DNA of 64,000 nt, taken from the NCBI RefSeq assembly GCF_900107035.1, contig NZ_FNOJ01000003.1, positions 62,001-126,000 of the forward strand, written 5' to 3'. This document shows, piece after piece, positions 1 through 64,000 of the stretch (positions are counted from its first letter, which is position 1; each line of letters opens with the position of its first letter). The translations under genes were made by a program, and so were the position numbers. The notes under the pieces were generated by a model. That model saw only the letters and a list, made by a program, of their open reading frames with translations, did no database searches and was not told the origin of the DNA. The DNA comes from Alicyclobacillus hesperidum (GTDB lineage: Bacteria > Bacillota > Bacilli > Alicyclobacillales > Alicyclobacillaceae).

Positions 1-1314
1 GAGCAGTTCTTCGATCTCGTAGTTTTGTACCACTTTGCGCTTGTAAGTGTGGATGGGATGGAACAACTCCAACGGCTCTGACGGGTCGTACTGTTCGTCA
101 GCCAGTGCAATCAAATCGGCCACCGCGGCGCCATCGACATACAAGCGAAGCACCTTCTTCTTCCCCGGATTTGTAACCTTGTTCGGATTCTCCGAGATTT
201 TAATGCGTGGCTCCAGTCGATCCCCAAACTGCTGCGCAACGAGCTTGTACACGCACCCTAAAGCGGGACAATCCGTACTTGTAATAAGCCGCGTACCAAC
301 ACCAAAGGAATCAATTTCGGCGCCTTGCGTGAGAAGGTCGCGAATCGTATATTCGTCGAGATCAGAGGAGGCAATAATTTGAACATCCGCAAGGCCTGCG
401 GCATTCAACATCTGGCGGGAACGCTTTGACAAATACGCGAGATCGCCACTGTCGATGCGAATGCCCTTTAGCGATTGCCCGGCTTCTTTCATCGCCAGAC
501 CAACGCGGATGGCATTAGGCACTCCACTGCGCAATACGTCATATGTGTCGACGAGTAGCACTGTGTTCTCCGGAAACGCTGCACGATAGGCCTCAAACGC
601 CTCTAATTCGGTCGGGAAACTCTGTATCCAGCTGTGCCCTTGTGTACCCGCTACCGGGATGTCATATGACTTAGCCGCCAAGACATTACTCGTGGCTACG
701 CAGCCACCAATAAATGCTGCGCGCGTTCCGAACACGGCTGCATCCGCGTTCTGCGCCCTCCTTAAGCCCATTTCGATCACGGCGCTACCAGGATGTTTGA
801 CATTCGTCTGCGCGGCCTCGACAATACGCCGCGATTTTGTGGCAATCAAACTCTGGTGGTTAATAAACGCCAGTAGCGCGGATTCGATCAATTGCACCTC
901 CGCAATCGCGCCCTCAATGCGCAGCAGTGGTTCGTTGGGAAAGACGACCGTGCCCTCGGGCACAGCATACACGTCCCCGCGAAAGCGAAAATCTCGCAAA
1001 TACTCAAGAAAGTCCTCGGAAAACATGTCGAGCGAGCGCAGATAGGCGAGATCGTCCACGGAGAACTGCAACTGATGCAGGTACCAAACAACCTGTTCCA
1101 AGCCCGCAGCAATGACATAGCCGTTGCCACATGGATTTTTACGATAAAACAAATCAAAGACAACCCGCTGCTCGTGTCTGCCTGCCTTAAAGTGGCCATA
1201 CATCATGGTCAATTGGTATAAATCAGTCAATAACGCCAGGTTTCGATCGCGATACACAGGCAAAGCTGCAATCTCCTCAACCCGTTGCTGTGCTCGCTCC
1301 CGTTGATTTGACAC
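1..1314 (-). CDS. pncB: Nicotinate phosphoribosyltransferase, 3' end cut by window edge
   Basis: The protein converts nicotinate, PRPP and ATP to nicotinate mononucleotide in NAD salvage, in the cytosol. The translation shows LLTDLYQLTMMYG near the N-terminus, GTQGHSWI and RIDSGDLAYLS in the middle and GVGTRLITS towards the C-terminus, all typical of this family. The frame is still open at base 1 (ending HTYKRKVVQNYEIEELL), so only the last residues are missing. GTG at 1314 has GGAG nine bases upstream; ATG at 1323 sits directly on that GGAG and is less likely. It follows the phosphatase gene by 32 bp and is probably co-transcribed with it. Confidence 0.93.
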   Translation of the reverse strand, partial: MSNQRERAQQRVEEIAALPVYRDRNLALLTDLYQLTMMYGHFKAGRHEQRVVFDLFYRKNPCGNGYVIAAGLEQVVWYLHQLQFSVDDLAYLRSLDMFSEDFLEYLRDFRFRGDVYAVPEGTVVFPNEPLLRIEGAIAEVQLIESALLAFINHQSLIATKSRRIVEAAQTNVKHPGSAVIEMGLRRAQNADAAVFGTRAAFIGGCVATSNVLAAKSYDIPVAGTQGHSWIQSFPTELEAFEAYRAAFPENTVLLVDTYDVLRSGVPNAIRVGLAMKEAGQSLKGIRIDSGDLAYLSKRSRQMLNAAGLADVQIIASSDLDEYTIRDLLTQGAEIDSFGVGTRLITSTDCPALGCVYKLVAQQFGDRLEPRIKISENPNKVTNPGKKKVLRLYVDGAAVADLIALADEQYDPSEPLELFHPIHTYKRKVVQNYEIEELL

Positions 1315-1346
1315 TTCGTTCATCTCCAGTACTGTGTTCCAAGTTC

Positions 1347-2219
1347 TCACTGCTGCATAACGCGCGCCACTTCGCGCAGCACCGCTGCATCAGACCCAGC
1401 CGCCACATCCCGGGCCGCGAGTGTGTACGACTCGCCGGCGAGCGTTTGCATGACCCCACCCGCCTCAGTCACCAACAAGGCCCCAGCCGCAATGTCCCAT
1501 GCGTTTAGGTCGAACTCCCAGAAGATATCGATGCGGCCAGCGGCCACGTACGCCAAATGCAACGCTGCTGCGCCAAGCGTGCGCAAGCTCTTGACTCGGC
1601 TGATCAACTCTGCCGCAAGTTGCATCACGCGCTTGCGATCCGCATGGCGAACAGGCATGCCGGTGGCCATGACTGCCCGGCGAAGTTCCCCGACGCCGGA
1701 AACCACTATTTTCCGTCCAGGAAGTTTGGCGTCAGGCTGTGTCAGCCACGCTTGCGCGTCGGACTTTGTACATACATGTGCGCCACCCCCGCGCACGGCA
1801 AAAAACAACTCATCTCGGTATGGGTCGAACACGACACCCGTCTCGAGCTGTCCTCCAACGGCGTACGCAATCGACACGACCGACAGCGGAAGCCCGTGGA
1901 CAAAGTTTGTCGTTCCATCGAGTGGATCGACAATCCATAAATGCTCATGCTCTGCGCAAGCGGCAAGCGCCGCTACAGCCGCCTCGCGGCCCGGTGCAAC
2001 TCCCTCCTCACCCAGTACATCGTGCCCCGGGAAGGATTTGTGGATTTCATCGCGGATAGCCGCTTCACAAGCGCGATCAACATCTGTCACAACGTCTGCC
2101 AAAGACGATTTCGTCTCAACAACGAGCTCTGTCAAGTAACGTGCAGACATCCGTTCACCGGCAGCCAGCGCCGCGCGCATCGCCGTACCGAGAGTTGTTG
2201 ATTGTGGCACATCTGCCAT
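1347..2219 (-). CDS. Inositol monophosphatase family phosphatase
   Basis: This is a 290-residue Mg2+-dependent phosphatase of the SuhB/CysQ/IMPase superfamily. The metal-binding motifs are GEEG, WIVDPLDGTTNFVHG and NAWDIAAGALLVTEAGG, in the usual order. The real substrate (inositol phosphate, PAP or another sugar phosphate) cannot be read from sequence. The frame stays open far upstream, but ATG 2219 is preferred: it follows AGAAGGGA by about 11 bases and lies just after the stop of the upstream gene (2254). Its neighbours are pncB downstream and a small unknown gene upstream, all in the same direction. Confidence 0.9.
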   Translation of the reverse strand: MADVPQSTTLGTAMRAALAAGERMSARYLTELVVETKSSLADVVTDVDRACEAAIRDEIHKSFPGHDVLGEEGVAPGREAAVAALAACAEHEHLWIVDPLDGTTNFVHGLPLSVVSIAYAVGGQLETGVVFDPYRDELFFAVRGGGAHVCTKSDAQAWLTQPDAKLPGRKIVVSGVGELRRAVMATGMPVRHADRKRVMQLAAELISRVKSLRTLGAAALHLAYVAAGRIDIFWEFDLNAWDIAAGALLVTEAGGVMQTLAGESYTLAARDVAAGSDAAVLREVARVMQQ

Positions 2220-2253
2220 CCAAGTTACAATCCCTTCTGCAACATCGCGAACT

Positions 2254-2658
2254 TTATTCGTCTTTAAAGCTTCTCCAATCGAGCTTGGAATCGGCCAACA
2301 TCTCTTCAAACGAAACATCGTCATCATCCGCCGGATCGAACAGTTCTGCGAACGATAAGTCTGGATTCTCCGCCAACCGTTCTGCGGCCGGCCGGCGCAT
2401 ATCAGTTTTTTCCTTCTTTTGCTGTTGCTGTGTCACTGGACGCGCCTGTGCCTCTTCGACCAAAGCGCTCTTTAACGCCGCCAAGCGCGCCGCGACATCG
2501 GCATTCATGGCATCGCGCAACAAAAACGACTCGGCATCATCGCCGCGTTTTGCGGACTCGGGTTTGGGTTTTACATCCATCCGATCCGCAGCGTATGCGG
2601 GCTTATCGTCCGCAAACGAATCATTCTGTTGCTTACGCCTATGCCCCTGCTTCCCCAT
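2254..2658 (-). CDS. Small charged protein, DUF3886/YqkK-like
   Basis: This 134-residue, very hydrophilic protein has a KQ-rich N-terminus, a central segment SFLLRDAMNADVAARLAALK and a C-terminus DVSFEEMLADSKLDWRSFKD. The two blocks (an 'LKD' block, then LSF-EL-D-W-FK) resemble the DUF3886 (YqkK-like) family; this is from memory of the family and uncertain. No function is known. ATG 2658 overlaps the TGA of the upstream gene (TGATG) and is preceded by GAAGGTGAGG. A GTG immediately upstream (2661) is possible. It is translationally coupled to its upstream neighbour. Confidence 0.75.
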   Translation of the reverse strand: MGKQGHRRKQQNDSFADDKPAYAADRMDVKPKPESAKRGDDAESFLLRDAMNADVAARLAALKSALVEEAQARPVTQQQQKKEKTDMRRPAAERLAENPDLSFAELFDPADDDDVSFEEMLADSKLDWRSFKDE

Positions 2659-2987
2659 CACGCCTCACCTTCAGCCTTCCCATGACCTTGTAACCACTTG
2701 GCAAGATACGCCTTCTCATCGTCGACAACCGTCGGATGTGCCGCCAAGTAATTGCGTAAGACCTCATCCTCGTAAGCCGGATGTTGAGGATCAAGTCCTA
2801 CCTGACTGATGTCCGATGTCAAACGCCGATCATAAAGCACAGACCATATCTCGGCTCCATCAACCAATTCCCTCTGCAACATCTGCATGTAAATCCCATC
2901 TGCCGCATTGCCATCCTGCCGAAGATACATGTACATCTCGTAATCGTCAAACGCGTGCACCCAATCCAGGGGATCGAACGTGCGCAC
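2658..2987 (-). CDS. Hypothetical protein, 109 residues
   Basis: I do not recognise this family. The protein is acidic and rich in Tyr, Met and Leu (DWVHAFDDYEMYMYLRQ near the start; DPQHPAYEDEVLRNYLAAHP later), with no membrane segment or signal peptide. GTG 2987 is chosen because AGAGGTGGGG lies about seven bases upstream; GTG 2996 would lie inside that ribosome-binding site. It heads the small operon that continues into the DUF3886-like gene, the IMPase gene and pncB. Confidence 0.7.
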   Translation of the reverse strand: MRTFDPLDWVHAFDDYEMYMYLRQDGNAADGIYMQMLQRELVDGAEIWSVLYDRRLTSDISQVGLDPQHPAYEDEVLRNYLAAHPTVVDDEKAYLAKWLQGHGKAEGEA

Positions 2988-3073
2988 AGCCCCCACCTCT
3001 TATATGCCGGCCCATGGCAACAAGCATGGTGCCGGCGTCTGCTTATACACGTGAACTTGTGCATCCGATTTGC

Positions 3074-3079
3074 TACAAT
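3074..3079 (+). promoter_or_regulatory. Possible -10 of a small-ORF promoter
   Basis: TACAAT at 3074-3079 is a near-consensus sigma-A -10 box. The only -35 candidate at 17 bp is TGAACT (3051-3056), which is weak. It would drive the 26-codon reading frame starting at 3130. Confidence 0.35.
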
Positions 3080-3129
3080 ACCGATAGTTGTGCTGTAAAA
3101 CAACCAGCAACACTTGGGAGGCATTGTCA

Positions 3130-3210
3130 GTGCGTCGGTTTTTTTGGGTACTCTTCTTTGTCGCGGTGGTCGTTGTCGCGGTGGAAACCTTTATACCACG
3201 CAGCGCGTGA
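3130..3210 (+). CDS. Possible 26-residue single-pass membrane peptide
   Basis: The frame starts at GTG 3130, with TTGGGAGG about nine bases upstream, and stops at TGA 3208-3210. The product begins MRRFFWVLFFVAVVVVAV and ends ETFIPRSA: two arginines, a continuous hydrophobic helix of about 16 residues and a short polar tail. This is a classic small membrane protein layout. It lies between two minus-strand genes and points the opposite way, with a TACAAT box about 50 bases upstream. No homologue is known to me and translation is unproven. Confidence 0.5.
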   Translation: MRRFFWVLFFVAVVVVAVETFIPRSA

Positions 3211-3238
3211 AACCCAACCGAAGGCGAACCGAACGTCC

Positions 3239-3688
3239 TCAAGAGCTGGCAAGTCCAAGCGCTTCACGGACCTTCGGTTCGACCTTTGCAAAGCCCTTGT
3301 CACCTGCGGCTCGAAATGTCAGTGTTCCATCTTTCCCAAAAACAAAGAAGGCGGGCGTGTACTCGTTGCTAAACGCATTCGCCAGCTTATGCTCGTTGTC
3401 AATGGCACACGGTTGCGTGATATGATATCGTTCAATATCGGCTTGTACGCGCGAAATCTCCGTGTCCTCTTGCATTCGTGGCATGTGAACCGCAACGGTG
3501 CATAGACCGTGATCTGCATATTCATCGCGCAATCGCAATACTTCTGGCATGGTTTCGTGGCAAATGTGGCACGAAACGGCCCAAAAATGAACTAAAACTA
3601 CCTTCCCCGGTTCAATGTTTGGCTCGCCGTTGATCCACTCCGTGGCACCCACCAATTGTGGCATTTCAGTTCCTAACCTCATCGGCAT
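3239..3688 (-). CDS. TlpA/ResA-like thioredoxin-fold protein
   Basis: This 149-residue redoxin carries HFWAVSCHICHETMPEV, so the active site is CHIC within a thioredoxin fold. It probably has thiol-disulfide oxidoreductase activity. The conserved cis-Pro region is YTPAFFVFG. There is no signal peptide or membrane anchor, so unlike ResA it appears cytosolic. ATG 3688 follows TTAGGAGGG at good spacing. The gene lies downstream of the peroxiredoxin gene but a terminator-like hairpin separates them, so it may be transcribed alone. The partner protein is unknown. Confidence 0.85.
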   Translation of the reverse strand: MPMRLGTEMPQLVGATEWINGEPNIEPGKVVLVHFWAVSCHICHETMPEVLRLRDEYADHGLCTVAVHMPRMQEDTEISRVQADIERYHITQPCAIDNEHKLANAFSNEYTPAFFVFGKDGTLTFRAAGDKGFAKVEPKVREALGLASS

Positions 3689-3750
3689 ACAGAATCCCTC
3701 CTAACCTGAAGCATCCAGCCGGTTTGTTGCGCAATCATTACATATGCAAA

Positions 3751-3779
3751 GGGAAGTTCTGACATCGTCAGAACTCCCC
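3751..3779 (-). terminator. Hairpin after peroxiredoxin gene
   Basis: On the minus strand GGGAGTTCTGAC and GTCAGAACTTCCC form a stem of about 11 bp with a very short loop, followed by TTTGC. It sits 20 bp past the peroxiredoxin stop. The T-run is short, so termination may be partial. Confidence 0.65.
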
Positions 3780-3798
3780 ACCGTAGATCCGAACCACA

Positions 3799-4338
3799 TT
3801 ATACGGACAGCGTCTTGTCGCCGGGTTTCCAGTTAGCCGCACACATGCCACCAGCCTGCAGTGCCTCTAGCACGCGCAATGTCTCATCGACGCTGCGCCC
3901 GACGTCGTTGTTGTGGAGAACTTGGTACATGACGGTGCCGTCGGGATCGATAATGAACAGACCGCGCATCGCTGTACCTGTCTCTTCGTCAAGTACTTCA
4001 TAACTGCGCGAAACGCGCTTTGTAAAATCAGAAGCAAGAGGGTAATTCAAACCGCCAAGGCCATTCTGTGTCCGCGGCAATTGAATCCAAGCCTTATGAC
4101 TATGTACGCTGTCCGTACTGACACCCAACACCTCAGCATCGAGATCATGAAATTCCTGGATGCGCTCGTTAAACGCCATGACTTCCGTGGGGCAGACAAA
4201 CGTAAAATCTCCAGGATAGAAAAAGAGAATGAGCCACTTACCACGATAATCCGACAACTGTACGCGTTCAGCAAGGGTCTCCATGTTTTTCGTTGAAAGC
4301 ATGTCAAAATGAGGAGCTGGACGACCAACCAATGGCAT
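3799..4338 (-). CDS. 2-Cys peroxiredoxin (AhpC/Prx1 type)
   Basis: This 179-residue peroxidase reduces H2O2 and organic peroxides. The peroxidatic Cys49 is in FYPGDFTFVCPTE and the resolving Cys166 is in GGMCAANWKPG, as in typical 2-Cys enzymes. No ahpF is adjacent, so the reductant is probably thioredoxin (inference). ATG 4338 follows AAAGGAGG; in-frame codons upstream of that ribosome-binding site are not needed. A strong sigma-A promoter lies about 80 bp upstream. Confidence 0.92.
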   Translation of the reverse strand: MPLVGRPAPHFDMLSTKNMETLAERVQLSDYRGKWLILFFYPGDFTFVCPTEVMAFNERIQEFHDLDAEVLGVSTDSVHSHKAWIQLPRTQNGLGGLNYPLASDFTKRVSRSYEVLDEETGTAMRGLFIIDPDGTVMYQVLHNNDVGRSVDETLRVLEALQAGGMCAANWKPGDKTLSV

Positions 4339-4415
4339 TCGAGAAACCTCCTTTTGCTTATTCGCCAAACAAAGGAGACTCGCGCTGGAAAAACTGGCGA
4401 AAGGCCTCCGTGCTG

Positions 4416-4444
4416 ATTATACTAAGCGTAAGATGGCCTTTCAA
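4416..4444 (-). promoter_or_regulatory. Sigma-A promoter of the peroxiredoxin gene
   Basis: On the minus strand TTGAAA (4444-4439), a 17-bp spacer and a perfect TATAAT (4421-4416) precede the peroxiredoxin ribosome-binding site. No clear PerR box was seen. Confidence 0.8.
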
Positions 4445-4478
4445 ACTGGAGACAGCAAAGAAGGGAGCAACTCATATT

Positions 4479-4760
4479 ATGGAAACTTACCGCTCAGATT
4501 CGTGGTCAAACGCCCACTTTCGGGTGAAAGACGCACTGGCGGCGTTGCTCAACGAAATGCGCGATTGCGGCTACAATCCAAGCCTGCATATCTCATACGA
4601 CGCAAATGAACACCACTTGCTCGTCGATCCGGTCATCCTGCACAAACACCCGTCCATCAAGCGAGTATACCTCGAATACTTGGACGCTTGCCACGCCCGA
4701 GACACAGCCGTCGAAGACATTCAATCGCTCCCCAAACTGGACCTCGGATTTACCAACTGA
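4479..4760 (+). CDS. Hypothetical protein, 93 residues
   Basis: The family is not recognised. The protein is soluble, with a central HISYDANEHHLLVDPVILHKHP stretch and helical, charged flanks. ATG 4479 has GAAGGGAG about 11 bases upstream; the frame is open further upstream but overlaps the divergent peroxiredoxin promoter, so a later start is favoured. It is transcribed divergently from the peroxiredoxin gene and convergently with the Rrf2 regulator, with a long hairpin between the two stops. Confidence 0.6.
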   Translation: METYRSDSWSNAHFRVKDALAALLNEMRDCGYNPSLHISYDANEHHLLVDPVILHKHPSIKRVYLEYLDACHARDTAVEDIQSLPKLDLGFTN

Positions 4761-4776
4761 GGATGAACATGATATG

Positions 4777-4818
4777 CGACGAGGTGCCGCTTCTCAAGTA
4801 TGAAGCGGCACCTCGTCG
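4777..4818. terminator. 17-bp perfect inverted repeat between convergent genes
   Basis: CGACGAGGTGCCGCTTC (4777-4793) is repeated in inverse at 4802-4818 around an 8-base loop. The stem covers the last codons of the Rrf2 gene and its loop contains that gene's stop. It probably ends transcription from both sides, although neither side has a clear T-run. Confidence 0.6.
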
Positions 4819-5228
4819 TGCATAACATCAGCCAATGTCAGGGCGTCAAGCGCCCGGGTGATGGCATTTGTCACTCTTACCCAAACGTTGCGCGCATGGC
4901 AACCGACAAATAAATCACAAGCCGACTCGGAGCTGTCTGCCTCGCCGACACATGCGACAGGCGCCAATGAACCTTCTAAAACGCGCACCAACTCCCCAAC
5001 GGAAATTTCATCCGCCGGACGGCTTAAATGGTACCCACCATTGGCCCCACGCACGCTGGTGACTAAATTTGCCCTGCGCAGCTTCGCCATGATTTGATCT
5101 AAAAATGGTTCAGGTATCGATTCGGATTCGGCAACCGCCCGCAAGGGAACAGGCCGATCGACGCCAGCCATCATCGCCAAGGCCACCATCGCGCGCAAAC
5201 CATACTCGGTTCTGCTCGAAATTTTCAC
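4794..5228 (-). CDS. Rrf2 family transcriptional regulator, IscR-like
   Basis: The 144-residue protein begins KISSRTEYGLRAMVALA and has the Rrf2 winged helix with ANGGYHLSRPADEISVGELV. Three cysteines sit in the 90-110 region (CVGEADSSESACDLFVGCHA), the place where IscR-type members bind an Fe-S cluster. GTG 5228 follows GGGGAGATTCG. The gene is the last of the suf cluster, 59 bp after the Rieske ferredoxin, so it probably senses Fe-S status and controls the suf operon. That role is inferred from context; the operator was not identified. Confidence 0.88.
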   Translation of the reverse strand: MKISSRTEYGLRAMVALAMMAGVDRPVPLRAVAESESIPEPFLDQIMAKLRRANLVTSVRGANGGYHLSRPADEISVGELVRVLEGSLAPVACVGEADSSESACDLFVGCHARNVWVRVTNAITRALDALTLADVMHDEVPLHT

Positions 5229-5287
5229 CGAATCTCCCCTATCTCATTCATGGCCGAGCGAATAGACGCTGAATCGACAGGAGGCCA

Positions 5288-5599
5288 TTAGGCCTCGTAG
5301 TCAATCCACACCTCGTCTCCTCGAACCTCAACCGCGTATGTTGCAAGTGGAATCACACACGGAAAAGCAGTGGGCTGTCCCGTGCGAACGTCAAACTTAC
5401 CACCGTGTCGCGGACACGCGACAATATGCCCTTCGAGTTTGCCCGCAGACAACGATTGTGCAGCGTGTGTACACACATCAGACGTCGCAAAAAATCCATC
5501 TTCCGTGTGGTACAAAGCGACATCCTCGTCGTCAAACGCAACTTGCATCATCTCGCCGACAGCGAGATCGGACACTTTTGCTGCCTTGACCCAAGCCAT
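5288..5599 (-). CDS. Rieske-type [2Fe-2S] ferredoxin
   Basis: This 103-residue protein carries SDVCTHAAQSL and VACPRHGGKFDVRTG, giving the CxH...CxxH ligand set of small Rieske ferredoxins (NirD / dioxygenase-ferredoxin type). It is soluble, without a membrane anchor. The ATG overlaps the sufB stop by one base (TAATG), so translation is coupled to sufB. Its place inside the SUF cluster suggests electron delivery during cluster assembly or repair, but no partner is shown; that role is inference. Confidence 0.9.
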   Translation of the reverse strand: MAWVKAAKVSDLAVGEMMQVAFDDEDVALYHTEDGFFATSDVCTHAAQSLSAGKLEGHIVACPRHGGKFDVRTGQPTAFPCVIPLATYAVEVRGDEVWIDYEA

Positions 5600-6996
5600 T
5601 AACCAATCGAACCTTCCATTTCAAACTTGATGAGACGGTTCATCTCGACAGCGTACTCCATGGGCAACTCACGTGTGAACGGTTCGATGAAGCCCATCAC
5701 AATCATGCGAGTTGCATCCTCCTCGGAAATACCGCGGCTCATCAAATAGAACAACTGCTCCTCGCTCACCTTCGACACAGACGCTTCGTGTTCCAGTGTG
5801 ACGTCGTCGTTCATAATCTCGTTGTACGGAATTGTATCCGACGTCGAATTGTCATCCAGGATCAGCGTATCACACTTGATATTGGCCTTGGCACCCACAG
5901 CGCTTGGCGAAAAGCTTGCAAGACCGCGATAGGTAGTTTTACCACCATGCTTGCTGATGGACTTGGAAACGATGGTGGACGTTGTATTCGGCGCATTATG
6001 CACCACTTTTGCGCCTGCGTCCTGATGCTGCCCACGACCAGCGACCGCGATTGACAGTACCATCGCCTTCGCACCTTCACCCTGCATATACACCGATGGA
6101 TACTTCATGGTCAGCTTCGACCCGATGTTGCCGTCGACCCATTCCATCGTCGCATCGCGGTATGCAACCGCGCGCTTGGTGACCAGGTTGTAAATATTTG
6201 GCGCCCAGTTCTGAATCGTCGTATAGCGGCAACGCCCGCGATCTTTGACAATGATTTCGACGACGGCACTGTGCAACGAGTTGGTGCTGTACACAGGTGC
6301 CGTGCAACCTTCGACATAATGCACAAAGCTGTCTTCATCGGCAATGATCAAGGTGCGTTCGAACTGACCCATATTCTCCGAGTTGATGCGGAAGTACGCC
6401 TGCAGCGGCACTTCACAACGCACGCCCTTCGGCACATAGATGAAGCTGCCCCCGCTCCATACAGCGCTATTCAACGCGGCAAACTTGTTGTCTTCCGGCG
6501 GCACGACCGTCCCGAAATACTCTTTGAAGATCTCGGGATACTCGCGCAACGCCGTATCTGTATCGGTGAACAAGACGCCCATCTTTTCGAGGTCTTCGCG
6601 CATCGAATGGTAGACGACCTCAGACTCGTACTGTGCGGAGACACCGGCCAAGAACTTCTGCTCGGCCTCGGGAATACCCAGTCGATCAAACGTATTTTTA
6701 ATCTCCTCAGGAACCTCTTCCCACGTCTTCCCTTTTTTCTCCGACGGTTTCACGTAGTAGGTAATGTCGTCAAAATCGAGTTCACTGAGGTCTCCGCCCC
6801 ATTTCGGCATACCCTTTTCCAAGAAAATCTCGAGCGAGCGAAGGCGAAAATCCGTCATCCACCCCGGCTCGTTTTTCATCATCGAAATCTCTTCGACCGT
6901 CTTGCGCGTCAGTCCCTTTTCAAACTTAACGACCGAAACGTCCTTGTCTCGGAAGCCATACTGGTACTCTTCCATATCCGGCAAAGGTTTCGCCAT
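5599..6996 (-). CDS. sufB: Fe-S cluster scaffold subunit SufB
   Basis: The 465-residue protein matches SufB along its whole length, from [20 protein letters not shown] to [20 protein letters not shown]. With SufC and SufD it forms the SufBCD scaffold that builds Fe-S clusters. The beta-helix core ends with [19 protein letters not shown] and the conserved [15 protein letters not shown] block that contacts SufC. ATG 6996 follows AAAGGAGG. The gene is followed without a gap by the Rieske ferredoxin and lies 58 bp after sufU. Confidence 0.97.
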
Positions 6997-7054
6997 CTGG
7001 ACGTCCTCCTTTTACATCACGAATGCAGATTTTGGGAAATCAAACATGTGTGAA

Positions 7055-9991
<2,937 letters not shown>

Positions 9992-10004
9992 CCCGCGCCC
10001 CCCC

Positions 10005-10790
10005 TTACGCTTCGACCTCGACGGTCTCGTCTTCGATACCAAGTTCTTTTTTCAGCCAATCATACCCCTTGGCTTCAAGCTCTTCGGCCAACTTGGCATC
10101 TCCTGAACGAACGATACGCCCTTGCATCATGACGTGCACATGATCCGGAACAATGTAATTCAGTAAGCGCTGATAGTGCGTGATGATCAAAAAGCCGATG
10201 TTGTCCGAGCGCAGTTGATTGACGCCATTGGCCACAATCTTCAGGGCGTCAATGTCCAGACCGGAGTCAATCTCGTCCAAAATGGCGATCCGCGGCTCGA
10301 GCATGGACATCTGCAAAATTTCGTTGCGCTTCTTCTCGCCACCGGAAAAGCCTTCGTTTAAATAGCGCTCTGCAAACGACGCGTCAATATTTAAAGCCTT
10401 CATCTTTTCTTGAAGCTTCCGGTGGAACTGGATTACCGGCAATTCATTGCCCTCTCCGCGGCGCGCGTTCAATGCTTGGCGAATAAAATTTGCATTCGAA
10501 ACACCAGGCACTTCCGCTGGATACTGCATGGCCAAAAACAGACCTGCACGAGCCCTTTCATCCGTCGACATCGCGAGCACATCTTCGCCGTCGAGCACGA
10601 CGTCGCCAGCCGTCACTTCATAGTGCGGATGCCCCATCAAAGATGATGCCAACGTGCTTTTGCCCGTTCCGTTTGGTCCCATAATCGCGTGGATTTCACC
10701 GCCGCGAATATGTAGATTCAGGCCCTTGAGAATCTCTTTGCCTTCGACACTGACATGCAGGTTCTGTACGCGAAAATCAGGCTTCCCCAC
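10005..10790 (-). CDS. sufC: SUF ATPase SufC
   Basis: This 261-residue ABC-type ATPase of the SufBCD complex has Walker [10 protein letters not shown], signature [10 protein letters not shown] and Walker [18 protein letters not shown] 10790 follows GTGAGG by about nine bases. It is the first gene of the suf operon; about 200 bp separate it from the terminator of the SufT-like gene, so the suf promoter should lie there, but no convincing -35/-10 pair was found. Confidence 0.96.
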
Positions 10791-10913
10791 CTAGACCAAC
10801 CTCACTGTTCATCTATAGAGTGATACGCGAATGTTGACTGTAAAAGTCATCTTTCTCTCACAAGGGTAGCACAAAGGCGTGAAAATGCAAGGGAACACGA
10901 AAACTTCCCATGG

Positions 10914-10948
10914 AAAAGCCGGGCGGTAACAAGCCCCTACCGTCCGGC
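10914..10948 (-). terminator. Rho-independent terminator after SufT-like gene
   Basis: On the minus strand an 11-bp stem (GCCGGACGGTA with TACCGCCCGGC, 10948-10918) is followed by TTTT (10917-10914). It separates the SufT-like gene from sufC. Confidence 0.8.
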
Positions 10949-10985
10949 CTTTTGATCTTCCAAAACCAAACTTGCTCAGAGACAA

Positions 10986-11294
10986 TCAAAACAGGTACTT
11001 AAAAACCAACTTGGCCTCTTCCGACATCATTTCCTTATCCCAAGGCGGATCAAACGTCAATTCGACTTCCACCTGTTCGACACCTTCAAGAAGCGAGAGT
11101 TTCTCGATAATCTCCTCCTTGATATCGTCAAACAGTGGGCAACCCATTGTCGTCAATGTTACTGTCACCTTGATTTTTTTGCCGCCTTCCAGGATGTCGA
11201 TACCATATACCATGCCGAGATTGACAATATCAATCTGAATTTCCGGATCCAGAACATCCATTAACATGTTGCGAACAACTTCTTCAGTGACCAT
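10986..11294 (-). CDS. MIP18/PaaD-like (DUF59) Fe-S assembly factor, SufT-like
   Basis: This 102-residue single-domain DUF59 protein starts VTEEVVRNMLMDVLDPEIQIDIVNLGMVYG and has the conserved TMGCPLFDDI cysteine block and ELTFDPPWDKEMMSEEAK. Proteins of this class help mature Fe-S proteins. It sits just upstream of sufC in the same direction, but has its own terminator, so it is probably a separate transcript. The ribosome-binding site GAGGAGGGG precedes ATG 11294. Confidence 0.9.
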   Translation of the reverse strand: MVTEEVVRNMLMDVLDPEIQIDIVNLGMVYGIDILEGGKKIKVTVTLTTMGCPLFDDIKEEIIEKLSLLEGVEQVEVELTFDPPWDKEMMSEEAKLVFKYLF

Positions 11295-11337
11295 GTCGCC
11301 CCTCCTCTCGTCCTCCGTCGCCTCTAGAATGCGACTT

Positions 11338-12450
11338 TTACAACAAACTGTCGATTGGCGTGTACGACAGCTGTAGAGCGTCTGCGACCGCCTGATATGT
11401 CACACGGCCCTTATATACATTCACGCCGCGCGCCAAGGCCGGATCCATCCGCAAGGCGGCCTCTGTACCAGCGGCCAAGCGCAACGCATACGGAGCCGTC
11501 GCATTCGTCAGAGCGAGCGTCGACGTCCGCGGTACCGCTCCCGGAATGTTGGCGACCGCATAATGCAACACACCATATTTTTCGAAGACCGGATTGCTAT
11601 GCGTCGTGATGCGATCAATCGTCGCGATCGATCCGCCTTGGTCGATGGCGACGTCTACGACAACACCACCGCGATTCATCTGTTGCACCATTTCGTCTGT
11701 GACGATCTTTGGCGCCCGAGCTCCGGGAATCAGCACTGCGCCTACAAGTAAATCCGAACCCGCGATGTGTTCACGCAAATTGTACGGGTTAGACATCACC
11801 GTGCGCACGCGCCCCGCGAACAGATCATCCAACTCGCGCAAACGGGCCGGATTGTTGTCGAACAACGTCACGTCCGCACCCATCCCGACTGCAACGCGCG
11901 CCGCATTGGTGCCAACAATGCCGCCACCGACGATCACGACGCGGGCGGGCGGCACCCCGGGCACACCGCCGAGCAATACGCCACGTCCGCCATGAGCCTT
12001 CTCCAGAAAATGCGCACCAATTTGAATCGACATCCGGCCAGCGACTTCCGACATCGGCGTAAGCAAAGGCAGCGAGCGATCCGCCAATTGAACCGTTTCG
12101 TAGGCGATGGCCGTAACACCGGCATCCATTAATGCCCTCGTCAACTCCGGCTCGGGCGCCAAGTGCAAATAGGTGAACAGCACCAAGTCCGACCGGAAAT
12201 AGGCATATTCAACCGGTTGCGGTTCTTTCACCTTCATGATCATCTGCGAGGTCTTCCACACGGTCTCTGCATCGGGTACCACCGTTACGCCCGCAGCCAC
12301 ATAATCCGCATCTTCAAACCCACTGCCTAGTCCAGCTCCCGCCTCGATCCGAACATCGTGCCCGGCCGCCACGAGAGCATGTCCCGCAGCTGGCGTAATG
12401 GCAACGCGGTTTTCGTTGTCCTTGATTTCTTTCGGTATGCCAATAATCAC
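11338..12450 (-). CDS. ald: Alanine dehydrogenase
   Basis: The 370-residue enzyme interconverts L-alanine and pyruvate plus ammonia with NAD. The start IIGIPKEIKDNENRVAITPAA, the catalytic-region MKVKEPQPVEY, HLAPEPELTRALMD and the NAD-binding VVIVGGGIVGTNAARVAVGMGA are typical. GTG 12450 follows AAGGGGAG and fits the family N-terminus; the open frame upstream is not coding. Alanine catabolism is important for sporulation and germination in bacilli (known for the family). Confidence 0.95.
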   Translation of the reverse strand: MIIGIPKEIKDNENRVAITPAAGHALVAAGHDVRIEAGAGLGSGFEDADYVAAGVTVVPDAETVWKTSQMIMKVKEPQPVEYAYFRSDLVLFTYLHLAPEPELTRALMDAGVTAIAYETVQLADRSLPLLTPMSEVAGRMSIQIGAHFLEKAHGGRGVLLGGVPGVPPARVVIVGGGIVGTNAARVAVGMGADVTLFDNNPARLRELDDLFAGRVRTVMSNPYNLREHIAGSDLLVGAVLIPGARAPKIVTDEMVQQMNRGGVVVDVAIDQGGSIATIDRITTHSNPVFEKYGVLHYAVANIPGAVPRTSTLALTNATAPYALRLAAGTEAALRMDPALARGVNVYKGRVTYQAVADALQLSYTPIDSLL

Positions 12451-12565
12451 GTGCGTTTCTCCCCTTGGCCGCGAACAGCCTGTACAACAAGCAGCCGAGC
12501 CAGATTCTCCTCGTCTTACGATCCCAGTGTACTGACCTCCTTCGACAAACGCAACGAAGGCAGGC

Positions 12566-12832
12566 TTAGTCGTCCGAGTCAGAGGTGGCGACCCGGCGCG
12601 ATCGGACCCTGCGGTGGCGCGGTCGCGACACTTCCGCCAACTCGTCCTGATGCTCGACAATCCACTCTTGGATGCGCTTGACGTCACTTGGACCAATACG
12701 CCAGTTGCGATCCTGAAACACAAACGATTCACCGGTCAAATCGTTTGCCAAGGCATCGACAGCCTGACGAATGTACGAGACCGGCACATGCAACATCTCC
12801 GCCAGCTCGGAGATCGAAAAACGCGTAGTCAC
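12566..12832 (-). CDS. Small helix-turn-helix protein
   Basis: The 88-residue protein opens FSISELAEMLHVPVSYIRQAVDALAND, a helix-turn-helix resembling MerR/excisionase-type DNA-binding domains, and ends in an Arg-rich then Asp-rich tail. GTG 12832 follows GAGGTGA. It lies 15 bp behind the anti-sigma gene, as the third gene of the ECF sigma operon. The exact function and family are not known to me. Confidence 0.65.
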   Translation of the reverse strand: MTTRFSISELAEMLHVPVSYIRQAVDALANDLTGESFVFQDRNWRIGPSDVKRIQEWIVEHQDELAEVSRPRHRRVRSRRVATSDSDD

Positions 12833-12847
12833 AGAGAGTCACCTCAA

Positions 12848-13837
12848 CTAGGACTGTACAAGCGGCGCTTCAACCGCCAAGACGTGTGGCGTGCGGCTGA
12901 AAAAGTCAGATTGATTGGTCGACAACACGCGAAAAGCGACCTGAATATGTTGACCCGGCTCAACGACCGAAGGCCAGCTTTCCCCTGGAATCTCAGGTGT
13001 CATGTGGAACAAGAAGCGAATGCTATCTGCCGCTAAAAAGCTTTCGCCGGCCTTTTTCGAAAACCAGATCACCGCGCGCGTTTGGCGCAAGTCAATCGGC
13101 GCATTCGTAGGATTCCACAAGGTTGCATTCACCTGCACAGACTGCCAGTTGGCGCCCGCAACCGTCGGGCGTGGCGTCAGCTGCACGTTGGTCACAGTGA
13201 GCGAGCTTTTCTGCCAAATGATATCTGCCTGATTCGGCGCCACCTTGTGAGCTAAATAGAACACCAAGTGAGGCGTTTCCGCAAGTGCCTCGGAACCGTT
13301 GGCATGCGGCCCTGACGGGTGAAATCCCCACTTCACGGTCTGCCCAGGCATCATTGCCGCACTAGGCGCGTTGACAAATGTCAGCCAGTTTTCTGTACGT
13401 GTCCCTTGCGGCGTAAACGAAAGCACGCCAAATACTTGTGGTTCGAGTATCGGATGTTCCGATACATTTTTCAACGTGGCAATCACGCACGAGTTTTTCG
13501 GCTCCCCAGGCAGCGTTCCAATGTGGACGTCGGTAATTGCAATCGGCGCTTTGGCGAGCGGGTATGCGGCGGCGGCAGTAGCGCGCATAAGCGTTTGCTG
13601 ATGCGCTGATTGTGCCTTTTTCGACATAGGTGCCGTCAAGGTGAACGTCAGCGCGATGGCAACGCATGCGGCAAGAGCGCCGACTGTGCCAAAAACTGCC
13701 CATCGCGGCCTGCGCGTTCTCCTGCTTGACTGTTGTGCCCTGACAGCGGCCAGGATGCTGTCCTTGAGCTCGGGACGAAACGGCACATCAGCCCGTCCCT
13801 TCATTCTTTCGCGCAACTCGTTGTCATCCTCGTTCAT
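12848..13837 (-). CDS. Putative membrane-anchored anti-sigma factor
   Basis: The 329-residue protein has a charged cytosolic N-terminus of about 45 residues, one membrane helix (about 47-69) and a 260-residue extracytoplasmic part with two similar halves (…LTFVNAPSAAMMPGQTVKWGF… and …FHMTPEIPGESWPSVVEPG…). Its ATG overlaps the sigma gene stop by 4 bp (ATGA). The anti-sigma role follows from gene order and topology; no zinc-binding HxxxCxxC motif is present, so it is not a classic ZAS protein. Confidence 0.75.
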   Translation of the reverse strand: MNEDDNELRERMKGRADVPFRPELKDSILAAVRAQQSSRRTRRPRWAVFGTVGALAACVAIALTFTLTAPMSKKAQSAHQQTLMRATAAAAYPLAKAPIAITDVHIGTLPGEPKNSCVIATLKNVSEHPILEPQVFGVLSFTPQGTRTENWLTFVNAPSAAMMPGQTVKWGFHPSGPHANGSEALAETPHLVFYLAHKVAPNQADIIWQKSSLTVTNVQLTPRPTVAGANWQSVQVNATLWNPTNAPIDLRQTRAVIWFSKKAGESFLAADSIRFLFHMTPEIPGESWPSVVEPGQHIQVAFRVLSTNQSDFFSRTPHVLAVEAPLVQS

Positions 13838-14382
13838 CGCCCTTCCCCCTCCCCTATGAGCGCCTTTTGTAACAGAAGGCGACCGCGGTGCAACCGGGTA
13901 CGCACTGTTTGGTCATTAATCCCAAGTACGGAAGCGATCTCGGCACTCGATAAGTCGTTTCCGTAGTACAATTCGACGACTTCGCGGTACATCTCCGGCA
14001 AGCTACGCACCGCCCGCCAAACCTCGTCCCGCTCCAATCGCTGCTCGACGATGCGCGCCGTATCATGAGTAACGGGCAAGCTCGTCAACAATTCGCCATC
14101 GTCAATCAATTCATGGCGAACGCTCCACGAACGCAACACGTCCTTGGCTCGATTTGCTGTAATGGCCAGCAACCACGTTTTGATGGAACTTTGCCCTTGA
14201 AAACTTGCATAGTTCTGCCAAGCGCGCAAAAACACGTCCTGCGCGATGTCTTCCGCCTTGTGATAGTTGTGCACATAGGAATATGCAAGGCGAACAACGT
14301 CTTGACCGTATGCGTCCATCCACTGCTCGAGCAACGCCGCAGCGGGCAGTTCCGCCGAGCTTTGTTGACGCATCTTTCTCAT
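13834..14382 (-). CDS. ECF-family RNA polymerase sigma factor
   Basis: The protein is about 182 residues, with region 2 (VVRLAYSYVHNYHKAEDIAQDVFLRAW) and region 4 (MYREVVELYYGNDLSSAEIASVLGINDQTVRTRLHRGR). ATG 14382 has AAGGGG at about eight bases; ATG 14388 is an alternative two codons upstream. It is coupled to the anti-sigma gene. A candidate self-recognised promoter lies upstream. The stimulus is unknown. Confidence 0.92.
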   Translation of the reverse strand: MRKMRQQSSAELPAAALLEQWMDAYGQDVVRLAYSYVHNYHKAEDIAQDVFLRAWQNYASFQGQSSIKTWLLAITANRAKDVLRSWSVRHELIDDGELLTSLPVTHDTARIVEQRLERDEVWRAVRSLPEMYREVVELYYGNDLSSAEIASVLGINDQTVRTRLHRGRLLLQKALIGEGEGR

Positions 14383-14419
14383 GTTCATACCCCTTCAACG
14401 CCACTTCCCTACCTCATTT

Positions 14420-14446
14420 GACGAGGCAACGGTACAGGATGTGACA
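14420..14446 (-). promoter_or_regulatory. Candidate ECF-type autoregulated promoter
   Basis: On the minus strand TGTCAC (14446-14441), a 17-bp spacer and CGTC (14423-14420) resemble ECF promoters (TGWAAC…CGWC) and precede the sigma gene. The -35 has one mismatch in the AAC core. Confidence 0.45.
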
Positions 14447-14451
14447 CGCGG

Positions 14452-14479
14452 TTGATTGTTCGGTAAAACGTGCTACACT
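14452..14479 (+). promoter_or_regulatory. Sigma-A promoter of pyrD
   Basis: TTGATT (14452-14457), a 16-bp spacer and TACACT (14474-14479) lie 33 bp before the pyrD start. Confidence 0.65.
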
Positions 14480-14512
14480 TGCCAACAGACTCGACTATGA
14501 TCGGAGGACGTT

Positions 14513-15574
14513 ATGTACCCGCTTGCGCGTTTCCTTTTGTTTCGGCTGACAGCGGAACAGGCCCATCACCTTGTGCTCGACCAACTCGCCAAGCACCCTG
14601 CGCTCGCGAAGCTAGCCGCGCCTAAGTGGCAACCTTCGCCCCGCCTTGCTCAGGAAGTGCTGGGCCTTTCCTTCGCCCATCCGATTGGGCTTGCAGCAGG
14701 CCTGGACAAAGACGCTATTGCCGTGGACGGCCTGTTTCAATGCGGCTTTTCTTTTCTCGAAGTAGGAACGGTGACACCCCTGCCCCAACCCGGCAACGAA
14801 AAACCTAGGTTATTTCGTTTAAAATCAGACGAAGCGTTGATCAACCGCATGGGATTTAATAATCAGGGCGCAGCGAACCTTGCCAATCGCTTGCGTGCCA
14901 ACCAAATGCGGCGCGGCCCGATTGGCGTGAATATCGGCAAGAACAAAATCACGCCTAACGACGAGGCTATTTCCGATTACGTGAAAGCACTAAAGGCCGT
15001 CGCAGACGTCGCGGACTATATCGCCGTCAACATCAGTTCGCCAAATACACCCGGGTTGCGCGACTTACAAAGCGTTTCGTTCTTGCTCGATTTGCTTGCG
15101 GCCATCGAGCCTGTCCGGGCAAGCCACAATCTGCCGGTCTTTGTGAAAATTTCACCCGATCTCGCCGATGAAAGCGTGATCGCGATTGGACAAGCCTTGG
15201 CCAATTCGCCATATGCGTTAAACCTCGGCCTCATTGCCACAAACACCACTGTCGAACGCGGGGGCCTCAGGAGCAAGGAACGGAGCGAAGGAGGCGGCCT
15301 CAGTGGCAAACCTCTTGCGGATCGCTCGACCGCCGTCGTTCGCTTGCTCGCCGGAGCTGTCGCTCGGAAATTACCAATTATAGGTTGCGGTGGCGTTTTC
15401 ACAGCCGCCGATGCCTACGCCAAAATTCGAGCTGGCGCCAGCCTTGTGCAAATTTACACCTCATTTATTTATCGCGGTCCGCAAGTCGTTCGGGAAATCG
15501 CAGAAGGATTGGACAAGTTGTTGGAGGCCGACGGCTTTCACCACGTTCAGGAGGCCATTGGTGCAGATCTTTGA
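14513..15574 (+). CDS. pyrD: Dihydroorotate dehydrogenase, class 2 (quinone)
   Basis: The 353-residue FMN enzyme oxidises dihydroorotate in pyrimidine synthesis. The N-terminal amphipathic segment MYPLARFLLFRLTAEQAHHLVLD is the membrane/quinone tunnel of class 2 enzymes. GLAAGLDKDA, INRMGFNNQG, NISSPNTPGLR (catalytic Ser) and GCGGVFTAADAY are all seen. The class is unlike the NAD-linked PyrD/PyrK of B. subtilis, and the gene stands alone rather than in a pyr operon. CGGAGG precedes ATG 14513. Confidence 0.95.
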   Translation: MYPLARFLLFRLTAEQAHHLVLDQLAKHPALAKLAAPKWQPSPRLAQEVLGLSFAHPIGLAAGLDKDAIAVDGLFQCGFSFLEVGTVTPLPQPGNEKPRLFRLKSDEALINRMGFNNQGAANLANRLRANQMRRGPIGVNIGKNKITPNDEAISDYVKALKAVADVADYIAVNISSPNTPGLRDLQSVSFLLDLLAAIEPVRASHNLPVFVKISPDLADESVIAIGQALANSPYALNLGLIATNTTVERGGLRSKERSEGGGLSGKPLADRSTAVVRLLAGAVARKLPIIGCGGVFTAADAYAKIRAGASLVQIYTSFIYRGPQVVREIAEGLDKLLEADGFHHVQEAIGADL

Positions 15575-15596
15575 CTGCGAAGCAAGTGCAGCCATA

Positions 15597-15619
15597 GGCC
15601 GCAGGTAAATGCTGCGGCC
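15597..15619. terminator. Hairpin between pyrD and fabI
   Basis: GGCCGCAG and CTGCGGCC form an 8-bp GC-rich stem with a 7-base loop between the two convergent genes. There is no long T-run. Confidence 0.5.
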
Positions 15620-15648
15620 AGAAAACATGTATGGCATGCCCGAACCAA

Positions 15649-16425
15649 TTAGAAGCCCACAGTGTGGTATCCTCCATCGACATGAATGACTTCCCCTGTG
15701 ATACCTTTGCTTAAATCGCTTACGAGAAACGCCGTTGCGTCGCCGACCTCTTTGGCGGTCACGTTGCGCTTAAGCGGAGAACGCTCTTCGACGGCGTGGA
15801 GAACGTCGTTAAAGCCGCGCACCCCTTTGGCCGCAAGTGTGCGAATGGGACCTGCGGAAATGGCGTTTACGCGAATGCCAAGAGGACCAAGATCCGCAGC
15901 CAGGTAACGCACCGCGGACTCAAGCGCCGCTTTGGCCACACCCATCACGTTATAGTTGGGAACTGCGCGCTCCGCCCCGAGGTAGCTCATCGTCACGATG
16001 CTGCTGCCTTCTTTAAGCAAGGGACGGGCTGCGCGGCTGACCGCGACCAGCGAATACGCACTGGTGCTGTGCGCAAACCAAAAACCGTCGCGCGACGTCT
16101 GTACAAACTCGCCTTGCAAATCTTCAACGCGCGCATGCGCAATGGAGTGCACCAATCCGTCGATGCGGTCCGTGTAGCGCCCGATCTCGCTGAACGCCTG
16201 CTCGATGGACACATCGTCGTTAACATCGCACTGGACAATATGCGGCTCCATATCTGGCAACGCGTCGGCACACAGTTTTCGTAACTGTTCGCCAGCCCTT
16301 TCGCTACGGTATGTAAATATCAGATGCGCGCCCAGGCGTCGCGCGGACTCCGCCACCGCCCAAGCAATGCTACGGCGATTGGCAACGCCCATGATCACGA
16401 CTGTCTTTCCTGCCAACAAAGTCAA
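15649..16425 (-). CDS. fabI: Enoyl-[acyl-carrier-protein] reductase FabI
   Basis: This NADH-dependent reductase (258 residues) performs the last step of fatty-acid elongation. [18 protein letters not shown] is the FabI cofactor motif and the [12 protein letters not shown] segment holds the Tyr-x6-Lys pair; [14 protein letters not shown] precedes it. The TTG start at 16425 follows AAGGAAG by about six bases. A promoter lies upstream. It is convergent with pyrD. Confidence 0.95.
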
Positions 16426-16458
16426 ACGGATCTTCCTTTCACGACAAATCTTCCTCCA

Positions 16459-16487
16459 TGTATACCATCTACGAGGACAACGGTAAA
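16459..16487 (-). promoter_or_regulatory. Sigma-A promoter of fabI
   Basis: On the minus strand TTTACC (16487-16482), a 17-bp spacer and TATACA (16464-16459) precede fabI by 33 bp. No FapR site was recognised. Confidence 0.6.
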
Positions 16488-16526
16488 CAGCCGAACACGG
16501 ATTTTCTCTCTCGGCTCACTGGAAAT

Positions 16527-16556
16527 TTGGAAATTGCCAAGCTTCTGCGCTACAAT
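16527..16556 (+). promoter_or_regulatory. Promoter of the superoxide dismutase gene
   Basis: TTGGAA (16527-16532), an 18-bp spacer and TACAAT (16551-16556) lie 40 bp before the start codon. Confidence 0.6.
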
Positions 16557-16596
16557 ACTAGTGGATTTTGATCTGACTTTTAAGGAGGCTTGCGCA

Positions 16597-17208
16597 ATGG
16601 CATATCAACTCCCACCTTTGCCGTACGCTTTCGATGCGCTTGAACCGCACATCGATGCCCTGACGATGGAGATCCACCATGACCGTCACCATGGTACGTA
16701 TGTAACAAACGTCAACAAGGCTATCGAAGGTCACGCGGATCTGGAATCAAAAACGGTTGAGCAACTCATTAGCAATCTCGACGCTGTGCCAGAAGACATT
16801 CGCACTGCTGTCCGCAACAACGGCGGTGGCCATGCGAATCACAGCATGTTCTGGCAACTTCTTTCCCCCAATGGCGGCGGCGAACCAACCGGCAAACTCG
16901 GCGATGCCATCCGCCAAACGTTTGGCAGCTTTGACGCGTTCAAGCAACAGTTCGCGGCTGCAGCGGCTGGCCGTTTCGGCAGCGGTTGGGCTTGGTTGGT
17001 CGTCGACAATGGCAAATTGGCCATCATGAGCACAGCGAACCAGGACAACCCGCTCATGGAAGGCAAAAAGCCAGTTCTCGGCCTCGATGTTTGGGAGCAT
17101 GCGTACTACCTCAAGTACCAAAACAAGCGCCCAGATTATATCGCTGCATTCTGGAACGTCGTCAACTGGGATCAAGCCAACAAGAATTACGAAGCCGCAC
17201 TTTCTTAA
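16597..17208 (+). CDS. Superoxide dismutase, Mn/Fe type
   Basis: The 203-residue protein has the canonical metal ligands: H27 in [11 protein letters not shown], the His of [11 protein letters not shown], and Asp and His in [28 protein letters not shown] and GSGWAWLVV are the usual Mn-SOD blocks, so Mn is the likely metal, though cambialism cannot be excluded. AAGGAGG precedes ATG 16597. There is no signal peptide, so it is cytosolic. Confidence 0.95.
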
Positions 17209-17233
17209 TTGCCTTGCCATATACATTGTGACA

Positions 17234-17264
17234 ACAGCCACTGCCCTTAGCGGACAGTGGCTGT
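17234..17264 (+). terminator. Hairpin after sod
   Basis: ACAGCCACTG (17234-17243) pairs with CAGTGGCTGT (17255-17264). It lies 25 bp after the sod stop; no T-run follows. Confidence 0.5.
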
Positions 17265-17389
17265 CGTTGCATAAACATGGATATTTGGTGGCTCATGGGA
17301 AATTCTGAATCGGGAACACTATCTGCGGTATGGGGTTCGTAACCCTGGTCTTCCCAAGTCGGACAGTTCCCCCGTAGGAGGATTCATCC

Positions 17390-18724
17390 ATGAGCGTATT
17401 GACCATTCTTCGCAATGCACGCATTTTCGCTCCTAAGGAATTAGGCGTACAGGACATTTTGCTTGGCGATCGCCACATCCTCGCCATTGGCCGCGACATT
17501 TCGCTACATGGAAGCGTCGATGTCGACGTGATCGATCTCGATGGACAATACGTCTTCCCTGGCCTTATCGATCAACATGTGCACATGGCAGGAGGAGGCG
17601 GCGAAGGCGGCTTTCACTACCGCACGCCAGAGATTTCCCTCTCCCACTTGACCGTCGCCGGCGTAACCACGGCCGTAGGCGTCCTTGGCACCGACGGCGT
17701 GACCAGGAGTACGAAGGAACTTCTTGCGAAAGCGAATGGCCTTGATTTTGAGGGCATTACAACGTACATCTACTGTGGAGCCTATCAAGTTCCGACGCGC
17801 ACCATCACGGGCACACCCCGCTCAGACATCGTACTCATCGATAAGGTCGTAGGAGTCGGCGAGATCGCCATCTCGGACTCAAGATCGAGTCACCCTGACG
17901 AACACGAGATCGCCGAGTTGGTATCTGAGGCTCATGTCGGTGGCCTTCTTTCCGGCAAAGCTGGCGTCGTACATTTCCACGTGGGCGACGACAACGACCA
18001 CCTAGATCTCCTGCACCGCGTTGCAAAGCGCACGCAATTGCCGCGAACAGTCTTCGTTCCAACGCACCTCAACCGCAATCCGGGTCTCTTAGAGGCAGCC
18101 ATCGAATGGGGCAAAGCTGGCGGCCTTTGCGATGTCACATCAGGCATTCGTCCGGACAATCACGACCATATCTCCGTCAAACCGTCGAAGGCCATTGTCA
18201 AGTTGCTCGATGCTGGTGTTCACGAGGCCTATATCACGATGAGTTCGGATAGCAACGGCTCGTCCCCTATTTTCGATGAACAAGGACGACTCGTGGCGAT
18301 GGGCATTGGTAGCGTGGCAACGCTCTGGGAAGAGACTGCGGACTTGATTCGCGAGGAAGGAATGCCGGTGGAGCAAGCCATTTCGATCGTCACGCGCAAC
18401 GTCGCACGCGTCCTCAAACTCCGCCATAAAGGGAAGATCCAGTCGGGTTGTGATGCAGATTTAATCATTTGCGACGACAAGTTGCAGATTGAACGGGTGT
18501 TTGCAAAAGGAAAATCCGTCGTCGAGGACGGCAAACCAACGGTCTTTGGCACATTCGAAGACGCGTCGCGCGTACCTGGATCACCTGACTCGCGCAAGCA
18601 AGCGGGTACACGGGACGACCGGCGCGATCGCCCGATGATTGACCCATCTCGCGAAGACGATGATGCGTTCCCTGATCGCGATGAACGGCAACAGCAATCC
18701 CGTCGCCGCCATTACTGCTGCTGA
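17390..18724 (+). CDS. iadA: Isoaspartyl dipeptidase (beta-aspartyl peptidase) with charged C-terminal tail
   Basis: This amidohydrolase-fold metallopeptidase cleaves isoaspartyl dipeptides left by protein ageing. Metal ligands appear as H63/H65 in DQHVHMAGGGGEGG, H197 in FHVGDDNDH, H226 in VPTHLNRN and D287 in SSDSNGS. The bridging position reads GVGEIAISD (E158), where the E. coli enzyme is recalled to use a carboxylated Lys. The usual family length is about 390; here an extra 50 or so residues, full of Arg and Asp, end in RRRHYCC. GTAGGAGG precedes ATG 17390. Confidence 0.9.
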   Translation: MSVLTILRNARIFAPKELGVQDILLGDRHILAIGRDISLHGSVDVDVIDLDGQYVFPGLIDQHVHMAGGGGEGGFHYRTPEISLSHLTVAGVTTAVGVLGTDGVTRSTKELLAKANGLDFEGITTYIYCGAYQVPTRTITGTPRSDIVLIDKVVGVGEIAISDSRSSHPDEHEIAELVSEAHVGGLLSGKAGVVHFHVGDDNDHLDLLHRVAKRTQLPRTVFVPTHLNRNPGLLEAAIEWGKAGGLCDVTSGIRPDNHDHISVKPSKAIVKLLDAGVHEAYITMSSDSNGSSPIFDEQGRLVAMGIGSVATLWEETADLIREEGMPVEQAISIVTRNVARVLKLRHKGKIQSGCDADLIICDDKLQIERVFAKGKSVVEDGKPTVFGTFEDASRVPGSPDSRKQAGTRDDRRDRPMIDPSREDDDAFPDRDERQQQSRRRHYCC

Positions 18725-18733
18725 GGCTCGCGC

Positions 18734-19363
18734 TCAGCCATGGTAGCGAATCATCTGTAATACCTCTTCACGCATACGCACATCTTCTTCGTAGCGACCG
18801 CGGGCGGCCAACGTCATGGTACGGCTGCCCGGTTTGCGTATACCGCGCATGTTCATGCACAGGTGTTCTGCATCGACGACGACCAACACGCCTTCGGCCT
18901 GTAACTCGGATACCAATACATCCGCAATCTCATTTGTCATCCGCTCTTGCACCTGTGGCCGTTTCGCGACAACGTCGACAAGGCGAGCCAATTTCGATAG
19001 ACCCGTCACAACGTTTGCATGCGGTAAATAAGCGACATGTGCCGTTCCGAAAAACGGGAGAAGATGGTGTTCGCACATCGAGTAAAACGGAATGTCCCGC
19101 ACCAATACCATCTCTCCGTGCTCCACATGAAAGCGCGCACTCAACTCTTCTCTCGGATCCTGGTGCAACCCCGCGAAAATTTCCGCGTACATGCGTGCGA
19201 CGCGGGCTGGCGTATCGATAAGGCCTTCCCGATCCGGATCTTCTCCGACCGCTTCCAAGATGGTGCGTACGGCCTGTTCGATGCGAGCCATATCGATCCT
19301 AGGCTTGTCCAACGGGAAAACCGCCTCCTGCTTGTCATTGGTGTCAACATGAGACGTTGTCAC
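18734..19363 (-). CDS. folE: GTP cyclohydrolase I
   Basis: The 209-residue enzyme makes dihydroneopterin triphosphate, the first step of folate synthesis. [32 protein letters not shown] and [16 protein letters not shown] carry the Zn and substrate residues. GTG 19363 follows GGGAGGT. It converges on iadA with only 9 bp between. folB lies apart at 31.2-31.6 kb. Confidence 0.96.
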
Positions 19364-19395
19364 TACGTTACCTCCCTGTCCGATCCCTGCATCTG

Positions 19396-19440
19396 CGGCC
19401 GCAGTTTCGTCGAGGACATCCCAAACGGCCGCAGCTTCGT
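19396..19440. repeat. Two 15-bp direct repeats upstream of folE
   Basis: CGGCCGCAGTTTCGT (19396-19410) and CGGCCGCAGCTTCGT (19426-19440) differ at one base and start exactly 30 bp apart, about three helical turns. They lie 33-77 bp upstream of folE. A regulatory role is possible but unproven. Confidence 0.5.
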
Positions 19441-19445
19441 TACGA

Positions 19446-20633
19446 TTAGACTGGCGAACAGTCTACACCACTGTCCGGAAATTGAACAGTGTTATACAAT
19501 CCGCCCCACAGCTTAACCTGTGCGATATAGGATGCTGCCGGACAACTTGCGTAATATGCAATGTAGCCTTTAATATTCGCTCCAGACACCTCCGGCTGAT
19601 TGCCAGCGATTGGAGCAATTGCAATAAATGCCGGAAGATCCAGCTTGGCGAGTTGATAGGTCGAATACTGCCACTGGTTCGCATAGAATGCGGCCTGCAA
19701 TTCGCTATTGACGCTGTGTACACCAGCCGCGAAACCATTGATGAACGATTGAAAATCGGCGGCCGTCGTCGCAGGACTATTGTATCCTTCCGGATCCAAA
19801 ATCACAAAGTTAGGTCGCCGCGAACCTGGATATTTCGCGATTTGCTGCGCAGCGTACACACCGCCATCGTACCCGGCCTGATAATACGTCGTGCCGGATT
19901 GCGGCCAACTGACCGTCCAAAACGACAACCACCATGCATTTGAAGCGGATGCCTCTAAAGCCTTGGCGACAAGCACATCCGGCTCGTTTGCCACGACGTG
20001 TGTGTAGGGACTTGCCTGCGTGCCCAGGGCCGCCGTCACCGCGATGCCTGGCCACGCCTGCTGCAAGGCGGTCATGACTTCGGCTTCCGTCGTAAACGAC
20101 GCATAAATCCCCACCGATGGAGCCGTCACCTTGGACGTAGGGTCAACGGACGTCGTTTTCACAGAAACCGTCGCAACGCTCGGCGAGGCCCCCCGCACGC
20201 AGACGCTCTGTGGTACCTCTTGTTGCGGCATCGCCTTGTAACCGCGCGGAAACGTGCCGTGAACCGCGTAGTATGCCAACATAACCGCGAGCGTCAGACT
20301 GTCAAGACTTGTATAACCAGCCGCATTCACCACGTAGTTAGCCCGCGCCTCGGCAATGCCCCGGCCGCTCGGTTCCAGTTCAAACGGTGTGTGACCCCCA
20401 GCCATAGCCGCCGGGTTCGACCAATCACAAGGATTATAGTAAAGAGAATAAAGAGCGGCCCCTCCTACCGCAATGACCAAGGTCGAGGCGTTGGCTGCCA
20501 TCTTCCATGCCGTTTGAAAGTTGCCCGTGCAATTCGCATACGGAATGCCCGCGACGTCCGCGGCCGCATAGCACTTCACTAAGTCCCCTGTCGTTGCGGC
20601 ATATAGGTAAACGTGACTCGCGCTCACTGTCAT
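19446..20633 (-). CDS. Unrecognised 395-residue protein, possible glycoside-hydrolase-like fold
   Basis: I do not recognise this protein with confidence. The N-terminal part ([22 protein letters not shown]…) looks like a compact domain. The C-terminal half has TIM-barrel-like strand motifs: [24 protein letters not shown] (acidic pair at a strand end), [14 protein letters not shown] and [14 protein letters not shown], as in GH25-like or DUF1906-like enzymes. There is no signal peptide. ATG 20633 follows GAGAGGGGA. It is divergent from the GDSL hydrolase and could be a spore or wall protein; that is speculation. Confidence 0.6.
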
Positions 20634-20779
20634 GACGCAATCCCCTCTCCCAATTGCGTTGGATATACACCCACTCGTCCGCGCTGCATTTTGCATTTCT
20701 TATCGATATGCACACACTTCGCTCCATTCTATGCGGCAGGGGTGTGGGCTTGTGGCTTGTCATAAAGAGGTGAGGAACA

Positions 20780-21439
20780 ATGCATTTGGTTAGTCTCGGC
20801 GACTCCATCACATACGGCGAAGGCGCATCTACTCCATCCCGCGCGTACCCGAGCGTGTTGACGGCACTGCTTCAATCACATCTCCGATCGCGCTCGTGTT
20901 GCGACGCCATTCTCGCAGAACCAGGTTGGACAAGTACAGATTTGCTCTCTGCACTCGGCGCCGCAGGCAACCTGCCACTGACCAATGCCCGCGCGGTCAC
21001 GGTTTGGATTGGTGGAGACGATCTCGCACAAGCGGCCTTGGCCACACTGGCAAGCGGTCGCAAATCGTTGCCCATTGCTCCGCTCGTCGTGCGTTACAAA
21101 CGGAATTTGACAGACATCGTGCGCTTCGCACAGGCGGACAGCAGGAACGTCGTGATCGTCTGCACACAATACAACCCCTTTCCAAACAGTCCATTGGCGG
21201 GCGAGGCGGTCGCCACTTTGAATGAAGCCATCCGCTCTGTCGCGGCCGCGACCGGGGCTGCGCTCGCGCCGGTTGCGGACTGGTTTGCCGGCCGCCAAAG
21301 CGAATTGATTCGCAACTACCGCACAGGCACGATCGCGGATGCCCTGCGGGGCCCCGCCCCGGTTCACCCGAACGACAGAGGGCATCGAGTGGTGGCAGAG
21401 GGCCTTTATCGCATGCTGGCACCAATCGTTGCGCACTGA
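20780..21439 (+). CDS. SGNH/GDSL-family hydrolase
   Basis: The 219-residue esterase/lipase-like enzyme has block I LGDSITYGEGA (Ser9), block III WIGGDDLAQ (in place of GxND) and block V HPNDRGHRV (catalytic Asp/His). There is no signal peptide, so it is apparently cytosolic or exported by another route. AGAGGTGAGG precedes ATG 20780. It lies directly upstream of sigK, and the sigK promoter candidate spans its stop codon. The substrate is unknown. Confidence 0.85.
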   Translation: MHLVSLGDSITYGEGASTPSRAYPSVLTALLQSHLRSRSCCDAILAEPGWTSTDLLSALGAAGNLPLTNARAVTVWIGGDDLAQAALATLASGRKSLPIAPLVVRYKRNLTDIVRFAQADSRNVVIVCTQYNPFPNSPLAGEAVATLNEAIRSVAAATGAALAPVADWFAGRQSELIRNYRTGTIADALRGPAPVHPNDRGHRVVAEGLYRMLAPIVAH

Positions 21440-21448
21440 CATAGGCTA
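21421..21448 (+). promoter_or_regulatory. Candidate sigma-K/sigma-E type promoter of sigK
   Basis: CATAGGCTA (21440-21448) fits the sigma-K -10 consensus CATANNNTA. An AC (21421-21422) lies 17 bp upstream, where the short sigma-K -35 is expected. The start site would be about 30 bp before the sigK TTG codon. This matches the known autoregulation of sigK, but no experiment supports it here. Confidence 0.45.
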
Positions 21449-21487
21449 GGGCGCACTGCCCTTTCCACAGTCGGAGGTGAACGCCGC

Positions 21488-21684
21488 TTGCTGTCATTCG
21501 CCTTGGCCGCTGCTCTGATGCGAGACATCGTGCTCGCCACCGGATTTGTCAACCAATCGTTTCCGCAACCGCTCAGTAAAGACGATGAACAGAAATATTT
21601 CGACTTATGGCGCAAACACGGCGACAAGCGGGCACATGACCTGCTTGTCGAACACAATTTGCGCCTGGTTGCACATGTCGCCAA
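21488..21684 (+). CDS. sigK: sigK, 5' part (pro-sigma-K N-terminus), interrupted by skin-like element
   Basis: Codons 1-65 plus two bases of codon 66. The TTG start follows GGAGGTG by eight bases. The product begins with a hydrophobic pro-sequence (SFALAAALMRDIVLATGF), as removed by SpoIVFB in bacilli, then NQSFPQPLSKDDEQKYFDLW and LLVEHNLRLVAHVA, the start of sigma region 2. Reading on through the element gives unrelated codons (NVSSTQSP…), so a functional sigma factor cannot be made from the unrearranged DNA. The 3' part lies at 24160-24694. Confidence 0.93.
21683..21684 (+). other. Left attachment site core (AA) of the sigK element
   Basis: The left junction reads ATGTCGCC-AA-CGTGTCATCG. 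The AA dinucleotide is the only position that, when crossed with the right AA, gives an in-frame sigK. Two-base cores are normal for serine recombinases. Confidence 0.8.
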
Positions 21685-21711
21685 CGTGTCATCGACACAA
21701 TCACCGATTCG

Positions 21712-23274
21712 TTACAGTTCGAACCGCGAACGCACGGTGAGGTGCACGGATTCGCCCCTGGCGTCCAATTCAACGCGATCGATCACGGCCTCGACCCACG
21801 CCCGACGCTCCCCGGGGTCCACGTCCCCGTCGGCGAGTAGCCATGCCTCTATCTTCTCGCGCTCGGCCTTGCGCTCCATCGCCTCCGTGCGCTTCGCGAT
21901 GCAACGTCTGCACACTTGCTCGCGCAATGCATGCCAGCGGATCTCAGCCTCGCGCTTGCGCACTGTGTACGTGTTCATATCGAGATCGCCATAGGCATAA
22001 AGGGTGGCAAGTCTTCCCTTGGCCGCCTCAATCGTGGCCAATTGCTCTGCCATAAGCCGCAAATCGTCTGCTGCGCCTGAATCGTCGCCGAGGATTGCGG
22101 AACCAGAGAGATGCGCCCACACGTCGTCCCAAACCTGGCTCTTCATAATCCGATGCACCAACTCGCGCCAGACGACTTGTTCGATAGCCGCGGCTGGTAC
22201 CCGTTTGCACCGATAGGGGCAGCGGGGCGTCTGTTTGACAGCTTCCGGTGGACGTCGATACCACCGCTGTGTGGTTCCCTTCCCGTTGTCAGATGCCGCA
22301 CTATACCACGTCTGGTGACATATTGAGCAGGTGAGATAACCTCCGAGCAAGTGTCGTTTGGCTTTCGCGGTACGCGCGCGCGCCCGCGACCGGCGGCGAG
22401 CGTTCACCGCCTCAGCAAGATCTGAATCAACGATCCGTGGGACAGGGATGCAAATCCAGTCACTCGGTTGTCGCCAGCCCACCACGATGCGCCGATTCGA
22501 GCGCTTAAGTCCAGGCACCCTGCGGGCGAGTCGCAGGGCCTTGCGGGTTGTCCGGCGGTTAAAATACCAAGTACCCGTGTACATGGGATTGGCCAATATG
22601 TGTCCAACGGTTGCGTGAGACCAGTTCTTGGATAAGCGCGTCTTCGTGGGCACACCTAACGCATCGAGGCGTTTGGCAATCGCGCGCAGACTGAGCTGTT
22701 CGTACGCATACCACCGATACATCATGCGGACGACGGCGGCCTCACTGTCGACGATGACGAGCTTGCCGTTTTCATACCTGTAACCATAGGGGTCAATACC
22801 CGTTGGCATGTACTGTCCACCCTTGGCAGCCCTCAATTTTCCGGAGAGTGTTCGACGACGTATCTGCCGCAGTTCATATTCTGCAATACTAGAGATAATA
22901 TGGAACAGAAGCACCGCCTCGTCGGACTGATCCCAGTTGGGGACATCGACAAAATGAAGTTCCACCCCGCACTGTTGCAATTCGCGGACAATCATCGCCT
23001 TGTCAGCAACGTTGCGCGAAAGCCTATCGGGGTGTTTGATGATGACCCTTGCAATTGTGCCGCGCCTGGCTTCATCGAGCAATGCCAACAAGGCCGGTCT
23101 ATCCATATCTTCCCCGGATGCCCCAGCTTCTTCATACACGCGGATGTCCGCTTGGGAAGCGCCTAACGCCAGTGCGTAGTGAATACACTGCTCACGCTGG
23201 ACCGCGAGACTATGCCCCTCAGCGGCCTGCACGCCTGTTGACACGCGCGTGTACACGGCTGTCAGCATTGGCAT
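21712..23274 (-). CDS. Large serine recombinase, SpoIVCA-like excisionase of the sigK element
   Basis: The 520-residue protein has an N-terminal resolvase domain (AVYTRVSTGVQAAEGHSL, nucleophile Ser12; KHPDRLSRNVADKAM; SSIAEYELRQIRRRTLSGK), then a Recombinase domain (TGIDPYGYRYENG … SHATVGHILANPMYTGTWYFNRR). A zinc-ribbon-like CSICHQTW…CPYRCKR block and an Arg/Glu-rich, coiled-coil-like C-terminus follow. This is the architecture of SpoIVCA. ATG 23274 (or 23268) follows GCGGGG; both are weak sites and overlap an upstream small frame with a better ribosome-binding site. The stop lies 27 bp from the left core. Its job is presumably to cut out the element. Confidence 0.93.
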   Translation of the reverse strand: MPMLTAVYTRVSTGVQAAEGHSLAVQREQCIHYALALGASQADIRVYEEAGASGEDMDRPALLALLDEARRGTIARVIIKHPDRLSRNVADKAMIVRELQQCGVELHFVDVPNWDQSDEAVLLFHIISSIAEYELRQIRRRTLSGKLRAAKGGQYMPTGIDPYGYRYENGKLVIVDSEAAVVRMMYRWYAYEQLSLRAIAKRLDALGVPTKTRLSKNWSHATVGHILANPMYTGTWYFNRRTTRKALRLARRVPGLKRSNRRIVVGWRQPSDWICIPVPRIVDSDLAEAVNARRRSRARARTAKAKRHLLGGYLTCSICHQTWYSAASDNGKGTTQRWYRRPPEAVKQTPRCPYRCKRVPAAAIEQVVWRELVHRIMKSQVWDDVWAHLSGSAILGDDSGAADDLRLMAEQLATIEAAKGRLATLYAYGDLDMNTYTVRKREAEIRWHALREQVCRRCIAKRTEAMERKAEREKIEAWLLADGDVDPGERRAWVEAVIDRVELDARGESVHLTVRSRFEL

Positions 23275-23407
23275 TCCCCGCTTTCTCACGACAATCGTGA
23301 CGCCCTTGCGAATCTTGCCAAATGAGCCTAGCGAAAACGTCCTTTGCTTGTGCTGGCGACATCGGTGTGATCGAAGTCTGCCAGTCAACATAAAACAGCC
23401 GATCCAT
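23219..23407 (-). CDS. Possible 62-codon leader ORF overlapping the recombinase start
   Basis: ATG 23407 follows GGGAAGGGGGTG at ideal spacing, far better than the recombinase's own site. The product starts MDRLFYVDWQTSITPMSPAQ and ends in Arg-rich sequence; its stop lies 55 bp inside the recombinase gene in another frame. It may couple translation to the recombinase, or may be a real short protein. No homologue is known to me. Confidence 0.4.
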   Translation of the reverse strand: MDRLFYVDWQTSITPMSPAQAKDVFARLIWQDSQGRHDCREKAGNANADSRVHARVNRRAGR

Positions 23408-23425
23408 GATGACACCCCCTTCCCG

Positions 23426-23456
23426 GTTGTATGCGAAAGAGGAGATGTCCTAACAC
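23426..23456 (-). promoter_or_regulatory. Candidate sigma-E promoter of the recombinase
   Basis: On the minus strand GTGTTA (23456-23451), a 17-bp spacer and CATACAAC (23433-23426) resemble sigma-E promoters (-10 CATACAnT, one mismatch). It precedes the leader ORF and recombinase, which fits mother-cell expression. Confidence 0.4.
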
Positions 23457-23493
23457 GGATCGGCTATTGATGCACAGAAATGTACCCACTTAT

Positions 23494-24111
23494 TTAGTTG
23501 GTGTCATCGCGTTTCGATCCTTGACTGCGCCGATGCTCCCAGATGCGAAACCACACAAATAGTGCAATGAGGAGAATGACAACGACAACCAAGAGTACAA
23601 TGTGATGTTTGAAAAACGGCCAGTACTTCGTGACAAATTCGCCAATATAACGACCAGCGATAATGAATAGGCCCGACCAGACGATGGCGGCAATGGTATT
23701 AAACACAAAAAACAACCAGGGCTTCATGCGGTTGATACCAGCGAGGTACGGAATTAGAATGCGCACACCAGCGATAAATTTGGCGATGAACACCACCCAG
23801 AGCTCATAACGCTGAAATCGTTCATTTGCAGCGTCAAGTTTCGCGGATGTGATACCGATGAATTTTCCAAAAAAGAGGACAATTGGACGACCAAGATACC
23901 ACCCAATGAGGTACGCAACGGCCGACCCAATCAAGTTGCCAAGGCAGCCAGCAAGCCAAAGTGGTACAAGGTGAAAGACACCTTTTGACCACTCGATACC
24001 GGAGAGCGTGAGCGTGGTTTCCGCAGGAAACGGGAAGCCGATGGCTTCAACCAGGATGATGAGAAACACACCAAAATATCCGTATTGATGGATGATCTCC
24101 TGAAAATGCAC
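23494..24111 (-). CDS. DedA-family membrane protein carried by the sigK element
   Basis: The 205-residue DedA/SNARE-associated family protein shows EAIGFPFPAETTLTLSG, GNLIGSAVAYLIGWYLG and the signature FIAKFIAGVRILIPYLAGINRM, with several membrane helices and a basic C-terminal tail. DedA proteins are linked to lipid-carrier (undecaprenyl phosphate or phospholipid) flipping and envelope homeostasis. GTG 24111 follows AAGGAGG by seven bases; the open frame upstream crosses the right junction and is not needed. The whole gene therefore lies inside the element, 46 bp from the right core, and would be lost on excision. Confidence 0.92.
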   Translation of the reverse strand: MHFQEIIHQYGYFGVFLIILVEAIGFPFPAETTLTLSGIEWSKGVFHLVPLWLAGCLGNLIGSAVAYLIGWYLGRPIVLFFGKFIGITSAKLDAANERFQRYELWVVFIAKFIAGVRILIPYLAGINRMKPWLFFVFNTIAAIVWSGLFIIAGRYIGEFVTKYWPFFKHHIVLLVVVVILLIALFVWFRIWEHRRSQGSKRDDTN

Positions 24112-24157
24112 AGAGTCGCCTCCTTGGGCTACCGCAAGTGACATTGTTGACGACACT

Positions 24158-24159
24158 AA
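24158..24159 (+). other. Right attachment site core (AA) of the sigK element
   Basis: The right junction reads ACGACACT-AA-GAAGTTTGAT. Joined to the left flank it gives GTC GCC AAG AAG TTT (V A K K F), as in intact SigK proteins. Confidence 0.8.
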
Positions 24160-24694
24160 GAAGTTTGATACGTCCGGGATTGATCAGGACGATTTGATTT
24201 CAATTGGCACGGTCGGCCTGATCAAAGCGGTGGACACATACCAGCCTGCAAAAGGCACAAAGTTTGCGACATACGCCGCTCGCTGCATTCAAAACGAGAT
24301 TCTTATGCAGTTGAGGGCGCAGCGCAAAACGCGTAAGGATGTCTCACTTTACAGTCCCATTGGCACAGATAAAGAAGGCAATGAAATCACCATCTCCGAC
24401 ATTTTGTTTTCTGAGAGCGATTCCACCGAAGATGAGGTCAGTCGGAAGATGGAAATCGACGGTATGAAGAAACTACTCGATGTCCTAGACGAACGGGAAC
24501 GTCGCGTAATCGAGTTGCGCTTTGGACTCGTAGACGGTCATGAATGGACGCAAAACGAAGTGGCAGATCTGCTAGAGATATCCAGATCTTACGTTTCCCG
24601 ATTAGAGAAGCGTGCTTTACTGAAAATGTTCCACCAGTCCTACGCAGGCCAAGAACGTAAACGTGCTTACCGACATTCGCGCGCGCAATCGTAA
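24160..24694 (+). CDS. sigK: sigK, 3' part (sigma regions 2-4)
   Basis: The last base of codon 66 and codons 67-243 plus stop. It reads KKFDTSGIDQDDLISIGTVG, then region 2 (FATYAARCIQNEILMQLRAQRKTRKDVSL) and region 4 (WTQNEVADLLEISRSYVSRLEKRALLKMF). No plausible start codon with a ribosome-binding site precedes it; it depends on DNA rearrangement for expression. With the 5' part it makes a late mother-cell sigma factor for coat and cortex genes. Confidence 0.93.
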
Positions 24695-24702
24695 TCCTGA
24701 AA

Positions 24703-24729
24703 TGCCGTCCGGATCAATGTCCGGACGGC
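24703..24729. terminator. Bidirectional hairpin between sigK and htrA-like gene
   Basis: GCCGTCCGGA and TCCGGACGGC form a 10-bp GC-rich stem around a 6-base loop, 8 bp past the sigK stop and covering the stop of the convergent protease gene. Confidence 0.6.
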
Positions 24730-25949
24730 CAAGTCCCCAATGTCACTTCGACTGTAATCTTCTTCCCATGGCGCAGCACTGTCAGCGTTACCTTCTGACC
24801 GGGATTGTCCTGATTGATATACTGGGTCAGCTGTTCAATGCTGTTTACTGGCTCGCCATCGATGCCCACGATAATGTCCCCATTTCCTTTCAAGATGGTA
24901 TAGGGATCAGCTGTATCGTTGGCACTATTCAGCTTATTCGCGTTGCTGTCGCCTTGCAAACCTGCTTTCGCAGCGGGGCCGTCCTTGGTCGTCTCCGTGA
25001 CGTAGACGCCGGACGAGACAGGCAGGTGCATGGCTTCTTGCATGAGGTTATCGATATCCATTCCCTCAATGCCAAGCCATGCATGCGCGATGGGCTGGCC
25101 GGACAAGAGCTTTGGTTCAAGTTGAATGAACCTATCAATCGGAATGGCAAAACCGATGCCAATCGAGCCTTCGATTGGACTTTCAATCAAGGTGTTAATG
25201 CCGACGACCTGGCCTGCAGCGTTGAGCAAAGGGCCGCCGGAGTTGCCTGGATTAAGCGGCGCGTCCGTCTGGATCATGCCGTTCATGACGTGACCGCTCG
25301 ACTCAGACATGGAGCGATTCAAGCCGCTGACGATCCCGGAGCTGACGCTCGACGTGAGTTCAAACGGATTGCCAATGGCAATGACCAGGCTACCTGGCTG
25401 TAGCGATTTCACCGACCCGAGTGGCAACGGCTGCAACGAAGCGGGAGCAGGGATACGGACGATGGCGAGATCGTCCAATTTGTCAGCATTGAGTACGCGT
25501 CCGACATACTGACGGTTCCCGCTAGATACCTCGACGGTCTTGGCACTGCCGACAACGTGCGCATTTGTCGCAATATCCCCGTTACGATCGATGAGAAAGC
25601 CTGTGCCGATATCCTCTTCGGCCCCGCTGTCCGAAGCTGACTTGCCCCCAGATACCGCCGTGATCGTGAAGATGCTATTTTTCACGCGGTTGTATATATC
25701 CGTAACCAAGGTTGTATTGTCAACGCCAGGAATCGCCGTGGTCGAACTGCTCGATCCAGAACCGTTACTCGCAACCGAAGGTACGTATTCCACCGTCGCT
25801 TGGTGTCCGGAGTGGCTGATGGCTGCTCCCGTCCAAATGCCTAGCACATAAAACACCGCGAGACCTGCGACGATGCTTGGTAGCAACACCGTTCGCCTAC
25901 GCCGGCCATCGCCCGGCCAATCGTCAAACTCATCGAAACGCCGCCCCAT
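24714..25949 (-). CDS. Membrane-anchored HtrA/DegP-like serine protease with PDZ domain
   Basis: The 411-residue protein has a short cytosolic N-terminus, one membrane helix (VLLPSIVAGLAVFYVLGIWTG), a Ser-rich linker, then a trypsin-like domain with His in ATNAHVVG, Asp in KLDDLAIVR and Ser in NPGNSGGPLLN. One PDZ domain follows (GVYVTETTKDGPAAKAGLQ … ILKGNGDIIVGIDGEPV). It degrades damaged proteins outside the membrane. ATG 25949 follows AAAGGGGGAGG. It is convergent with sigK and outside the element. Confidence 0.93.
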   Translation of the reverse strand: MGRRFDEFDDWPGDGRRRRTVLLPSIVAGLAVFYVLGIWTGAAISHSGHQATVEYVPSVASNGSGSSSSTTAIPGVDNTTLVTDIYNRVKNSIFTITAVSGGKSASDSGAEEDIGTGFLIDRNGDIATNAHVVGSAKTVEVSSGNRQYVGRVLNADKLDDLAIVRIPAPASLQPLPLGSVKSLQPGSLVIAIGNPFELTSSVSSGIVSGLNRSMSESSGHVMNGMIQTDAPLNPGNSGGPLLNAAGQVVGINTLIESPIEGSIGIGFAIPIDRFIQLEPKLLSGQPIAHAWLGIEGMDIDNLMQEAMHLPVSSGVYVTETTKDGPAAKAGLQGDSNANKLNSANDTADPYTILKGNGDIIVGIDGEPVNSIEQLTQYINQDNPGQKVTLTVLRHGKKITVEVTLGTWPSGH

Positions 25950-26049
25950 CGTGCCTCCCCCTTTTGCCACCACATGTTGTTGCCTTCATTCTAACCATCC
26001 GCCTCTACGTGCACAAACAAAAGGCACGTTACAACGCGCGAGGTGGCTG

Positions 26050-28005
26050 TTACGCGTCGGCCAGTGTGGCGATGACGTGTTGTAACCGATTCACCAATTC
26101 CGGATCAGGCTTTTGATCCGCCATCCCACGCCCGTTTGCAACGCGCTTTGCGGCACTGCCATAATACGCAGCTAAAGCCGTTTCCAACTGCGCACTGCAG
26201 CGCTCTACGAGACGCTGTCCCCGCGTTGCGAGTATTTCCTTCGCAGCGGCCATTGCGACGGGTTCCGTCGCCTCCATCATGGCGCTTTGCCCACCGCCTT
26301 CAAAAAACTGCTTGGCAGAGGAGAAGTGGCGGAAAAATGGTTCAAACATACCGCCGTCGAGATGTGCAGGCGCGGCGTTAAGCACGTCGTCGACCACTTG
26401 AACCCCCCCTGCGGTCGAACCGTCATGTGTCGCACCAGCGAGCGACAACCTCGACATTTCTTCTTCCCAATGTGTCTTTTCGCCGGTCAGTACCTCGCTC
26501 GCCAAGCGTTCCGCGCGAAGCGCAAACGTACGCAGTTCAATGTCGATCCGCCGTCCAATGGCCCCTGCCAGCTCCGTCGCCGCCTCCCGCAACTTGTCCG
26601 TGGGCTTGCCAAGGCGAAACCTCCCTGGGTGGAATGCCTCGCGGAACAAGTCCCGATAGGCAAAACGCAGCCGTTCCCCCGCGTGAAATAAGAGCTCGTG
26701 CAGTTCCTGCGCAAGTGGCCGCACCAAGCGCACTTCACTATCCACACGCGCAGCCTCCATACGCTGATTTAGCTCATCGAGTTCCCTAAGGCGCGACGAG
26801 CGCGCTGCGTCGTCCGCAGCGATGCGCAATTGTTCCTCTCGCTGCCGTGCAACCAGTTGTTCGCGCAAAGTAGCCAACGTGCGCCTTGCCAAATCTGCGG
26901 CCAAGCCGTCTGCAGACGACTCGACGTATTGGATGAGATCGGCCTGAAGGCGATCGACTCCAGCATACTCGCAAAGCGCGGTGAGCGAAGCCGCATCCGG
27001 CTGCCAGGTCTCATCGCGCAAGCGCGATCGCGCTAGTGCCAACGCGTCAGCATCGGTCGCGTCAACTGCCAGGCGCCGCCCCGCTTCGGCCAATTGCGCC
27101 GAAACCTCGTAGACGCGCGGTTGCCGGATACCGAGGCGTCTGAGTTCGGATATGACGCGCGCTCGAACCTGTTCGCGTTCCTCGTCACTCGTGGCGAGAT
27201 CGACAGCGTTGATGGCTGCGAACAGCTTATTCTGCTCAGATACGTCCTGAACCCCGGCAAGCTGCAAGAGGAACTCGCGATCCGCCTGGCTGAATGCATG
27301 CGTGTAGTACATGACAAACAGAACAGCATCCGCCTCGCGCATGTACGAGAAGGCAACATTCGTATGACGCTGATGGATGGAATCGACACCCGGCGTGTCG
27401 ACGAAAACAAAGCCTCGTTGCAAAAGCGGATCGTCCACCTGGACGTCGACACGGCCGACATATGCCGCGTATCGTTCGTCGGCTGAAAATGCTCGTAAAT
27501 CTTCGACACTGGCTACCCAAGTCGTCCCAAGCCTAGCGCGCATGTCTTCATAACCGTCACGCAGCGCCTTCAGAAAACGTACGTGGCGCCGATAGGCGAC
27601 CGGGAATTGCGTGACGGTTAGGCGATCGATCTCGGCCATCGCCGCAGAAAGGTCGCTCGCGTGCCGATTCAGGGCTTGTAAAGTCGACTCGACGTCGCGC
27701 CACAGCTCCTCTTCTGTCTTCGCCGCAATCTGAACCTTCGCGTCGTCCTTCGTCGCACCGCGCAGTTCCGTGACGGCTGCGGTCGTCGGGCTTGGGGAGA
27801 CGACGAGCAATGGCCTTCCCAAAATGGCGTTCAAGACAGAGGATTTACCTGCTGAAAACGCGCCGAAAACAGCGATGACCATCTGCCTTTGCGAAAGTCG
27901 CGCGATGGCCGTGTCCATGAATCGAGTGTCGATTCCGCTGATGTCGCGCACGGATTCCTGCAACTTCACCAGTCGTTCGATATAAAGCTCGCGGTCCTGC
28001 GTCAT
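26050..28005 (-). CDS. Dynamin-like GTPase, second of a tandem pair
   Basis: The 651-residue protein has a dynamin-type G domain: P-loop GAFSAGKSSVLN, switch TTAAVTE, G3 FVDTPGVDS and AINAVDLATS. A long helical stalk-like region follows. It probably remodels or protects membranes, like bacterial dynamins. ATG 28005 overlaps the stop of the first dynamin gene (ATGA) and follows GGGGAGGTG. Together with that gene it resembles a split form of B. subtilis DynA, which carries two dynamin units in one chain (inference). Confidence 0.88.
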   Translation of the reverse strand: MTQDRELYIERLVKLQESVRDISGIDTRFMDTAIARLSQRQMVIAVFGAFSAGKSSVLNAILGRPLLVVSPSPTTAAVTELRGATKDDAKVQIAAKTEEELWRDVESTLQALNRHASDLSAAMAEIDRLTVTQFPVAYRRHVRFLKALRDGYEDMRARLGTTWVASVEDLRAFSADERYAAYVGRVDVQVDDPLLQRGFVFVDTPGVDSIHQRHTNVAFSYMREADAVLFVMYYTHAFSQADREFLLQLAGVQDVSEQNKLFAAINAVDLATSDEEREQVRARVISELRRLGIRQPRVYEVSAQLAEAGRRLAVDATDADALALARSRLRDETWQPDAASLTALCEYAGVDRLQADLIQYVESSADGLAADLARRTLATLREQLVARQREEQLRIAADDAARSSRLRELDELNQRMEAARVDSEVRLVRPLAQELHELLFHAGERLRFAYRDLFREAFHPGRFRLGKPTDKLREAATELAGAIGRRIDIELRTFALRAERLASEVLTGEKTHWEEEMSRLSLAGATHDGSTAGGVQVVDDVLNAAPAHLDGGMFEPFFRHFSSAKQFFEGGGQSAMMEATEPVAMAAAKEILATRGQRLVERCSAQLETALAAYYGSAAKRVANGRGMADQKPDPELVNRLQHVIATLADA

Positions 28006-29513
28006 ACCGATGGCACCTCCCCGGCTGCTACCAAATCGAATGCACGCTGCTCGCGAGCGCAGATGTCCAGATACGCCTGCAACGCTGCACAACGATCACT
28101 AGCCAACTCCATATCCGCACGCGTAGTCGCCTGCTCATCCTCGCACTTTGCGAGACAAGCGGCGACAAACTGTTCGGCCAAGTCGGCCGCGGTTGCCAAA
28201 GCATCCCGTTTAATGCGCGCGACGACATCTTTGACATACTGATATGGATACTGTGATGAAACCAAGGCACCAGGCTTCACGACACGCGAAACATATTCAA
28301 CATCGACGTCGATATGAATGGCAGCCGCACCATCGGCCAGTCGGGCGCTCGTGGCGGGATCGATTCCAGCCTGCCGCACATCGCTCGCGATTTGGTTGGC
28401 CAGTGGCGTCAAAAGATAGTTGTGGACGCGCTCTGCGATGTCTTTCGCGAACGCCTCTGCGCGCCGCAGCCGCTCAGCGTCGGTCTTCTGTGCGGATCGA
28501 AACAACCCGACCTTAAATTCTGGTCGCAAGCTTTCGACATAGATACGCCCCTTTTCGGTGGTATCATAGGGGGCAATTTGGGCGAGTTCAATCAAGCGCA
28601 ACCAGCTTTCACGCGTCGCCTGAGCCTGATCGCGCGCGGCTTGCATACCTGTGTCGTACTGCTCCCGTAGATGGCGTAGCTTTTCCGCTTCGCGATCCAG
28701 CCAACTTACCGCCTCGTCTGCAGAAAGCGGCGCACTCCCACAAGCCTTGGCGACAGCCTCGCCAGCAGCTTGGACAAGTGGATCAAAATAAGCTGCAACA
28801 CCTTCCTTGGCTACATCGACAAGGCGGCGGCGCACATTCTCGACGCCTCCGTTCGCCATTTCGGATTCGGCTTGTGCGACTAACCAGCTCCGCAATGCGG
28901 GCAGTTGGTTGTGCGGGGATTGGCCAACCGTAGTGAAGAAGATGGTATCCTCCGCAATGCCGTAATCCGCTAGAACGCTATACACGCTGTCGGCAAACTG
29001 GACAAATGGCAATTCGGACTCTAGATGCTTGTCAATTTGATGCACAACAAACGCGAGTCGTTTTCCCTCTTCGACAAAGGCGTGTAGCAATTCGAGATTT
29101 TCCTCGGCTTCGACGTGCTGATAGTCCGCGACAATCACGACGCAATCCGCCTGATACAAGGCGTTCATGGTGGCCTCTTTATGCCGCTCGTCCGTCGAGT
29201 CGATGCCAGGCGTGTCGAGCAACTGAAGCTGTCCAGTGCTCCCTGGCAGACTCATGTGCACGCCCTCGACGTCCGCCGTCGTCGGATTCGCTCCCGTTTT
29301 GAGGCGAGTGCCTGACAAAGCGCTCACCAAGCTCGACTTGCCGGCCGAGAACAAGCCGCAAAATGCTACCGTAAACGTCGATTCGGCAGCCGGATCGGCC
29401 AATATATCAAGCAGTCGGCGCGCATACACGCCGCCGCCAACGCTCTCCAACCACGCTGCGATCCGCTCGTATTGGCGCCCCATCTCCAGCGTGGATTCCA
29501 TCGTTTTTGACAT
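28002..29513 (-). CDS. Dynamin-like GTPase, first of a tandem pair
   Basis: The 503-residue protein has G1 CGLFSAGKSSLVSAL, G2 NPTTADVEG, G3 LLDTPGIDSTDE and VVHQIDKHLE near the G4 position. The rest is mostly helical, with a GAAAIHIDVDVEYVSRVVKPG segment that could be a membrane-contact paddle. The start at 29513 follows AGGAGAGGAG. Close coupling to the second GTPase suggests a heteromeric complex. The membrane process served is not shown by the sequence. Confidence 0.86.
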   Translation of the reverse strand: MSKTMESTLEMGRQYERIAAWLESVGGGVYARRLLDILADPAAESTFTVAFCGLFSAGKSSLVSALSGTRLKTGANPTTADVEGVHMSLPGSTGQLQLLDTPGIDSTDERHKEATMNALYQADCVVIVADYQHVEAEENLELLHAFVEEGKRLAFVVHQIDKHLESELPFVQFADSVYSVLADYGIAEDTIFFTTVGQSPHNQLPALRSWLVAQAESEMANGGVENVRRRLVDVAKEGVAAYFDPLVQAAGEAVAKACGSAPLSADEAVSWLDREAEKLRHLREQYDTGMQAARDQAQATRESWLRLIELAQIAPYDTTEKGRIYVESLRPEFKVGLFRSAQKTDAERLRRAEAFAKDIAERVHNYLLTPLANQIASDVRQAGIDPATSARLADGAAAIHIDVDVEYVSRVVKPGALVSSQYPYQYVKDVVARIKRDALATAADLAEQFVAACLAKCEDEQATTRADMELASDRCAALQAYLDICAREQRAFDLVAAGEVPSV

Positions 29514-29668
29514 CTTTGACCAAAATCTCCTCTCCTAGCTCCTGGCTCTTTGTTCATGATACGTGAAAACTGCGTTTCGCGCACGAGCTGTCTTAGATAC
29601 ATGCCGCAGTGCGCGTTTGCCAAATCAGCATACGATATCAGAGAACCGACGTGCAGGAGGTGAGGGGT

Positions 29669-30067
29669 GTGCGACTGCAATCCATCATCAAATTCGGCGG
29701 GCTTGCGTTCGATATCGCAAACGATGAAAAGGTGCAACAACTCGCCGGTATGGTGCACAGCGGGGCCAAGCGGAGGGGGCTTTTGCAACCGTGGACGCCA
29801 CCGGCGCAAGGGCACCCACATACACCTTATCCACCCGCCCACTGGCCCACGAGTAGCCAGCCCATACCGTTTGCACCGTCGCATGGAGCGCCGTCCCCGG
29901 CATCCCATTCCGCTAAGGCGGAGCCCGCTAAGGCAGAACCAGCCCCCGAGGAAGCAAAACCATCCGGGATGGATGGCTGGAACCTTGAAAAGTGGGTTAA
30001 CATGGATAATGCTAAAAAAGTCATCGGGTGGATGGGGACTCTGAATCAAATGCTGAACAAACCGTGA
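29669..30067 (+). CDS. Proline-rich small protein, unknown function
   Basis: The family is not recognised. The 132-residue protein has an N-terminal segment LQSIIKFGGLAFDIANDEKV, a central Pro/His/Ala-rich low-complexity region (HTPYPPAHWPTSSQPIPF), a repeat AKAEPAKAEPAPEEAKP and a C-terminal helix MDNAKKVIGWMGTLNQML. GTG 29669 follows AGGAGG by eight bases. It precedes the terpene synthase by 39 bp. The layout recalls small spore-coat or envelope-associated proteins of bacilli, but this is only an impression. Confidence 0.65.
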   Translation: MRLQSIIKFGGLAFDIANDEKVQQLAGMVHSGAKRRGLLQPWTPPAQGHPHTPYPPAHWPTSSQPIPFAPSHGAPSPASHSAKAEPAKAEPAPEEAKPSGMDGWNLEKWVNMDNAKKVIGWMGTLNQMLNKP

Positions 30068-30106
30068 CGTCCCCAAAAGCCGCGAAAGGGCCGGGAGGTC
30101 ATTGTA

Positions 30107-31165
30107 TTGGAAATTGGCACACCATCGCGACCAAGTCTCTTCCTCTACCGCCTCTTTCGCCATGTGATGCCGCTCGCACGCGCCGAACTTGCGCATTGGC
30201 GCGCGCGGGCTGCAGCCATTCCAGACCCCACATTGCGCCAACAGGCGTTAGCCAGCCTTGCGGACAAGCAATTTCACGCGGACGGTGGCACGGTCTATGC
30301 TGCTGGCAATCGACGCTACGCGCAAACACTGGTCAAAGTCATTGTTGCATTACAAACGATCAGCGATTACCTCGACAATCTTTGCGATCGCGCCAATGTC
30401 CTGGATGGCCCGACATTTCGCCAGCTACATTGGAGTATGCTCGATGCGGTGCGTCCCCATTTTCCCTTGCGCGAGTACTATGGGCTCTGGGGCAGGGTCG
30501 ACGACGGAGGTTATCTCGCTGAGTTGGTACAAACGTGCCAGCAAGGACTTACGCAATTACCCTATTACGCCGTTGTACAGCCGCAGGTCAGTTGGTACGT
30601 CGAACGTTATAGCGAATTGCAGGAACACAAACACATTCAGCACGCAATGCGCGAACAACGACTCATCGACTGGAGCACACCCTATCTGCATGACTATCCG
30701 GATACGAAGTGGTATGAATTTGCCGCCGCAACTGGCTCCACCTTGGGGATGTTTTCACTGTTTTTGGCTGCCACAGAACCCATTGAACAGGAAACTGTAC
30801 AGCTCATACACAAACACTACTTTCCCTGGATTTGCGGCCTACACATCTTGCTCGACTATTTCATCGATCTTTCTGAAGATCAACAGTCTGGCGACTTTAA
30901 CTTCGTGGCATGTTATGGGGATCCATCGCTCGCTTTCCACCGTCTCCGCCACTTTGCGCAGCAAAGTCGGCAGAGTGCCGAACACATTCCCATCGGCGGC
31001 CGTATTCACAAGTACGTCGTACAGGGGTTACTTGGTATGTATCTCTCCGATCCGAAAGTGGAGCAACAAGCGGACGTGCGCAAAGCCCGACGGCTGGTCT
31101 ACGCCTTTGGCCCTACCTCCATCATGTTCTATTTGGCAACTCACCTGTACCGTCGAATCGCCTGA
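30107..31165 (+). CDS. YtpB-like (DUF2600) terpene synthase
   Basis: The 352-residue protein contains VIVALQTISDYLDNLCDR, the marker of the DUF2600/YtpB family, plus HILLDYFIDLSEDQQSGDFNFV, a second Asp-rich block. In B. subtilis YtpB is a tetraprenyl-beta-curcumene synthase making C35 sesquarterpenes found in spores. The exact product here is inferred. The TTG start at 30107 follows GGGAGGT. It probably forms an operon with the proline-rich gene. Confidence 0.85.
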   Translation: MEIGTPSRPSLFLYRLFRHVMPLARAELAHWRARAAAIPDPTLRQQALASLADKQFHADGGTVYAAGNRRYAQTLVKVIVALQTISDYLDNLCDRANVLDGPTFRQLHWSMLDAVRPHFPLREYYGLWGRVDDGGYLAELVQTCQQGLTQLPYYAVVQPQVSWYVERYSELQEHKHIQHAMREQRLIDWSTPYLHDYPDTKWYEFAAATGSTLGMFSLFLAATEPIEQETVQLIHKHYFPWICGLHILLDYFIDLSEDQQSGDFNFVACYGDPSLAFHRLRHFAQQSRQSAEHIPIGGRIHKYVVQGLLGMYLSDPKVEQQADVRKARRLVYAFGPTSIMFYLATHLYRRIA

Positions 31166-31570
31166 TCAATCAGAAGGCGCCTTGCGGTGAATACGCACGC
31201 GCACGGTATCTAAAACACCGGGAATAGGCGCCCCCGGTTTTTCCACTTCCACCACAATAGAACGAATAAGTGGAAACTCACACAAAACCGTTTGTGCAAT
31301 CCGTTCGGCCAATGCCTCCAAAAGACGCTTAGGTTCCCCCTCCACGATCGTTTGCACGGCAGCATAGACATCAGCATAATTTACGGTCAAGCCGAGATCA
31401 TCGGCTTCACCCGCTCGACGCAAGTCGATAGACAACCAGAGGCTGACAATGAAACGTTGCCCAAGTTGCCGCTCTCCCTCGTACGCACCGTGGTAACCGT
31501 AAAAACGCATACCGAGCAGTGCAATTTCATCCAACAAAACATCGGTTTCCCCTGTCTTATTCACTTTCAT
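31166..31570 (-). CDS. folB: Dihydroneopterin aldolase
   Basis: The 134-residue folate enzyme carries LLGMRFYGYHGAYEGERQLGQRF, LTVNYADVYAAV and LLEALAERIAQTVL, the FolB substrate and catalytic blocks, and ends in the usual VEVEKPGAPIPGVLDTVRVRI. ATG 31570 follows GAGGGGGCAG and overlaps the end of the upstream YihY gene by 14 bp. The gene is separated from folE and from any folP or folK, which is unusual for bacilli. Confidence 0.93.
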   Translation of the reverse strand: MKVNKTGETDVLLDEIALLGMRFYGYHGAYEGERQLGQRFIVSLWLSIDLRRAGEADDLGLTVNYADVYAAVQTIVEGEPKRLLEALAERIAQTVLCEFPLIRSIVVEVEKPGAPIPGVLDTVRVRIHRKAPSD

Positions 31571-32426
31571 CTGCCCCCTCGCGTTCATTCCCCATCTTCT
31601 CGACGAGCGCCGCCACTTCCGCACCAAACAGCAGGATGATGAGTGCGATATACATCCACAATACGAGTAAAATCACGACGGTCAAGCTGCCATAGATGAA
31701 GTGGTAGGTCACAAGGTGACTCGCATAGACGACAAACAAGGTGCGAGCGAGATCGAGCAAGATGGTGGACGCCAATGCACCCAAAATGACGCTGTTGACA
31801 TCCACGCGGCGCGACGGCAGGTAACGATAAACGACGAAACTGGTCACAAATAAAGATAAGGGATACAGGATGCGAGTGATCCCACGCAGGCGCGAGACCC
31901 AAGCGGCAAGAAAGGAACTTGCCGATACATGCAGATGAACCATCGGAAAGATAGCCAACGCAATCGAACAGATCACAGCAAGCGCGATGAGCAGACACAA
32001 CATGATGGCCGCGACAATGCGTCGAGCCAAAAAGGAGCGTTGCGCCGTCACTTCAAAGATGCTATCCAGGGCCTGCTGCACAGCGATAAACGCGCTGGTC
32101 GCCGACCACGCGAGCGTAATCAAACTGACGAAACCAGCTCGTGCTCCGACTGTGCCCAGCTTTTCTATGTTATCTTGGAGAAAGTGGTTGGCATTCGACA
32201 CATCTGGGTAATAGGGCTTGAGCGCTTCGACCAAGAGCTTGACCACAGGCTGGTGCGGAACGGCCAAACTGGCTCCGAAGATGATCAGAATGAGGAGCGG
32301 AAACAACGAAAAAATGGCATAAAACGAAATCTGCGCGGCGAGCGATGCAATGTCGTGGCGAAACACGTTGACCAACAGCTGTGTCAAAAAGTCCCCGAAG
32401 ACTCGAACACGCGTGCGTACGCCCAT
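31557..32426 (-). CDS. YihY/BrkB-family membrane protein
   Basis: The 289-residue protein has about six membrane helices and family motifs AAQISFYAIFSLFPLLILII, WSATSAFIAVQQALDSIFE and YRYLPSRRVDVNSVILGAL. The old 'ribonuclease BN' label for this family is not supported, and the function is unclear. ATG 32426 follows GGGAGTG; GTG 32435 overlaps the rluA-like stop and is an alternative. It is coupled to the neighbours on both sides. Confidence 0.88.
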   Translation of the reverse strand: MGVRTRVRVFGDFLTQLLVNVFRHDIASLAAQISFYAIFSLFPLLILIIFGASLAVPHQPVVKLLVEALKPYYPDVSNANHFLQDNIEKLGTVGARAGFVSLITLAWSATSAFIAVQQALDSIFEVTAQRSFLARRIVAAIMLCLLIALAVICSIALAIFPMVHLHVSASSFLAAWVSRLRGITRILYPLSLFVTSFVVYRYLPSRRVDVNSVILGALASTILLDLARTLFVVYASHLVTYHFIYGSLTVVILLVLWMYIALIILLFGAEVAALVEKMGNEREGADESE

Positions 32427-32431
32427 CGCGC

Positions 32432-33391
32432 TCACTCCCGCAAGATAAATTCACCCACATGGCCGAACTTGTCCAATAGTGTGTCGCACCATCCCGCATC
32501 AAATGGCGCATGGATGTCGATCCACCGCTCGTCGTACGGGTGCCAGAAGCGCAAACTGGCCGCATGCAACGCAATTTGTCCTGGCGCTGGCCAATTGCCA
32601 AGCCCAGTTCCGCCATACCATGCATCCCCGACGATCGGCGCTCCTTGTGCCGATAAGTGAACCCGTATCTGATGTGTACGGCCGGTGGCCAGTTGCAATT
32701 GCGCCAACGACAGCTCTTTGCCCGCCTGTTCGCGTACGGCAAGCACCGTTACATGTGTACGCGCTGGCTTACCCGTGGATGCCACGCGAAATTTACCACT
32801 CTGATGGCGATCACGACCAATGGGTTGATCGATCACGCCATTGGATAATCGTCGCCCCCATGTGATAGCAACGTATGAACGCTGTATGGCCTTGTTGACA
32901 AGTTGAGCGTCGAGCGCTCTCAGCATAAAGGTGTGCTTGGCGTAGAGAACTGCACCGGTCGTCGGGCCATCCAGTCGGTGCACGTGCAGACCCTGCCCAT
33001 CACGTTGCGCCAGGTAACCCGCGACGATGTCATCGAGGGCGGTGACAGTTGGATCCTCCGTATGAATAATGAGTCCTGCCGGTTTGTTGACGACAAGAAC
33101 GTGATCGTCCTCGTACAAAACGGCAAGCTCTGGGGCGTTTGAAGAGGCAATCTCGCGCGTCGTCGGCCTCCCCCATGATGGATCCGCGAGCAAGAGACGG
33201 CCTCCTGCTGCAAGCTCATCGACAGGTTTCGCGCGATCCCGATTGTAGGTGACGCCGGCACGATGAAAAAGCTGGTTGATAAAGCCATGGGGAAGCCCCA
33301 ACCGCTCGCTTAAAAACCGCTCGACGGACCATCCGGCTGACGCTTTGTCCAGGCGTATGCTTAACAGACCAGATCGATACTGAACCTCCAC
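32432..33391 (-). CDS. RluA-family pseudouridine synthase
   Basis: The 319-residue protein has an S4-like N-terminus (WSVERFLSERLGLPHGFINQLF) and the catalytic HVHRLDGPTTGAVLYAK, where Asp is the nucleophile of the RluA/RluD class. GRTHQIRVHLSAQGAPIVGDAWYGG is also typical. The target uridines (23S rRNA or tRNA) cannot be deduced. GTG 33391 has GGGGAG at seven bases; ATG 33406 lacks a good site. Confidence 0.92.
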   Translation of the reverse strand: MEVQYRSGLLSIRLDKASAGWSVERFLSERLGLPHGFINQLFHRAGVTYNRDRAKPVDELAAGGRLLLADPSWGRPTTREIASSNAPELAVLYEDDHVLVVNKPAGLIIHTEDPTVTALDDIVAGYLAQRDGQGLHVHRLDGPTTGAVLYAKHTFMLRALDAQLVNKAIQRSYVAITWGRRLSNGVIDQPIGRDRHQSGKFRVASTGKPARTHVTVLAVREQAGKELSLAQLQLATGRTHQIRVHLSAQGAPIVGDAWYGGTGLGNWPAPGQIALHAASLRFWHPYDERWIDIHAPFDAGWCDTLLDKFGHVGEFILRE

Positions 33392-33474
33392 CGCAACTCT
33401 CCCCATCTCGACGCAGACATTGTAAGTATGTACCAGATCGTAGTCAATTCAATCCGCAACCCATCTTAACGGAC

Positions 33475-33517
33475 AAAAAAGGCGCCACTGGACGGTGGAC
33501 ACCGCTCCGGCGACGCC
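33475..33517 (-). terminator. Rho-independent terminator after nfu-like gene
   Basis: On the minus strand a GC-rich hairpin (GGCGTC…CGGTGTCCACCG…GGCGCC, 33517-33481) is followed by six T's (33480-33475). Confidence 0.75.
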
Positions 33518-33578
33518 TGCGATGAACTTGGGCAGGAAGGGAAACCCTTGGGATTCCCCACAATGCCTACTTGGTGTA

Positions 33579-33827
33579 TTACACAGCTTCCACGTATTCC
33601 ACGTCGGGTGCGACCTTCTTGATGGCTCGCTCAATTCCCATTTTCAACGTCATGACGCTGGCCGGGCAACCGACACACGCCCCTTGTAAGGAGACAAAGA
33701 CCGTCTTTGACAATTCGTCATACGACACAAACTCTACATCGCCGCCGTCCATTTGGATGGCGTCGCGAATCGAGTCGAGTGCCTCGCGAACCCGCGCTTC
33801 CGTGGAGGTAGCTTCATGTTCTGACAT
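33579..33827 (-). CDS. NifU-like C-terminal domain Fe-S protein (Nfu/YutI type)
   Basis: The 82-residue Nfu domain has QMDGGDVEFVSY and the CxxC pair in LQGACVGCPASVMTLKMGIE. Such proteins carry and deliver Fe-S clusters to targets, so this complements the suf cluster elsewhere in the window. ATG 33827 follows TTTGGAGGGG; the open frame upstream has no family similarity. It stands alone with its own terminator. Confidence 0.93.
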   Translation of the reverse strand: MSEHEATSTEARVREALDSIRDAIQMDGGDVEFVSYDELSKTVFVSLQGACVGCPASVMTLKMGIERAIKKVAPDVEYVEAV

Positions 33828-33981
33828 CGGTTCATCCCCTCCAAATATGTATTTAGCATACGCGCTACGGCGATCCGCATGCAAGAGGCGATTGCGTACA
33901 CGCCAAGTAGGCGTCAGGTCTGCAGACAAAGCACACGCGCGACACCTATTCCACTGGCGTCGCGCGACTCGACGATGGCCT

Positions 33982-34674
33982 TCAAAATTGAGGCATGCCC
34001 ATGGGGGGCATCCCTGTTCCAAAGCCTGGTGCGACTGACTGAGCAATCACCTTGTGAAACGCAATGGTATGGGGCTCGAAGCGAAAAACCTCCTGGAATC
34101 CCAAACTGCGCGTAAACGCAAGGCTTTGTTCGTTGTTGTCCTGCACGAACACTTCGAGCGTATGAATGCCCATCCGCCGCGCATCTTCTTCGATTTTGGC
34201 GATGGCCGCCTTGCCGATGCCAGCACGTTGGTACCGTGGCTGGATCACCATCGCGCTGATGTGCATCTTCCCATCATAACTCGTCAGATACGAATAGTAT
34301 CCAATTGGCTTGCCGTTTCGTTCGATGACAAATGTCGGCGCACCTGATTGGATGTACGTGCGAAATTGTTCCTCCGGGAACGGCTGTCCAAACGCCTTTT
34401 GATGCACATCGCCGAGTTCCGACTTCGTCAATGAAACGATAAAGTCGTCGTCTGCCGCAGTGCGCGGCCGATACGTGATTGTGACTGGATCCTTTGTAAC
34501 TGCCGGCTTTTTCGCCATTCGCTTCGCCTTTACAGCTGGCTTGCGAACCGCCGCCGGCTTTGCCTGGCGCGTTGAGCCAGGCACCATCAAATGGAGCGCA
34601 TGCGTCTGCATATGATGTCCGACCTCCCTGAACAATTGCCCACCGTCGACACCACACACTATGCAGACGCCCAT
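33982..34674 (-). CDS. GNAT acetyltransferase with N-terminal zinc-finger-like motif and basic linker
   Basis: The 230-residue protein has three parts. Residues 1-30 read VCIVCGVDGGQLFREVGHHMQTH, a CxxC…HHxxxH arrangement like a small zinc finger. Residues about 35-62 are Lys/Ala/Pro-rich (KPAAVRKPAVKAKRMAKKPA), like a histone-H1 tail. From about 65 a GNAT domain follows (VIQPRYQRAGIGKAAIAKIEE, VQDNNEQSLAFTRSLGFQEV), ending in a Gly/Met-rich tail GFGTGMPPMGMPQF. ATG 34674 follows AAGGAA at a longish distance. The substrate is unknown; the layout suggests nucleic-acid or protein targeting (inference). Confidence 0.82.
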   Translation of the reverse strand: MGVCIVCGVDGGQLFREVGHHMQTHALHLMVPGSTRQAKPAAVRKPAVKAKRMAKKPAVTKDPVTITYRPRTAADDDFIVSLTKSELGDVHQKAFGQPFPEEQFRTYIQSGAPTFVIERNGKPIGYYSYLTSYDGKMHISAMVIQPRYQRAGIGKAAIAKIEEDARRMGIHTLEVFVQDNNEQSLAFTRSLGFQEVFRFEPHTIAFHKVIAQSVAPGFGTGMPPMGMPQF

Positions 34675-34708
34675 CCATTTGCGATTCCTTCAAAACGAAG
34701 GAATGAGT

Positions 34709-35185
34709 TTACCGCTTGCGACCAAACCACCGACGCGGCGTGTTCGGCGCACTGGTTTCCTCACGCTGGCGCCGCTGTTGTGCGTTTTTCAGACGCTTGC
34801 TGCTCACTTCGGTGACGACACTACCAATGTAGTTCCCCATAATATCCATCTTGTATTTGCGATTGACCTCAATCTTGTCGTATTCCTCTTTTGTCGTCCG
34901 GAAGGTCACAGTCGTGACGCGGTTGACGTTCACCCCGCGCATGGTCTGTCCGACGCTCACTCGCCCCGTCACTTGGTAAGTCGGCAGTGGAACATACTTG
35001 CTGACTCCAGAGGGGCCGCGTTCACGCACGCGCTTTTTTGCCAGAACAAACACTTCATGACGCTCTTTATTCGCGAGGTACTGCTCGTCAAACTTGCGCT
35101 GGCGACGGCGCGCCCATAAATAGAAGAGCGTATAGACAATGATGAGAAATACCAAAACGCTCAATAAGATCAGCCAATATCTCAA
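34709..35185 (-). CDS. Hypothetical single-pass membrane protein
   Basis: The protein has about 158 residues: one N-terminal helix (YWLILLSVLVFLIIVYTLFYLW), a basic stretch (ARRRQRKFDEQYLANKER) and a soluble domain (YQVTGRVSVGQTMRGVNVNRVTTVTFRTT, MDIMGNYIGSVVTE), ending very basic (RRWFGRKR). The family is not recognised. TTG 35185 follows AGGGGGAT by about seven bases. ATG 35206 is possible but lacks a ribosome-binding site. It lies 56 bp behind pcrA. Confidence 0.7.
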   Translation of the reverse strand: MRYWLILLSVLVFLIIVYTLFYLWARRRQRKFDEQYLANKERHEVFVLAKKRVRERGPSGVSKYVPLPTYQVTGRVSVGQTMRGVNVNRVTTVTFRTTKEEYDKIEVNRKYKMDIMGNYIGSVVTEVSSKRLKNAQQRRQREETSAPNTPRRWFGRKR

Positions 35186-35241
35186 CGACAGATCCCCCTG
35201 CATCATCTATGCGATTGTGTTCCAACATGTTGTTGACTGGT

Positions 35242-37371
35242 CTATTGTACCACGGAATCTTGGACGGGCCGCAATCCTTTCTTCGCAACCCACTTCATGC
35301 CAACCGACGGATGAAACATGATTTGCACCTGTTCATCGCCACCGTCTTTTCCTGCCGCGATGTGCAACACAATACCTTCGCCGTATTGCGCATGGCGCAC
35401 GTGCTGACCAGGGACAGGCGAAAACGTGTTTTGGATGGAAAGATCGAGTTTGGCGACAAGCTCGTCCGGCACTTCCGCGAGAAACCGCGACGGATCGCGC
35501 TGTACGGTTTGACCATAAAGGGTCCGTTCCACCGCATATGTCATATACAACTGGTTCATCGCGCGCGTCATGCCGACATAGCACAAATTGCGTTCCTCTT
35601 CGACGGCGCGATCGTCATCCATCGAACGGGGATGTGGAAACAGACCTTCCTCCATGCCGATGAGAAAGACGACCGGAAACTCGAGACCTTTACTCGCATG
35701 CATAGTCATCAAGCGCACAGTGCCTTGCCCTTTATCTCGCTCCTTATCGACGTCGCTGAGCAGACTCACTTCAGCGAGAAACTCGGCCACAGAACCACCT
35801 CGGCGCCGGTCAAACGATTTGGTCACGCTGAACAGTTCGTCGATGTTCTCCGCACGTGCTTGATCTTCTTTCTTGCCGCTTTCCAAATACATGTCGCGGT
35901 ACTTTGTCGCATGTAGCACCTCGGCGAGATATTCGCTGACCGACATGCCCTCCATCCAAAGCATGAGTTCTTCTAACTGATCGTGAAATATGCGCGCGGC
36001 CTCACTGGCCTTTGCCGACAACCCCGCACTTTCGCCGCAGGCCAAAGCCTCAAACAGGGTCATGCCCTCGCTGTGTGCATAGTCAAACAAGCGACCGACA
36101 GTCGAATCGCCGAGTCCCCGTCGCGGTGTATTGATGATGCGCAGAAGCGAAATCTCGTCCCGAGGATTCACCAAGACGCGCAAGTATGCAAATACGTCTT
36201 TAATCTCTCGTCGATCATAGAATGTCAAGCCGCCGACAATGGTGTAGGGAATAGCGCGACTGAGCAAAGCTTCTTCGACGGCGCGCGATTGCGCATTGGC
36301 TCGGTAGAGTACGGCACAATCGCCATACGATCCGCCGTTCAGAACGTGCAGAGCAATCTTTTCGGCAACAAACGCCGCCTCTGCCTCGCTGTCGGTTAAG
36401 CAGCATACAAGTGGCTTCTCCCCCGCGCCCCGCGTCGACCGCAGTGCCTTCTCCCTACGGCGCGTATTGTTGGCGATGAGCGCGTTTGAGGCTTTCAGAA
36501 TCGCTTCGGTGGACCGATAGTTGCGCACGAGCATAACCACTTTCGCATCCGGGTAATCGCGTTCAAAGCGCAACATGTTTTCGCTGTCGGCACCCCGCCA
36601 CGCGTAAATCGCCTGATCTGAGTCGCCGACCGCGCAGAGATTGCGGTGCCCATCTGCCAATAGCTGCAAAAGACGGTATTGCGCATGGTTGGTATCCTGG
36701 TACTCGTCCACTAAGATATGCCGAAACTTCGCCTGATATCGCTCGCGAATGGCCGAATCGCGCTCAAATAGTTTCACCGCGTTGCCAATTAAGTCGTCGA
36801 AGTCCATCGCGTTTGCGGCAAATAAGCGTTGCTGATACAACTCGTACACATCGGCCGCCACCAAATCTGTGATCACCGACTCGTCGATCACGGGTCCCTT
36901 GTCCCGCAACTGGTTTTTCCAAAACGAAATGCGGCTGCCGATCGCGCGTGGGTCGTAGGTTTTGAGGTCGCAATTTAAGTCGAGCAAACATTGGGCGATG
37001 AGGGCCTGCTGGTCATCGCTGTCGAGAATGCTGAAGTTGGGCGTATAGCCAATCGCCTCGGCTTCGCGCCGAAGGATGCGCACACAGATGCTGTGAAACG
37101 TACCCATCCACAAATCGTCTGCACGCTGGCCGATAAGAGAGCGAACGCGCTCTTTCATCTCTCGCGCCGCCTTGTTGGTAAACGTGATCGCAAGAATTTC
37201 CGGCACTGGCACGCCGTGTTCCGCAATCAAATAGGCAATCCGACGCGTCAGCACACTGGTCTTACCGCTGCCCGCGCCAGCGACGACAAGCAACGGCCCG
37301 GAGGCTGTGAGAACTGCCTCGCGTTGTTCGGGATTGAGCCCTGCCAGGAAGTCTTCTTGGGGTTTTGCCAT
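35242..37371 (-). CDS. pcrA: ATP-dependent DNA helicase PcrA (UvrD/Rep family)
   Basis: The 709-residue SF1A helicase shows all motifs: LNPEQREAV, GAGSGKTSVLTRR, ITFTNKAAREMKER, ILVDEYQDTN, VGDSDQAIYAWRGA, VRNYRST, LMTMHASKGLEFPVVFL and VGMTRA. It ends with a Tudor-like C-terminal domain (PGQHVRHAQYGEGIVLHIAAGKD). It acts in DNA repair and in displacing RNA polymerase and RecA. ATG 37371 follows TGAGGAGG. The ligA gene often found next to pcrA in bacilli is not adjacent here. Confidence 0.96.
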   Translation of the reverse strand: MAKPQEDFLAGLNPEQREAVLTASGPLLVVAGAGSGKTSVLTRRIAYLIAEHGVPVPEILAITFTNKAAREMKERVRSLIGQRADDLWMGTFHSICVRILRREAEAIGYTPNFSILDSDDQQALIAQCLLDLNCDLKTYDPRAIGSRISFWKNQLRDKGPVIDESVITDLVAADVYELYQQRLFAANAMDFDDLIGNAVKLFERDSAIRERYQAKFRHILVDEYQDTNHAQYRLLQLLADGHRNLCAVGDSDQAIYAWRGADSENMLRFERDYPDAKVVMLVRNYRSTEAILKASNALIANNTRRREKALRSTRGAGEKPLVCCLTDSEAEAAFVAEKIALHVLNGGSYGDCAVLYRANAQSRAVEEALLSRAIPYTIVGGLTFYDRREIKDVFAYLRVLVNPRDEISLLRIINTPRRGLGDSTVGRLFDYAHSEGMTLFEALACGESAGLSAKASEAARIFHDQLEELMLWMEGMSVSEYLAEVLHATKYRDMYLESGKKEDQARAENIDELFSVTKSFDRRRGGSVAEFLAEVSLLSDVDKERDKGQGTVRLMTMHASKGLEFPVVFLIGMEEGLFPHPRSMDDDRAVEEERNLCYVGMTRAMNQLYMTYAVERTLYGQTVQRDPSRFLAEVPDELVAKLDLSIQNTFSPVPGQHVRHAQYGEGIVLHIAAGKDGGDEQVQIMFHPSVGMKWVAKKGLRPVQDSVVQ

Positions 37372-37544
37372 GATGCACCTCCTCACTCGCCCGTGCACAG
37401 TTCTGCAAGATTACAGGCTACCACGGAACACGTTCGGAAAAAAGGTCTGGATACGGAATAGAAACTTCATCGGACAGATTTCGTACGCTTTCAACTTTTG
37501 CTACGATTACTCTCGATCCCGAATTGGAAAAGGAGCCTCACTGC

Positions 37545-38060
37545 ATGCCCAAAGCTGCATTCATCGCACTACCCAAGTGCCGCCTGCACGACGTCTCACC
37601 GCTCCTTGAAACGCTTGCCTTACAGGACTGGCGCTTAAGAACACTGACGCTAGACGGCGCGCCGTGTACGACTGCGGAAGGGCTTGCCGTTTGTACTGAT
37701 GGCTCCGTCGAAGAGGCGGTTCCGCTCGATCTCGCCCTTTGCGTGCTACCAGGTGGCTTGTACCCAGCACAAGTGTGGAACGATATTCGCTTGCACCGCT
37801 ACGTGCGGCAGTTTGCAGGGCGCAAGGGCTGGTTTGCCGTCTCCGGCGAAGGTAGTGCCTGTCTTGCTGCGGCAGGACTTCTCGGCGGACTACGCTTCAG
37901 TGCACCTCTGTCGTTTGTCGAATCCCAAGCTCCGCTATTTCGCTACAGCATCCATATGACAACTCCCATATCCATAGATGGCGGCGTAGTCTCCTCAGAC
38001 GGGAGCGATCCCGCTGGATTCTGCCAGGCTGTTTTTGGCAGACTAAACATAGGCGTGTGA
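37545..38060 (+). CDS. DJ-1/PfpI-like protein lacking the nucleophilic cysteine
   Basis: The 171-residue alpha/beta protein has LALCVLPGGLYPAQVW, the first DJ-1 block, but the elbow that is usually A-[IV]-C-H-G reads FAVSGEGSACLAAAGLLGG. The nucleophile position is occupied by Gly/Glu and the only nearby Cys is shifted by several residues. It may be a binding protein rather than a glyoxalase or protease. ATG 37545 follows AAAAGGAG. Confidence 0.72.
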   Translation: MPKAAFIALPKCRLHDVSPLLETLALQDWRLRTLTLDGAPCTTAEGLAVCTDGSVEEAVPLDLALCVLPGGLYPAQVWNDIRLHRYVRQFAGRKGWFAVSGEGSACLAAAGLLGGLRFSAPLSFVESQAPLFRYSIHMTTPISIDGGVVSSDGSDPAGFCQAVFGRLNIGV

Positions 38061-38148
38061 TGGTGTCTCTGCCAAACAGCGTGTGTCGACGACCGATACT
38101 AGGCATGTGCTATGATGGGACAAGCAGATATCAGCAAGGAGGCATGGC

Positions 38149-38898
38149 ATGAAAGCACGAATTGTACATACGCTGATCGCCGTTCTGGCCACGTGCGCGT
38201 TCGCGGCAGGATGTGGTACCCCGACCAACAACACGACGAACGTGACAAACCTGACGAACGGGGTGAACTCGTCGGCTGGGACGGTGAACAGCGCAGCGAG
38301 CAACGCGGCCAACACGACGAGCGATGCGGCGAATCCACCAAGCCTTCATACAACGACCGAGCAATGGCCAAGTGCGCCAAAAATGACCATTGACACGGCA
38401 AAGACGTACGACGCCGTCGTTCACACCAATTATGGTGACTTCACGATTCAACTCGACGCGAAAGATAGTCCAATTACGGTCAACAACTTTGTATTTTTGG
38501 CGAAACACAACTTTTATCACGACTGCACGTTCTTCCGGATTATCAAAGACTTCATGGTGCAAACCGGCGACCCGAATAACAACGGAACAGGCGGCCCCGG
38601 CTATACCATTCCGGACGAATTGACGCATCAATACCCGTTTACGAAGGGCGTCGTCGCCATGGCAAATTCGGGTCAACCGCATACGGGAGGCAGCCAGTTT
38701 TTCATCTGCACGGTAGACGATACCAAGATACTCCAGCCACCGAACAATAAGTACACCGAATTCGGACGCGTTGTCTCGGGCATGAACGTCGTGGAGAAAA
38801 TTGCATCCATTCCAGTCACCAACAACCCACAGACGGGTGAACTGAGTTACCCGCTCGCGACCGCATACATCAAATCGATTGATATCGAGGTCAAGTAG
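38149..38898 (+). CDS. Secreted cyclophilin-type peptidyl-prolyl isomerase lipoprotein
   Basis: The 249-residue protein has a signal peptide with lipobox FAAGC (Cys22), an Asn/Thr/Ser-rich linker (about 25-65), and a cyclophilin domain with FFRIIKDFMVQTGDPNNNGTGGPGY, VVAMANSGQPHTGGSQFFICT and EFGRVVSGMNVVEKI. It should fold or refold proteins on the outer face of the membrane. GCAAGGAGG precedes ATG 38149. It is followed 12 bp later by a membrane-anchored unknown protein, likely in the same operon. Confidence 0.93.
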   Translation: MKARIVHTLIAVLATCAFAAGCGTPTNNTTNVTNLTNGVNSSAGTVNSAASNAANTTSDAANPPSLHTTTEQWPSAPKMTIDTAKTYDAVVHTNYGDFTIQLDAKDSPITVNNFVFLAKHNFYHDCTFFRIIKDFMVQTGDPNNNGTGGPGYTIPDELTHQYPFTKGVVAMANSGQPHTGGSQFFICTVDDTKILQPPNNKYTEFGRVVSGMNVVEKIASIPVTNNPQTGELSYPLATAYIKSIDIEVK

Positions 38899-38910
38899 GG
38901 AGCGAACCCG

Positions 38911-39327
38911 ATGCGCTACAACCGTGGACGGCAATTTATTTGGTTGATTATTCTGGTCGTCGTCGTCGCGCTTGCAAAGATCCGCATCGGCGGCAGCGTG
39001 CCCCTGCCAGCCAGCTATGAAAAGCTGGCTGGCGGACAAATTCGCATTCAGGTTCAAGCAAAACCGGTTCCTTCGACGTCCACCGGAGAAGCGTGGAACT
39101 TGGAGAAGCATGTTCAAAACGGGCAAACGATTTACACCGCAAACCTGTATATGAACGGACATGAACAGCTATTGTTCCCAGGCCTTAAAAGCCAGTCGAA
39201 GAGTGCAGCAGGCACGTTGTATGAAAGCAACGGAAAAATTCGATTTGGCAACCAGGACTATCATGCCGTCAATTTGTTTGTCGCGGCCGACGGAAAAAGC
39301 GGTTACATCGACTTTGCAAAATCATGA
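38911..39327 (+). CDS. Hypothetical exported or membrane-anchored protein
   Basis: The family of this 138-residue protein is not recognised. RGRQFIWLIILVVVVALAKI is a signal anchor; the rest is a soluble beta-rich domain (GQTIYTANLYMNGHEQLLF; AVNLFVAADGKSGYIDFAKS). No lipobox. It follows the cyclophilin gene by 12 bp with AGGGAGCG before ATG 38911. It may work with that lipoprotein outside the membrane (context only). Confidence 0.7.
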   Translation: MRYNRGRQFIWLIILVVVVALAKIRIGGSVPLPASYEKLAGGQIRIQVQAKPVPSTSTGEAWNLEKHVQNGQTIYTANLYMNGHEQLLFPGLKSQSKSAAGTLYESNGKIRFGNQDYHAVNLFVAADGKSGYIDFAKS

Positions 39328-39401
39328 GATGTCAAGCGATTACGCCGGTCGGGGTCTGATCACAACCAAAGGCTCGCACGAACCCCGACCGTTGTCCGCG
39401 C

Positions 39402-40586
39402 TTAGGATGGATTCGTCTGCCGATACGGCGCCGTTCCTTCTTTGGCGAGCATGCGGTAGACCGCGTCATCCATCGGCGGGTTATGTAGTCCTGCGCGCAC
39501 GTCGCGGTAATAGCGTTCCAGTGGAAGCGACTTCGATAGGCTGCGGCCCCCAACGACTCGCATGGCGAGATCGACGACCTCATTTGCGGCATTGGTCGCG
39601 AGTGTTTTCGCTGCGCCAAACTGGGCCCGTAACCGTGGGCGATCCGCAGGATCCAGCCGATCCCACCGCGCAGCGAGATCGTACAACAGCGTGCGCGCAG
39701 CGAGTAGCTTCAACTCCATTTCGCCAAGTTTCTGCTCGACGTGGGGAACGTCCGCAATCGGATGCGGCAGAGAGTTCGGTTGATAAGTTGCGGCATAATG
39801 CATGGCAAAGTCCCGTGCAGCAAGCCCGACACCTAGGTAGCACGCCGGGATGTGCAAGAGCCAGCCGCCACCATCGTTGTTCCGCTCGGTCTTCGCGCCT
39901 GGGCGGGCGATGGATACCACGTGATGCGACGGCACAAATACATCGCGCAGCACGATGTCATGGCTACCCGTTGCGCGCATGCCCAGGACGTTCCACGTCT
40001 CGACGATCTCGACATCCTCGCCGCGCACGAGAAATTGTCCGACCACATCCTCTCCCGCAACGGTCGCAGTCACCACAATCCACGTCAACGCCGGCGATAG
40101 CGTGCTAAACGTCTTGCGGCCGGAAATGCGATAGCCACCGTCGACAGGAACCGCAGTCGTCTCCGGCTTGCCGCCGCGGCTCGGACTGCCGGTTGCAGGT
40201 TCGCTGGCACAACTGTTGATTAAGGCACCATCGCGTACGACTGTCTCGCAAACTTGTGCAAACAGTTCGTCTGGAAACGCTCCGGTCGATCGAAGATTAA
40301 GGATCATGCCGACATGCCAACCGATGGCTAGCGCCGTCGAACCGTCCCCGCGAGCCAGTTGTTCTTGATGCATCAGCATTTCCGACAAACCGATTTCTAA
40401 GCCGCCATATTTGCGTGGCACCGTCCAGGACACATAACCCGCGGCTTGCAAATCGCGAATGTTGTCATGCGGAAACGCTCCGCTCTCGTCGTACGCGGCA
40501 GCCCGTGCGCTGAATTTGTTCGCCAATTCACGCGTGATGGCAAGCCTTTCTCTCACGTCTCGGGACAATTCCCGCTCGTCGTACAT
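39402..40586 (-). CDS. Acyl-CoA dehydrogenase family protein
   Basis: The 394-residue flavoprotein has the ACAD fold: helical N-domain ([28 protein letters not shown]), beta-domain ([44 protein letters not shown]) and C-terminal helical domain ([30 protein letters not shown]). The last block resembles the subgroup including dibenzothiophene desulfurisation monooxygenase-like and hydroxylase ACADs more than fatty-acid enzymes, so the substrate is open. ATG 40586 has GGAGG six to seven bases upstream. Confidence 0.85.
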
Positions 40587-40606
40587 ATAGCCACCTCCGT
40601 CGTTTG

Positions 40607-41311
40607 TCATTCCTCCAGTAGCGAAGTCGGCCGCGTCAAACGGGGCCCCATCGTGTGCACAAAGTACTCTCGATTTCCCATACGCTCCACACCCCGACGT
40701 TCGCTCCCCCAAAGTGCCCGATCAAGTTGCGACTGTGTTCGATGTGCCCGGAACGCACGCAACTTCTCTACCTGATATCCACTCACATCCACTTGTACAG
40801 TAGCCAGCACTGGCTGCGGAAAACGGTGAAAATCTGCGGTGTCGGCGCCAAAGGAAACGTAAAACAATCGCGCGCCGTTTCCGGACGTTGTTGTTTCGTA
40901 ACGGTTGAATGCCTCCGTAGCTATGCGCCCGATGGCACAGTGATCAGGGTGTCCGCCTAATGGGTCGTGAAAGGTAATCACCGCACTAGGATTTTCGTGT
41001 AGAAACACTTGCAGAACACGATCCGCCACTTCATCTTGCGGCTGTATCTCGAGCGTCTTGTCGCGTAACCCGAGCAATTCAAGCCGCTCGATGCCGAGCG
41101 CTTCGCACGCCGCACGAAGTTCTCGTTCGCGTACCTGGCCAATCGATTCACGCGTCGCGATTGGCGGGATGCCAAGCCTACGCCCCATTTCGCCAAGCGT
41201 CGCACAGACGAGAATGACACGGTGACCCGTGCCAGCAAGCTTAGCCAGGGTTCCTCCACAGATAAACGTCTCGTCGTCCGGATGCGCAAAAACAGCTACA
41301 ACGGTCGCCAT
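40607..41311 (-). CDS. bshB2: PIG-L family deacetylase, BshB2-like
   Basis: The 234-residue zinc deacetylase has [21 protein letters not shown] and [16 protein letters not shown], the metal and catalytic motifs of the LmbE/PIG-L family. Its neighbour resembles YojF, and in B. subtilis YojF-YojG (BshB2) are adjacent, which supports a role in bacillithiol synthesis (deacetylation of GlcNAc-malate). ATG 41311 follows GAAGGAGGAG. Confidence 0.83.
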
Positions 41312-41351
41312 CGTGCTCCTCCTTCCCCTCTGGCCACAGGCCATCACGCCA

Positions 41352-41663
41352 TCACATGGCGAGAAGTCTGCGACTGACGGTCAGCGTCTGCCGAATTCGC
41401 GACTGTGTATCAAATCCGGTAATCACGATGGCATCGCCGTCTTCTACAAAATCCGTGACACCCGAAATTGACAAAAGACCGTCTGGATCTGTCAATACAA
41501 GATGCACGCGATATGCGTGATCGCCCATGACTGCGACATCCTTGAGCTTACAGGGGACGTTGCGGATATACGCCTCTGGATTGACTTCCAGGTGCACGTA
41601 CACCGTTTCACCGACCATGGATGATAGCCAATTTCTTGCCTCGTCGATACCAAGCGGCGTCAT
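41352..41663 (-). CDS. yojF: YojF-like (DUF1806) protein
   Basis: The 103-residue soluble protein has an EARNWLSSMVGETVYVHLEVNPEAYIRN start and a VEDGDAIVITGFDTQSRIRQTLTVSRR end, resembling B. subtilis YojF. The molecular function is unknown. The ATG overlaps the stop of the rhodanese gene by 4 bp and the bshB2 start follows 40 bp downstream. Gene order with bshB2 is the main support. Confidence 0.7.
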   Translation of the reverse strand: MTPLGIDEARNWLSSMVGETVYVHLEVNPEAYIRNVPCKLKDVAVMGDHAYRVHLVLTDPDGLLSISGVTDFVEDGDAIVITGFDTQSRIRQTLTVSRRLLAM

Positions 41664-42508
41664 GCCTTGGTTTCCTCCTCCCCATCGCCCACAGCAACCG
41701 GGTTCTCCGCATACGAAATCCAGTCACTCCAACTGCCTGGATAAAGTCGGGCACCTTGTATGCCCGCAAGCTCCATTGCAAAAAGCGTCGAACACGCCGT
41801 CACACCAGATCCGCAGTAGACGACGATAGGCTTGCCCGCAGTCGCAAGGTCGTGAAAGCGATTGCGTTGCACGCTCGCAGGCAGCCATTTCCCGTCGGAA
41901 CCAATCCCCTCCTCCCATGGTCGATTGACGGCCCCTGGAATGTGGCCAGCCACCTTATCCATGGGTTCGATCTCGCCGCGATAACGAGCAGGTTGACGCG
42001 CATCGACAAGAAGTGCAGAACCGGACTGTACCATGTCGCGGACATCATCCACGTCAACCGTGTCTTCCAATGTGATGCACGGCGCAAAGGTAACGGGCTC
42101 ATCTTGCGGCGGATCGGCGACGACGGGCAATCCTGCTGTCGTCCAAGCCAACCATCCGCCATCGAGCATGCGCACATCTTGCGCGCCAATGTGGCGTAGG
42201 AGCCACCAAGCGCGCGCCGCCATGCCTTCGCCGCCATCGTAGACGACGATGACAGAGTCCCGCCGTGCACCGCACTCGCCAACCCGCATTGCAAGGCGTT
42301 CCATATCGGGGAGCGGATGACGACCGCCGTGAGCCTGGGGCGCAGCGGACAGATCGCGCTCAAGATCCAGGTGGTGAGCACCGGGAATGTGCCCTTCGTC
42401 GTACGCCGCTTTTCCCCAATTCGGATCGGTCAGGCGAAATCGGCAGTCAAACACGGTCCAATTCGGGTCTGTCACATGAGCCGCTAATTCGGTAGCTGAA
42501 ATCAGCAC
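41660..42508 (-). CDS. Rhodanese-type sulfurtransferase, two domains
   Basis: The 282-residue protein has two rhodanese domains: an inactive N-terminal one (FDCRFRLTDPNWGKAAYDEGHIPGAHHLDL) and a C-terminal one with catalytic Cys in VVYCGSGVTACSTLFAMELAG. The CGSGVTA loop fits the thiosulfate/3-mercaptopyruvate sulfurtransferase class. GTG 42508 follows AAGGAGG. It lies between an SDR gene and yojF in one run of closely spaced genes. Confidence 0.92.
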   Translation of the reverse strand: MLISATELAAHVTDPNWTVFDCRFRLTDPNWGKAAYDEGHIPGAHHLDLERDLSAAPQAHGGRHPLPDMERLAMRVGECGARRDSVIVVYDGGEGMAARAWWLLRHIGAQDVRMLDGGWLAWTTAGLPVVADPPQDEPVTFAPCITLEDTVDVDDVRDMVQSGSALLVDARQPARYRGEIEPMDKVAGHIPGAVNRPWEEGIGSDGKWLPASVQRNRFHDLATAGKPIVVYCGSGVTACSTLFAMELAGIQGARLYPGSWSDWISYAENPVAVGDGEEETKA

Positions 42509-42522
42509 GTAAGCCCGCCTCC

Positions 42523-43308
42523 TTACTGCCCGTCTCGGCGTGCGACGCGCGTGGCTCCAGCCTGGTCGATGGACGTGATGATCATGTCGTCGATGTTGAC
42601 ATGCACCGGTCGCGTGACGGCAAAGGCAATGCAGTCGGCGATATCTGCCGCAGTCAGCGGCCGCATGCCTGCATAGACGGCATCCGCACGCGCCTTGTCG
42701 CCGTGAAAGCGGACGATGCTGAACTCGGTCTCGACCATTCCCGGATCGATTGACGTCACCCGCACTGGCTTGCCAAGCAACTCCTGCCGCAAAGCTCCCG
42801 TTATGGCACGTACTGCAAACTTCGTACCACAGTACACACCTCCGCCAGCATACGCCTCGTGTCCCGCGGTCGATCCGATGTTGACAATATGTCCTTCTCC
42901 GCTTGCTATCAAGTGTGGCACCAAGCGCCGCGTCATGCGCAAAAGCCCCATGACATTGGTGTCGAGCATTTCTTGCCAATCTGCCTCGTTTGCCACTTCA
43001 TCAATCGGATCCCGGCCTAAGGCCTTGCCAGCGTTGTTCACCAGCACGTGAACCTTTCCGAACCGTTCCAAAACAGCTGCAATAAATGCGTCGACGCTTT
43101 GAGTGTCTGTGACGTCAAGGGCTAAGGCAAGGGGTTTGCTACCCGAGATACGCTCAATTTCCGTTGCCACTGCACTCAGTTTCTCCACTCGGCGCGCACC
43201 GACGGCGAGTTGAAATCCTGCTTCGGCCAGCGCGATCGCAGTGGCCTCGCCAATGCCTGAGCTTGCACCTGTGACAATCGCAATTTTCCCACGCCCAGAA
43301 ATACCCAT
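42523..43308 (-). CDS. Short-chain dehydrogenase/reductase
   Basis: The 261-residue SDR has cofactor motif VTGASSGIGEATAIALAE, VLVNNAGKA, catalytic Ser in NIGSTAGHEAY and YCGTK (Tyr-x3-Lys). ARR after the second strand suggests NADP preference. The sequence resembles the YdfG-like class acting on 3-hydroxy acids, but the substrate is not determined. ATG 43308 follows GCGGGAGG. Confidence 0.9.
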   Translation of the reverse strand: MGISGRGKIAIVTGASSGIGEATAIALAEAGFQLAVGARRVEKLSAVATEIERISGSKPLALALDVTDTQSVDAFIAAVLERFGKVHVLVNNAGKALGRDPIDEVANEADWQEMLDTNVMGLLRMTRRLVPHLIASGEGHIVNIGSTAGHEAYAGGGVYCGTKFAVRAITGALRQELLGKPVRVTSIDPGMVETEFSIVRFHGDKARADAVYAGMRPLTAADIADCIAFAVTRPVHVNIDDMIITSIDQAGATRVARRDGQ

Positions 43309-43419
43309 CCACGTTACCTCCCGCAAAAAGTCTTACATGTGGGCGGATGTCGTATCCGAACTCGCCCGCTTCCCATACAGTGTGGCATATCGTTTGCCCG
43401 CAAAGGAGGAATCTCCACC

Positions 43420-43743
43420 ATGCCATGCCCGGAAGTGGTCACAGGCCACGTCGCCATTCCTGGCGAGGACTTTGAGCGCATCCAACGCAGCGTCGATCGC
43501 GGCCAGAATATGTGGCGCCTGAGCCCTGTCCGCACGGCCCAAGAGGTAGGCATCGTCCACCTAGGCTTGCGCATGAACGACGTGTACACCTTTGTCGAAC
43601 AGTACCGCGATGCAGATAGTGGGCTCATGCATGCGGTCGTACGCGTCAAGCATCGCAATTGCACCTATCTAGTCAACCTGTACCAACCGCAAAAACAAGG
43701 ACCAGGCGGCATTTGGGTGGTTGAGTCGGTCACCGAAATCTGA
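43420..43743 (+). CDS. Hypothetical protein, 107 residues
   Basis: The family is not recognised. The protein is soluble, with a long central region (EVGIVHLGLRMNDVYTFVEQYRD … HAVVRVKHRNCTYLVNLYQPQ) that looks like an alternating-strand beta domain. ATG 43420 follows AAAGGAGG. It is divergent from the SDR gene and convergent with the ThyX-like gene (11 bp between stops). Confidence 0.65.
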   Translation: MPCPEVVTGHVAIPGEDFERIQRSVDRGQNMWRLSPVRTAQEVGIVHLGLRMNDVYTFVEQYRDADSGLMHAVVRVKHRNCTYLVNLYQPQKQGPGGIWVVESVTEI

Positions 43744-43754
43744 TGGTAAAACGA

Positions 43755-44672
43755 CTAGCGCTGCTTCTCCCACATCGACGGGGGTAGTTTGCCAACCGTC
43801 TCCATCAACATCTCATACAGATTTCGATCCAGCGCTTCGTCGAGCGAGACGCCCAAGCGTTCAGCGATATCGCGGATTGTCAATCCGTCTTTGCGCAGCG
43901 TCCGCATCGCTTTCTCCCACTGTTGCAAATGCGGGCCATGGTAATCGATTAAAAACTTCCATTTCTCCTCGTCGATCGCGATGCACGCATTCAACATGTC
44001 GGTGACGACATCGACTGTCGCCCCTTGCGCGCCCTTTTCGAACAGGCGCTGCCGGAAGACCGTTTTGATCAAAGCCTCCTCGGAAAACTCGAGCAGAAAT
44101 GGCGGCATGATATATCCGACCGGCAGTTTCGCCCGGGCCGCCTGCAACTGCTCTGCCCGGTCTTGTTTCGCCAATCGGATCACATGGCGAATTCGTTCCA
44201 ACTCTTCTTCATATTCATCCGGGTTTTTCGCCTCGACAGGAAGCTCGAATCCCCATGGCACATTGGCGCGCTGCCCGCCCGCGATGCGTGTGGGACGCCC
44301 GACTGTATATGTAACAAGGTGATCATAAACCGATTTTCCGACGCCTATGGCGAGGAACAGGACGGTTTCGCCGCGAATAGGTTCGTAAGAGTGCCCTGCC
44401 GCGACCATGCTGCGCAAAAACCGTTGCGTATTTGCCATATCGTTGTATTTGCCCAGGTACAAGCTCGCCTTAAAGGCGCTCGACAGCCTATCCTCGTCCG
44501 TCGCGCGCAAGGCGACGATGCGCCCTGACTGTGCGACATGCCAGCCTTGCTCTTCGTAGCAGATGCGAATAAACTTTTCAATGTTGTCCAGATGTTCATG
44601 GATCGGGACGAGATCTGTCAGGAAGCGCAAGCGCGGATGTCCGAGGATGGCGGATCGGTCCAACGTAAACAC
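43755..44672 (-). CDS. Divergent ThyX-like fold protein with C-terminal HTH-like segment
   Basis: The central part of this 305-residue protein, MVAAGHSYEPIRGETVLFLAIGVGKSVYDHLVTYTVGRPTRIAGGQRAN, follows the layout of flavin-dependent thymidylate synthase (GHtS…F…GVSR…QLVRHR…SQRY). The key RHRxxS signature is replaced by TYTVGRPTRIAGGQ, so FAD/dUMP chemistry is doubtful. The C-terminus contains LRKDGLTIRDIAERLGVSLDEAL, a helix-turn-helix-like stretch. GTG 44672 follows AAAGGCGGG; GTG 44693 is an alternative. The assignment rests on pattern only and is tentative. Confidence 0.5.
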   Translation of the reverse strand: MFTLDRSAILGHPRLRFLTDLVPIHEHLDNIEKFIRICYEEQGWHVAQSGRIVALRATDEDRLSSAFKASLYLGKYNDMANTQRFLRSMVAAGHSYEPIRGETVLFLAIGVGKSVYDHLVTYTVGRPTRIAGGQRANVPWGFELPVEAKNPDEYEEELERIRHVIRLAKQDRAEQLQAARAKLPVGYIMPPFLLEFSEEALIKTVFRQRLFEKGAQGATVDVVTDMLNACIAIDEEKWKFLIDYHGPHLQQWEKAMRTLRKDGLTIRDIAERLGVSLDEALDRNLYEMLMETVGKLPPSMWEKQR

Positions 44673-44705
44673 AGGTGAACACCCGCCTTTCACATACGGC
44701 TCTAA

Positions 44706-45866
<1,161 letters not shown>

Positions 45867-45936
45867 TACCCGTCGTGACATGCTGGTTACGAGGGCGCTT
45901 TTGAGGGCGAAATACCCCCTGTGGGAGGCGACCCAT

Positions 45937-46824
45937 CTGGAGACGAAAGATCTGCAACTGTTTCTTGCGGTGGCTCGCAACAAGTCGATTTCACGAACAG
46001 CCGATCAACTCTACATGTCGCAATCTACGGTCACCAACCGCTTGCAGAGACTTGAGCGCGATCTCGGCTGCCAACTGTTCACGCGCACACCTGGGGGCGT
46101 CCAGCTCACGGCAGAAGGAACCCGTTTATTCCCGCTCGCCGAACAAATGATGCAGATTGAACACCGCATGCTTGAGCCGGCGGCCCGCCCCATTCGCACT
46201 CTGCGTGTGATGTCCGGACGAGCATTTGTCTCGACCGACGTACCACGCTGCTTGCACCACATGCTACAAGTCGAAGAAGTACGCCTGCAGGTTCGGATGG
46301 GCATGTACGAAGACATGGTGGAAGCACTCGTGGGAAACCAAGTCGACTTCTGTTTTCTCGGCGAGCCCATTCATCACCCTCGCGTTCGCCTGGTGGAATA
46401 TCCAGCGGACGCGATCGATCTCGTCGTGCCTATTGGCCACCGCTTTGTCCACGACCTTCCGAGCATCGGTGCGCTCGCAGACGAGCCATTTATCGCCTTT
46501 GCCGACACCACTGCGCCATTTCGACGACGCATTTCGATGTTGCTCGCAAAATACGATGTCTATCCAGACGTGCGCATGGAACTGGACAGCATTGATGGTA
46601 TCAAAGCAATGGTCGCACAAGGACTCGGGATCTCGCTCCTACCGCGGCGCACCTTGCACGATGCCGCCGCCAAGGGCGTCATTGGCATCGCGCTGCCAGA
46701 TCCTCAGTTCTGTCGGCCGACGTTTCTCGCGTACCCAGACGCCATCGAACACGAGCCTCTCACCAAACGATTCATCGAGATCGTCACGGAACACTACGAG
46801 CGAGAGGTTCGTTTTAAGGGCTGA
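45937..46824 (+). CDS. LysR-type transcriptional regulator
   Basis: The product has about 295 residues: N-terminal winged HTH (DLQLFLAVARNKSISRTADQLYMSQSTVTNRLQRLERDLG) and the substrate-binding domain (DSIDGIKAMVAQGLGISLLPRR). Family N-termini begin at METKDLQ, which corresponds here to a CTG codon at 45937 with GGGAGG eight bases upstream; the nearest ATG (45880) has no ribosome-binding site and would add 19 residues. The regulated gene is not evident. Confidence 0.88.
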   Translation: METKDLQLFLAVARNKSISRTADQLYMSQSTVTNRLQRLERDLGCQLFTRTPGGVQLTAEGTRLFPLAEQMMQIEHRMLEPAARPIRTLRVMSGRAFVSTDVPRCLHHMLQVEEVRLQVRMGMYEDMVEALVGNQVDFCFLGEPIHHPRVRLVEYPADAIDLVVPIGHRFVHDLPSIGALADEPFIAFADTTAPFRRRISMLLAKYDVYPDVRMELDSIDGIKAMVAQGLGISLLPRRTLHDAAAKGVIGIALPDPQFCRPTFLAYPDAIEHEPLTKRFIEIVTEHYEREVRFKG

Positions 46825-46855
46825 AGCCACCCGATAAACCATAAAAACCACAATA

Positions 46856-46897
46856 AAACACCCCTCGTTCCAGACAGCGCTGGTTGGAGGGGTGTTT
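46856..46897. terminator. Bidirectional terminator between lysR-type gene and tkt
   Basis: AAACACCCCTC pairs with GAGGGGTGTTT, with an inner CCAG/CTGG stem. T-rich sequence follows on the minus strand. It sits between two convergent genes. Confidence 0.8.
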
Positions 46898-46927
46898 GCC
46901 GTTTGCGACACGTATTGGACGGTTGGT

Positions 46928-48922
46928 TTAGCGTGACAACACGCGCTTTGCAGCCGCGTATACGTTGTCGACCGTGAAGCCGTACTCCTTGACGACGATG
47001 TCGCCAGGGGCGGATGCACCAAACCGATCAATGCCCAGCACTTCACCGTCGAAACCGACAAATTCGTACCAACTCATGGGATGAGCCATCTCGACCGCAA
47101 CGCGCTTGCGCAGAGTTGGCGGCAGAACGTCATTGCGGTAAGCCTCTTCTTGTGCGCGGAACACTTCAAGGGACGGGAACGAAATGACGCGTACTTTGAC
47201 GCCTTCGGCGGCCAACTTTTTACCTGCTTCGAGCACAAGCTGAACCTCGGAGCCGGATGCAAGCAAGGCCAGGTCAGAGCCATCGCCGTGCTTGTAAATG
47301 ATATAGCCACCCTTTTCAAATTGACCCTTATTTTCCTTGATCTCCGCCAAGGTCGGGAGCTTTTGCCGCGACAATGCAAGCGCCACCGGCGCGTCGCGAT
47401 GCGTCAAAGCATACTTGACGGCGAGCCCCGTTTCCGTGCCGTCAGCCGGACGGAACACGCGCAAGCCTGGAATCACGCGCAACGACGCCAACTGTTCGAT
47501 CGGCTCGTGCGTCGGGCCGTCTTCGCCCACCGCAATGGAGTCGTGCGTCAAAACAAACAATGACGGTTGCTTCATGAGCGCCGCCAAGCGCACAGCCGGG
47601 CGCAGGTAGTCGACAAATACGAGGAACGTGCCGGCATACGGGAAAATCCCACCATGCAACGCAAGGCCGTTCATCATCGCGCCCATCGCATGCTCGCGAA
47701 CGCCATAAAAGACATTCTTACCTGCATAATCCGGGGCTTTGAAGTGATCTTCATCCTTGAGCAACGTGTTGTTTGACTTTGACAAGTCGGCCGATCCGCC
47801 GAGCAGCGTTGGCATATGCGGGCCAACTGCATTGATCACCTTGCCGAACGCTTCGCGCGTCGCGATGGCATCCGTGAATTCCGGCAAGACAGCGTCAAAG
47901 TCGACGTTTGCCTTACCAGCCAAGGCGTCTTCCAACGTCTTCGCTTCCTGAGGATGCGCTTTGGCGTAATCCGCATACGCCGCCTTCCACGCAGCTTCCG
48001 CATCGACACCGCGCTTTTTCACGTCAGCGAAGAGGGCACGCACTTCGTCAGGAACATAGAAGTCCTCTGCATACTTCCACCCGTACGTCTCTTTTGCCAG
48101 CTTCGTCTCCTCTTTGCCGAGCGGGCTGCCGTGCACTCCCGACGTACCTTGCTTGTTGGGCGCACCATAACCGATGATGGTTCGCACCTCAATCAAGGTC
48201 GGCGCATCGGTAAATGTCTTCGCCTTTGCGATAGCCGCCTCAATCTCGTCAAGATTGTTGCCATCCTCAACACGGAGCACATTCCAACCGTATGAACGGT
48301 AACGCATTTTGACATCTTCCGTGAACGACCAATTGGTCGGTCCATCCAGCGAAATGTCGTTTGAATCGTACAACACAATCAACTTGTTCAGCTTCAGATG
48401 ACCCGCCAGCGAACTCGCTTCGCCGCTAATGCCTTCCATCAAGTCCCCGTCGCCGCAAATTACGTATGTATAGTGGTCAATCGGGGTATGGCCGTCGCGA
48501 TTGAACTTGGCCGCCAAGAAACGCTCTGCCATTGCAAAACCGACTGCAGTCGCGATGCCTTGACCGAGCGGACCCGTGGTCGTGTCGACACCCGGCGTAT
48601 GGCCATACTCAGGGTGCCCAGGCGTCTTCGAGCCCCATTGACGGAACTGCTTCAAGTCGTCGATCGTCACGTCATACCCAGTCAAATGGAGCAAGCTGTA
48701 CAATAGCATCGAACCATGTCCGGCCGACAACACGAAGCGATCGCGATCGATCCAATTCGGATTTTCCGGATTGAATTTCATAAAGCGCGACCACAGCACG
48801 TACGCCATCGGTGCGGCGCCCATCGGCAAACCAGGGTGACCCGAGTTGGCCTTTTCGATGGCGTCGATCGACAGCGTCCGAATCGTCTTGACAGCCAATT
48901 GATCTTGTTCTGTGTAGGGCAT
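46928..48922 (-). CDS. tkt: Transketolase
   Basis: The 664-residue TPP enzyme of the pentose phosphate pathway shows [32 protein letters not shown], the TPP motif [44 protein letters not shown] and [26 protein letters not shown] 48922 follows GGGAGTGG. A -10 with TGn extension (TGGTATGAT, 48972-48964 on the minus strand) lies about 40 bp upstream. Confidence 0.97.
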
Positions 48923-49090
48923 ATGTCCACTCCCAGTGCAAAAATATTTTGGCCGACACTCTTATCATACCACATCCAGCTGCATTCCCTGCGCGGCTCG
49001 TGTCGAATTGTGAATCAAAGTTTCGGATGAACTCGCAAGGAAATCAAAAGTAGGGTAGCATAATGCTGTTTGAAAGGAGCCGTCAACTTC

Positions 49091-50362
49091 ATGAAGCAGT
49101 TTCCCACAAAAGGCCGTGAAAAGGCGGCCATCTTCCTCGTCCTGGCAGCGAATATCATCGTGCGCTTCATTTGGATAGGGCTGATGCATCCAGTTCAAGA
49201 AGCGGACTTTCAATGGTATTACGATCACGCTGTCGAGTTGGCAAACAATCAGGGTTACAACTGGTTCGGTCAACCCACGGCCTACTGGCCCATCGGCTGG
49301 CCCTTGTTTTTATCTTTGATCTTCCGCATCACAGGACCCTCAGTGATAGTCGGACTGGTAGTCAATGCTATTTTGTCGACCGTGATCGTCTGGATGATTT
49401 ATGTACTCACGCGGAGATTATTTCAGAATCACGCTTACGCGCTGGCCGCATCCATTGCGTACACGCTGTTGCCGAGTCAAATCGTGTGGAACAGCGTTCT
49501 TGGCTCGGAAGAACTATTTACCACGCTGTTGCTCATCTCGCTGTATTTGTATGTCCGAGCGGAGCGCTTCCGAGCGCTATCCTTCGGTGTTGCCATTGCG
49601 GGAATTGTGCTCGGTTTCGCGGTTGACGTTCGACCAATTCCCCTGGCCTTTCCGTTGTTCGTATTCTTGTACGAAGTCATGAGCGGTCAATCCGGAACGT
49701 TGAAAGCGCGATTCTGGCCCGCGATTGCCCGCGCTGTTACGCTCTTTGTCGGCATGCTCATCAGCGTGCTGCCCGTGACCATTCGCAACCGCATCACCAT
49801 GCACCATTGGGTACTTGTGTCGACAAACGGTGGGACAAATCTGTTTCAGGGAATACATACGAATGGGGGTTATTGGTGGTCGTACAACCCATACGTCAAC
49901 CCATTGCTCAACATTCACAATGAGGTACAAAAGAACGCCGTCGGTGAACATGCGGCACTTCACTATATTGAACACCATATCGGCCGAACCATCGTCAACG
50001 GGTTTATAAAAATTTGGGATTTATACAAAGACGATCTCAATGCGAATTGGTACACGTTTCGCGTTTCACCGCACGTCGCAGGCTGGCTGCGTCCGATGGA
50101 TGCTGTTCTGACGACTGCTTATTTTCTCTTTATGGTGCCTGCCGGTATAGGCCTAATCTACTTTTGGGTGCGCCGTATCCCGGGGTGGCGCCAGGCTTGG
50201 CTCCCCTTCGCATTCTTGTTGTATAACACGTGTTTCTTTTTCTTTTTCCCGGCGTGGGACAGATTCCGATACCCTCTGATGCCGCTGTTTGCGATCTTTG
50301 CGGGCGTCGGCTTGGTGAGTATCTTTCGGGAAATGAAATCAGACTCCTTGCATAGAGAATGA
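49091..50362 (+). CDS. Polytopic membrane glycosyltransferase, family 39-like
   Basis: The 423-residue protein has about ten membrane helices. An acidic loop after the first helix (MHPVQEADFQWYYDHAVELA) resembles the DE-containing catalytic loop of GT39/ArnT/GtrII-type GT-C enzymes; PTAYWPIGWPLFLSLIF and SEELFTTLLLISLYLYVRA fit the same fold. The substrate is probably a polyprenyl-linked sugar and the acceptor is unknown. ATG 49091 follows GAAAGGAGCC; a strong terminator follows the gene. Confidence 0.8.
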   Translation: MKQFPTKGREKAAIFLVLAANIIVRFIWIGLMHPVQEADFQWYYDHAVELANNQGYNWFGQPTAYWPIGWPLFLSLIFRITGPSVIVGLVVNAILSTVIVWMIYVLTRRLFQNHAYALAASIAYTLLPSQIVWNSVLGSEELFTTLLLISLYLYVRAERFRALSFGVAIAGIVLGFAVDVRPIPLAFPLFVFLYEVMSGQSGTLKARFWPAIARAVTLFVGMLISVLPVTIRNRITMHHWVLVSTNGGTNLFQGIHTNGGYWWSYNPYVNPLLNIHNEVQKNAVGEHAALHYIEHHIGRTIVNGFIKIWDLYKDDLNANWYTFRVSPHVAGWLRPMDAVLTTAYFLFMVPAGIGLIYFWVRRIPGWRQAWLPFAFLLYNTCFFFFFPAWDRFRYPLMPLFAIFAGVGLVSIFREMKSDSLHRE

Positions 50363-50381
50363 ACTAGACCACAACGACCAT

Positions 50382-50418
50382 GAGGCTGCTCCCAAATCAC
50401 CTAGGGCAGCCTCTTTTC
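50382..50418 (+). terminator. Rho-independent terminator after GT39-like gene
   Basis: GAGGCTGC (50382-50389) pairs with GCAGCCTC (50406-50413) and is followed by TTTTC. Confidence 0.85.
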
Positions 50419-50580
50419 TATAGCTCTATAGCGCAACACCTACCGGCCCATAGCAACCAAAGACGGAGATCAGCAATACGTCACGCTTAGGCAAAGACTT
50501 TCCGCTTTACCACACAAGATTATCATATTATAAGATTGTATTGATAACGCTTTCATATCTGCATGTAGGAGGAGATTAAA

Positions 50581-51483
50581 TTGCCTAGCCACGAAGCCAT
50601 GGCCATCCGGCAAATGCTTAGTCAGTATCGCAGTGGTGAACATGAAGGCCCCCCACCCTCCATCGAATTGCAACGGGCTGCCCTGGACGAAATGGGCAGA
50701 ACCATTCCCCAACCGGACGATGTGCTCGTCACCCAAACAAACATAGCGGGTGTGCATGGAGAATGGATAGAGGTGAAAGGCGTTTCGAACACCCGCGTCA
50801 TCCTCTACCTTCACGGTGGTGCCTACTATATGGGTAGCTGCGAATCGCACCGGAGTCTGTGTTGGCGCATCGCCAGAGCTGCCAAGGCTCGCGTTCTGTT
50901 GATCGAATATCGACTCGCCCCAGAGCATAAATTCCCCGCTGCCGTCGAAGATGCAGTTGAAGTGTACAAAGAACTCATACGCGACGGTGGGATAACTCCA
51001 GCATGCATCGCCATCGCAGGCGACTCTGCTGGAGGTGGTCTGACCGCCGCGACACTTCTGTCGCTACGCGACACAAACGTGGATCTCCCGGCGTGCGCCA
51101 TCCTCTTGTCACCATGGACCGATCTCGCAGGCACGGGCGAATCGATGACTACGCGCGCCAATTACGACCCGTGGCTTGAGCCCAACAGCATTCGCAAGGC
51201 GCCCGCACTGTACACGGCAGAAGAAACCCTCACACACCCACTCGCGTCGCCACTGTATGCCGATTTACAAGGCCTGCCCCCGCTTCTTATTCACGTGGGC
51301 GATCACGAATGTTTACTCGACGACTCGGTTCGCTTCGCCGACAAAGCACGCGCCGCCGGAGTCAGTGTCACCTTGCATATCTGGGATGAAATGTGGCATG
51401 TGTTCCAAAGCTTCCCCATGCCAGAAGCCGACGCTGCCATTGCAGAAATTGGACGATTTGTTCAGCAGCAGATCCCGGATTGA
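50581..51483 (+). CDS. Alpha/beta hydrolase, HSL-family (family IV) carboxylesterase
   Basis: The 300-residue esterase has the oxyanion motif LYLHGGAYYMGS, nucleophile Ser149 in IAGDSAGGGL, acid Asp in VGDHECLLDD and His in EMWHVFQSF. This is the hormone-sensitive-lipase family, to which the well-known thermostable Est2 of Alicyclobacillus belongs. The TTG start at 50581 follows AGGAGGAG. There is no signal peptide, so it is cytosolic. It stands alone in its orientation. Confidence 0.93.
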   Translation: MPSHEAMAIRQMLSQYRSGEHEGPPPSIELQRAALDEMGRTIPQPDDVLVTQTNIAGVHGEWIEVKGVSNTRVILYLHGGAYYMGSCESHRSLCWRIARAAKARVLLIEYRLAPEHKFPAAVEDAVEVYKELIRDGGITPACIAIAGDSAGGGLTAATLLSLRDTNVDLPACAILLSPWTDLAGTGESMTTRANYDPWLEPNSIRKAPALYTAEETLTHPLASPLYADLQGLPPLLIHVGDHECLLDDSVRFADKARAAGVSVTLHIWDEMWHVFQSFPMPEADAAIAEIGRFVQQQIPD

Positions 51484-51585
51484 GCGCCACTTCGAGACGG
51501 GCATAGCCGTATAAACGACGTGACCAATACATGAAGATGGGGCAACGTGTCGTCCACGCTGCCCCATCCCTACTCGGAGAAAACG

Positions 51586-53904
51586 TTAAGTCAACCATAA
51601 CACCAACGCCGTCGCGATGGTCAAAGCGCCGGCGACCATGTCGCGGGCTCGCAAAGATACTTGCCGATAGTACGTACGCCCGTTCCACGCGTTGGCAGGA
51701 TCTCCATAAAACCCTCGTGCCTCCATCGCGATCGCGAGTCGCTCGCTGATACGAACGGACTGGCTGAGCAATGGCAACGCGTAGGTGACAGGCCGTAAAA
51801 TCCACCAACCCTCGCGGCCTCGTAAGCGCCGTGCCATGCGGAACGTCTCTAAGTCGTGCCCAAAACGGCCCAGAAATCCCATTCCGGCCATCATACCATA
51901 GGACATTTTCGGTACAATCCTGAACGATTGGCTCAACCCAACCATAAAATCGGTGCCATCCGTCGTCACAAGCAGGACATAAGCCAAGATGACGGTCGCA
52001 AAAGTCCGCATTACGACAAGCAACCCTTGGTTCAAACCATACCAGCTGATGTGAAACCACAGCCAGTGCACGTAGCGATATCCCGGCGGTGTAGCCGCGT
52101 TTGCCGCGAATGCCCAAAGGTAGATCACGTAGACGAGGACAAGTGGTAACAGACGTTTGACCATCTTCCCTGGATGGCACCACCCGAACGCAAACGCTAG
52201 GACGAGGACCAAGGCCCAGAGTCTCCCCGCTTCACCGAACGACCAACAGCACATGCAAACGACGGCAGTGATCAGAAGCGTCAACGCCTTCACATCTGGA
52301 TGCCATTTGCCAACAGGCGATCTTCTTGGCCAGGAAGGCTGCTTCGGTGCATGTTGCAGTGCTGTGGTCACATCCTCCGGCGCAATGCCCGCGGATGGAT
52401 CAGGCCCGTCGTCTGAAAGCGGCACTATATCGTCGAATAAGTGCGCACGCTCGAGGATGTCTTGGCGCTCAAGGAGTTCGGACACCGCCCCATCGTATAA
52501 CAGCGTGCCCTCAGCGAGTACCCAAACGCGTGTAGCGTACGTCTGGACCAAGTTCATATCGTGTGTGACCGTGACAATGCTCTTGCCATCAGCTTGCAAC
52601 TGCAATAGCCTATTTAAGATTTGGGCTTCGGACGCCGGGTCCTGACCATACGTGGGTTCGTCAAACAACCAGATGTCCGCATGAGTTCGCATCATCACTG
52701 CGACGGACAAACGGCGCTTCTGTCCTTGACTCAAGGCATAAGGGGAGGCATGCGCGTGTTCGGCCAGCCCAAACTCGTCAAGGGCATGGAGTACGTCCTC
52801 TGGAATGTCATCGCCAAGCACCCGGCTCGCCATCTCGTCCGCTACCTGCTCATACAGGAACTGATATTCTGGGTTTTGAAAGCCATATGCGATATGCGAG
52901 TAGCGTTCACGCGCTGACATGCCCGTGATGGCCCGACCAGCGAACTTCACGATCCCCTTCGACGGACGGCGCAAACCCGCCATCGTCTCAAGCAACGACG
53001 ACTTGCCTGCGCCGTTAGGTCCAACGATGGCAATCCATTCTCCGCGCCCAACCTGTGCATCAATCCCTTGCCAGACCTGCTCCCCGCCGTACGTCAAGGC
53101 CAAATCGCAAAGCGCTAATACCGGGTCAGGAGACGAGGTGGGGAAGACCGGTAAAGGATTGGGATGCAGGCAGGTGCCTGACTCTCCTTGGCTAAGCCTG
53201 CGCCATTCGTCGGCAGCAAAAACACCGACCTGCTCGCCTGCATTGTTCAGTGCAATGACGCGATCGACCACAGGCAACAAAGCTTCATACTTATGCTCAA
53301 TGATGAGAAGTGTCTTGCCTTGTTTGCGCAATTCTGCAATCATGGCGAACACCATGCGCGTGGAAGTCGGGTCGAGATTTGCCGTTGGTTCGTCGAAGAT
53401 GAACAGTTCGCTCTCCATCGCAAGTGCACAGGCGATGGCAAGCTTTTGCTTCATTCCGCCAGAAAAGCGCGCATGCGCCGCGTGCGGGTGAACGTGCAGA
53501 TGCACAGCGGCAAGGGCCTGTTTAGTCCGTTGTGCCATTTCGTCGCGCGGAACCTGCAAATTCTCAAGCCCGAACGCAATCTCGTCGTCGACGTGGTGCA
53601 TGCAGAACTGAGATTCTGGATCTTGAAATACATAGCCAATTTTCCCCGGTTTTGATACCGATGGAGCTATCCAACATTCGCCCGTGACTACGCCCTCGAC
53701 AGACCGGGGAATAATGCCAGCCAAGGCCATGGCAAGCGTACTTTTTCCACTGCCGCTCGGCCCCGCGAGCAACACGCATTCGCCCGGGTGAATGGAAAAT
53801 GTGCACCCGCGCACGCTTGGTTTCGCTTCCCCATCGTATGTCACGGCGAGATCGCGTACCGATACAAGCGGCGACTCGCCATGGATAGGCAGCGGCCGGC
53901 TCAT
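51586..53904 (-). CDS. ECF transporter fusion: two ATPase domains plus EcfT-like permease (YkoD-YkoC fusion)
   Basis: One 772-residue chain holds ATPase 1 (Walker A GPSGSGKST near 48, FSGGMKQK, FIFDEPTANLD), ATPase 2 (GPNGAGKSS near 295, LSQGQKRR, WLFDEPTYGQD) and, from about 535, an EcfT-type membrane domain. That domain has ATPase-coupling motifs RMARRLRGREGW and AIAMEARGFYG. In B. subtilis YkoD (double ATPase) and YkoC (T subunit) are separate. The ATG overlaps the YkoE-like gene (ATGA). A TPP riboswitch controls the operon, so thiamine or its HMP moiety is the likely substrate. Confidence 0.93.
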   Translation of the reverse strand: MSRPLPIHGESPLVSVRDLAVTYDGEAKPSVRGCTFSIHPGECVLLAGPSGSGKSTLAMALAGIIPRSVEGVVTGECWIAPSVSKPGKIGYVFQDPESQFCMHHVDDEIAFGLENLQVPRDEMAQRTKQALAAVHLHVHPHAAHARFSGGMKQKLAIACALAMESELFIFDEPTANLDPTSTRMVFAMIAELRKQGKTLLIIEHKYEALLPVVDRVIALNNAGEQVGVFAADEWRRLSQGESGTCLHPNPLPVFPTSSPDPVLALCDLALTYGGEQVWQGIDAQVGRGEWIAIVGPNGAGKSSLLETMAGLRRPSKGIVKFAGRAITGMSARERYSHIAYGFQNPEYQFLYEQVADEMASRVLGDDIPEDVLHALDEFGLAEHAHASPYALSQGQKRRLSVAVMMRTHADIWLFDEPTYGQDPASEAQILNRLLQLQADGKSIVTVTHDMNLVQTYATRVWVLAEGTLLYDGAVSELLERQDILERAHLFDDIVPLSDDGPDPSAGIAPEDVTTALQHAPKQPSWPRRSPVGKWHPDVKALTLLITAVVCMCCWSFGEAGRLWALVLVLAFAFGWCHPGKMVKRLLPLVLVYVIYLWAFAANAATPPGYRYVHWLWFHISWYGLNQGLLVVMRTFATVILAYVLLVTTDGTDFMVGLSQSFRIVPKMSYGMMAGMGFLGRFGHDLETFRMARRLRGREGWWILRPVTYALPLLSQSVRISERLAIAMEARGFYGDPANAWNGRTYYRQVSLRARDMVAGALTIATALVLWLT

Positions 53905-54476
53905 TGTGGGATCGCCCGCCCATCCTTCGCAATGGCGTAATTTCGAACGGCACCCGTACGCTTTAGCGCATCACCCATCAACTTCGGCAACCAACCACCG
54001 AGAATGGCGCCGCTGACGAGAGAAATCATAATGGATAAAAGCATGGTACCAAGATCCAACGACTTGCCTCCATACTGGAAGTACCATTGAACCAAGTAGG
54101 CTAGCGAGGCGAGTGTTCCGGAAAGCATACAAGAGGACAGGTTAAACATCCGATACGCGAAAATAAGAAACGCGATTTCCGAGCCAATCCCTTGAATAAG
54201 ACCCGACTCCATGGTTCCAAGGCCGAATTGTCCACCAAGCAAAAGTTCCACAGCGGCTGCGACCAACTCGGCGATCAACGCGGCAAGCGGGCGTCGAATA
54301 ATATAGGGAACGAGAACACCTGCAATCATCCAAAACCCTGTCATCGCCGCCTGCAACGCATAGGCGGTCGTTGGCACCAGCGCATTGATTACGTCCCACA
54401 CACGATACAATCCGCCGCAGACAATCGCAAGCACAACCATTAAAATGACTTCACGTAACTTCCATTTCGCAAGCAC
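53901..54476 (-). CDS. ECF transporter S component, YkoE-like
   Basis: The 191-residue protein has about five to six membrane helices (LREVILMVVLAIVCGGLYRVWD, AALIAELVAAAVELLLGGQFG, GTMLLSIMISLVSGAILGGWLPK). It is the substrate-binding membrane subunit, specific for hydroxymethylpyrimidine/thiamine in the YkoEDC system (known family). GTG 54476 has AAGGGAG nine bases upstream; ATG 54485 lies right on that site. The frame open upstream runs through the riboswitch and is not coding. Confidence 0.9.
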   Translation of the reverse strand: MLAKWKLREVILMVVLAIVCGGLYRVWDVINALVPTTAYALQAAMTGFWMIAGVLVPYIIRRPLAALIAELVAAAVELLLGGQFGLGTMESGLIQGIGSEIAFLIFAYRMFNLSSCMLSGTLASLAYLVQWYFQYGGKSLDLGTMLLSIMISLVSGAILGGWLPKLMGDALKRTGAVRNYAIAKDGRAIPQ

Positions 54477-54536
54477 AACTTGCATCTCCCTTCGCTTCCG
54501 TGACAGGACGACCTTTGGGAGAACCTGTTCGCACGC

Positions 54537-54575
54537 AAAACAGCGCCCTTTCCACGACGGGTGAAAAGGGCGCTG
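54537..54575 (-). terminator. Riboswitch expression-platform terminator
   Basis: On the minus strand AGCGCCCTTTTCAC…GTGGAAAGGGCGCT forms a strong stem (54575-54541), followed by GTTTTGC. It lies between the TPP aptamer and the YkoE-like gene, as expected for control by premature termination. Confidence 0.85.
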
Positions 54576-54593
54576 ATAGCGTAGCGACGGTGG

Positions 54594-54682
54594 GCACTTC
54601 CTCACGCTGGTATTATCCAGGTCGAGTCCGAAAGGGTTGGTGACTATGTCACCTCTCAGCCAACGTCGGCACCCCTAGTCCC
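54594..54682 (-). promoter_or_regulatory. TPP riboswitch (THI element)
   Basis: The minus strand shows the conserved GGGGTGCC, GGCTGAGA, ACCCTTTCG-GA-C and CTGGATAATACCAGCG blocks in order. TPP binding should favour the downstream terminator and switch off the thiamine-type ECF transporter. The 54683-54826 stretch upstream holds no gene that I can see; the promoter should lie there. Confidence 0.95.
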
Positions 54683-54826
54683 CTATTCACGGTATTCCTT
54701 TTTTCATAGGCTAGTGTAGCATGCTCCCCATCAACCGACAAGCCAAAAACAAGCCTGTGTCTATCCGAAAGCCAATGATGATGCCGTGGTCATCGGTACA
54801 GGTCAGCCACCCGTCCAAGTTTCTTC

Positions 54827-56758
54827 TCACTTCGACCAGTTCTCTATGGGAACGGGATCAATCGGATCAGCCGGCGTAAAGTTCAAGATAGCTCCAAAAA
54901 AGAACAACTGCGCTTCCAAGGCACGCTTCGCGTTTTCCGCCTTCCGAAACCCATGGCCTTCGCCCGGAAACAAAAGATAGGCGACGGGCACACCCTTCCT
55001 TTTTAGTGCCTCGACCATCAATTCCGCTTGATTGGGCGGTACTACTTTGTCGTCTTCACCCTGGAAGAAAATCACCGGGCACGCAAACTGATCCACGTGC
55101 TGTAAGGGCGATCTCGCGACAAATCGCTCCCGTTCCTCCGGATACCGACCAACGAGTTGCTCAATATAACGCGATTCAAACTTGTGTGTCTCCTTGGCGA
55201 GCAGAGCGAGATCGCTCACACCGTAGTGACTTGCACCAACGCGGAACAGATCGCGAAACGCAAGCACGGCCAGCGTGGTGTAGCCGCCGGCACTGCCACC
55301 CGTGATACACAGCCGATCGCGATCGACATCGCCACGCTCGACAAGATATAAGGCACCTTGGCAACAATCGTCGAGGTCGACGATGCCCCATTGCCCGGCC
55401 AGGCGCTCGCGGTACTTCCGCCCATACCCAGTGCTGCCGCCATAGTTGACATCGAGAACGCCAAAGCCGCGCGTCGTCCAGTACTGAATCGACAATTTGT
55501 AAACCGGCCGGGCTGCGCTGGTCGGACCGCCGTGCGACATCACCAATAGCGGTGGCCGCTCGGAAGCAGGTGCAACATACTGTGGATTGGTGGGCGGATA
55601 GTAAAAGCCGTAGGCCACCTCACCGCCCGTAGTCGGAAACACAATGGCCTCCGGCTCTGCAATCCAGTCGTCGCTAAGAGCGGCACTTGGTCCAAACTTG
55701 ACGGTGTCGACGCTCTTGCCATACACCTTCGCGATGACAGCAGGACGCCGCGTCGACATGGCGACACAGAACACACCACCCGCACCATCTGCGAACAAAT
55801 CGTCAAAGCCCGTGAACGCCGTCTCTATATCGGTCAAAGTACCTGTATCTACATCGATCTCACACAATCGCCCGAAGCCGTTCTCCACGTATGTAGCTAC
55901 GATGTGCGAATGGTCAATAAACGCATACGTCGAGCTACCCAGTTGCCAAAGCGGACGTCCAAATTCCACGTCGCGCGGTGCGACGGCGCGCGTACCGCCG
56001 GCATCCCAAGCGTACAGATTCCACCAGTTTGTCTTGTCTGACACGTAGAACAATTGCCCACGCGGGCTCCATTCGGGTTGGAAGATAGATTCTTCCCGTC
56101 CACCTGCGATCCGCTGTGCATTCGCGAGCTTCTCTCCATCCCAATCGGCTACATACAGGTAGGTCCCATTCCATGGCATATTTGGATGATCCCACGCGAT
56201 GTAAGCCAACCGCCTGCCGTCTGCCGATAGGCGCGGATACGCGTAAAAATCGTGTCCACTGGCGACGATGTCGACCCGACCGTCAGCAAGGCGCACGACC
56301 GCCAAGCTGTTGACCGGTTCGCCGCTCGTCCCGTGATCTTCCACAACGCCGAAAATGACATCCTCCGCGATAAACAAGTCGCCAAAGCGGAGCGCAGACG
56401 GCTGTGTCACAGACTCAGGCGGCAAAGGTTCTTCGCCAGCAAAGCGCACGCGATAGATACATTGATCCGAGAAGTTTACAAAATAGACGACGTCATTTTT
56501 GACCGCATATGCTCCACCGCCATATTCGTGTACGCGGGATCGAGCATTGAATGGGATCGGCAAACAGTCGATCTCGCGTCCGTCCGGCAACCGTTTCACA
56601 ATCGCAATGCGCCCCGCTTCGTGCGGTCGGCTCTCGAGCCAATACAGACTTTCGCCGTCCCACTTCGGACTGCCAAGCCCCGTCGCCGCCTGTACCACCT
56701 TATCCGCAGAGAGCGGTGACGCCCAAGCGCCGTAGCTCGCAAGCTGCTGTTTTGCCAT
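54827..56758 (-). CDS. S9-family prolyl-oligopeptidase-like serine peptidase
   Basis: The 643-residue protein has an N-terminal beta-propeller (about 1-380) and a C-terminal alpha/beta-hydrolase domain: SHGGPTSAARPVY, nucleophile in ITGGSAGGYTTLAVL, Asp in FFQGEDDKVVPP and His in FPGEGHGFRK. This is the dipeptidyl/acylaminoacyl-peptidase group (S9C). ATG 56758 follows GATGGGGGATGG. No signal peptide; cytosolic. It lies 18 bp behind ribH but is functionally unrelated. Confidence 0.93.
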   Translation of the reverse strand: MAKQQLASYGAWASPLSADKVVQAATGLGSPKWDGESLYWLESRPHEAGRIAIVKRLPDGREIDCLPIPFNARSRVHEYGGGAYAVKNDVVYFVNFSDQCIYRVRFAGEEPLPPESVTQPSALRFGDLFIAEDVIFGVVEDHGTSGEPVNSLAVVRLADGRVDIVASGHDFYAYPRLSADGRRLAYIAWDHPNMPWNGTYLYVADWDGEKLANAQRIAGGREESIFQPEWSPRGQLFYVSDKTNWWNLYAWDAGGTRAVAPRDVEFGRPLWQLGSSTYAFIDHSHIVATYVENGFGRLCEIDVDTGTLTDIETAFTGFDDLFADGAGGVFCVAMSTRRPAVIAKVYGKSVDTVKFGPSAALSDDWIAEPEAIVFPTTGGEVAYGFYYPPTNPQYVAPASERPPLLVMSHGGPTSAARPVYKLSIQYWTTRGFGVLDVNYGGSTGYGRKYRERLAGQWGIVDLDDCCQGALYLVERGDVDRDRLCITGGSAGGYTTLAVLAFRDLFRVGASHYGVSDLALLAKETHKFESRYIEQLVGRYPEERERFVARSPLQHVDQFACPVIFFQGEDDKVVPPNQAELMVEALKRKGVPVAYLLFPGEGHGFRKAENAKRALEAQLFFFGAILNFTPADPIDPVPIENWSK

Positions 56759-56776
56759 CACGCCATCCCCCATCCA

Positions 56777-57244
56777 TCAACCTTGTAACATCCGCCGCAG
56801 ATTCGCCATTTCAATAGCGCTGACAGCCGCATCCCAGCCTTTGTTTCCCGCCTTCGTGCCTGCGCGCTCAATCGCCTGTTCGATGGTATCTGTTGTCAGA
56901 ACTCCAAAAATTACCGGCGTGTCCGTGTTCATCGAAAGCTGAGCGACGCCCTTCGCCACTTCCGCTGAGACATAGTCGAAGTGCGGCGTTGAGCCCCGAA
57001 TCACGGCTCCTAGGGCGATTACGACATCAAAGCGACCACTCGTCGCCATCCACTTCGCGGCGGAAGGAATCTCGAACGCACCAGGCACCCAGGCGACCTC
57101 GACGTTGTCCTCTGGCAGGCCGTGCCGATTGAGCGCGTCCAGCGCACCGGACAACAGCTTGCTCGTGATGAACTCGTTAAACCTTGCAACGACAATGCCC
57201 ACACGTTGATTTGACGCCACCAATTGTGCTTCGTAAGTACGCAA
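56777..57244 (-). CDS. ribH: 6,7-dimethyl-8-ribityllumazine synthase
   Basis: The 155-residue enzyme condenses the pyrimidine and butanone phosphate in riboflavin synthesis. It shows [53 protein letters not shown] and the [19 protein letters not shown] block. TTG 57244 follows GAGGAG by nine bases and gives the normal family length; an ATG 60 bases upstream lacks family residues. It is the last rib gene of the operon. Confidence 0.95.
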
Positions 57245-57310
57245 ATTCGTCCACTCCTCTTGGCAATCCTGCTTGTCATAAGGTTTTACAATAGCCCACT
57301 CCACGTACGA

Positions 57311-58504
57311 TCACGGCAAGTCCAGCAGATGTCCCAACTTGTCTCGTTTCGTTCGCAGGTATAGTTCGTTGTGCGGGTTGCGATCCACCTGTAACGGCAC
57401 GCGCTCGACGACTTCAAGTCCATGTCCAGCAATGCCGCGCAACTTGCGCACGTTGTTGGTCAACAGCCGCATTTTGCGCACGCCGAGATCGCGCAAAATC
57501 TGCGCACCGATGCCGTAATCGCGAAGATCGTCAGGAAAGCCGAGACGGTGATTGGCTTCCACCGTATCCGCTCCCTCATCCTGGAGGGCGTAGGCACGAA
57601 TCTTGTTGAGAAGCCCAATCCCGCGCCCCTCCTGCCGCAGATACAGCAATACACCTTTGCCCGCTTCAGAAATTTGCCGCAATGCGGCGTGCAACTGGGG
57701 CCCACAGTCACAACGAAGCGAACCAAATGCATCGCCGGTCAGGCATTCCGAGTGCACCCTGACTAGCGTCGGTTCGCCGTCTGTCACATCGCCACAAACA
57801 AGCGCAATGTGCTCTTTGTCATCGACCTCGTTGGTATACACAACGGCCCGAAAATCGCCGTATGCGGTCGGCAAGTTTGCCTCCGCTTGGCGACTCACCA
57901 ATTTTTCCGAACGCTTGCGGTAGGCAATTAGGTCGGCGACGCTGATTAGCTTGAGGCCAAATCTCTGTGCCACTTCTTCCAGCTGTGGGAGACGTGCCAT
58001 CGTGCCATCTTCATTCAAAATTTCACAAATGACGCCAACCTCTGGTTCACCGGCAAGACGAGCGAGATCGACAGCCGCCTCGGTATGTCCGGCTCGCCGC
58101 AAGACACCGCCAGACTTTGCAATGAGCGGGAAGATGTGACCTGGCCTGCGAAAGTGTTCCGGTTTCGACGTCTCGGAGACGATCGCTGCGATCGTCTCCG
58201 CACGCTCATAGGCCGAAATTCCTGTATGTGTGCTGGCAGCATCGACGGAAACGGTAAAGGCCGTGCCAAAGTGGTCAGTATTGCGTTCAATCATCTGCGC
58301 GAAACCAAGGCGCGCCGCCCGCTCCGAGGTGACCGGCACACAAAGAAGGCCGCGGCCGTGCGTGATCATGAAGTTGACAACCTCTGGTGTGGCTTTCGCA
58401 CCAAGGGCAATAAAATCGCCTTCGTTTTCCCGATCCTCGTCATCGACGACGATGACGATGCGCCCCTCGCGCAGATCGGCGATAGCTGCTTCAATCGAAT
58501 CCAT
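57311..58504 (-). CDS. ribBA: Bifunctional 3,4-DHBP synthase / GTP cyclohydrolase II
   Basis: The 397-residue fusion has RibB first ([47 protein letters not shown]), then RibA with zinc Cys in [23 protein letters not shown] and [21 protein letters not shown]. It supplies both precursors of lumazine. It lies between ribE and ribH in the operon. Confidence 0.97.
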
Positions 58505-58528
58505 ACCTTCACCCCCACGTTCTACAAT

Positions 58529-59200
58529 TCACGCAAAACCATGCCGCGCCAGCATGTCTAACGTAATTCCACCTGTTGTTGAGCCTGAGGCTCCCTCATG
58601 TTCGACGGCAGCCCCTCCCATCAAGAGTCGTTCAACGTATTTGGCGACGATATCACACTCGATGTTCACGATTTCTCCTGGGCGTACGCCGCCAAATCGC
58701 GTTGCACCGCGCGTGTGAGGGATGATGGAAACGGAAAATGCCTGGCCGACAACGCGCATAATGGTGAGACTCACACCATCGACACAAACAGAGCCCTTGT
58801 CGACCATGTACCGGATGAGCGCAGGATCGACCTCAATGACCAGCACACGTGCAATGCCGTCTTGGCGCACCTCGCGCACGCGGCCTGTCCCGTCGATATG
58901 CCCGGAGACGATATGCCCACCAAAGCGCCCGCTGGCAGACATGGCGCGCTCGACGTGAACTGCGTCTCCAGCTTGCAGGCCACCAAGGTTGGATCGGCGC
59001 AGGGTCTCAGGCACAGCCGAGACGAAGAAATGATCTCCCTGCATGCGCTCGACCGTGAGACAGACGCCATTGACGGCAATGCTATCCCCCAACTGCATGT
59101 CTTCCATGATTTTGTCAGCTGCCAGTTCAAACGCGGCGCCATGTGGGCTCGCATCGACGCGGACGACGTGCGCCAACTCCTCGACCAACCCTGTGAACAT
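58529..59200 (-). CDS. ribE: Riboflavin synthase, alpha chain
   Basis: The 223-residue enzyme has two lumazine-binding repeats: MFTGLVEELAHV…GDSIAVNGVCLTV…HVERAM and GHIVSGHIDGTGRV…GSVCVDGVSLTIM…NIECD. It dismutates lumazine to riboflavin. It follows ribD with 12 bp between; GAGGAGGTGAG precedes ATG 59200. Confidence 0.96.
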   Translation of the reverse strand: MFTGLVEELAHVVRVDASPHGAAFELAADKIMEDMQLGDSIAVNGVCLTVERMQGDHFFVSAVPETLRRSNLGGLQAGDAVHVERAMSASGRFGGHIVSGHIDGTGRVREVRQDGIARVLVIEVDPALIRYMVDKGSVCVDGVSLTIMRVVGQAFSVSIIPHTRGATRFGGVRPGEIVNIECDIVAKYVERLLMGGAAVEHEGASGSTTGGITLDMLARHGFA

Positions 59201-59212
59201 GTTCTCACCTCC

Positions 59213-60319
59213 TCACGGCGCGTACTTCACGCGACCTGTGATACAAAGATCATCGCCAACTTGACGCACCGCAACATGATGAAGGGCAATCGCTTCGGCC
59301 ATAGACTGCGTAACTGCCCCCAGAAACGGCGGCAAGCCATTTAACAACAGCTTCGGTGCCACGTAGAAACACACGTCATCGATGAGCCTATCCTGCAAAA
59401 ACGCCGCCGCGAGCGTCGGGCCACCTTCAAGCAGAATCGAGTTCAGCCCAAGCGCAGCTAATTTGGGCAATGCCGCTGTGAGCGAAGTGCGGCCTTTGTC
59501 CCCGGCGACCGGGAGCCAAACAACCTGCCCTGCCGCCTCAATTTCCTGCACCCGCCTTTCGTCGGCAAGCGCGGATGGGGTCGTCACAATCACAGTTTGC
59601 CCGGGCTCGGCAAGCATGCGTGCCGAAGCTGGCAGCCGCAGCCCAGAATCAAAAATCACGCGAAGCGGCTGCCAATCGCCAGCCTGTTCGGTGTCTGAGT
59701 TGCGCACGGTCAATCGCGGATCATCCGCTAGGACGGTTCCAATACCGACTGCAATACCGGGGTGCTCCATCCGCAAACGTTGCACGTCCGCGCGTGCGAG
59801 TGGACCTGTGACGTACTGGCTATGGCCTGTGTTGGCGGCCACATGGCCGCTTAAGGTCAGCGCTGCCTTATACACGACGAGCGGCCTGCCCGACTGCAGT
59901 CGGTGAAAGAAAGCGCGGTTGAGTGCGCGAGCCTCGTCTTCTAGCACGCCGACCGTCACATCGATCCCGTGATCGCGAAGACGTGCAACGCCCCCCCCGG
60001 CCGTGCGGGGATCCGTGTCGAGCACGGCGACCACGACGCGTTTAATGCCGCTTGCCAAAATCGCCTCGCTGCACGGCGGTGTGCGCCCATGATGATTGCA
60101 AGGCTCGAGCGTTACATAAATCGTCGCACCTTGCGCTTTTTCCCCTGCCATTCGCAAAGCATAGATCTCCGCGTGCGGGTCGCCCGGTTTTAGATGCGCC
60201 CCTTGCCCGACGATCTCGCCGTCTCGCACGACAACCGCGCCAACGCGGGGATTTGGCGAGGTCTGCGCGCCGCCAAGACTTGCCACCGCAAGCGCATAAC
60301 GCATAAAATGCTCGTCCAC
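59213..60319 (-). CDS. ribD: Bifunctional deaminase/reductase RibD
   Basis: The 368-residue fusion has a deaminase with zinc site (GDPHAEIYAL, LEPCNHHGRTPPCSEAI) followed by the reductase domain (VYKAALTLSGHVAANTGHSQYVTG, RNSDTEQAGDWQPLRVIFDSGLRLP, LLEGGPTLAAAFLQD). GTG 60319 fits family N-termini (DEHFMRYALAVAS). It is the first gene of ribD-ribE-ribBA-ribH under the FMN riboswitch. Confidence 0.95.
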   Translation of the reverse strand: MDEHFMRYALAVASLGGAQTSPNPRVGAVVVRDGEIVGQGAHLKPGDPHAEIYALRMAGEKAQGATIYVTLEPCNHHGRTPPCSEAILASGIKRVVVAVLDTDPRTAGGGVARLRDHGIDVTVGVLEDEARALNRAFFHRLQSGRPLVVYKAALTLSGHVAANTGHSQYVTGPLARADVQRLRMEHPGIAVGIGTVLADDPRLTVRNSDTEQAGDWQPLRVIFDSGLRLPASARMLAEPGQTVIVTTPSALADERRVQEIEAAGQVVWLPVAGDKGRTSLTAALPKLAALGLNSILLEGGPTLAAAFLQDRLIDDVCFYVAPKLLLNGLPPFLGAVTQSMAEAIALHHVAVRQVGDDLCITGRVKYAP

Positions 60320-60351
60320 GTGCAGTGAAAACACCCCCACAAACGACAACA

Positions 60352-60376
60352 AGCGCCCCTGCATCGACAGGGGCGC
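60352..60376 (-). terminator. Hairpin between FMN riboswitch and ribD
   Basis: On the minus strand AGCGCCCCTG and CAGGGGCGCT form a 10-bp stem followed by TGTTGTCGTTTG. It is probably the expression platform of the riboswitch. Confidence 0.7.
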
Positions 60377-60450
60377 TCACAAACCACGATGAAATAACCG
60401 AACGACCAAGCCAAGGCGACATAGACACGCCAAATCCACTTGGTTCGATT

Positions 60451-60587
60451 CCTTCTTTCATCCGGACTGTACCGTCGGTACTGGATTCTCACCAGTTCCT
60501 GCCTATCTGGCTCGTGGACTCGCCGAACCTGTGTCGGATCACCACCGATCGGGAATTGGCCGCGTGGCCTCACCCTGCCCCGAAGGA
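60451..60587 (-). promoter_or_regulatory. FMN riboswitch (RFN element)
   Basis: The minus strand contains CCTTCGGGGCAGGGTGA, CGATCGGTGGTGA, AGCCAGATAGGCAGGAACTGGTGAGA and CCGACGGTACAGTCCGGATGAAAGAAGG pieces in the order of the RFN element. It should shut off the rib operon when FMN is plentiful. Confidence 0.95.
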
Positions 60588-60646
60588 TTGATTCAGTTGA
60601 ACATCCTTTATCATGACGAATTGCGGCAAGTTTCGCAAGCAAGTGC

Positions 60647-61585
60647 TTACCTAGATTGGACCTTATCTGGTCTGTCTGTTTCTTGACCGGCTTTCCGGTT
60701 TGCCGCATCTCGTTCTCTGTACTGCCCAAGAAAGAGAGCAAGTAGAATCATGACGCCACCCATGTAGAAATACAAGGACGGGCGTTCATGAACGATCGCG
60801 ATCGCCAATAGCACGCCAAATACGGGCTGCAGATAAAGCGTGATCGCCGCGCTGGCGACATCGTGATCTTGCAGGACGACAATCCACACGAGGTATGCGC
60901 CTGCGGTTGCAAGAACAGCCAGGAAAACGAGGCTCCAAAAGCTCGCAGGCGAAACTTGATGTGGCCAGGGATGGCCACTGGCCCAAAACAGCGGGACACA
61001 CCCGACGCCGCCCGCTAAGAGCATGATGGACGTCGCACCTGTCGCCGGCACGTCGGCAGTCAGACGCCCGGACACCGCATTATAGACGGCATAACATACA
61101 ACCGCTCCGAGCATGAGTAAATCGCCCGCGAGATAACCCGATACGCCCGGCCGAGGACAACCCGCAACGACCCACGCGCCGACGGCAGCAAGGCCCATTG
61201 CGAACCACCTGCGGGGACCAAGGCGCGTATGGAAGATAACGGACGACACCAAAAGAGTGAGCAGTGGTTCAAGTGCGATTGAAACCGCGCCCAGTGCTGG
61301 TGAGGATATGTGGATCCCGATGGTTTCCATCGTCACAGGAAGCGTAAACCCGAGTAAGCCAAGAAGAGCGATTCGGATGGTCTTTGGCAGGCTCCATGAA
61401 TTGCTATTTCGCCGATGAGCGAATAACGCTGGCGAAAGCAACAATCCCCCGACCAACATGCGCGACATGACAATGAGGGTGGGCGCAATCGACTCGGCGG
61501 CAATACTGGTTGCCGTAAAGCTGCCAGACCAGATGAGGTTCGCAAGGATCAACAACGTAAACAAAAACCATTTAGGCATACGCAA
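60647..61585 (-). CDS. EamA-family (DMT) transporter
   Basis: The 312-residue protein has about ten membrane helices in two EamA repeats (ANLIWSGSFTATSIAAESI…; LLMLGAVVCYAVYNAVSG…YLQPVFGVLLAIAIVHERPS). The hydrophilic C-terminus ends RKAGQETDRPDKVQSR. The substrate is unknown. A TTG start at 61585 has GGAGG at seven bases; the ATG two codons later is an alternative. It lies upstream of the FMN riboswitch, so it is probably not a flavin transporter under its control. Confidence 0.88.
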   Translation of the reverse strand: MRMPKWFLFTLLILANLIWSGSFTATSIAAESIAPTLIVMSRMLVGGLLLSPALFAHRRNSNSWSLPKTIRIALLGLLGFTLPVTMETIGIHISSPALGAVSIALEPLLTLLVSSVIFHTRLGPRRWFAMGLAAVGAWVVAGCPRPGVSGYLAGDLLMLGAVVCYAVYNAVSGRLTADVPATGATSIMLLAGGVGCVPLFWASGHPWPHQVSPASFWSLVFLAVLATAGAYLVWIVVLQDHDVASAAITLYLQPVFGVLLAIAIVHERPSLYFYMGGVMILLALFLGQYRERDAANRKAGQETDRPDKVQSR

Positions 61586-61691
61586 CGACCGGCCTCCATC
61601 TCTCCGTAGCCTATGCTACGACTTCGGCCGGCCGTTGCCAACTGGAAATCTTAATAAAGATTTGAGAAAAAGGTGACATGCGGAAGTCCGG

Positions 61692-61940
61692 TTATGACAT
61701 CGGAAATAGCGTCGGTTTGGCATAACGCGCTTTTCGCTCGCGGCGCGCTTGCTTTTGCAGTACAAGGTAGTGCTCCGTGACGAACGTCAGCGCATAACCT
61801 TTACGTTCCAGATTGCGGATTACATCACCAACGGTCATTCCGAGATAGTCCGCAATGACCACTTGTTCATCCGAACTGCTTCCCGCTGTGACGACAATTT
61901 CCGCACTCCCGGTCGCCATTTGGCGCAAGATGACAACCAC
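61692..61940 (-). CDS. Hypothetical protein, 82 residues
   Basis: The small soluble protein has an N-terminal beta strand (VVILRQMATGSAEIVVTAG) and a helical part with SDEQVVIADYLGMTVGDVIRNLERKGY, perhaps a ribbon-helix or sensor-like fold, ending basic (QARRERKARYAK). The family is not recognised. GTG 61940 has GGAGG eight bases upstream; ATG 61955 sits on that site. Confidence 0.6.
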   Translation of the reverse strand: MVVILRQMATGSAEIVVTAGSSSDEQVVIADYLGMTVGDVIRNLERKGYALTFVTEHYLVLQKQARRERKARYAKPTLFPMS

Positions 61941-62201
61941 GGCATTCACCTCCATGGTACATCCAATGCACCGATGGAACGTCCTAGGTAGGGCGTGTGT
62001 CCTGATGTAGGTATGGTGCCTTCAAACGTCAGGTTTTTGCGATTGTGGATGGCCATGTGATTCGATCACGTGGATAACCGGTTCAAATGTGTACTGATGA
62101 TTCACCACGTCGACAAGAAAATCCTCAACCTGTTTGTGGTCCATCACGAATGCATGCCCATTGAAGTTTAGAAACTGTAGCAACGAATCGCGGTCATGAA
62201 A

Positions 62202-62236
62202 AAGCCCCGCCATCGATCTGGCAGGCCTTTTCGGTG
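62202..62236. terminator. Bidirectional terminator-like hairpin
   Basis: AAAAAGCCCCGCCA and TGGCAGGCCTTTT pair over about 13 positions with one mismatch and one G-U pair, giving a stem with A/T-runs on both sides. It lies downstream of the IS66 fragment. Confidence 0.55.
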
Positions 62237-62289
62237 TTAGTACACTTTCCCCACCGAACTCCCGTCGGTAGCGTGTTTGACCAGGGCAA

Positions 62290-62480
62290 GAGTACCTCGA
62301 GCGTCAGCTGCCCGTCTTCCACATAGCACGCAAGCTTCGTCCACTGCTTCAGGTATTAGCTCATAGCCTGTCCTGGCGCGCTTGTCGGCAACACCAGCCG
62401 TTCTTGCGTTTCCAGCCATGCCAAAACGCGCCCAGCAACGACTCCTTGCGATGTCGTGTGCTGACAACAAGAAAGCGCGT
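62290..62480 (-). pseudogene. IS66-family transposase (TnpC) fragment, degenerate
   Basis: One minus-strand frame reads AGRVLAWLETQERLVLPTSAPGQAMS, a stop, then YLKQWTKLACYVEDGQLTLE. This matches the IS66 TnpC C-terminal pattern (…WLE…LPKS.LGKAI.Y.L.QW..L.RYLEDGRLEIDNN). The stop codon and loss of the following IDNN block show decay. No intact IS ends were found. Confidence 0.55.
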
Positions 62481-62619
62481 TACGAATCTGCCGTTCAAAC
62501 AGGAACCTGTGTCATCTGTACTTCCGCATCGTTTTGCCTTTTTCCGCAGGATGATTGACAATGGCCTTTAAGGAGCAAACCCTTGGCAGTTTTCGTACTT
62601 GAGATGGGAGGCAGGCAAC

Positions 62620-63602
<983 letters not shown>

Positions 63603-63606
<4 letters not shown>

Positions 63607-64000
63607 GCCCGAGCAGCCAAGACGGCAAGCACATCGGTCGGCGATAGCCCGGCATTGCGCCACAGCACCATCAAGTGATACAACAAATCGGCCGACTCCG
63701 CTGCCAACTCTCCCTGATCCCCGCCACGGCATTCATAAGCCACCGCAGCGAGTGCCGCCTCCGTCGCCTCTTCGCCTACCTTTTTACCGATTCGCAATGC
63801 ACCATGCTCGAACAAGTAAGTCGTATAACTCCCTTGCGGCCTATTGCAATAGCGTTCGTCAATCGTCTGCCAAAGGGTATCAAGCACCCGCCAATCCATC
63901 TGCAGTGGTGCAGCGCGGTCCGCCTCAACCATCGCCGACTCCGCCATCTCCGAATTGACCCAACCCTTTGCAGTCACAATCGCGTCATCGCCTGATCTTG
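63603..64000 (-). CDS. hisE: Phosphoribosyl-ATP pyrophosphatase (HisE), perhaps C-terminal half of HisIE; open at window edge
   Basis: The C-terminal domain ([47 protein letters not shown]…[13 protein letters not shown]) is HisE, the second step of histidine synthesis. The frame is still open at base 64000 ([20 protein letters not shown]…), so this may be the HisE half of a HisI-HisE fusion. A separate hisE starting at 63932 (ATG with GGCGGAG upstream) is also possible; the window cannot decide. Confidence 0.85.

Follow-up and report, generated by a model that had tools for sequence, protein, structure and literature searches.

A compact, long-retained skin-like element splits a second sigK gene in Alicyclobacillus

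When a sigma factor gene is found cut in two, is it a broken gene, or one that the cell rejoins when it is needed? The question is raised by a locus of Alicyclobacillus hesperidum, lying in a 64,000-nucleotide stretch of the genome (the window, from whose first letter positions are counted), where a gene for a SigK-type factor, here termed sigK2, is interrupted by a short element. The locus is laid out as follows:

21440..21448, plus strand: CATAGGCTA, mother-cell-type -10 box upstream of sigK2
21488..21684, plus strand: sigK2 5′ half, TTG start, 65 codons and the shared AA
21683..21684, plus strand: left copy of the crossover dinucleotide AA (attL), within GTCGC[C/T]AA in 14/14 elements
21685..24159, no strand: intervening element, 2,475 bp
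21685..21704, plus strand: left element arm, an imperfect inverted repeat with 24138-24157
21712..23274, minus strand: large serine recombinase, 520 codons, recognised by Pfam
23219..23407, minus strand: small ORF, candidate recombination directionality factor (RDF), 62 codons, overlapping the recombinase start
23430..23452, minus strand: TAGGACATCT-N9-CATA, a SpoIIID-box-like motif and -10-like CATA upstream of the small ORF
23494..24111, minus strand: dedA (VTT-domain) family membrane protein gene, GTG start, Pfam VTT_dom 65.5 bits
24138..24157, minus strand: right element arm, pairing with the left arm
24158..24159, plus strand: right copy of the crossover dinucleotide AA (attR)
24158..24694, plus strand: sigK2 3′ half, 178 codons and stop

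Deletion of 21685-24159 leaves a 732-bp frame of 243 codons plus stop, without an internal stop (...RLVAHVAKKFDTSG...), and the joined protein reaches 313 bits against NCBIfam TIGR02846, the SigK equivalog (cut-off 298.65). An earlier, sequence-only reading had proposed that excision at the shared AA would give an in-frame SigK of 243 residues, which proves exact to the base. Precise removal thus restores the SigK frame, a short common core stands between inverted arms at the element ends (CGTGTCATCGACACAATCAC vs AGTGTCGTCAACAATGTCAC), and a large serine recombinase lies beside the 5′ half, all as expected of a skin-type element and in agreement with the compact skin-like excision device which that reading suggested for these 2,475 bp. 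The recombinase is read towards the 5′ half of sigK2 and matches the Pfam families Resolvase and Recombinase, with the zinc ribbon below its cut-off; it had been called SpoIVCA-like, and the likeness of recombinase and small ORF to SpoIVCA and Skr is one of layout. Instead of the two clear genes originally counted in the element, we find three plausible ones, the small ORF at 23219-23407 being the addition.

One expectation of a skin-type element does not hold, in that the target is not the cell's sole, canonical sigK. The same genome contains an uninterrupted SigK1 (G000:C18:121367-122038; 330 bits, exceeding the TIGR02846 cut-off), which is directly followed by a YqeG-family gene (yqeG), clusters in the tree with the one SigK that other Bacilli carry, and is uninterrupted in 14 of the 15 genus genomes. 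The element divides a paralog (SigK2) separate from SigK1, and the supposition that this is the cell's only sigK is ruled out by the uninterrupted SigK1 adjoining yqeG. A second intact sigK had been named as grounds for abandoning the proposal; its discovery refutes the idea that every sigma-K function must pass through the rearrangement but leaves the excision reading untouched. Since an intact SigK1 exists, the need for SigK2 is not obvious. SigK2 and the sister family's second copy form a clade (97/83), for which the tree tool warns of long branches meeting, so that an order-level origin of SigK2 is proposed tentatively.

An equivalent element of 2.44-2.64 kb, with identical junction and gene set and with open sigK2 halves, is present in 14 of the 15 Alicyclobacillus genomes, and the comparison with related genomes that had been suggested thus finds the same insertion point rather than a one-off; in the fifteenth genome (G008) the crossover is precisely where contigs meet. 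All 14 elements retain the core dinucleotide and arms, each has an open ORF at the place of the small ORF, and the YxRVST and PDRLSRN motifs and four Cys of the recombinase are invariant throughout. Orthologs of the recombinase (48-95% identical) and of the element dedA (62-97%) are found in 13 other genus genomes. Recombinase, cargo gene and host flanks give largely congruent trees, which argues that the element is old and mainly vertically inherited; some nodes conflict with support. The identical junction in 14 genomes rules out an assembly error, and the gene content (Pfam and ORFs) rules out a prophage remnant, as the element contains no phage genes, only the recombinase, the small ORF and dedA. 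A search for a close phage source of the recombinase gave 545 matching phage records, all below 60% identity (23.4-28.2% for the best 15 of the 545), and three viral contigs matching at 24-33%. Sigma-70 promoters and terminators in the region number 3 and 2, compared to 2.5 and 3.7 in shuffles. None of the 15 genus assemblies contains the excised junction at sigK2. One match to that junction, at another place, was seen in genome G009.

The 3′ half of sigK2, though cut off from start codon and promoter, shows dN/dS values of 0.00-0.02 in six of seven species pairs (the seventh being saturated), values that make little sense if the gene is not rejoined on a regular basis. Values for the 5′ half are 0.00-0.14 in six of seven pairs, with no changes in the seventh, making the original argument from two undamaged halves to selection a strong one. 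For the recombinase dN/dS is 0.10-0.19, and its catalytic and zinc residues are invariant. At the -10 box upstream of the gene, ACATAGGCTAGG is identical in 15/15 genus sequences, and a CATA box also precedes 10/10 uninterrupted sigK2 genes read from other genera; we take the box to belong to the mother-cell promoter class. A second split of sigK2 occurs in 4 of the 15 species. Within the 3′ half, an in-frame TTG at 24194 could initiate a fragment.

The small ORF is a candidate excision factor (RDF), judged by a layout like that of skr in the B. subtilis skin. It finds no family match in Pfam, NCBIfam or PHROG (best PHROG E 0.052), and we gave this hit and the structure model (pLDDT 63.3, pTM 0.36) no weight. 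Conservation is weak: distant members share 20-24% identity with it, R, V and L are the sole invariant residues among eight sequences, dN/dS is 0.30-0.79, and 2 of the 14 lack an ATG, GTG or TTG near the ribosome site. Upstream of it the spacing from the SpoIIID-box-like motif to CATA is fixed in 14/14, with 7-9 of 9 scored positions matching what we take to be the SpoIIID-box consensus, and a stricter version of the motif has only two occurrences in the genome.

As in the skin of B. subtilis (48 kb; SpoIVCA, Skr), a SigK gene is split, a serine recombinase points towards the 5′ half and a small ORF overlaps the recombinase start, with control that the motif suggests to be of sigma-E/SpoIIID type; unlike skin as described, the present element is about 20 times smaller, lacks phage genes, occupies another site in the gene and targets a paralog. 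It counts in favour of a skin-like switch that layout and predicted control match those given for skr-spoIVCA of B. subtilis, which is under sigma-E/SpoIIID control (PMC6957869, PMC517825). A similar picture is reported for the C. difficile skin (CD1231, CD1234), with a recombinase and a small RDF (here a candidate), the latter under sigma-E and SpoIIID, but with 19 genes, an insertion site unlike that of B. subtilis and a constitutive recombinase (PMC5025042). Island IV in sigK of B. cereus biovar anthracis (22 kb) is likewise described as not phage-like, with its recombinase opposite and beside the 5′ fragment, and is inserted at nt 195, about the same codon as here when matched by number only; it differs in encoding 17 proteins including a restriction system, and in occurring in few strains rather than a whole genus (PMC10745906). 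The gin element in gerE of B. cereus (28.6 kb; GirC, GirX) also combines a non-phage character with a recombinase and small RDF, but is reported with another target, three recombinases and 31 genes (PMC5595907). Alicyclobacillus phage MMB025 (105 kb) shares the genus, a SigK-type target and a SpoIVCA-family integrase, and is described as a full temperate phage (PMC13141910); its size and core suggest that it occupies a different site, in SigK1.

We consider it likely that this is a minimal, long-retained skin-like element, excised in the sporulating mother cell to rejoin sigK2. During growth the element would keep the gene for this second SigK-type factor divided behind codon 65. On sporulation, the small ORF (RDF) and the overlapping recombinase would be expressed in the mother cell from a promoter of sigma-E/SpoIIID type, and their products would jointly act on attL and attR, crossing over at the shared AA and releasing a 2,475-bp circle that carries dedA, rdf and recombinase. 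An in-frame sigK2 would be left in the mother cell, which dies anyway, while the forespore would retain the element. Because both parts of sigK2 have stayed undamaged throughout the genus, cells probably remove the element at each sporulation. The contigs abutting at the crossover in G008 count in favour of this reading; against it we count the lack of an excised copy (0/15), the intact SigK1, the weak conservation of the small ORF and its missing start codon in 2/14, the assumed promoter consensus with just two genomic occurrences of the stricter motif, the TTG at 24194 and the conflicting tree nodes.

A fixed, inert insertion, which has lost the ability to excise and does no harm in a sigK duplicate that the cell can spare, would agree with a SigK1 uninterrupted in 14/15 genus genomes, by which SigK2 could be a spare, and with the lack of a joined sigK2 in the assemblies. 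It is made very improbable by the strong purifying selection on halves and recombinase at distances nearing synonymous saturation, and by the core dinucleotide and arms retained in 14/14. Excision could also be real but random, stress-linked or confined to a subpopulation, with no tie to the mother cell, a reading left room by a promoter class judged from motifs and by the rarity of the small-ORF motif in the genome; we think it unlikely, as germ-line excision would lose an element that 14/15 genomes keep, and the motif spacing is fixed in 14/14. The C. botulinum element yin is reported to excise in this manner (PMC10747680).

A different possibility, compatible with the skin-like switch but doubtful as the main reason for retention, is that the element is kept for a DedA cargo replacing the chromosomal copy, with the split sigK2 a tolerated side effect. 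The dN/dS of dedA (0.03-0.12) is below that of the recombinase in every pair computed, and among the matches listed another DedA of at least 45% identity is found in only 2/15 genus genomes (G003 and G004), as against one of at least 43% elsewhere in 24/26 other family genomes. However, more distant DedA genes remain, the proposed function of and need for the element DedA are conjecture, and selection on the recombinase and the sigK2 3′ half is left unexplained.

The locus holds a real, compact, long-retained element, probably a skin-like switch, of a kind of system already known. In the papers considered, the elements in sporulation genes with a stated size measure 11 kb or larger and, where described, occur in only some strains or species, whereas here 2.5 kb without phage genes is found in 14/15 species. 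It brings together, in a small natural system of moderately thermophilic hosts, a recombinase, a candidate RDF and their att sites, and makes testable the standing question of whether developmental DNA excision is parasitism that the host tolerates or regulation favoured by selection. The family sporulates with two SigK-type factors, and on balance we lean towards a domesticated three-gene cassette that would have been a permanent switch on the second sigma-K since the genus ancestor, within a family whose SigK genes appear to be split at three sites; in one species (G012, probably A. acidoterrestris) both would be split, with three elements and different recombinases involved, and its entire sigma-K activity would then need programmed DNA rearrangement.

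The genome assembly (2.86 Mb, 53 contigs, 98.98% complete) carries a SigK-type gene, sigK2, that is split after codon 65 by an element whose genes all lie on the minus strand:

21488, start codon (TTG) of the sigK2 5' half, open for 65 codons
21712-23274, minus strand, large serine recombinase
23219-23407, minus strand, small ORF of 62 codons that has a ribosome-binding site and overlaps the start of the recombinase gene
23494-24111, minus strand, DedA/VTT-family membrane protein
24158, point at which the sigK2 3' half resumes

The dinucleotide AA is present at both borders, and removal of 2,475 bp leaves 243 codons in frame whose product scores 313 bits against a SigK cut-off of 298.65, which bears out the in-frame SigK that a sequence-only reading had expected on excision. 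The element ends are inverted repeats, imperfect and roughly 20 bp long; ACATAGGCTAGG, which precedes sigK2, is the same in all 15 genus sequences. The gene lies between those for a GDSL-type lipase/acylhydrolase (20780-21439, upstream) and an HtrA-like trypsin/PDZ protease (24714-25973, downstream).

Recombinase residues that we take to be catalytic and zinc-binding are kept in 14 of 14 elements. In four species (loci L063, L064, L065 and L067) the recombinase frame crosses the left copy of the crossover and ends within the 5' half of sigK2, so excision would alter the recombinase C-terminus. The DedA/VTT protein matches the UptA model under that model's cut-off. The small ORF, a candidate RDF, had been overlooked when the element was credited with just two clear genes. 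An ORF occupies this position in 14 of 14 elements, its frame ending either 14–17 nt before or 32–41 nt after the codons for the recombinase YxRVST, and in two of them, those of G003 and G007, the frame is open yet has none of the starts ATG, GTG and TTG close to the ribosome site. The R-[PL]-[IVLF]-[FRY]-V motif of these ORFs was used to locate them and is thus partly a search handle. As dN/dS in the non-overlapping part is 0.30–0.79, above the 0.10–0.19 of the recombinase and the 0.03–0.12 of dedA, the ORF is likely, short of proof, to be coding. The arrangement is that of skr, the RDF of the B. subtilis skin, a 64-residue ORF directly upstream of spoIVCA that overlaps it by 101 nt in +1 (PMC6957869), a likeness in layout.

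When the joined protein was used as query, uninterrupted SigK2 was found in none of the 15 genus genomes, this one included, and 14 are split at GTCGC[C/T]AA, the shared insertion point that the sequence-only reading had offered as one outcome of a check in related genomes. Element size ranges from 2,439 to 2,643 bp, with recombinase and dedA orthologs 48–95% and 62–97% identical to those of the window; orthologous recombinases occur at 7/7 loci from Alicyclobacillus tengchongensis, sacchari, acidiphilus, mali, fructus, suci and fastidiosus. In the fifteenth genome, G008, one contig ends ...CACGTCG and another begins CCAAGAAG..., abutting at the crossover with no gap or overlap. This break is what would result if the assembly had forked between the excised and the integrated state and the short contig of the element had dropped out; it may also reflect true loss of the element together with a chance contig break, and orthologous recombinase and dedA, sought in this assembly, were not found (best matches 31% and 33%). 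Outside the genus, 19 of the family's 26 other genomes carry SigK2 uninterrupted and 7 carry it split or incomplete, none of them split at codon 65. Of 11 bipartitions, the recombinase tree has 10 in common with the dedA tree and 8 with the tree of host flanks, and the dedA tree has 9 in common with the host flanks; G004 is placed differently in the recombinase and host trees, each placement with support of 0.96. Mainly vertical descent is the simplest reading.

The interrupted gene is not the only sigK: a second intact copy, which the sequence-only reading had listed as a refuting finding, is present as an uninterrupted SigK1 (C18:121367-122038; 330 bits), and the gene after it belongs to the YqeG family (135 bits, cut-off 89). 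This neighbour recurs at 7 of 8 family SigK1 loci examined and 9/9 sister-family loci; elsewhere in the class it accompanies 2 of 30 short loci, and it is beside none of 10 SigK2 loci without interruption. SigK1 clusters with SigK of other Bacilli (93/76) in a 59-sequence tree, in which SigK2 falls with the sister family's second copy (97/83, with a long-branch warning). In a sample of 121 class genomes, searched at E <= 1e-84, a single SigK match is present in 61 genomes of other families and no match in 51 (31 of these without a listed match), and the two-match genome, G017, belongs to the family of the window's genome. SigK1 is uninterrupted in 14 of the 15 genus genomes (the exception is G012), which leaves no ground for calling excision essential to sigma-K in general.

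Excision is nevertheless the best reading despite SigK1. In situ, the element separates the 3' half from the start and promoter of the gene; this half contains an in-frame TTG at 24194. Across seven species pairs, drawn from species whose sigK2 is not twice split, dN/dS is 0.00–0.02 for the 3' half in six (saturated in one) and 0.00–0.14 for the 5' half in six (no change in one), which upholds the earlier argument from undamaged halves to selection. Because the element appears to be older than the species, regular rejoining would be the plain way to keep both halves working.

In four of the 15 genus genomes (G003, G006, G007 and G012) sigK2 is split a second time, at GNE|I, by 4.4–5.3 kb. The serine recombinases of these inserts are 72–92% identical to one another and 24–32% to the first, and on paper the three gene pieces join into full SigK2. 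There are two kinds of cargo at this site, an MFS transporter with an L,D-transpeptidase-type protein in G003 and a chemotaxis receptor in G006. AATGA or AATGAA stands on the left side in 4/4 and on the right in just 2/4, which leaves the core uncertain for G003 and G007; AATGA is reported at sigK nt 423 in three B. cereus strains, as in B. subtilis (PMC10745906). Both SigK genes are interrupted in G012; there the two parts of SigK1 (C1:3017500-3021500 and C1:3123500-3127500) lie about 105 kb apart, the split falling at NE|IL and having GAGA at each border. Size and core agree with phage MMB025 of A. acidoterrestris, described with a TCTC core and a target named sigK (PMC13141910); the G012 gene being yqeG-linked, the published target would then be SigK1. 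In G029, of another genus of the family, a different serine recombinase accompanies a split of sigK2 near NE|IL by about 4.6 kb (C1:1661000-1669000), and this insert is another small, predicted skin-like element. In five more genomes (G015, G020, G021, G028 and G033) sigK2 is split or fragmented around codons 110–116 or 141–148, with some fragments 17–74 kb apart, which makes sigK2 a repeated target in the family. The SigK1-like gene of G035 also appears to be in two pieces, on different contigs (C50:169323-169664 and C17:112871-113233).

Before the small ORF, all 14 elements have T[AT][AG]GAC[AG] and, at a constant distance after it, CATA. Against the SpoIIID consensus WWRRACARNY, the motif fits at 7 to 9 of 9 scored positions (just 7 in G004); 8/9 with CATA at that distance arose in 0–0.2% of 2,000 simulated draws with matching dinucleotide composition. 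Genome-wide there are two occurrences of GGACATC-N8-10-GCATA, so we call the motif promoter-like rather than a demonstrated general mother-cell promoter. From it, and by analogy with B. subtilis and C. difficile (PMC6957869, PMC517825, PMC5025042), we infer the timing and cell type of excision.

By position the closest counterpart is the B. cereus biovar anthracis island IV, at sigK nt 195 (PMC10745906). The matches listed from open-licence PMC included no report of this element, nor of Alicyclobacillus having a second SigK, and the word 'skin' is absent from a 2012 survey covering Alicyclobacillus, sigK and sporulation; subscription literature lies mostly outside this search, so an earlier mention is possible. 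The element is predicted to be skin-like in its way of working, and is set apart from skin proper because sigK2 is not the cell's sole sigK and the content of the element is not prophage-like. The element is real, old, selected and probably active, and what is new here is a variant of the sigK-intervening elements, already a known type of system.
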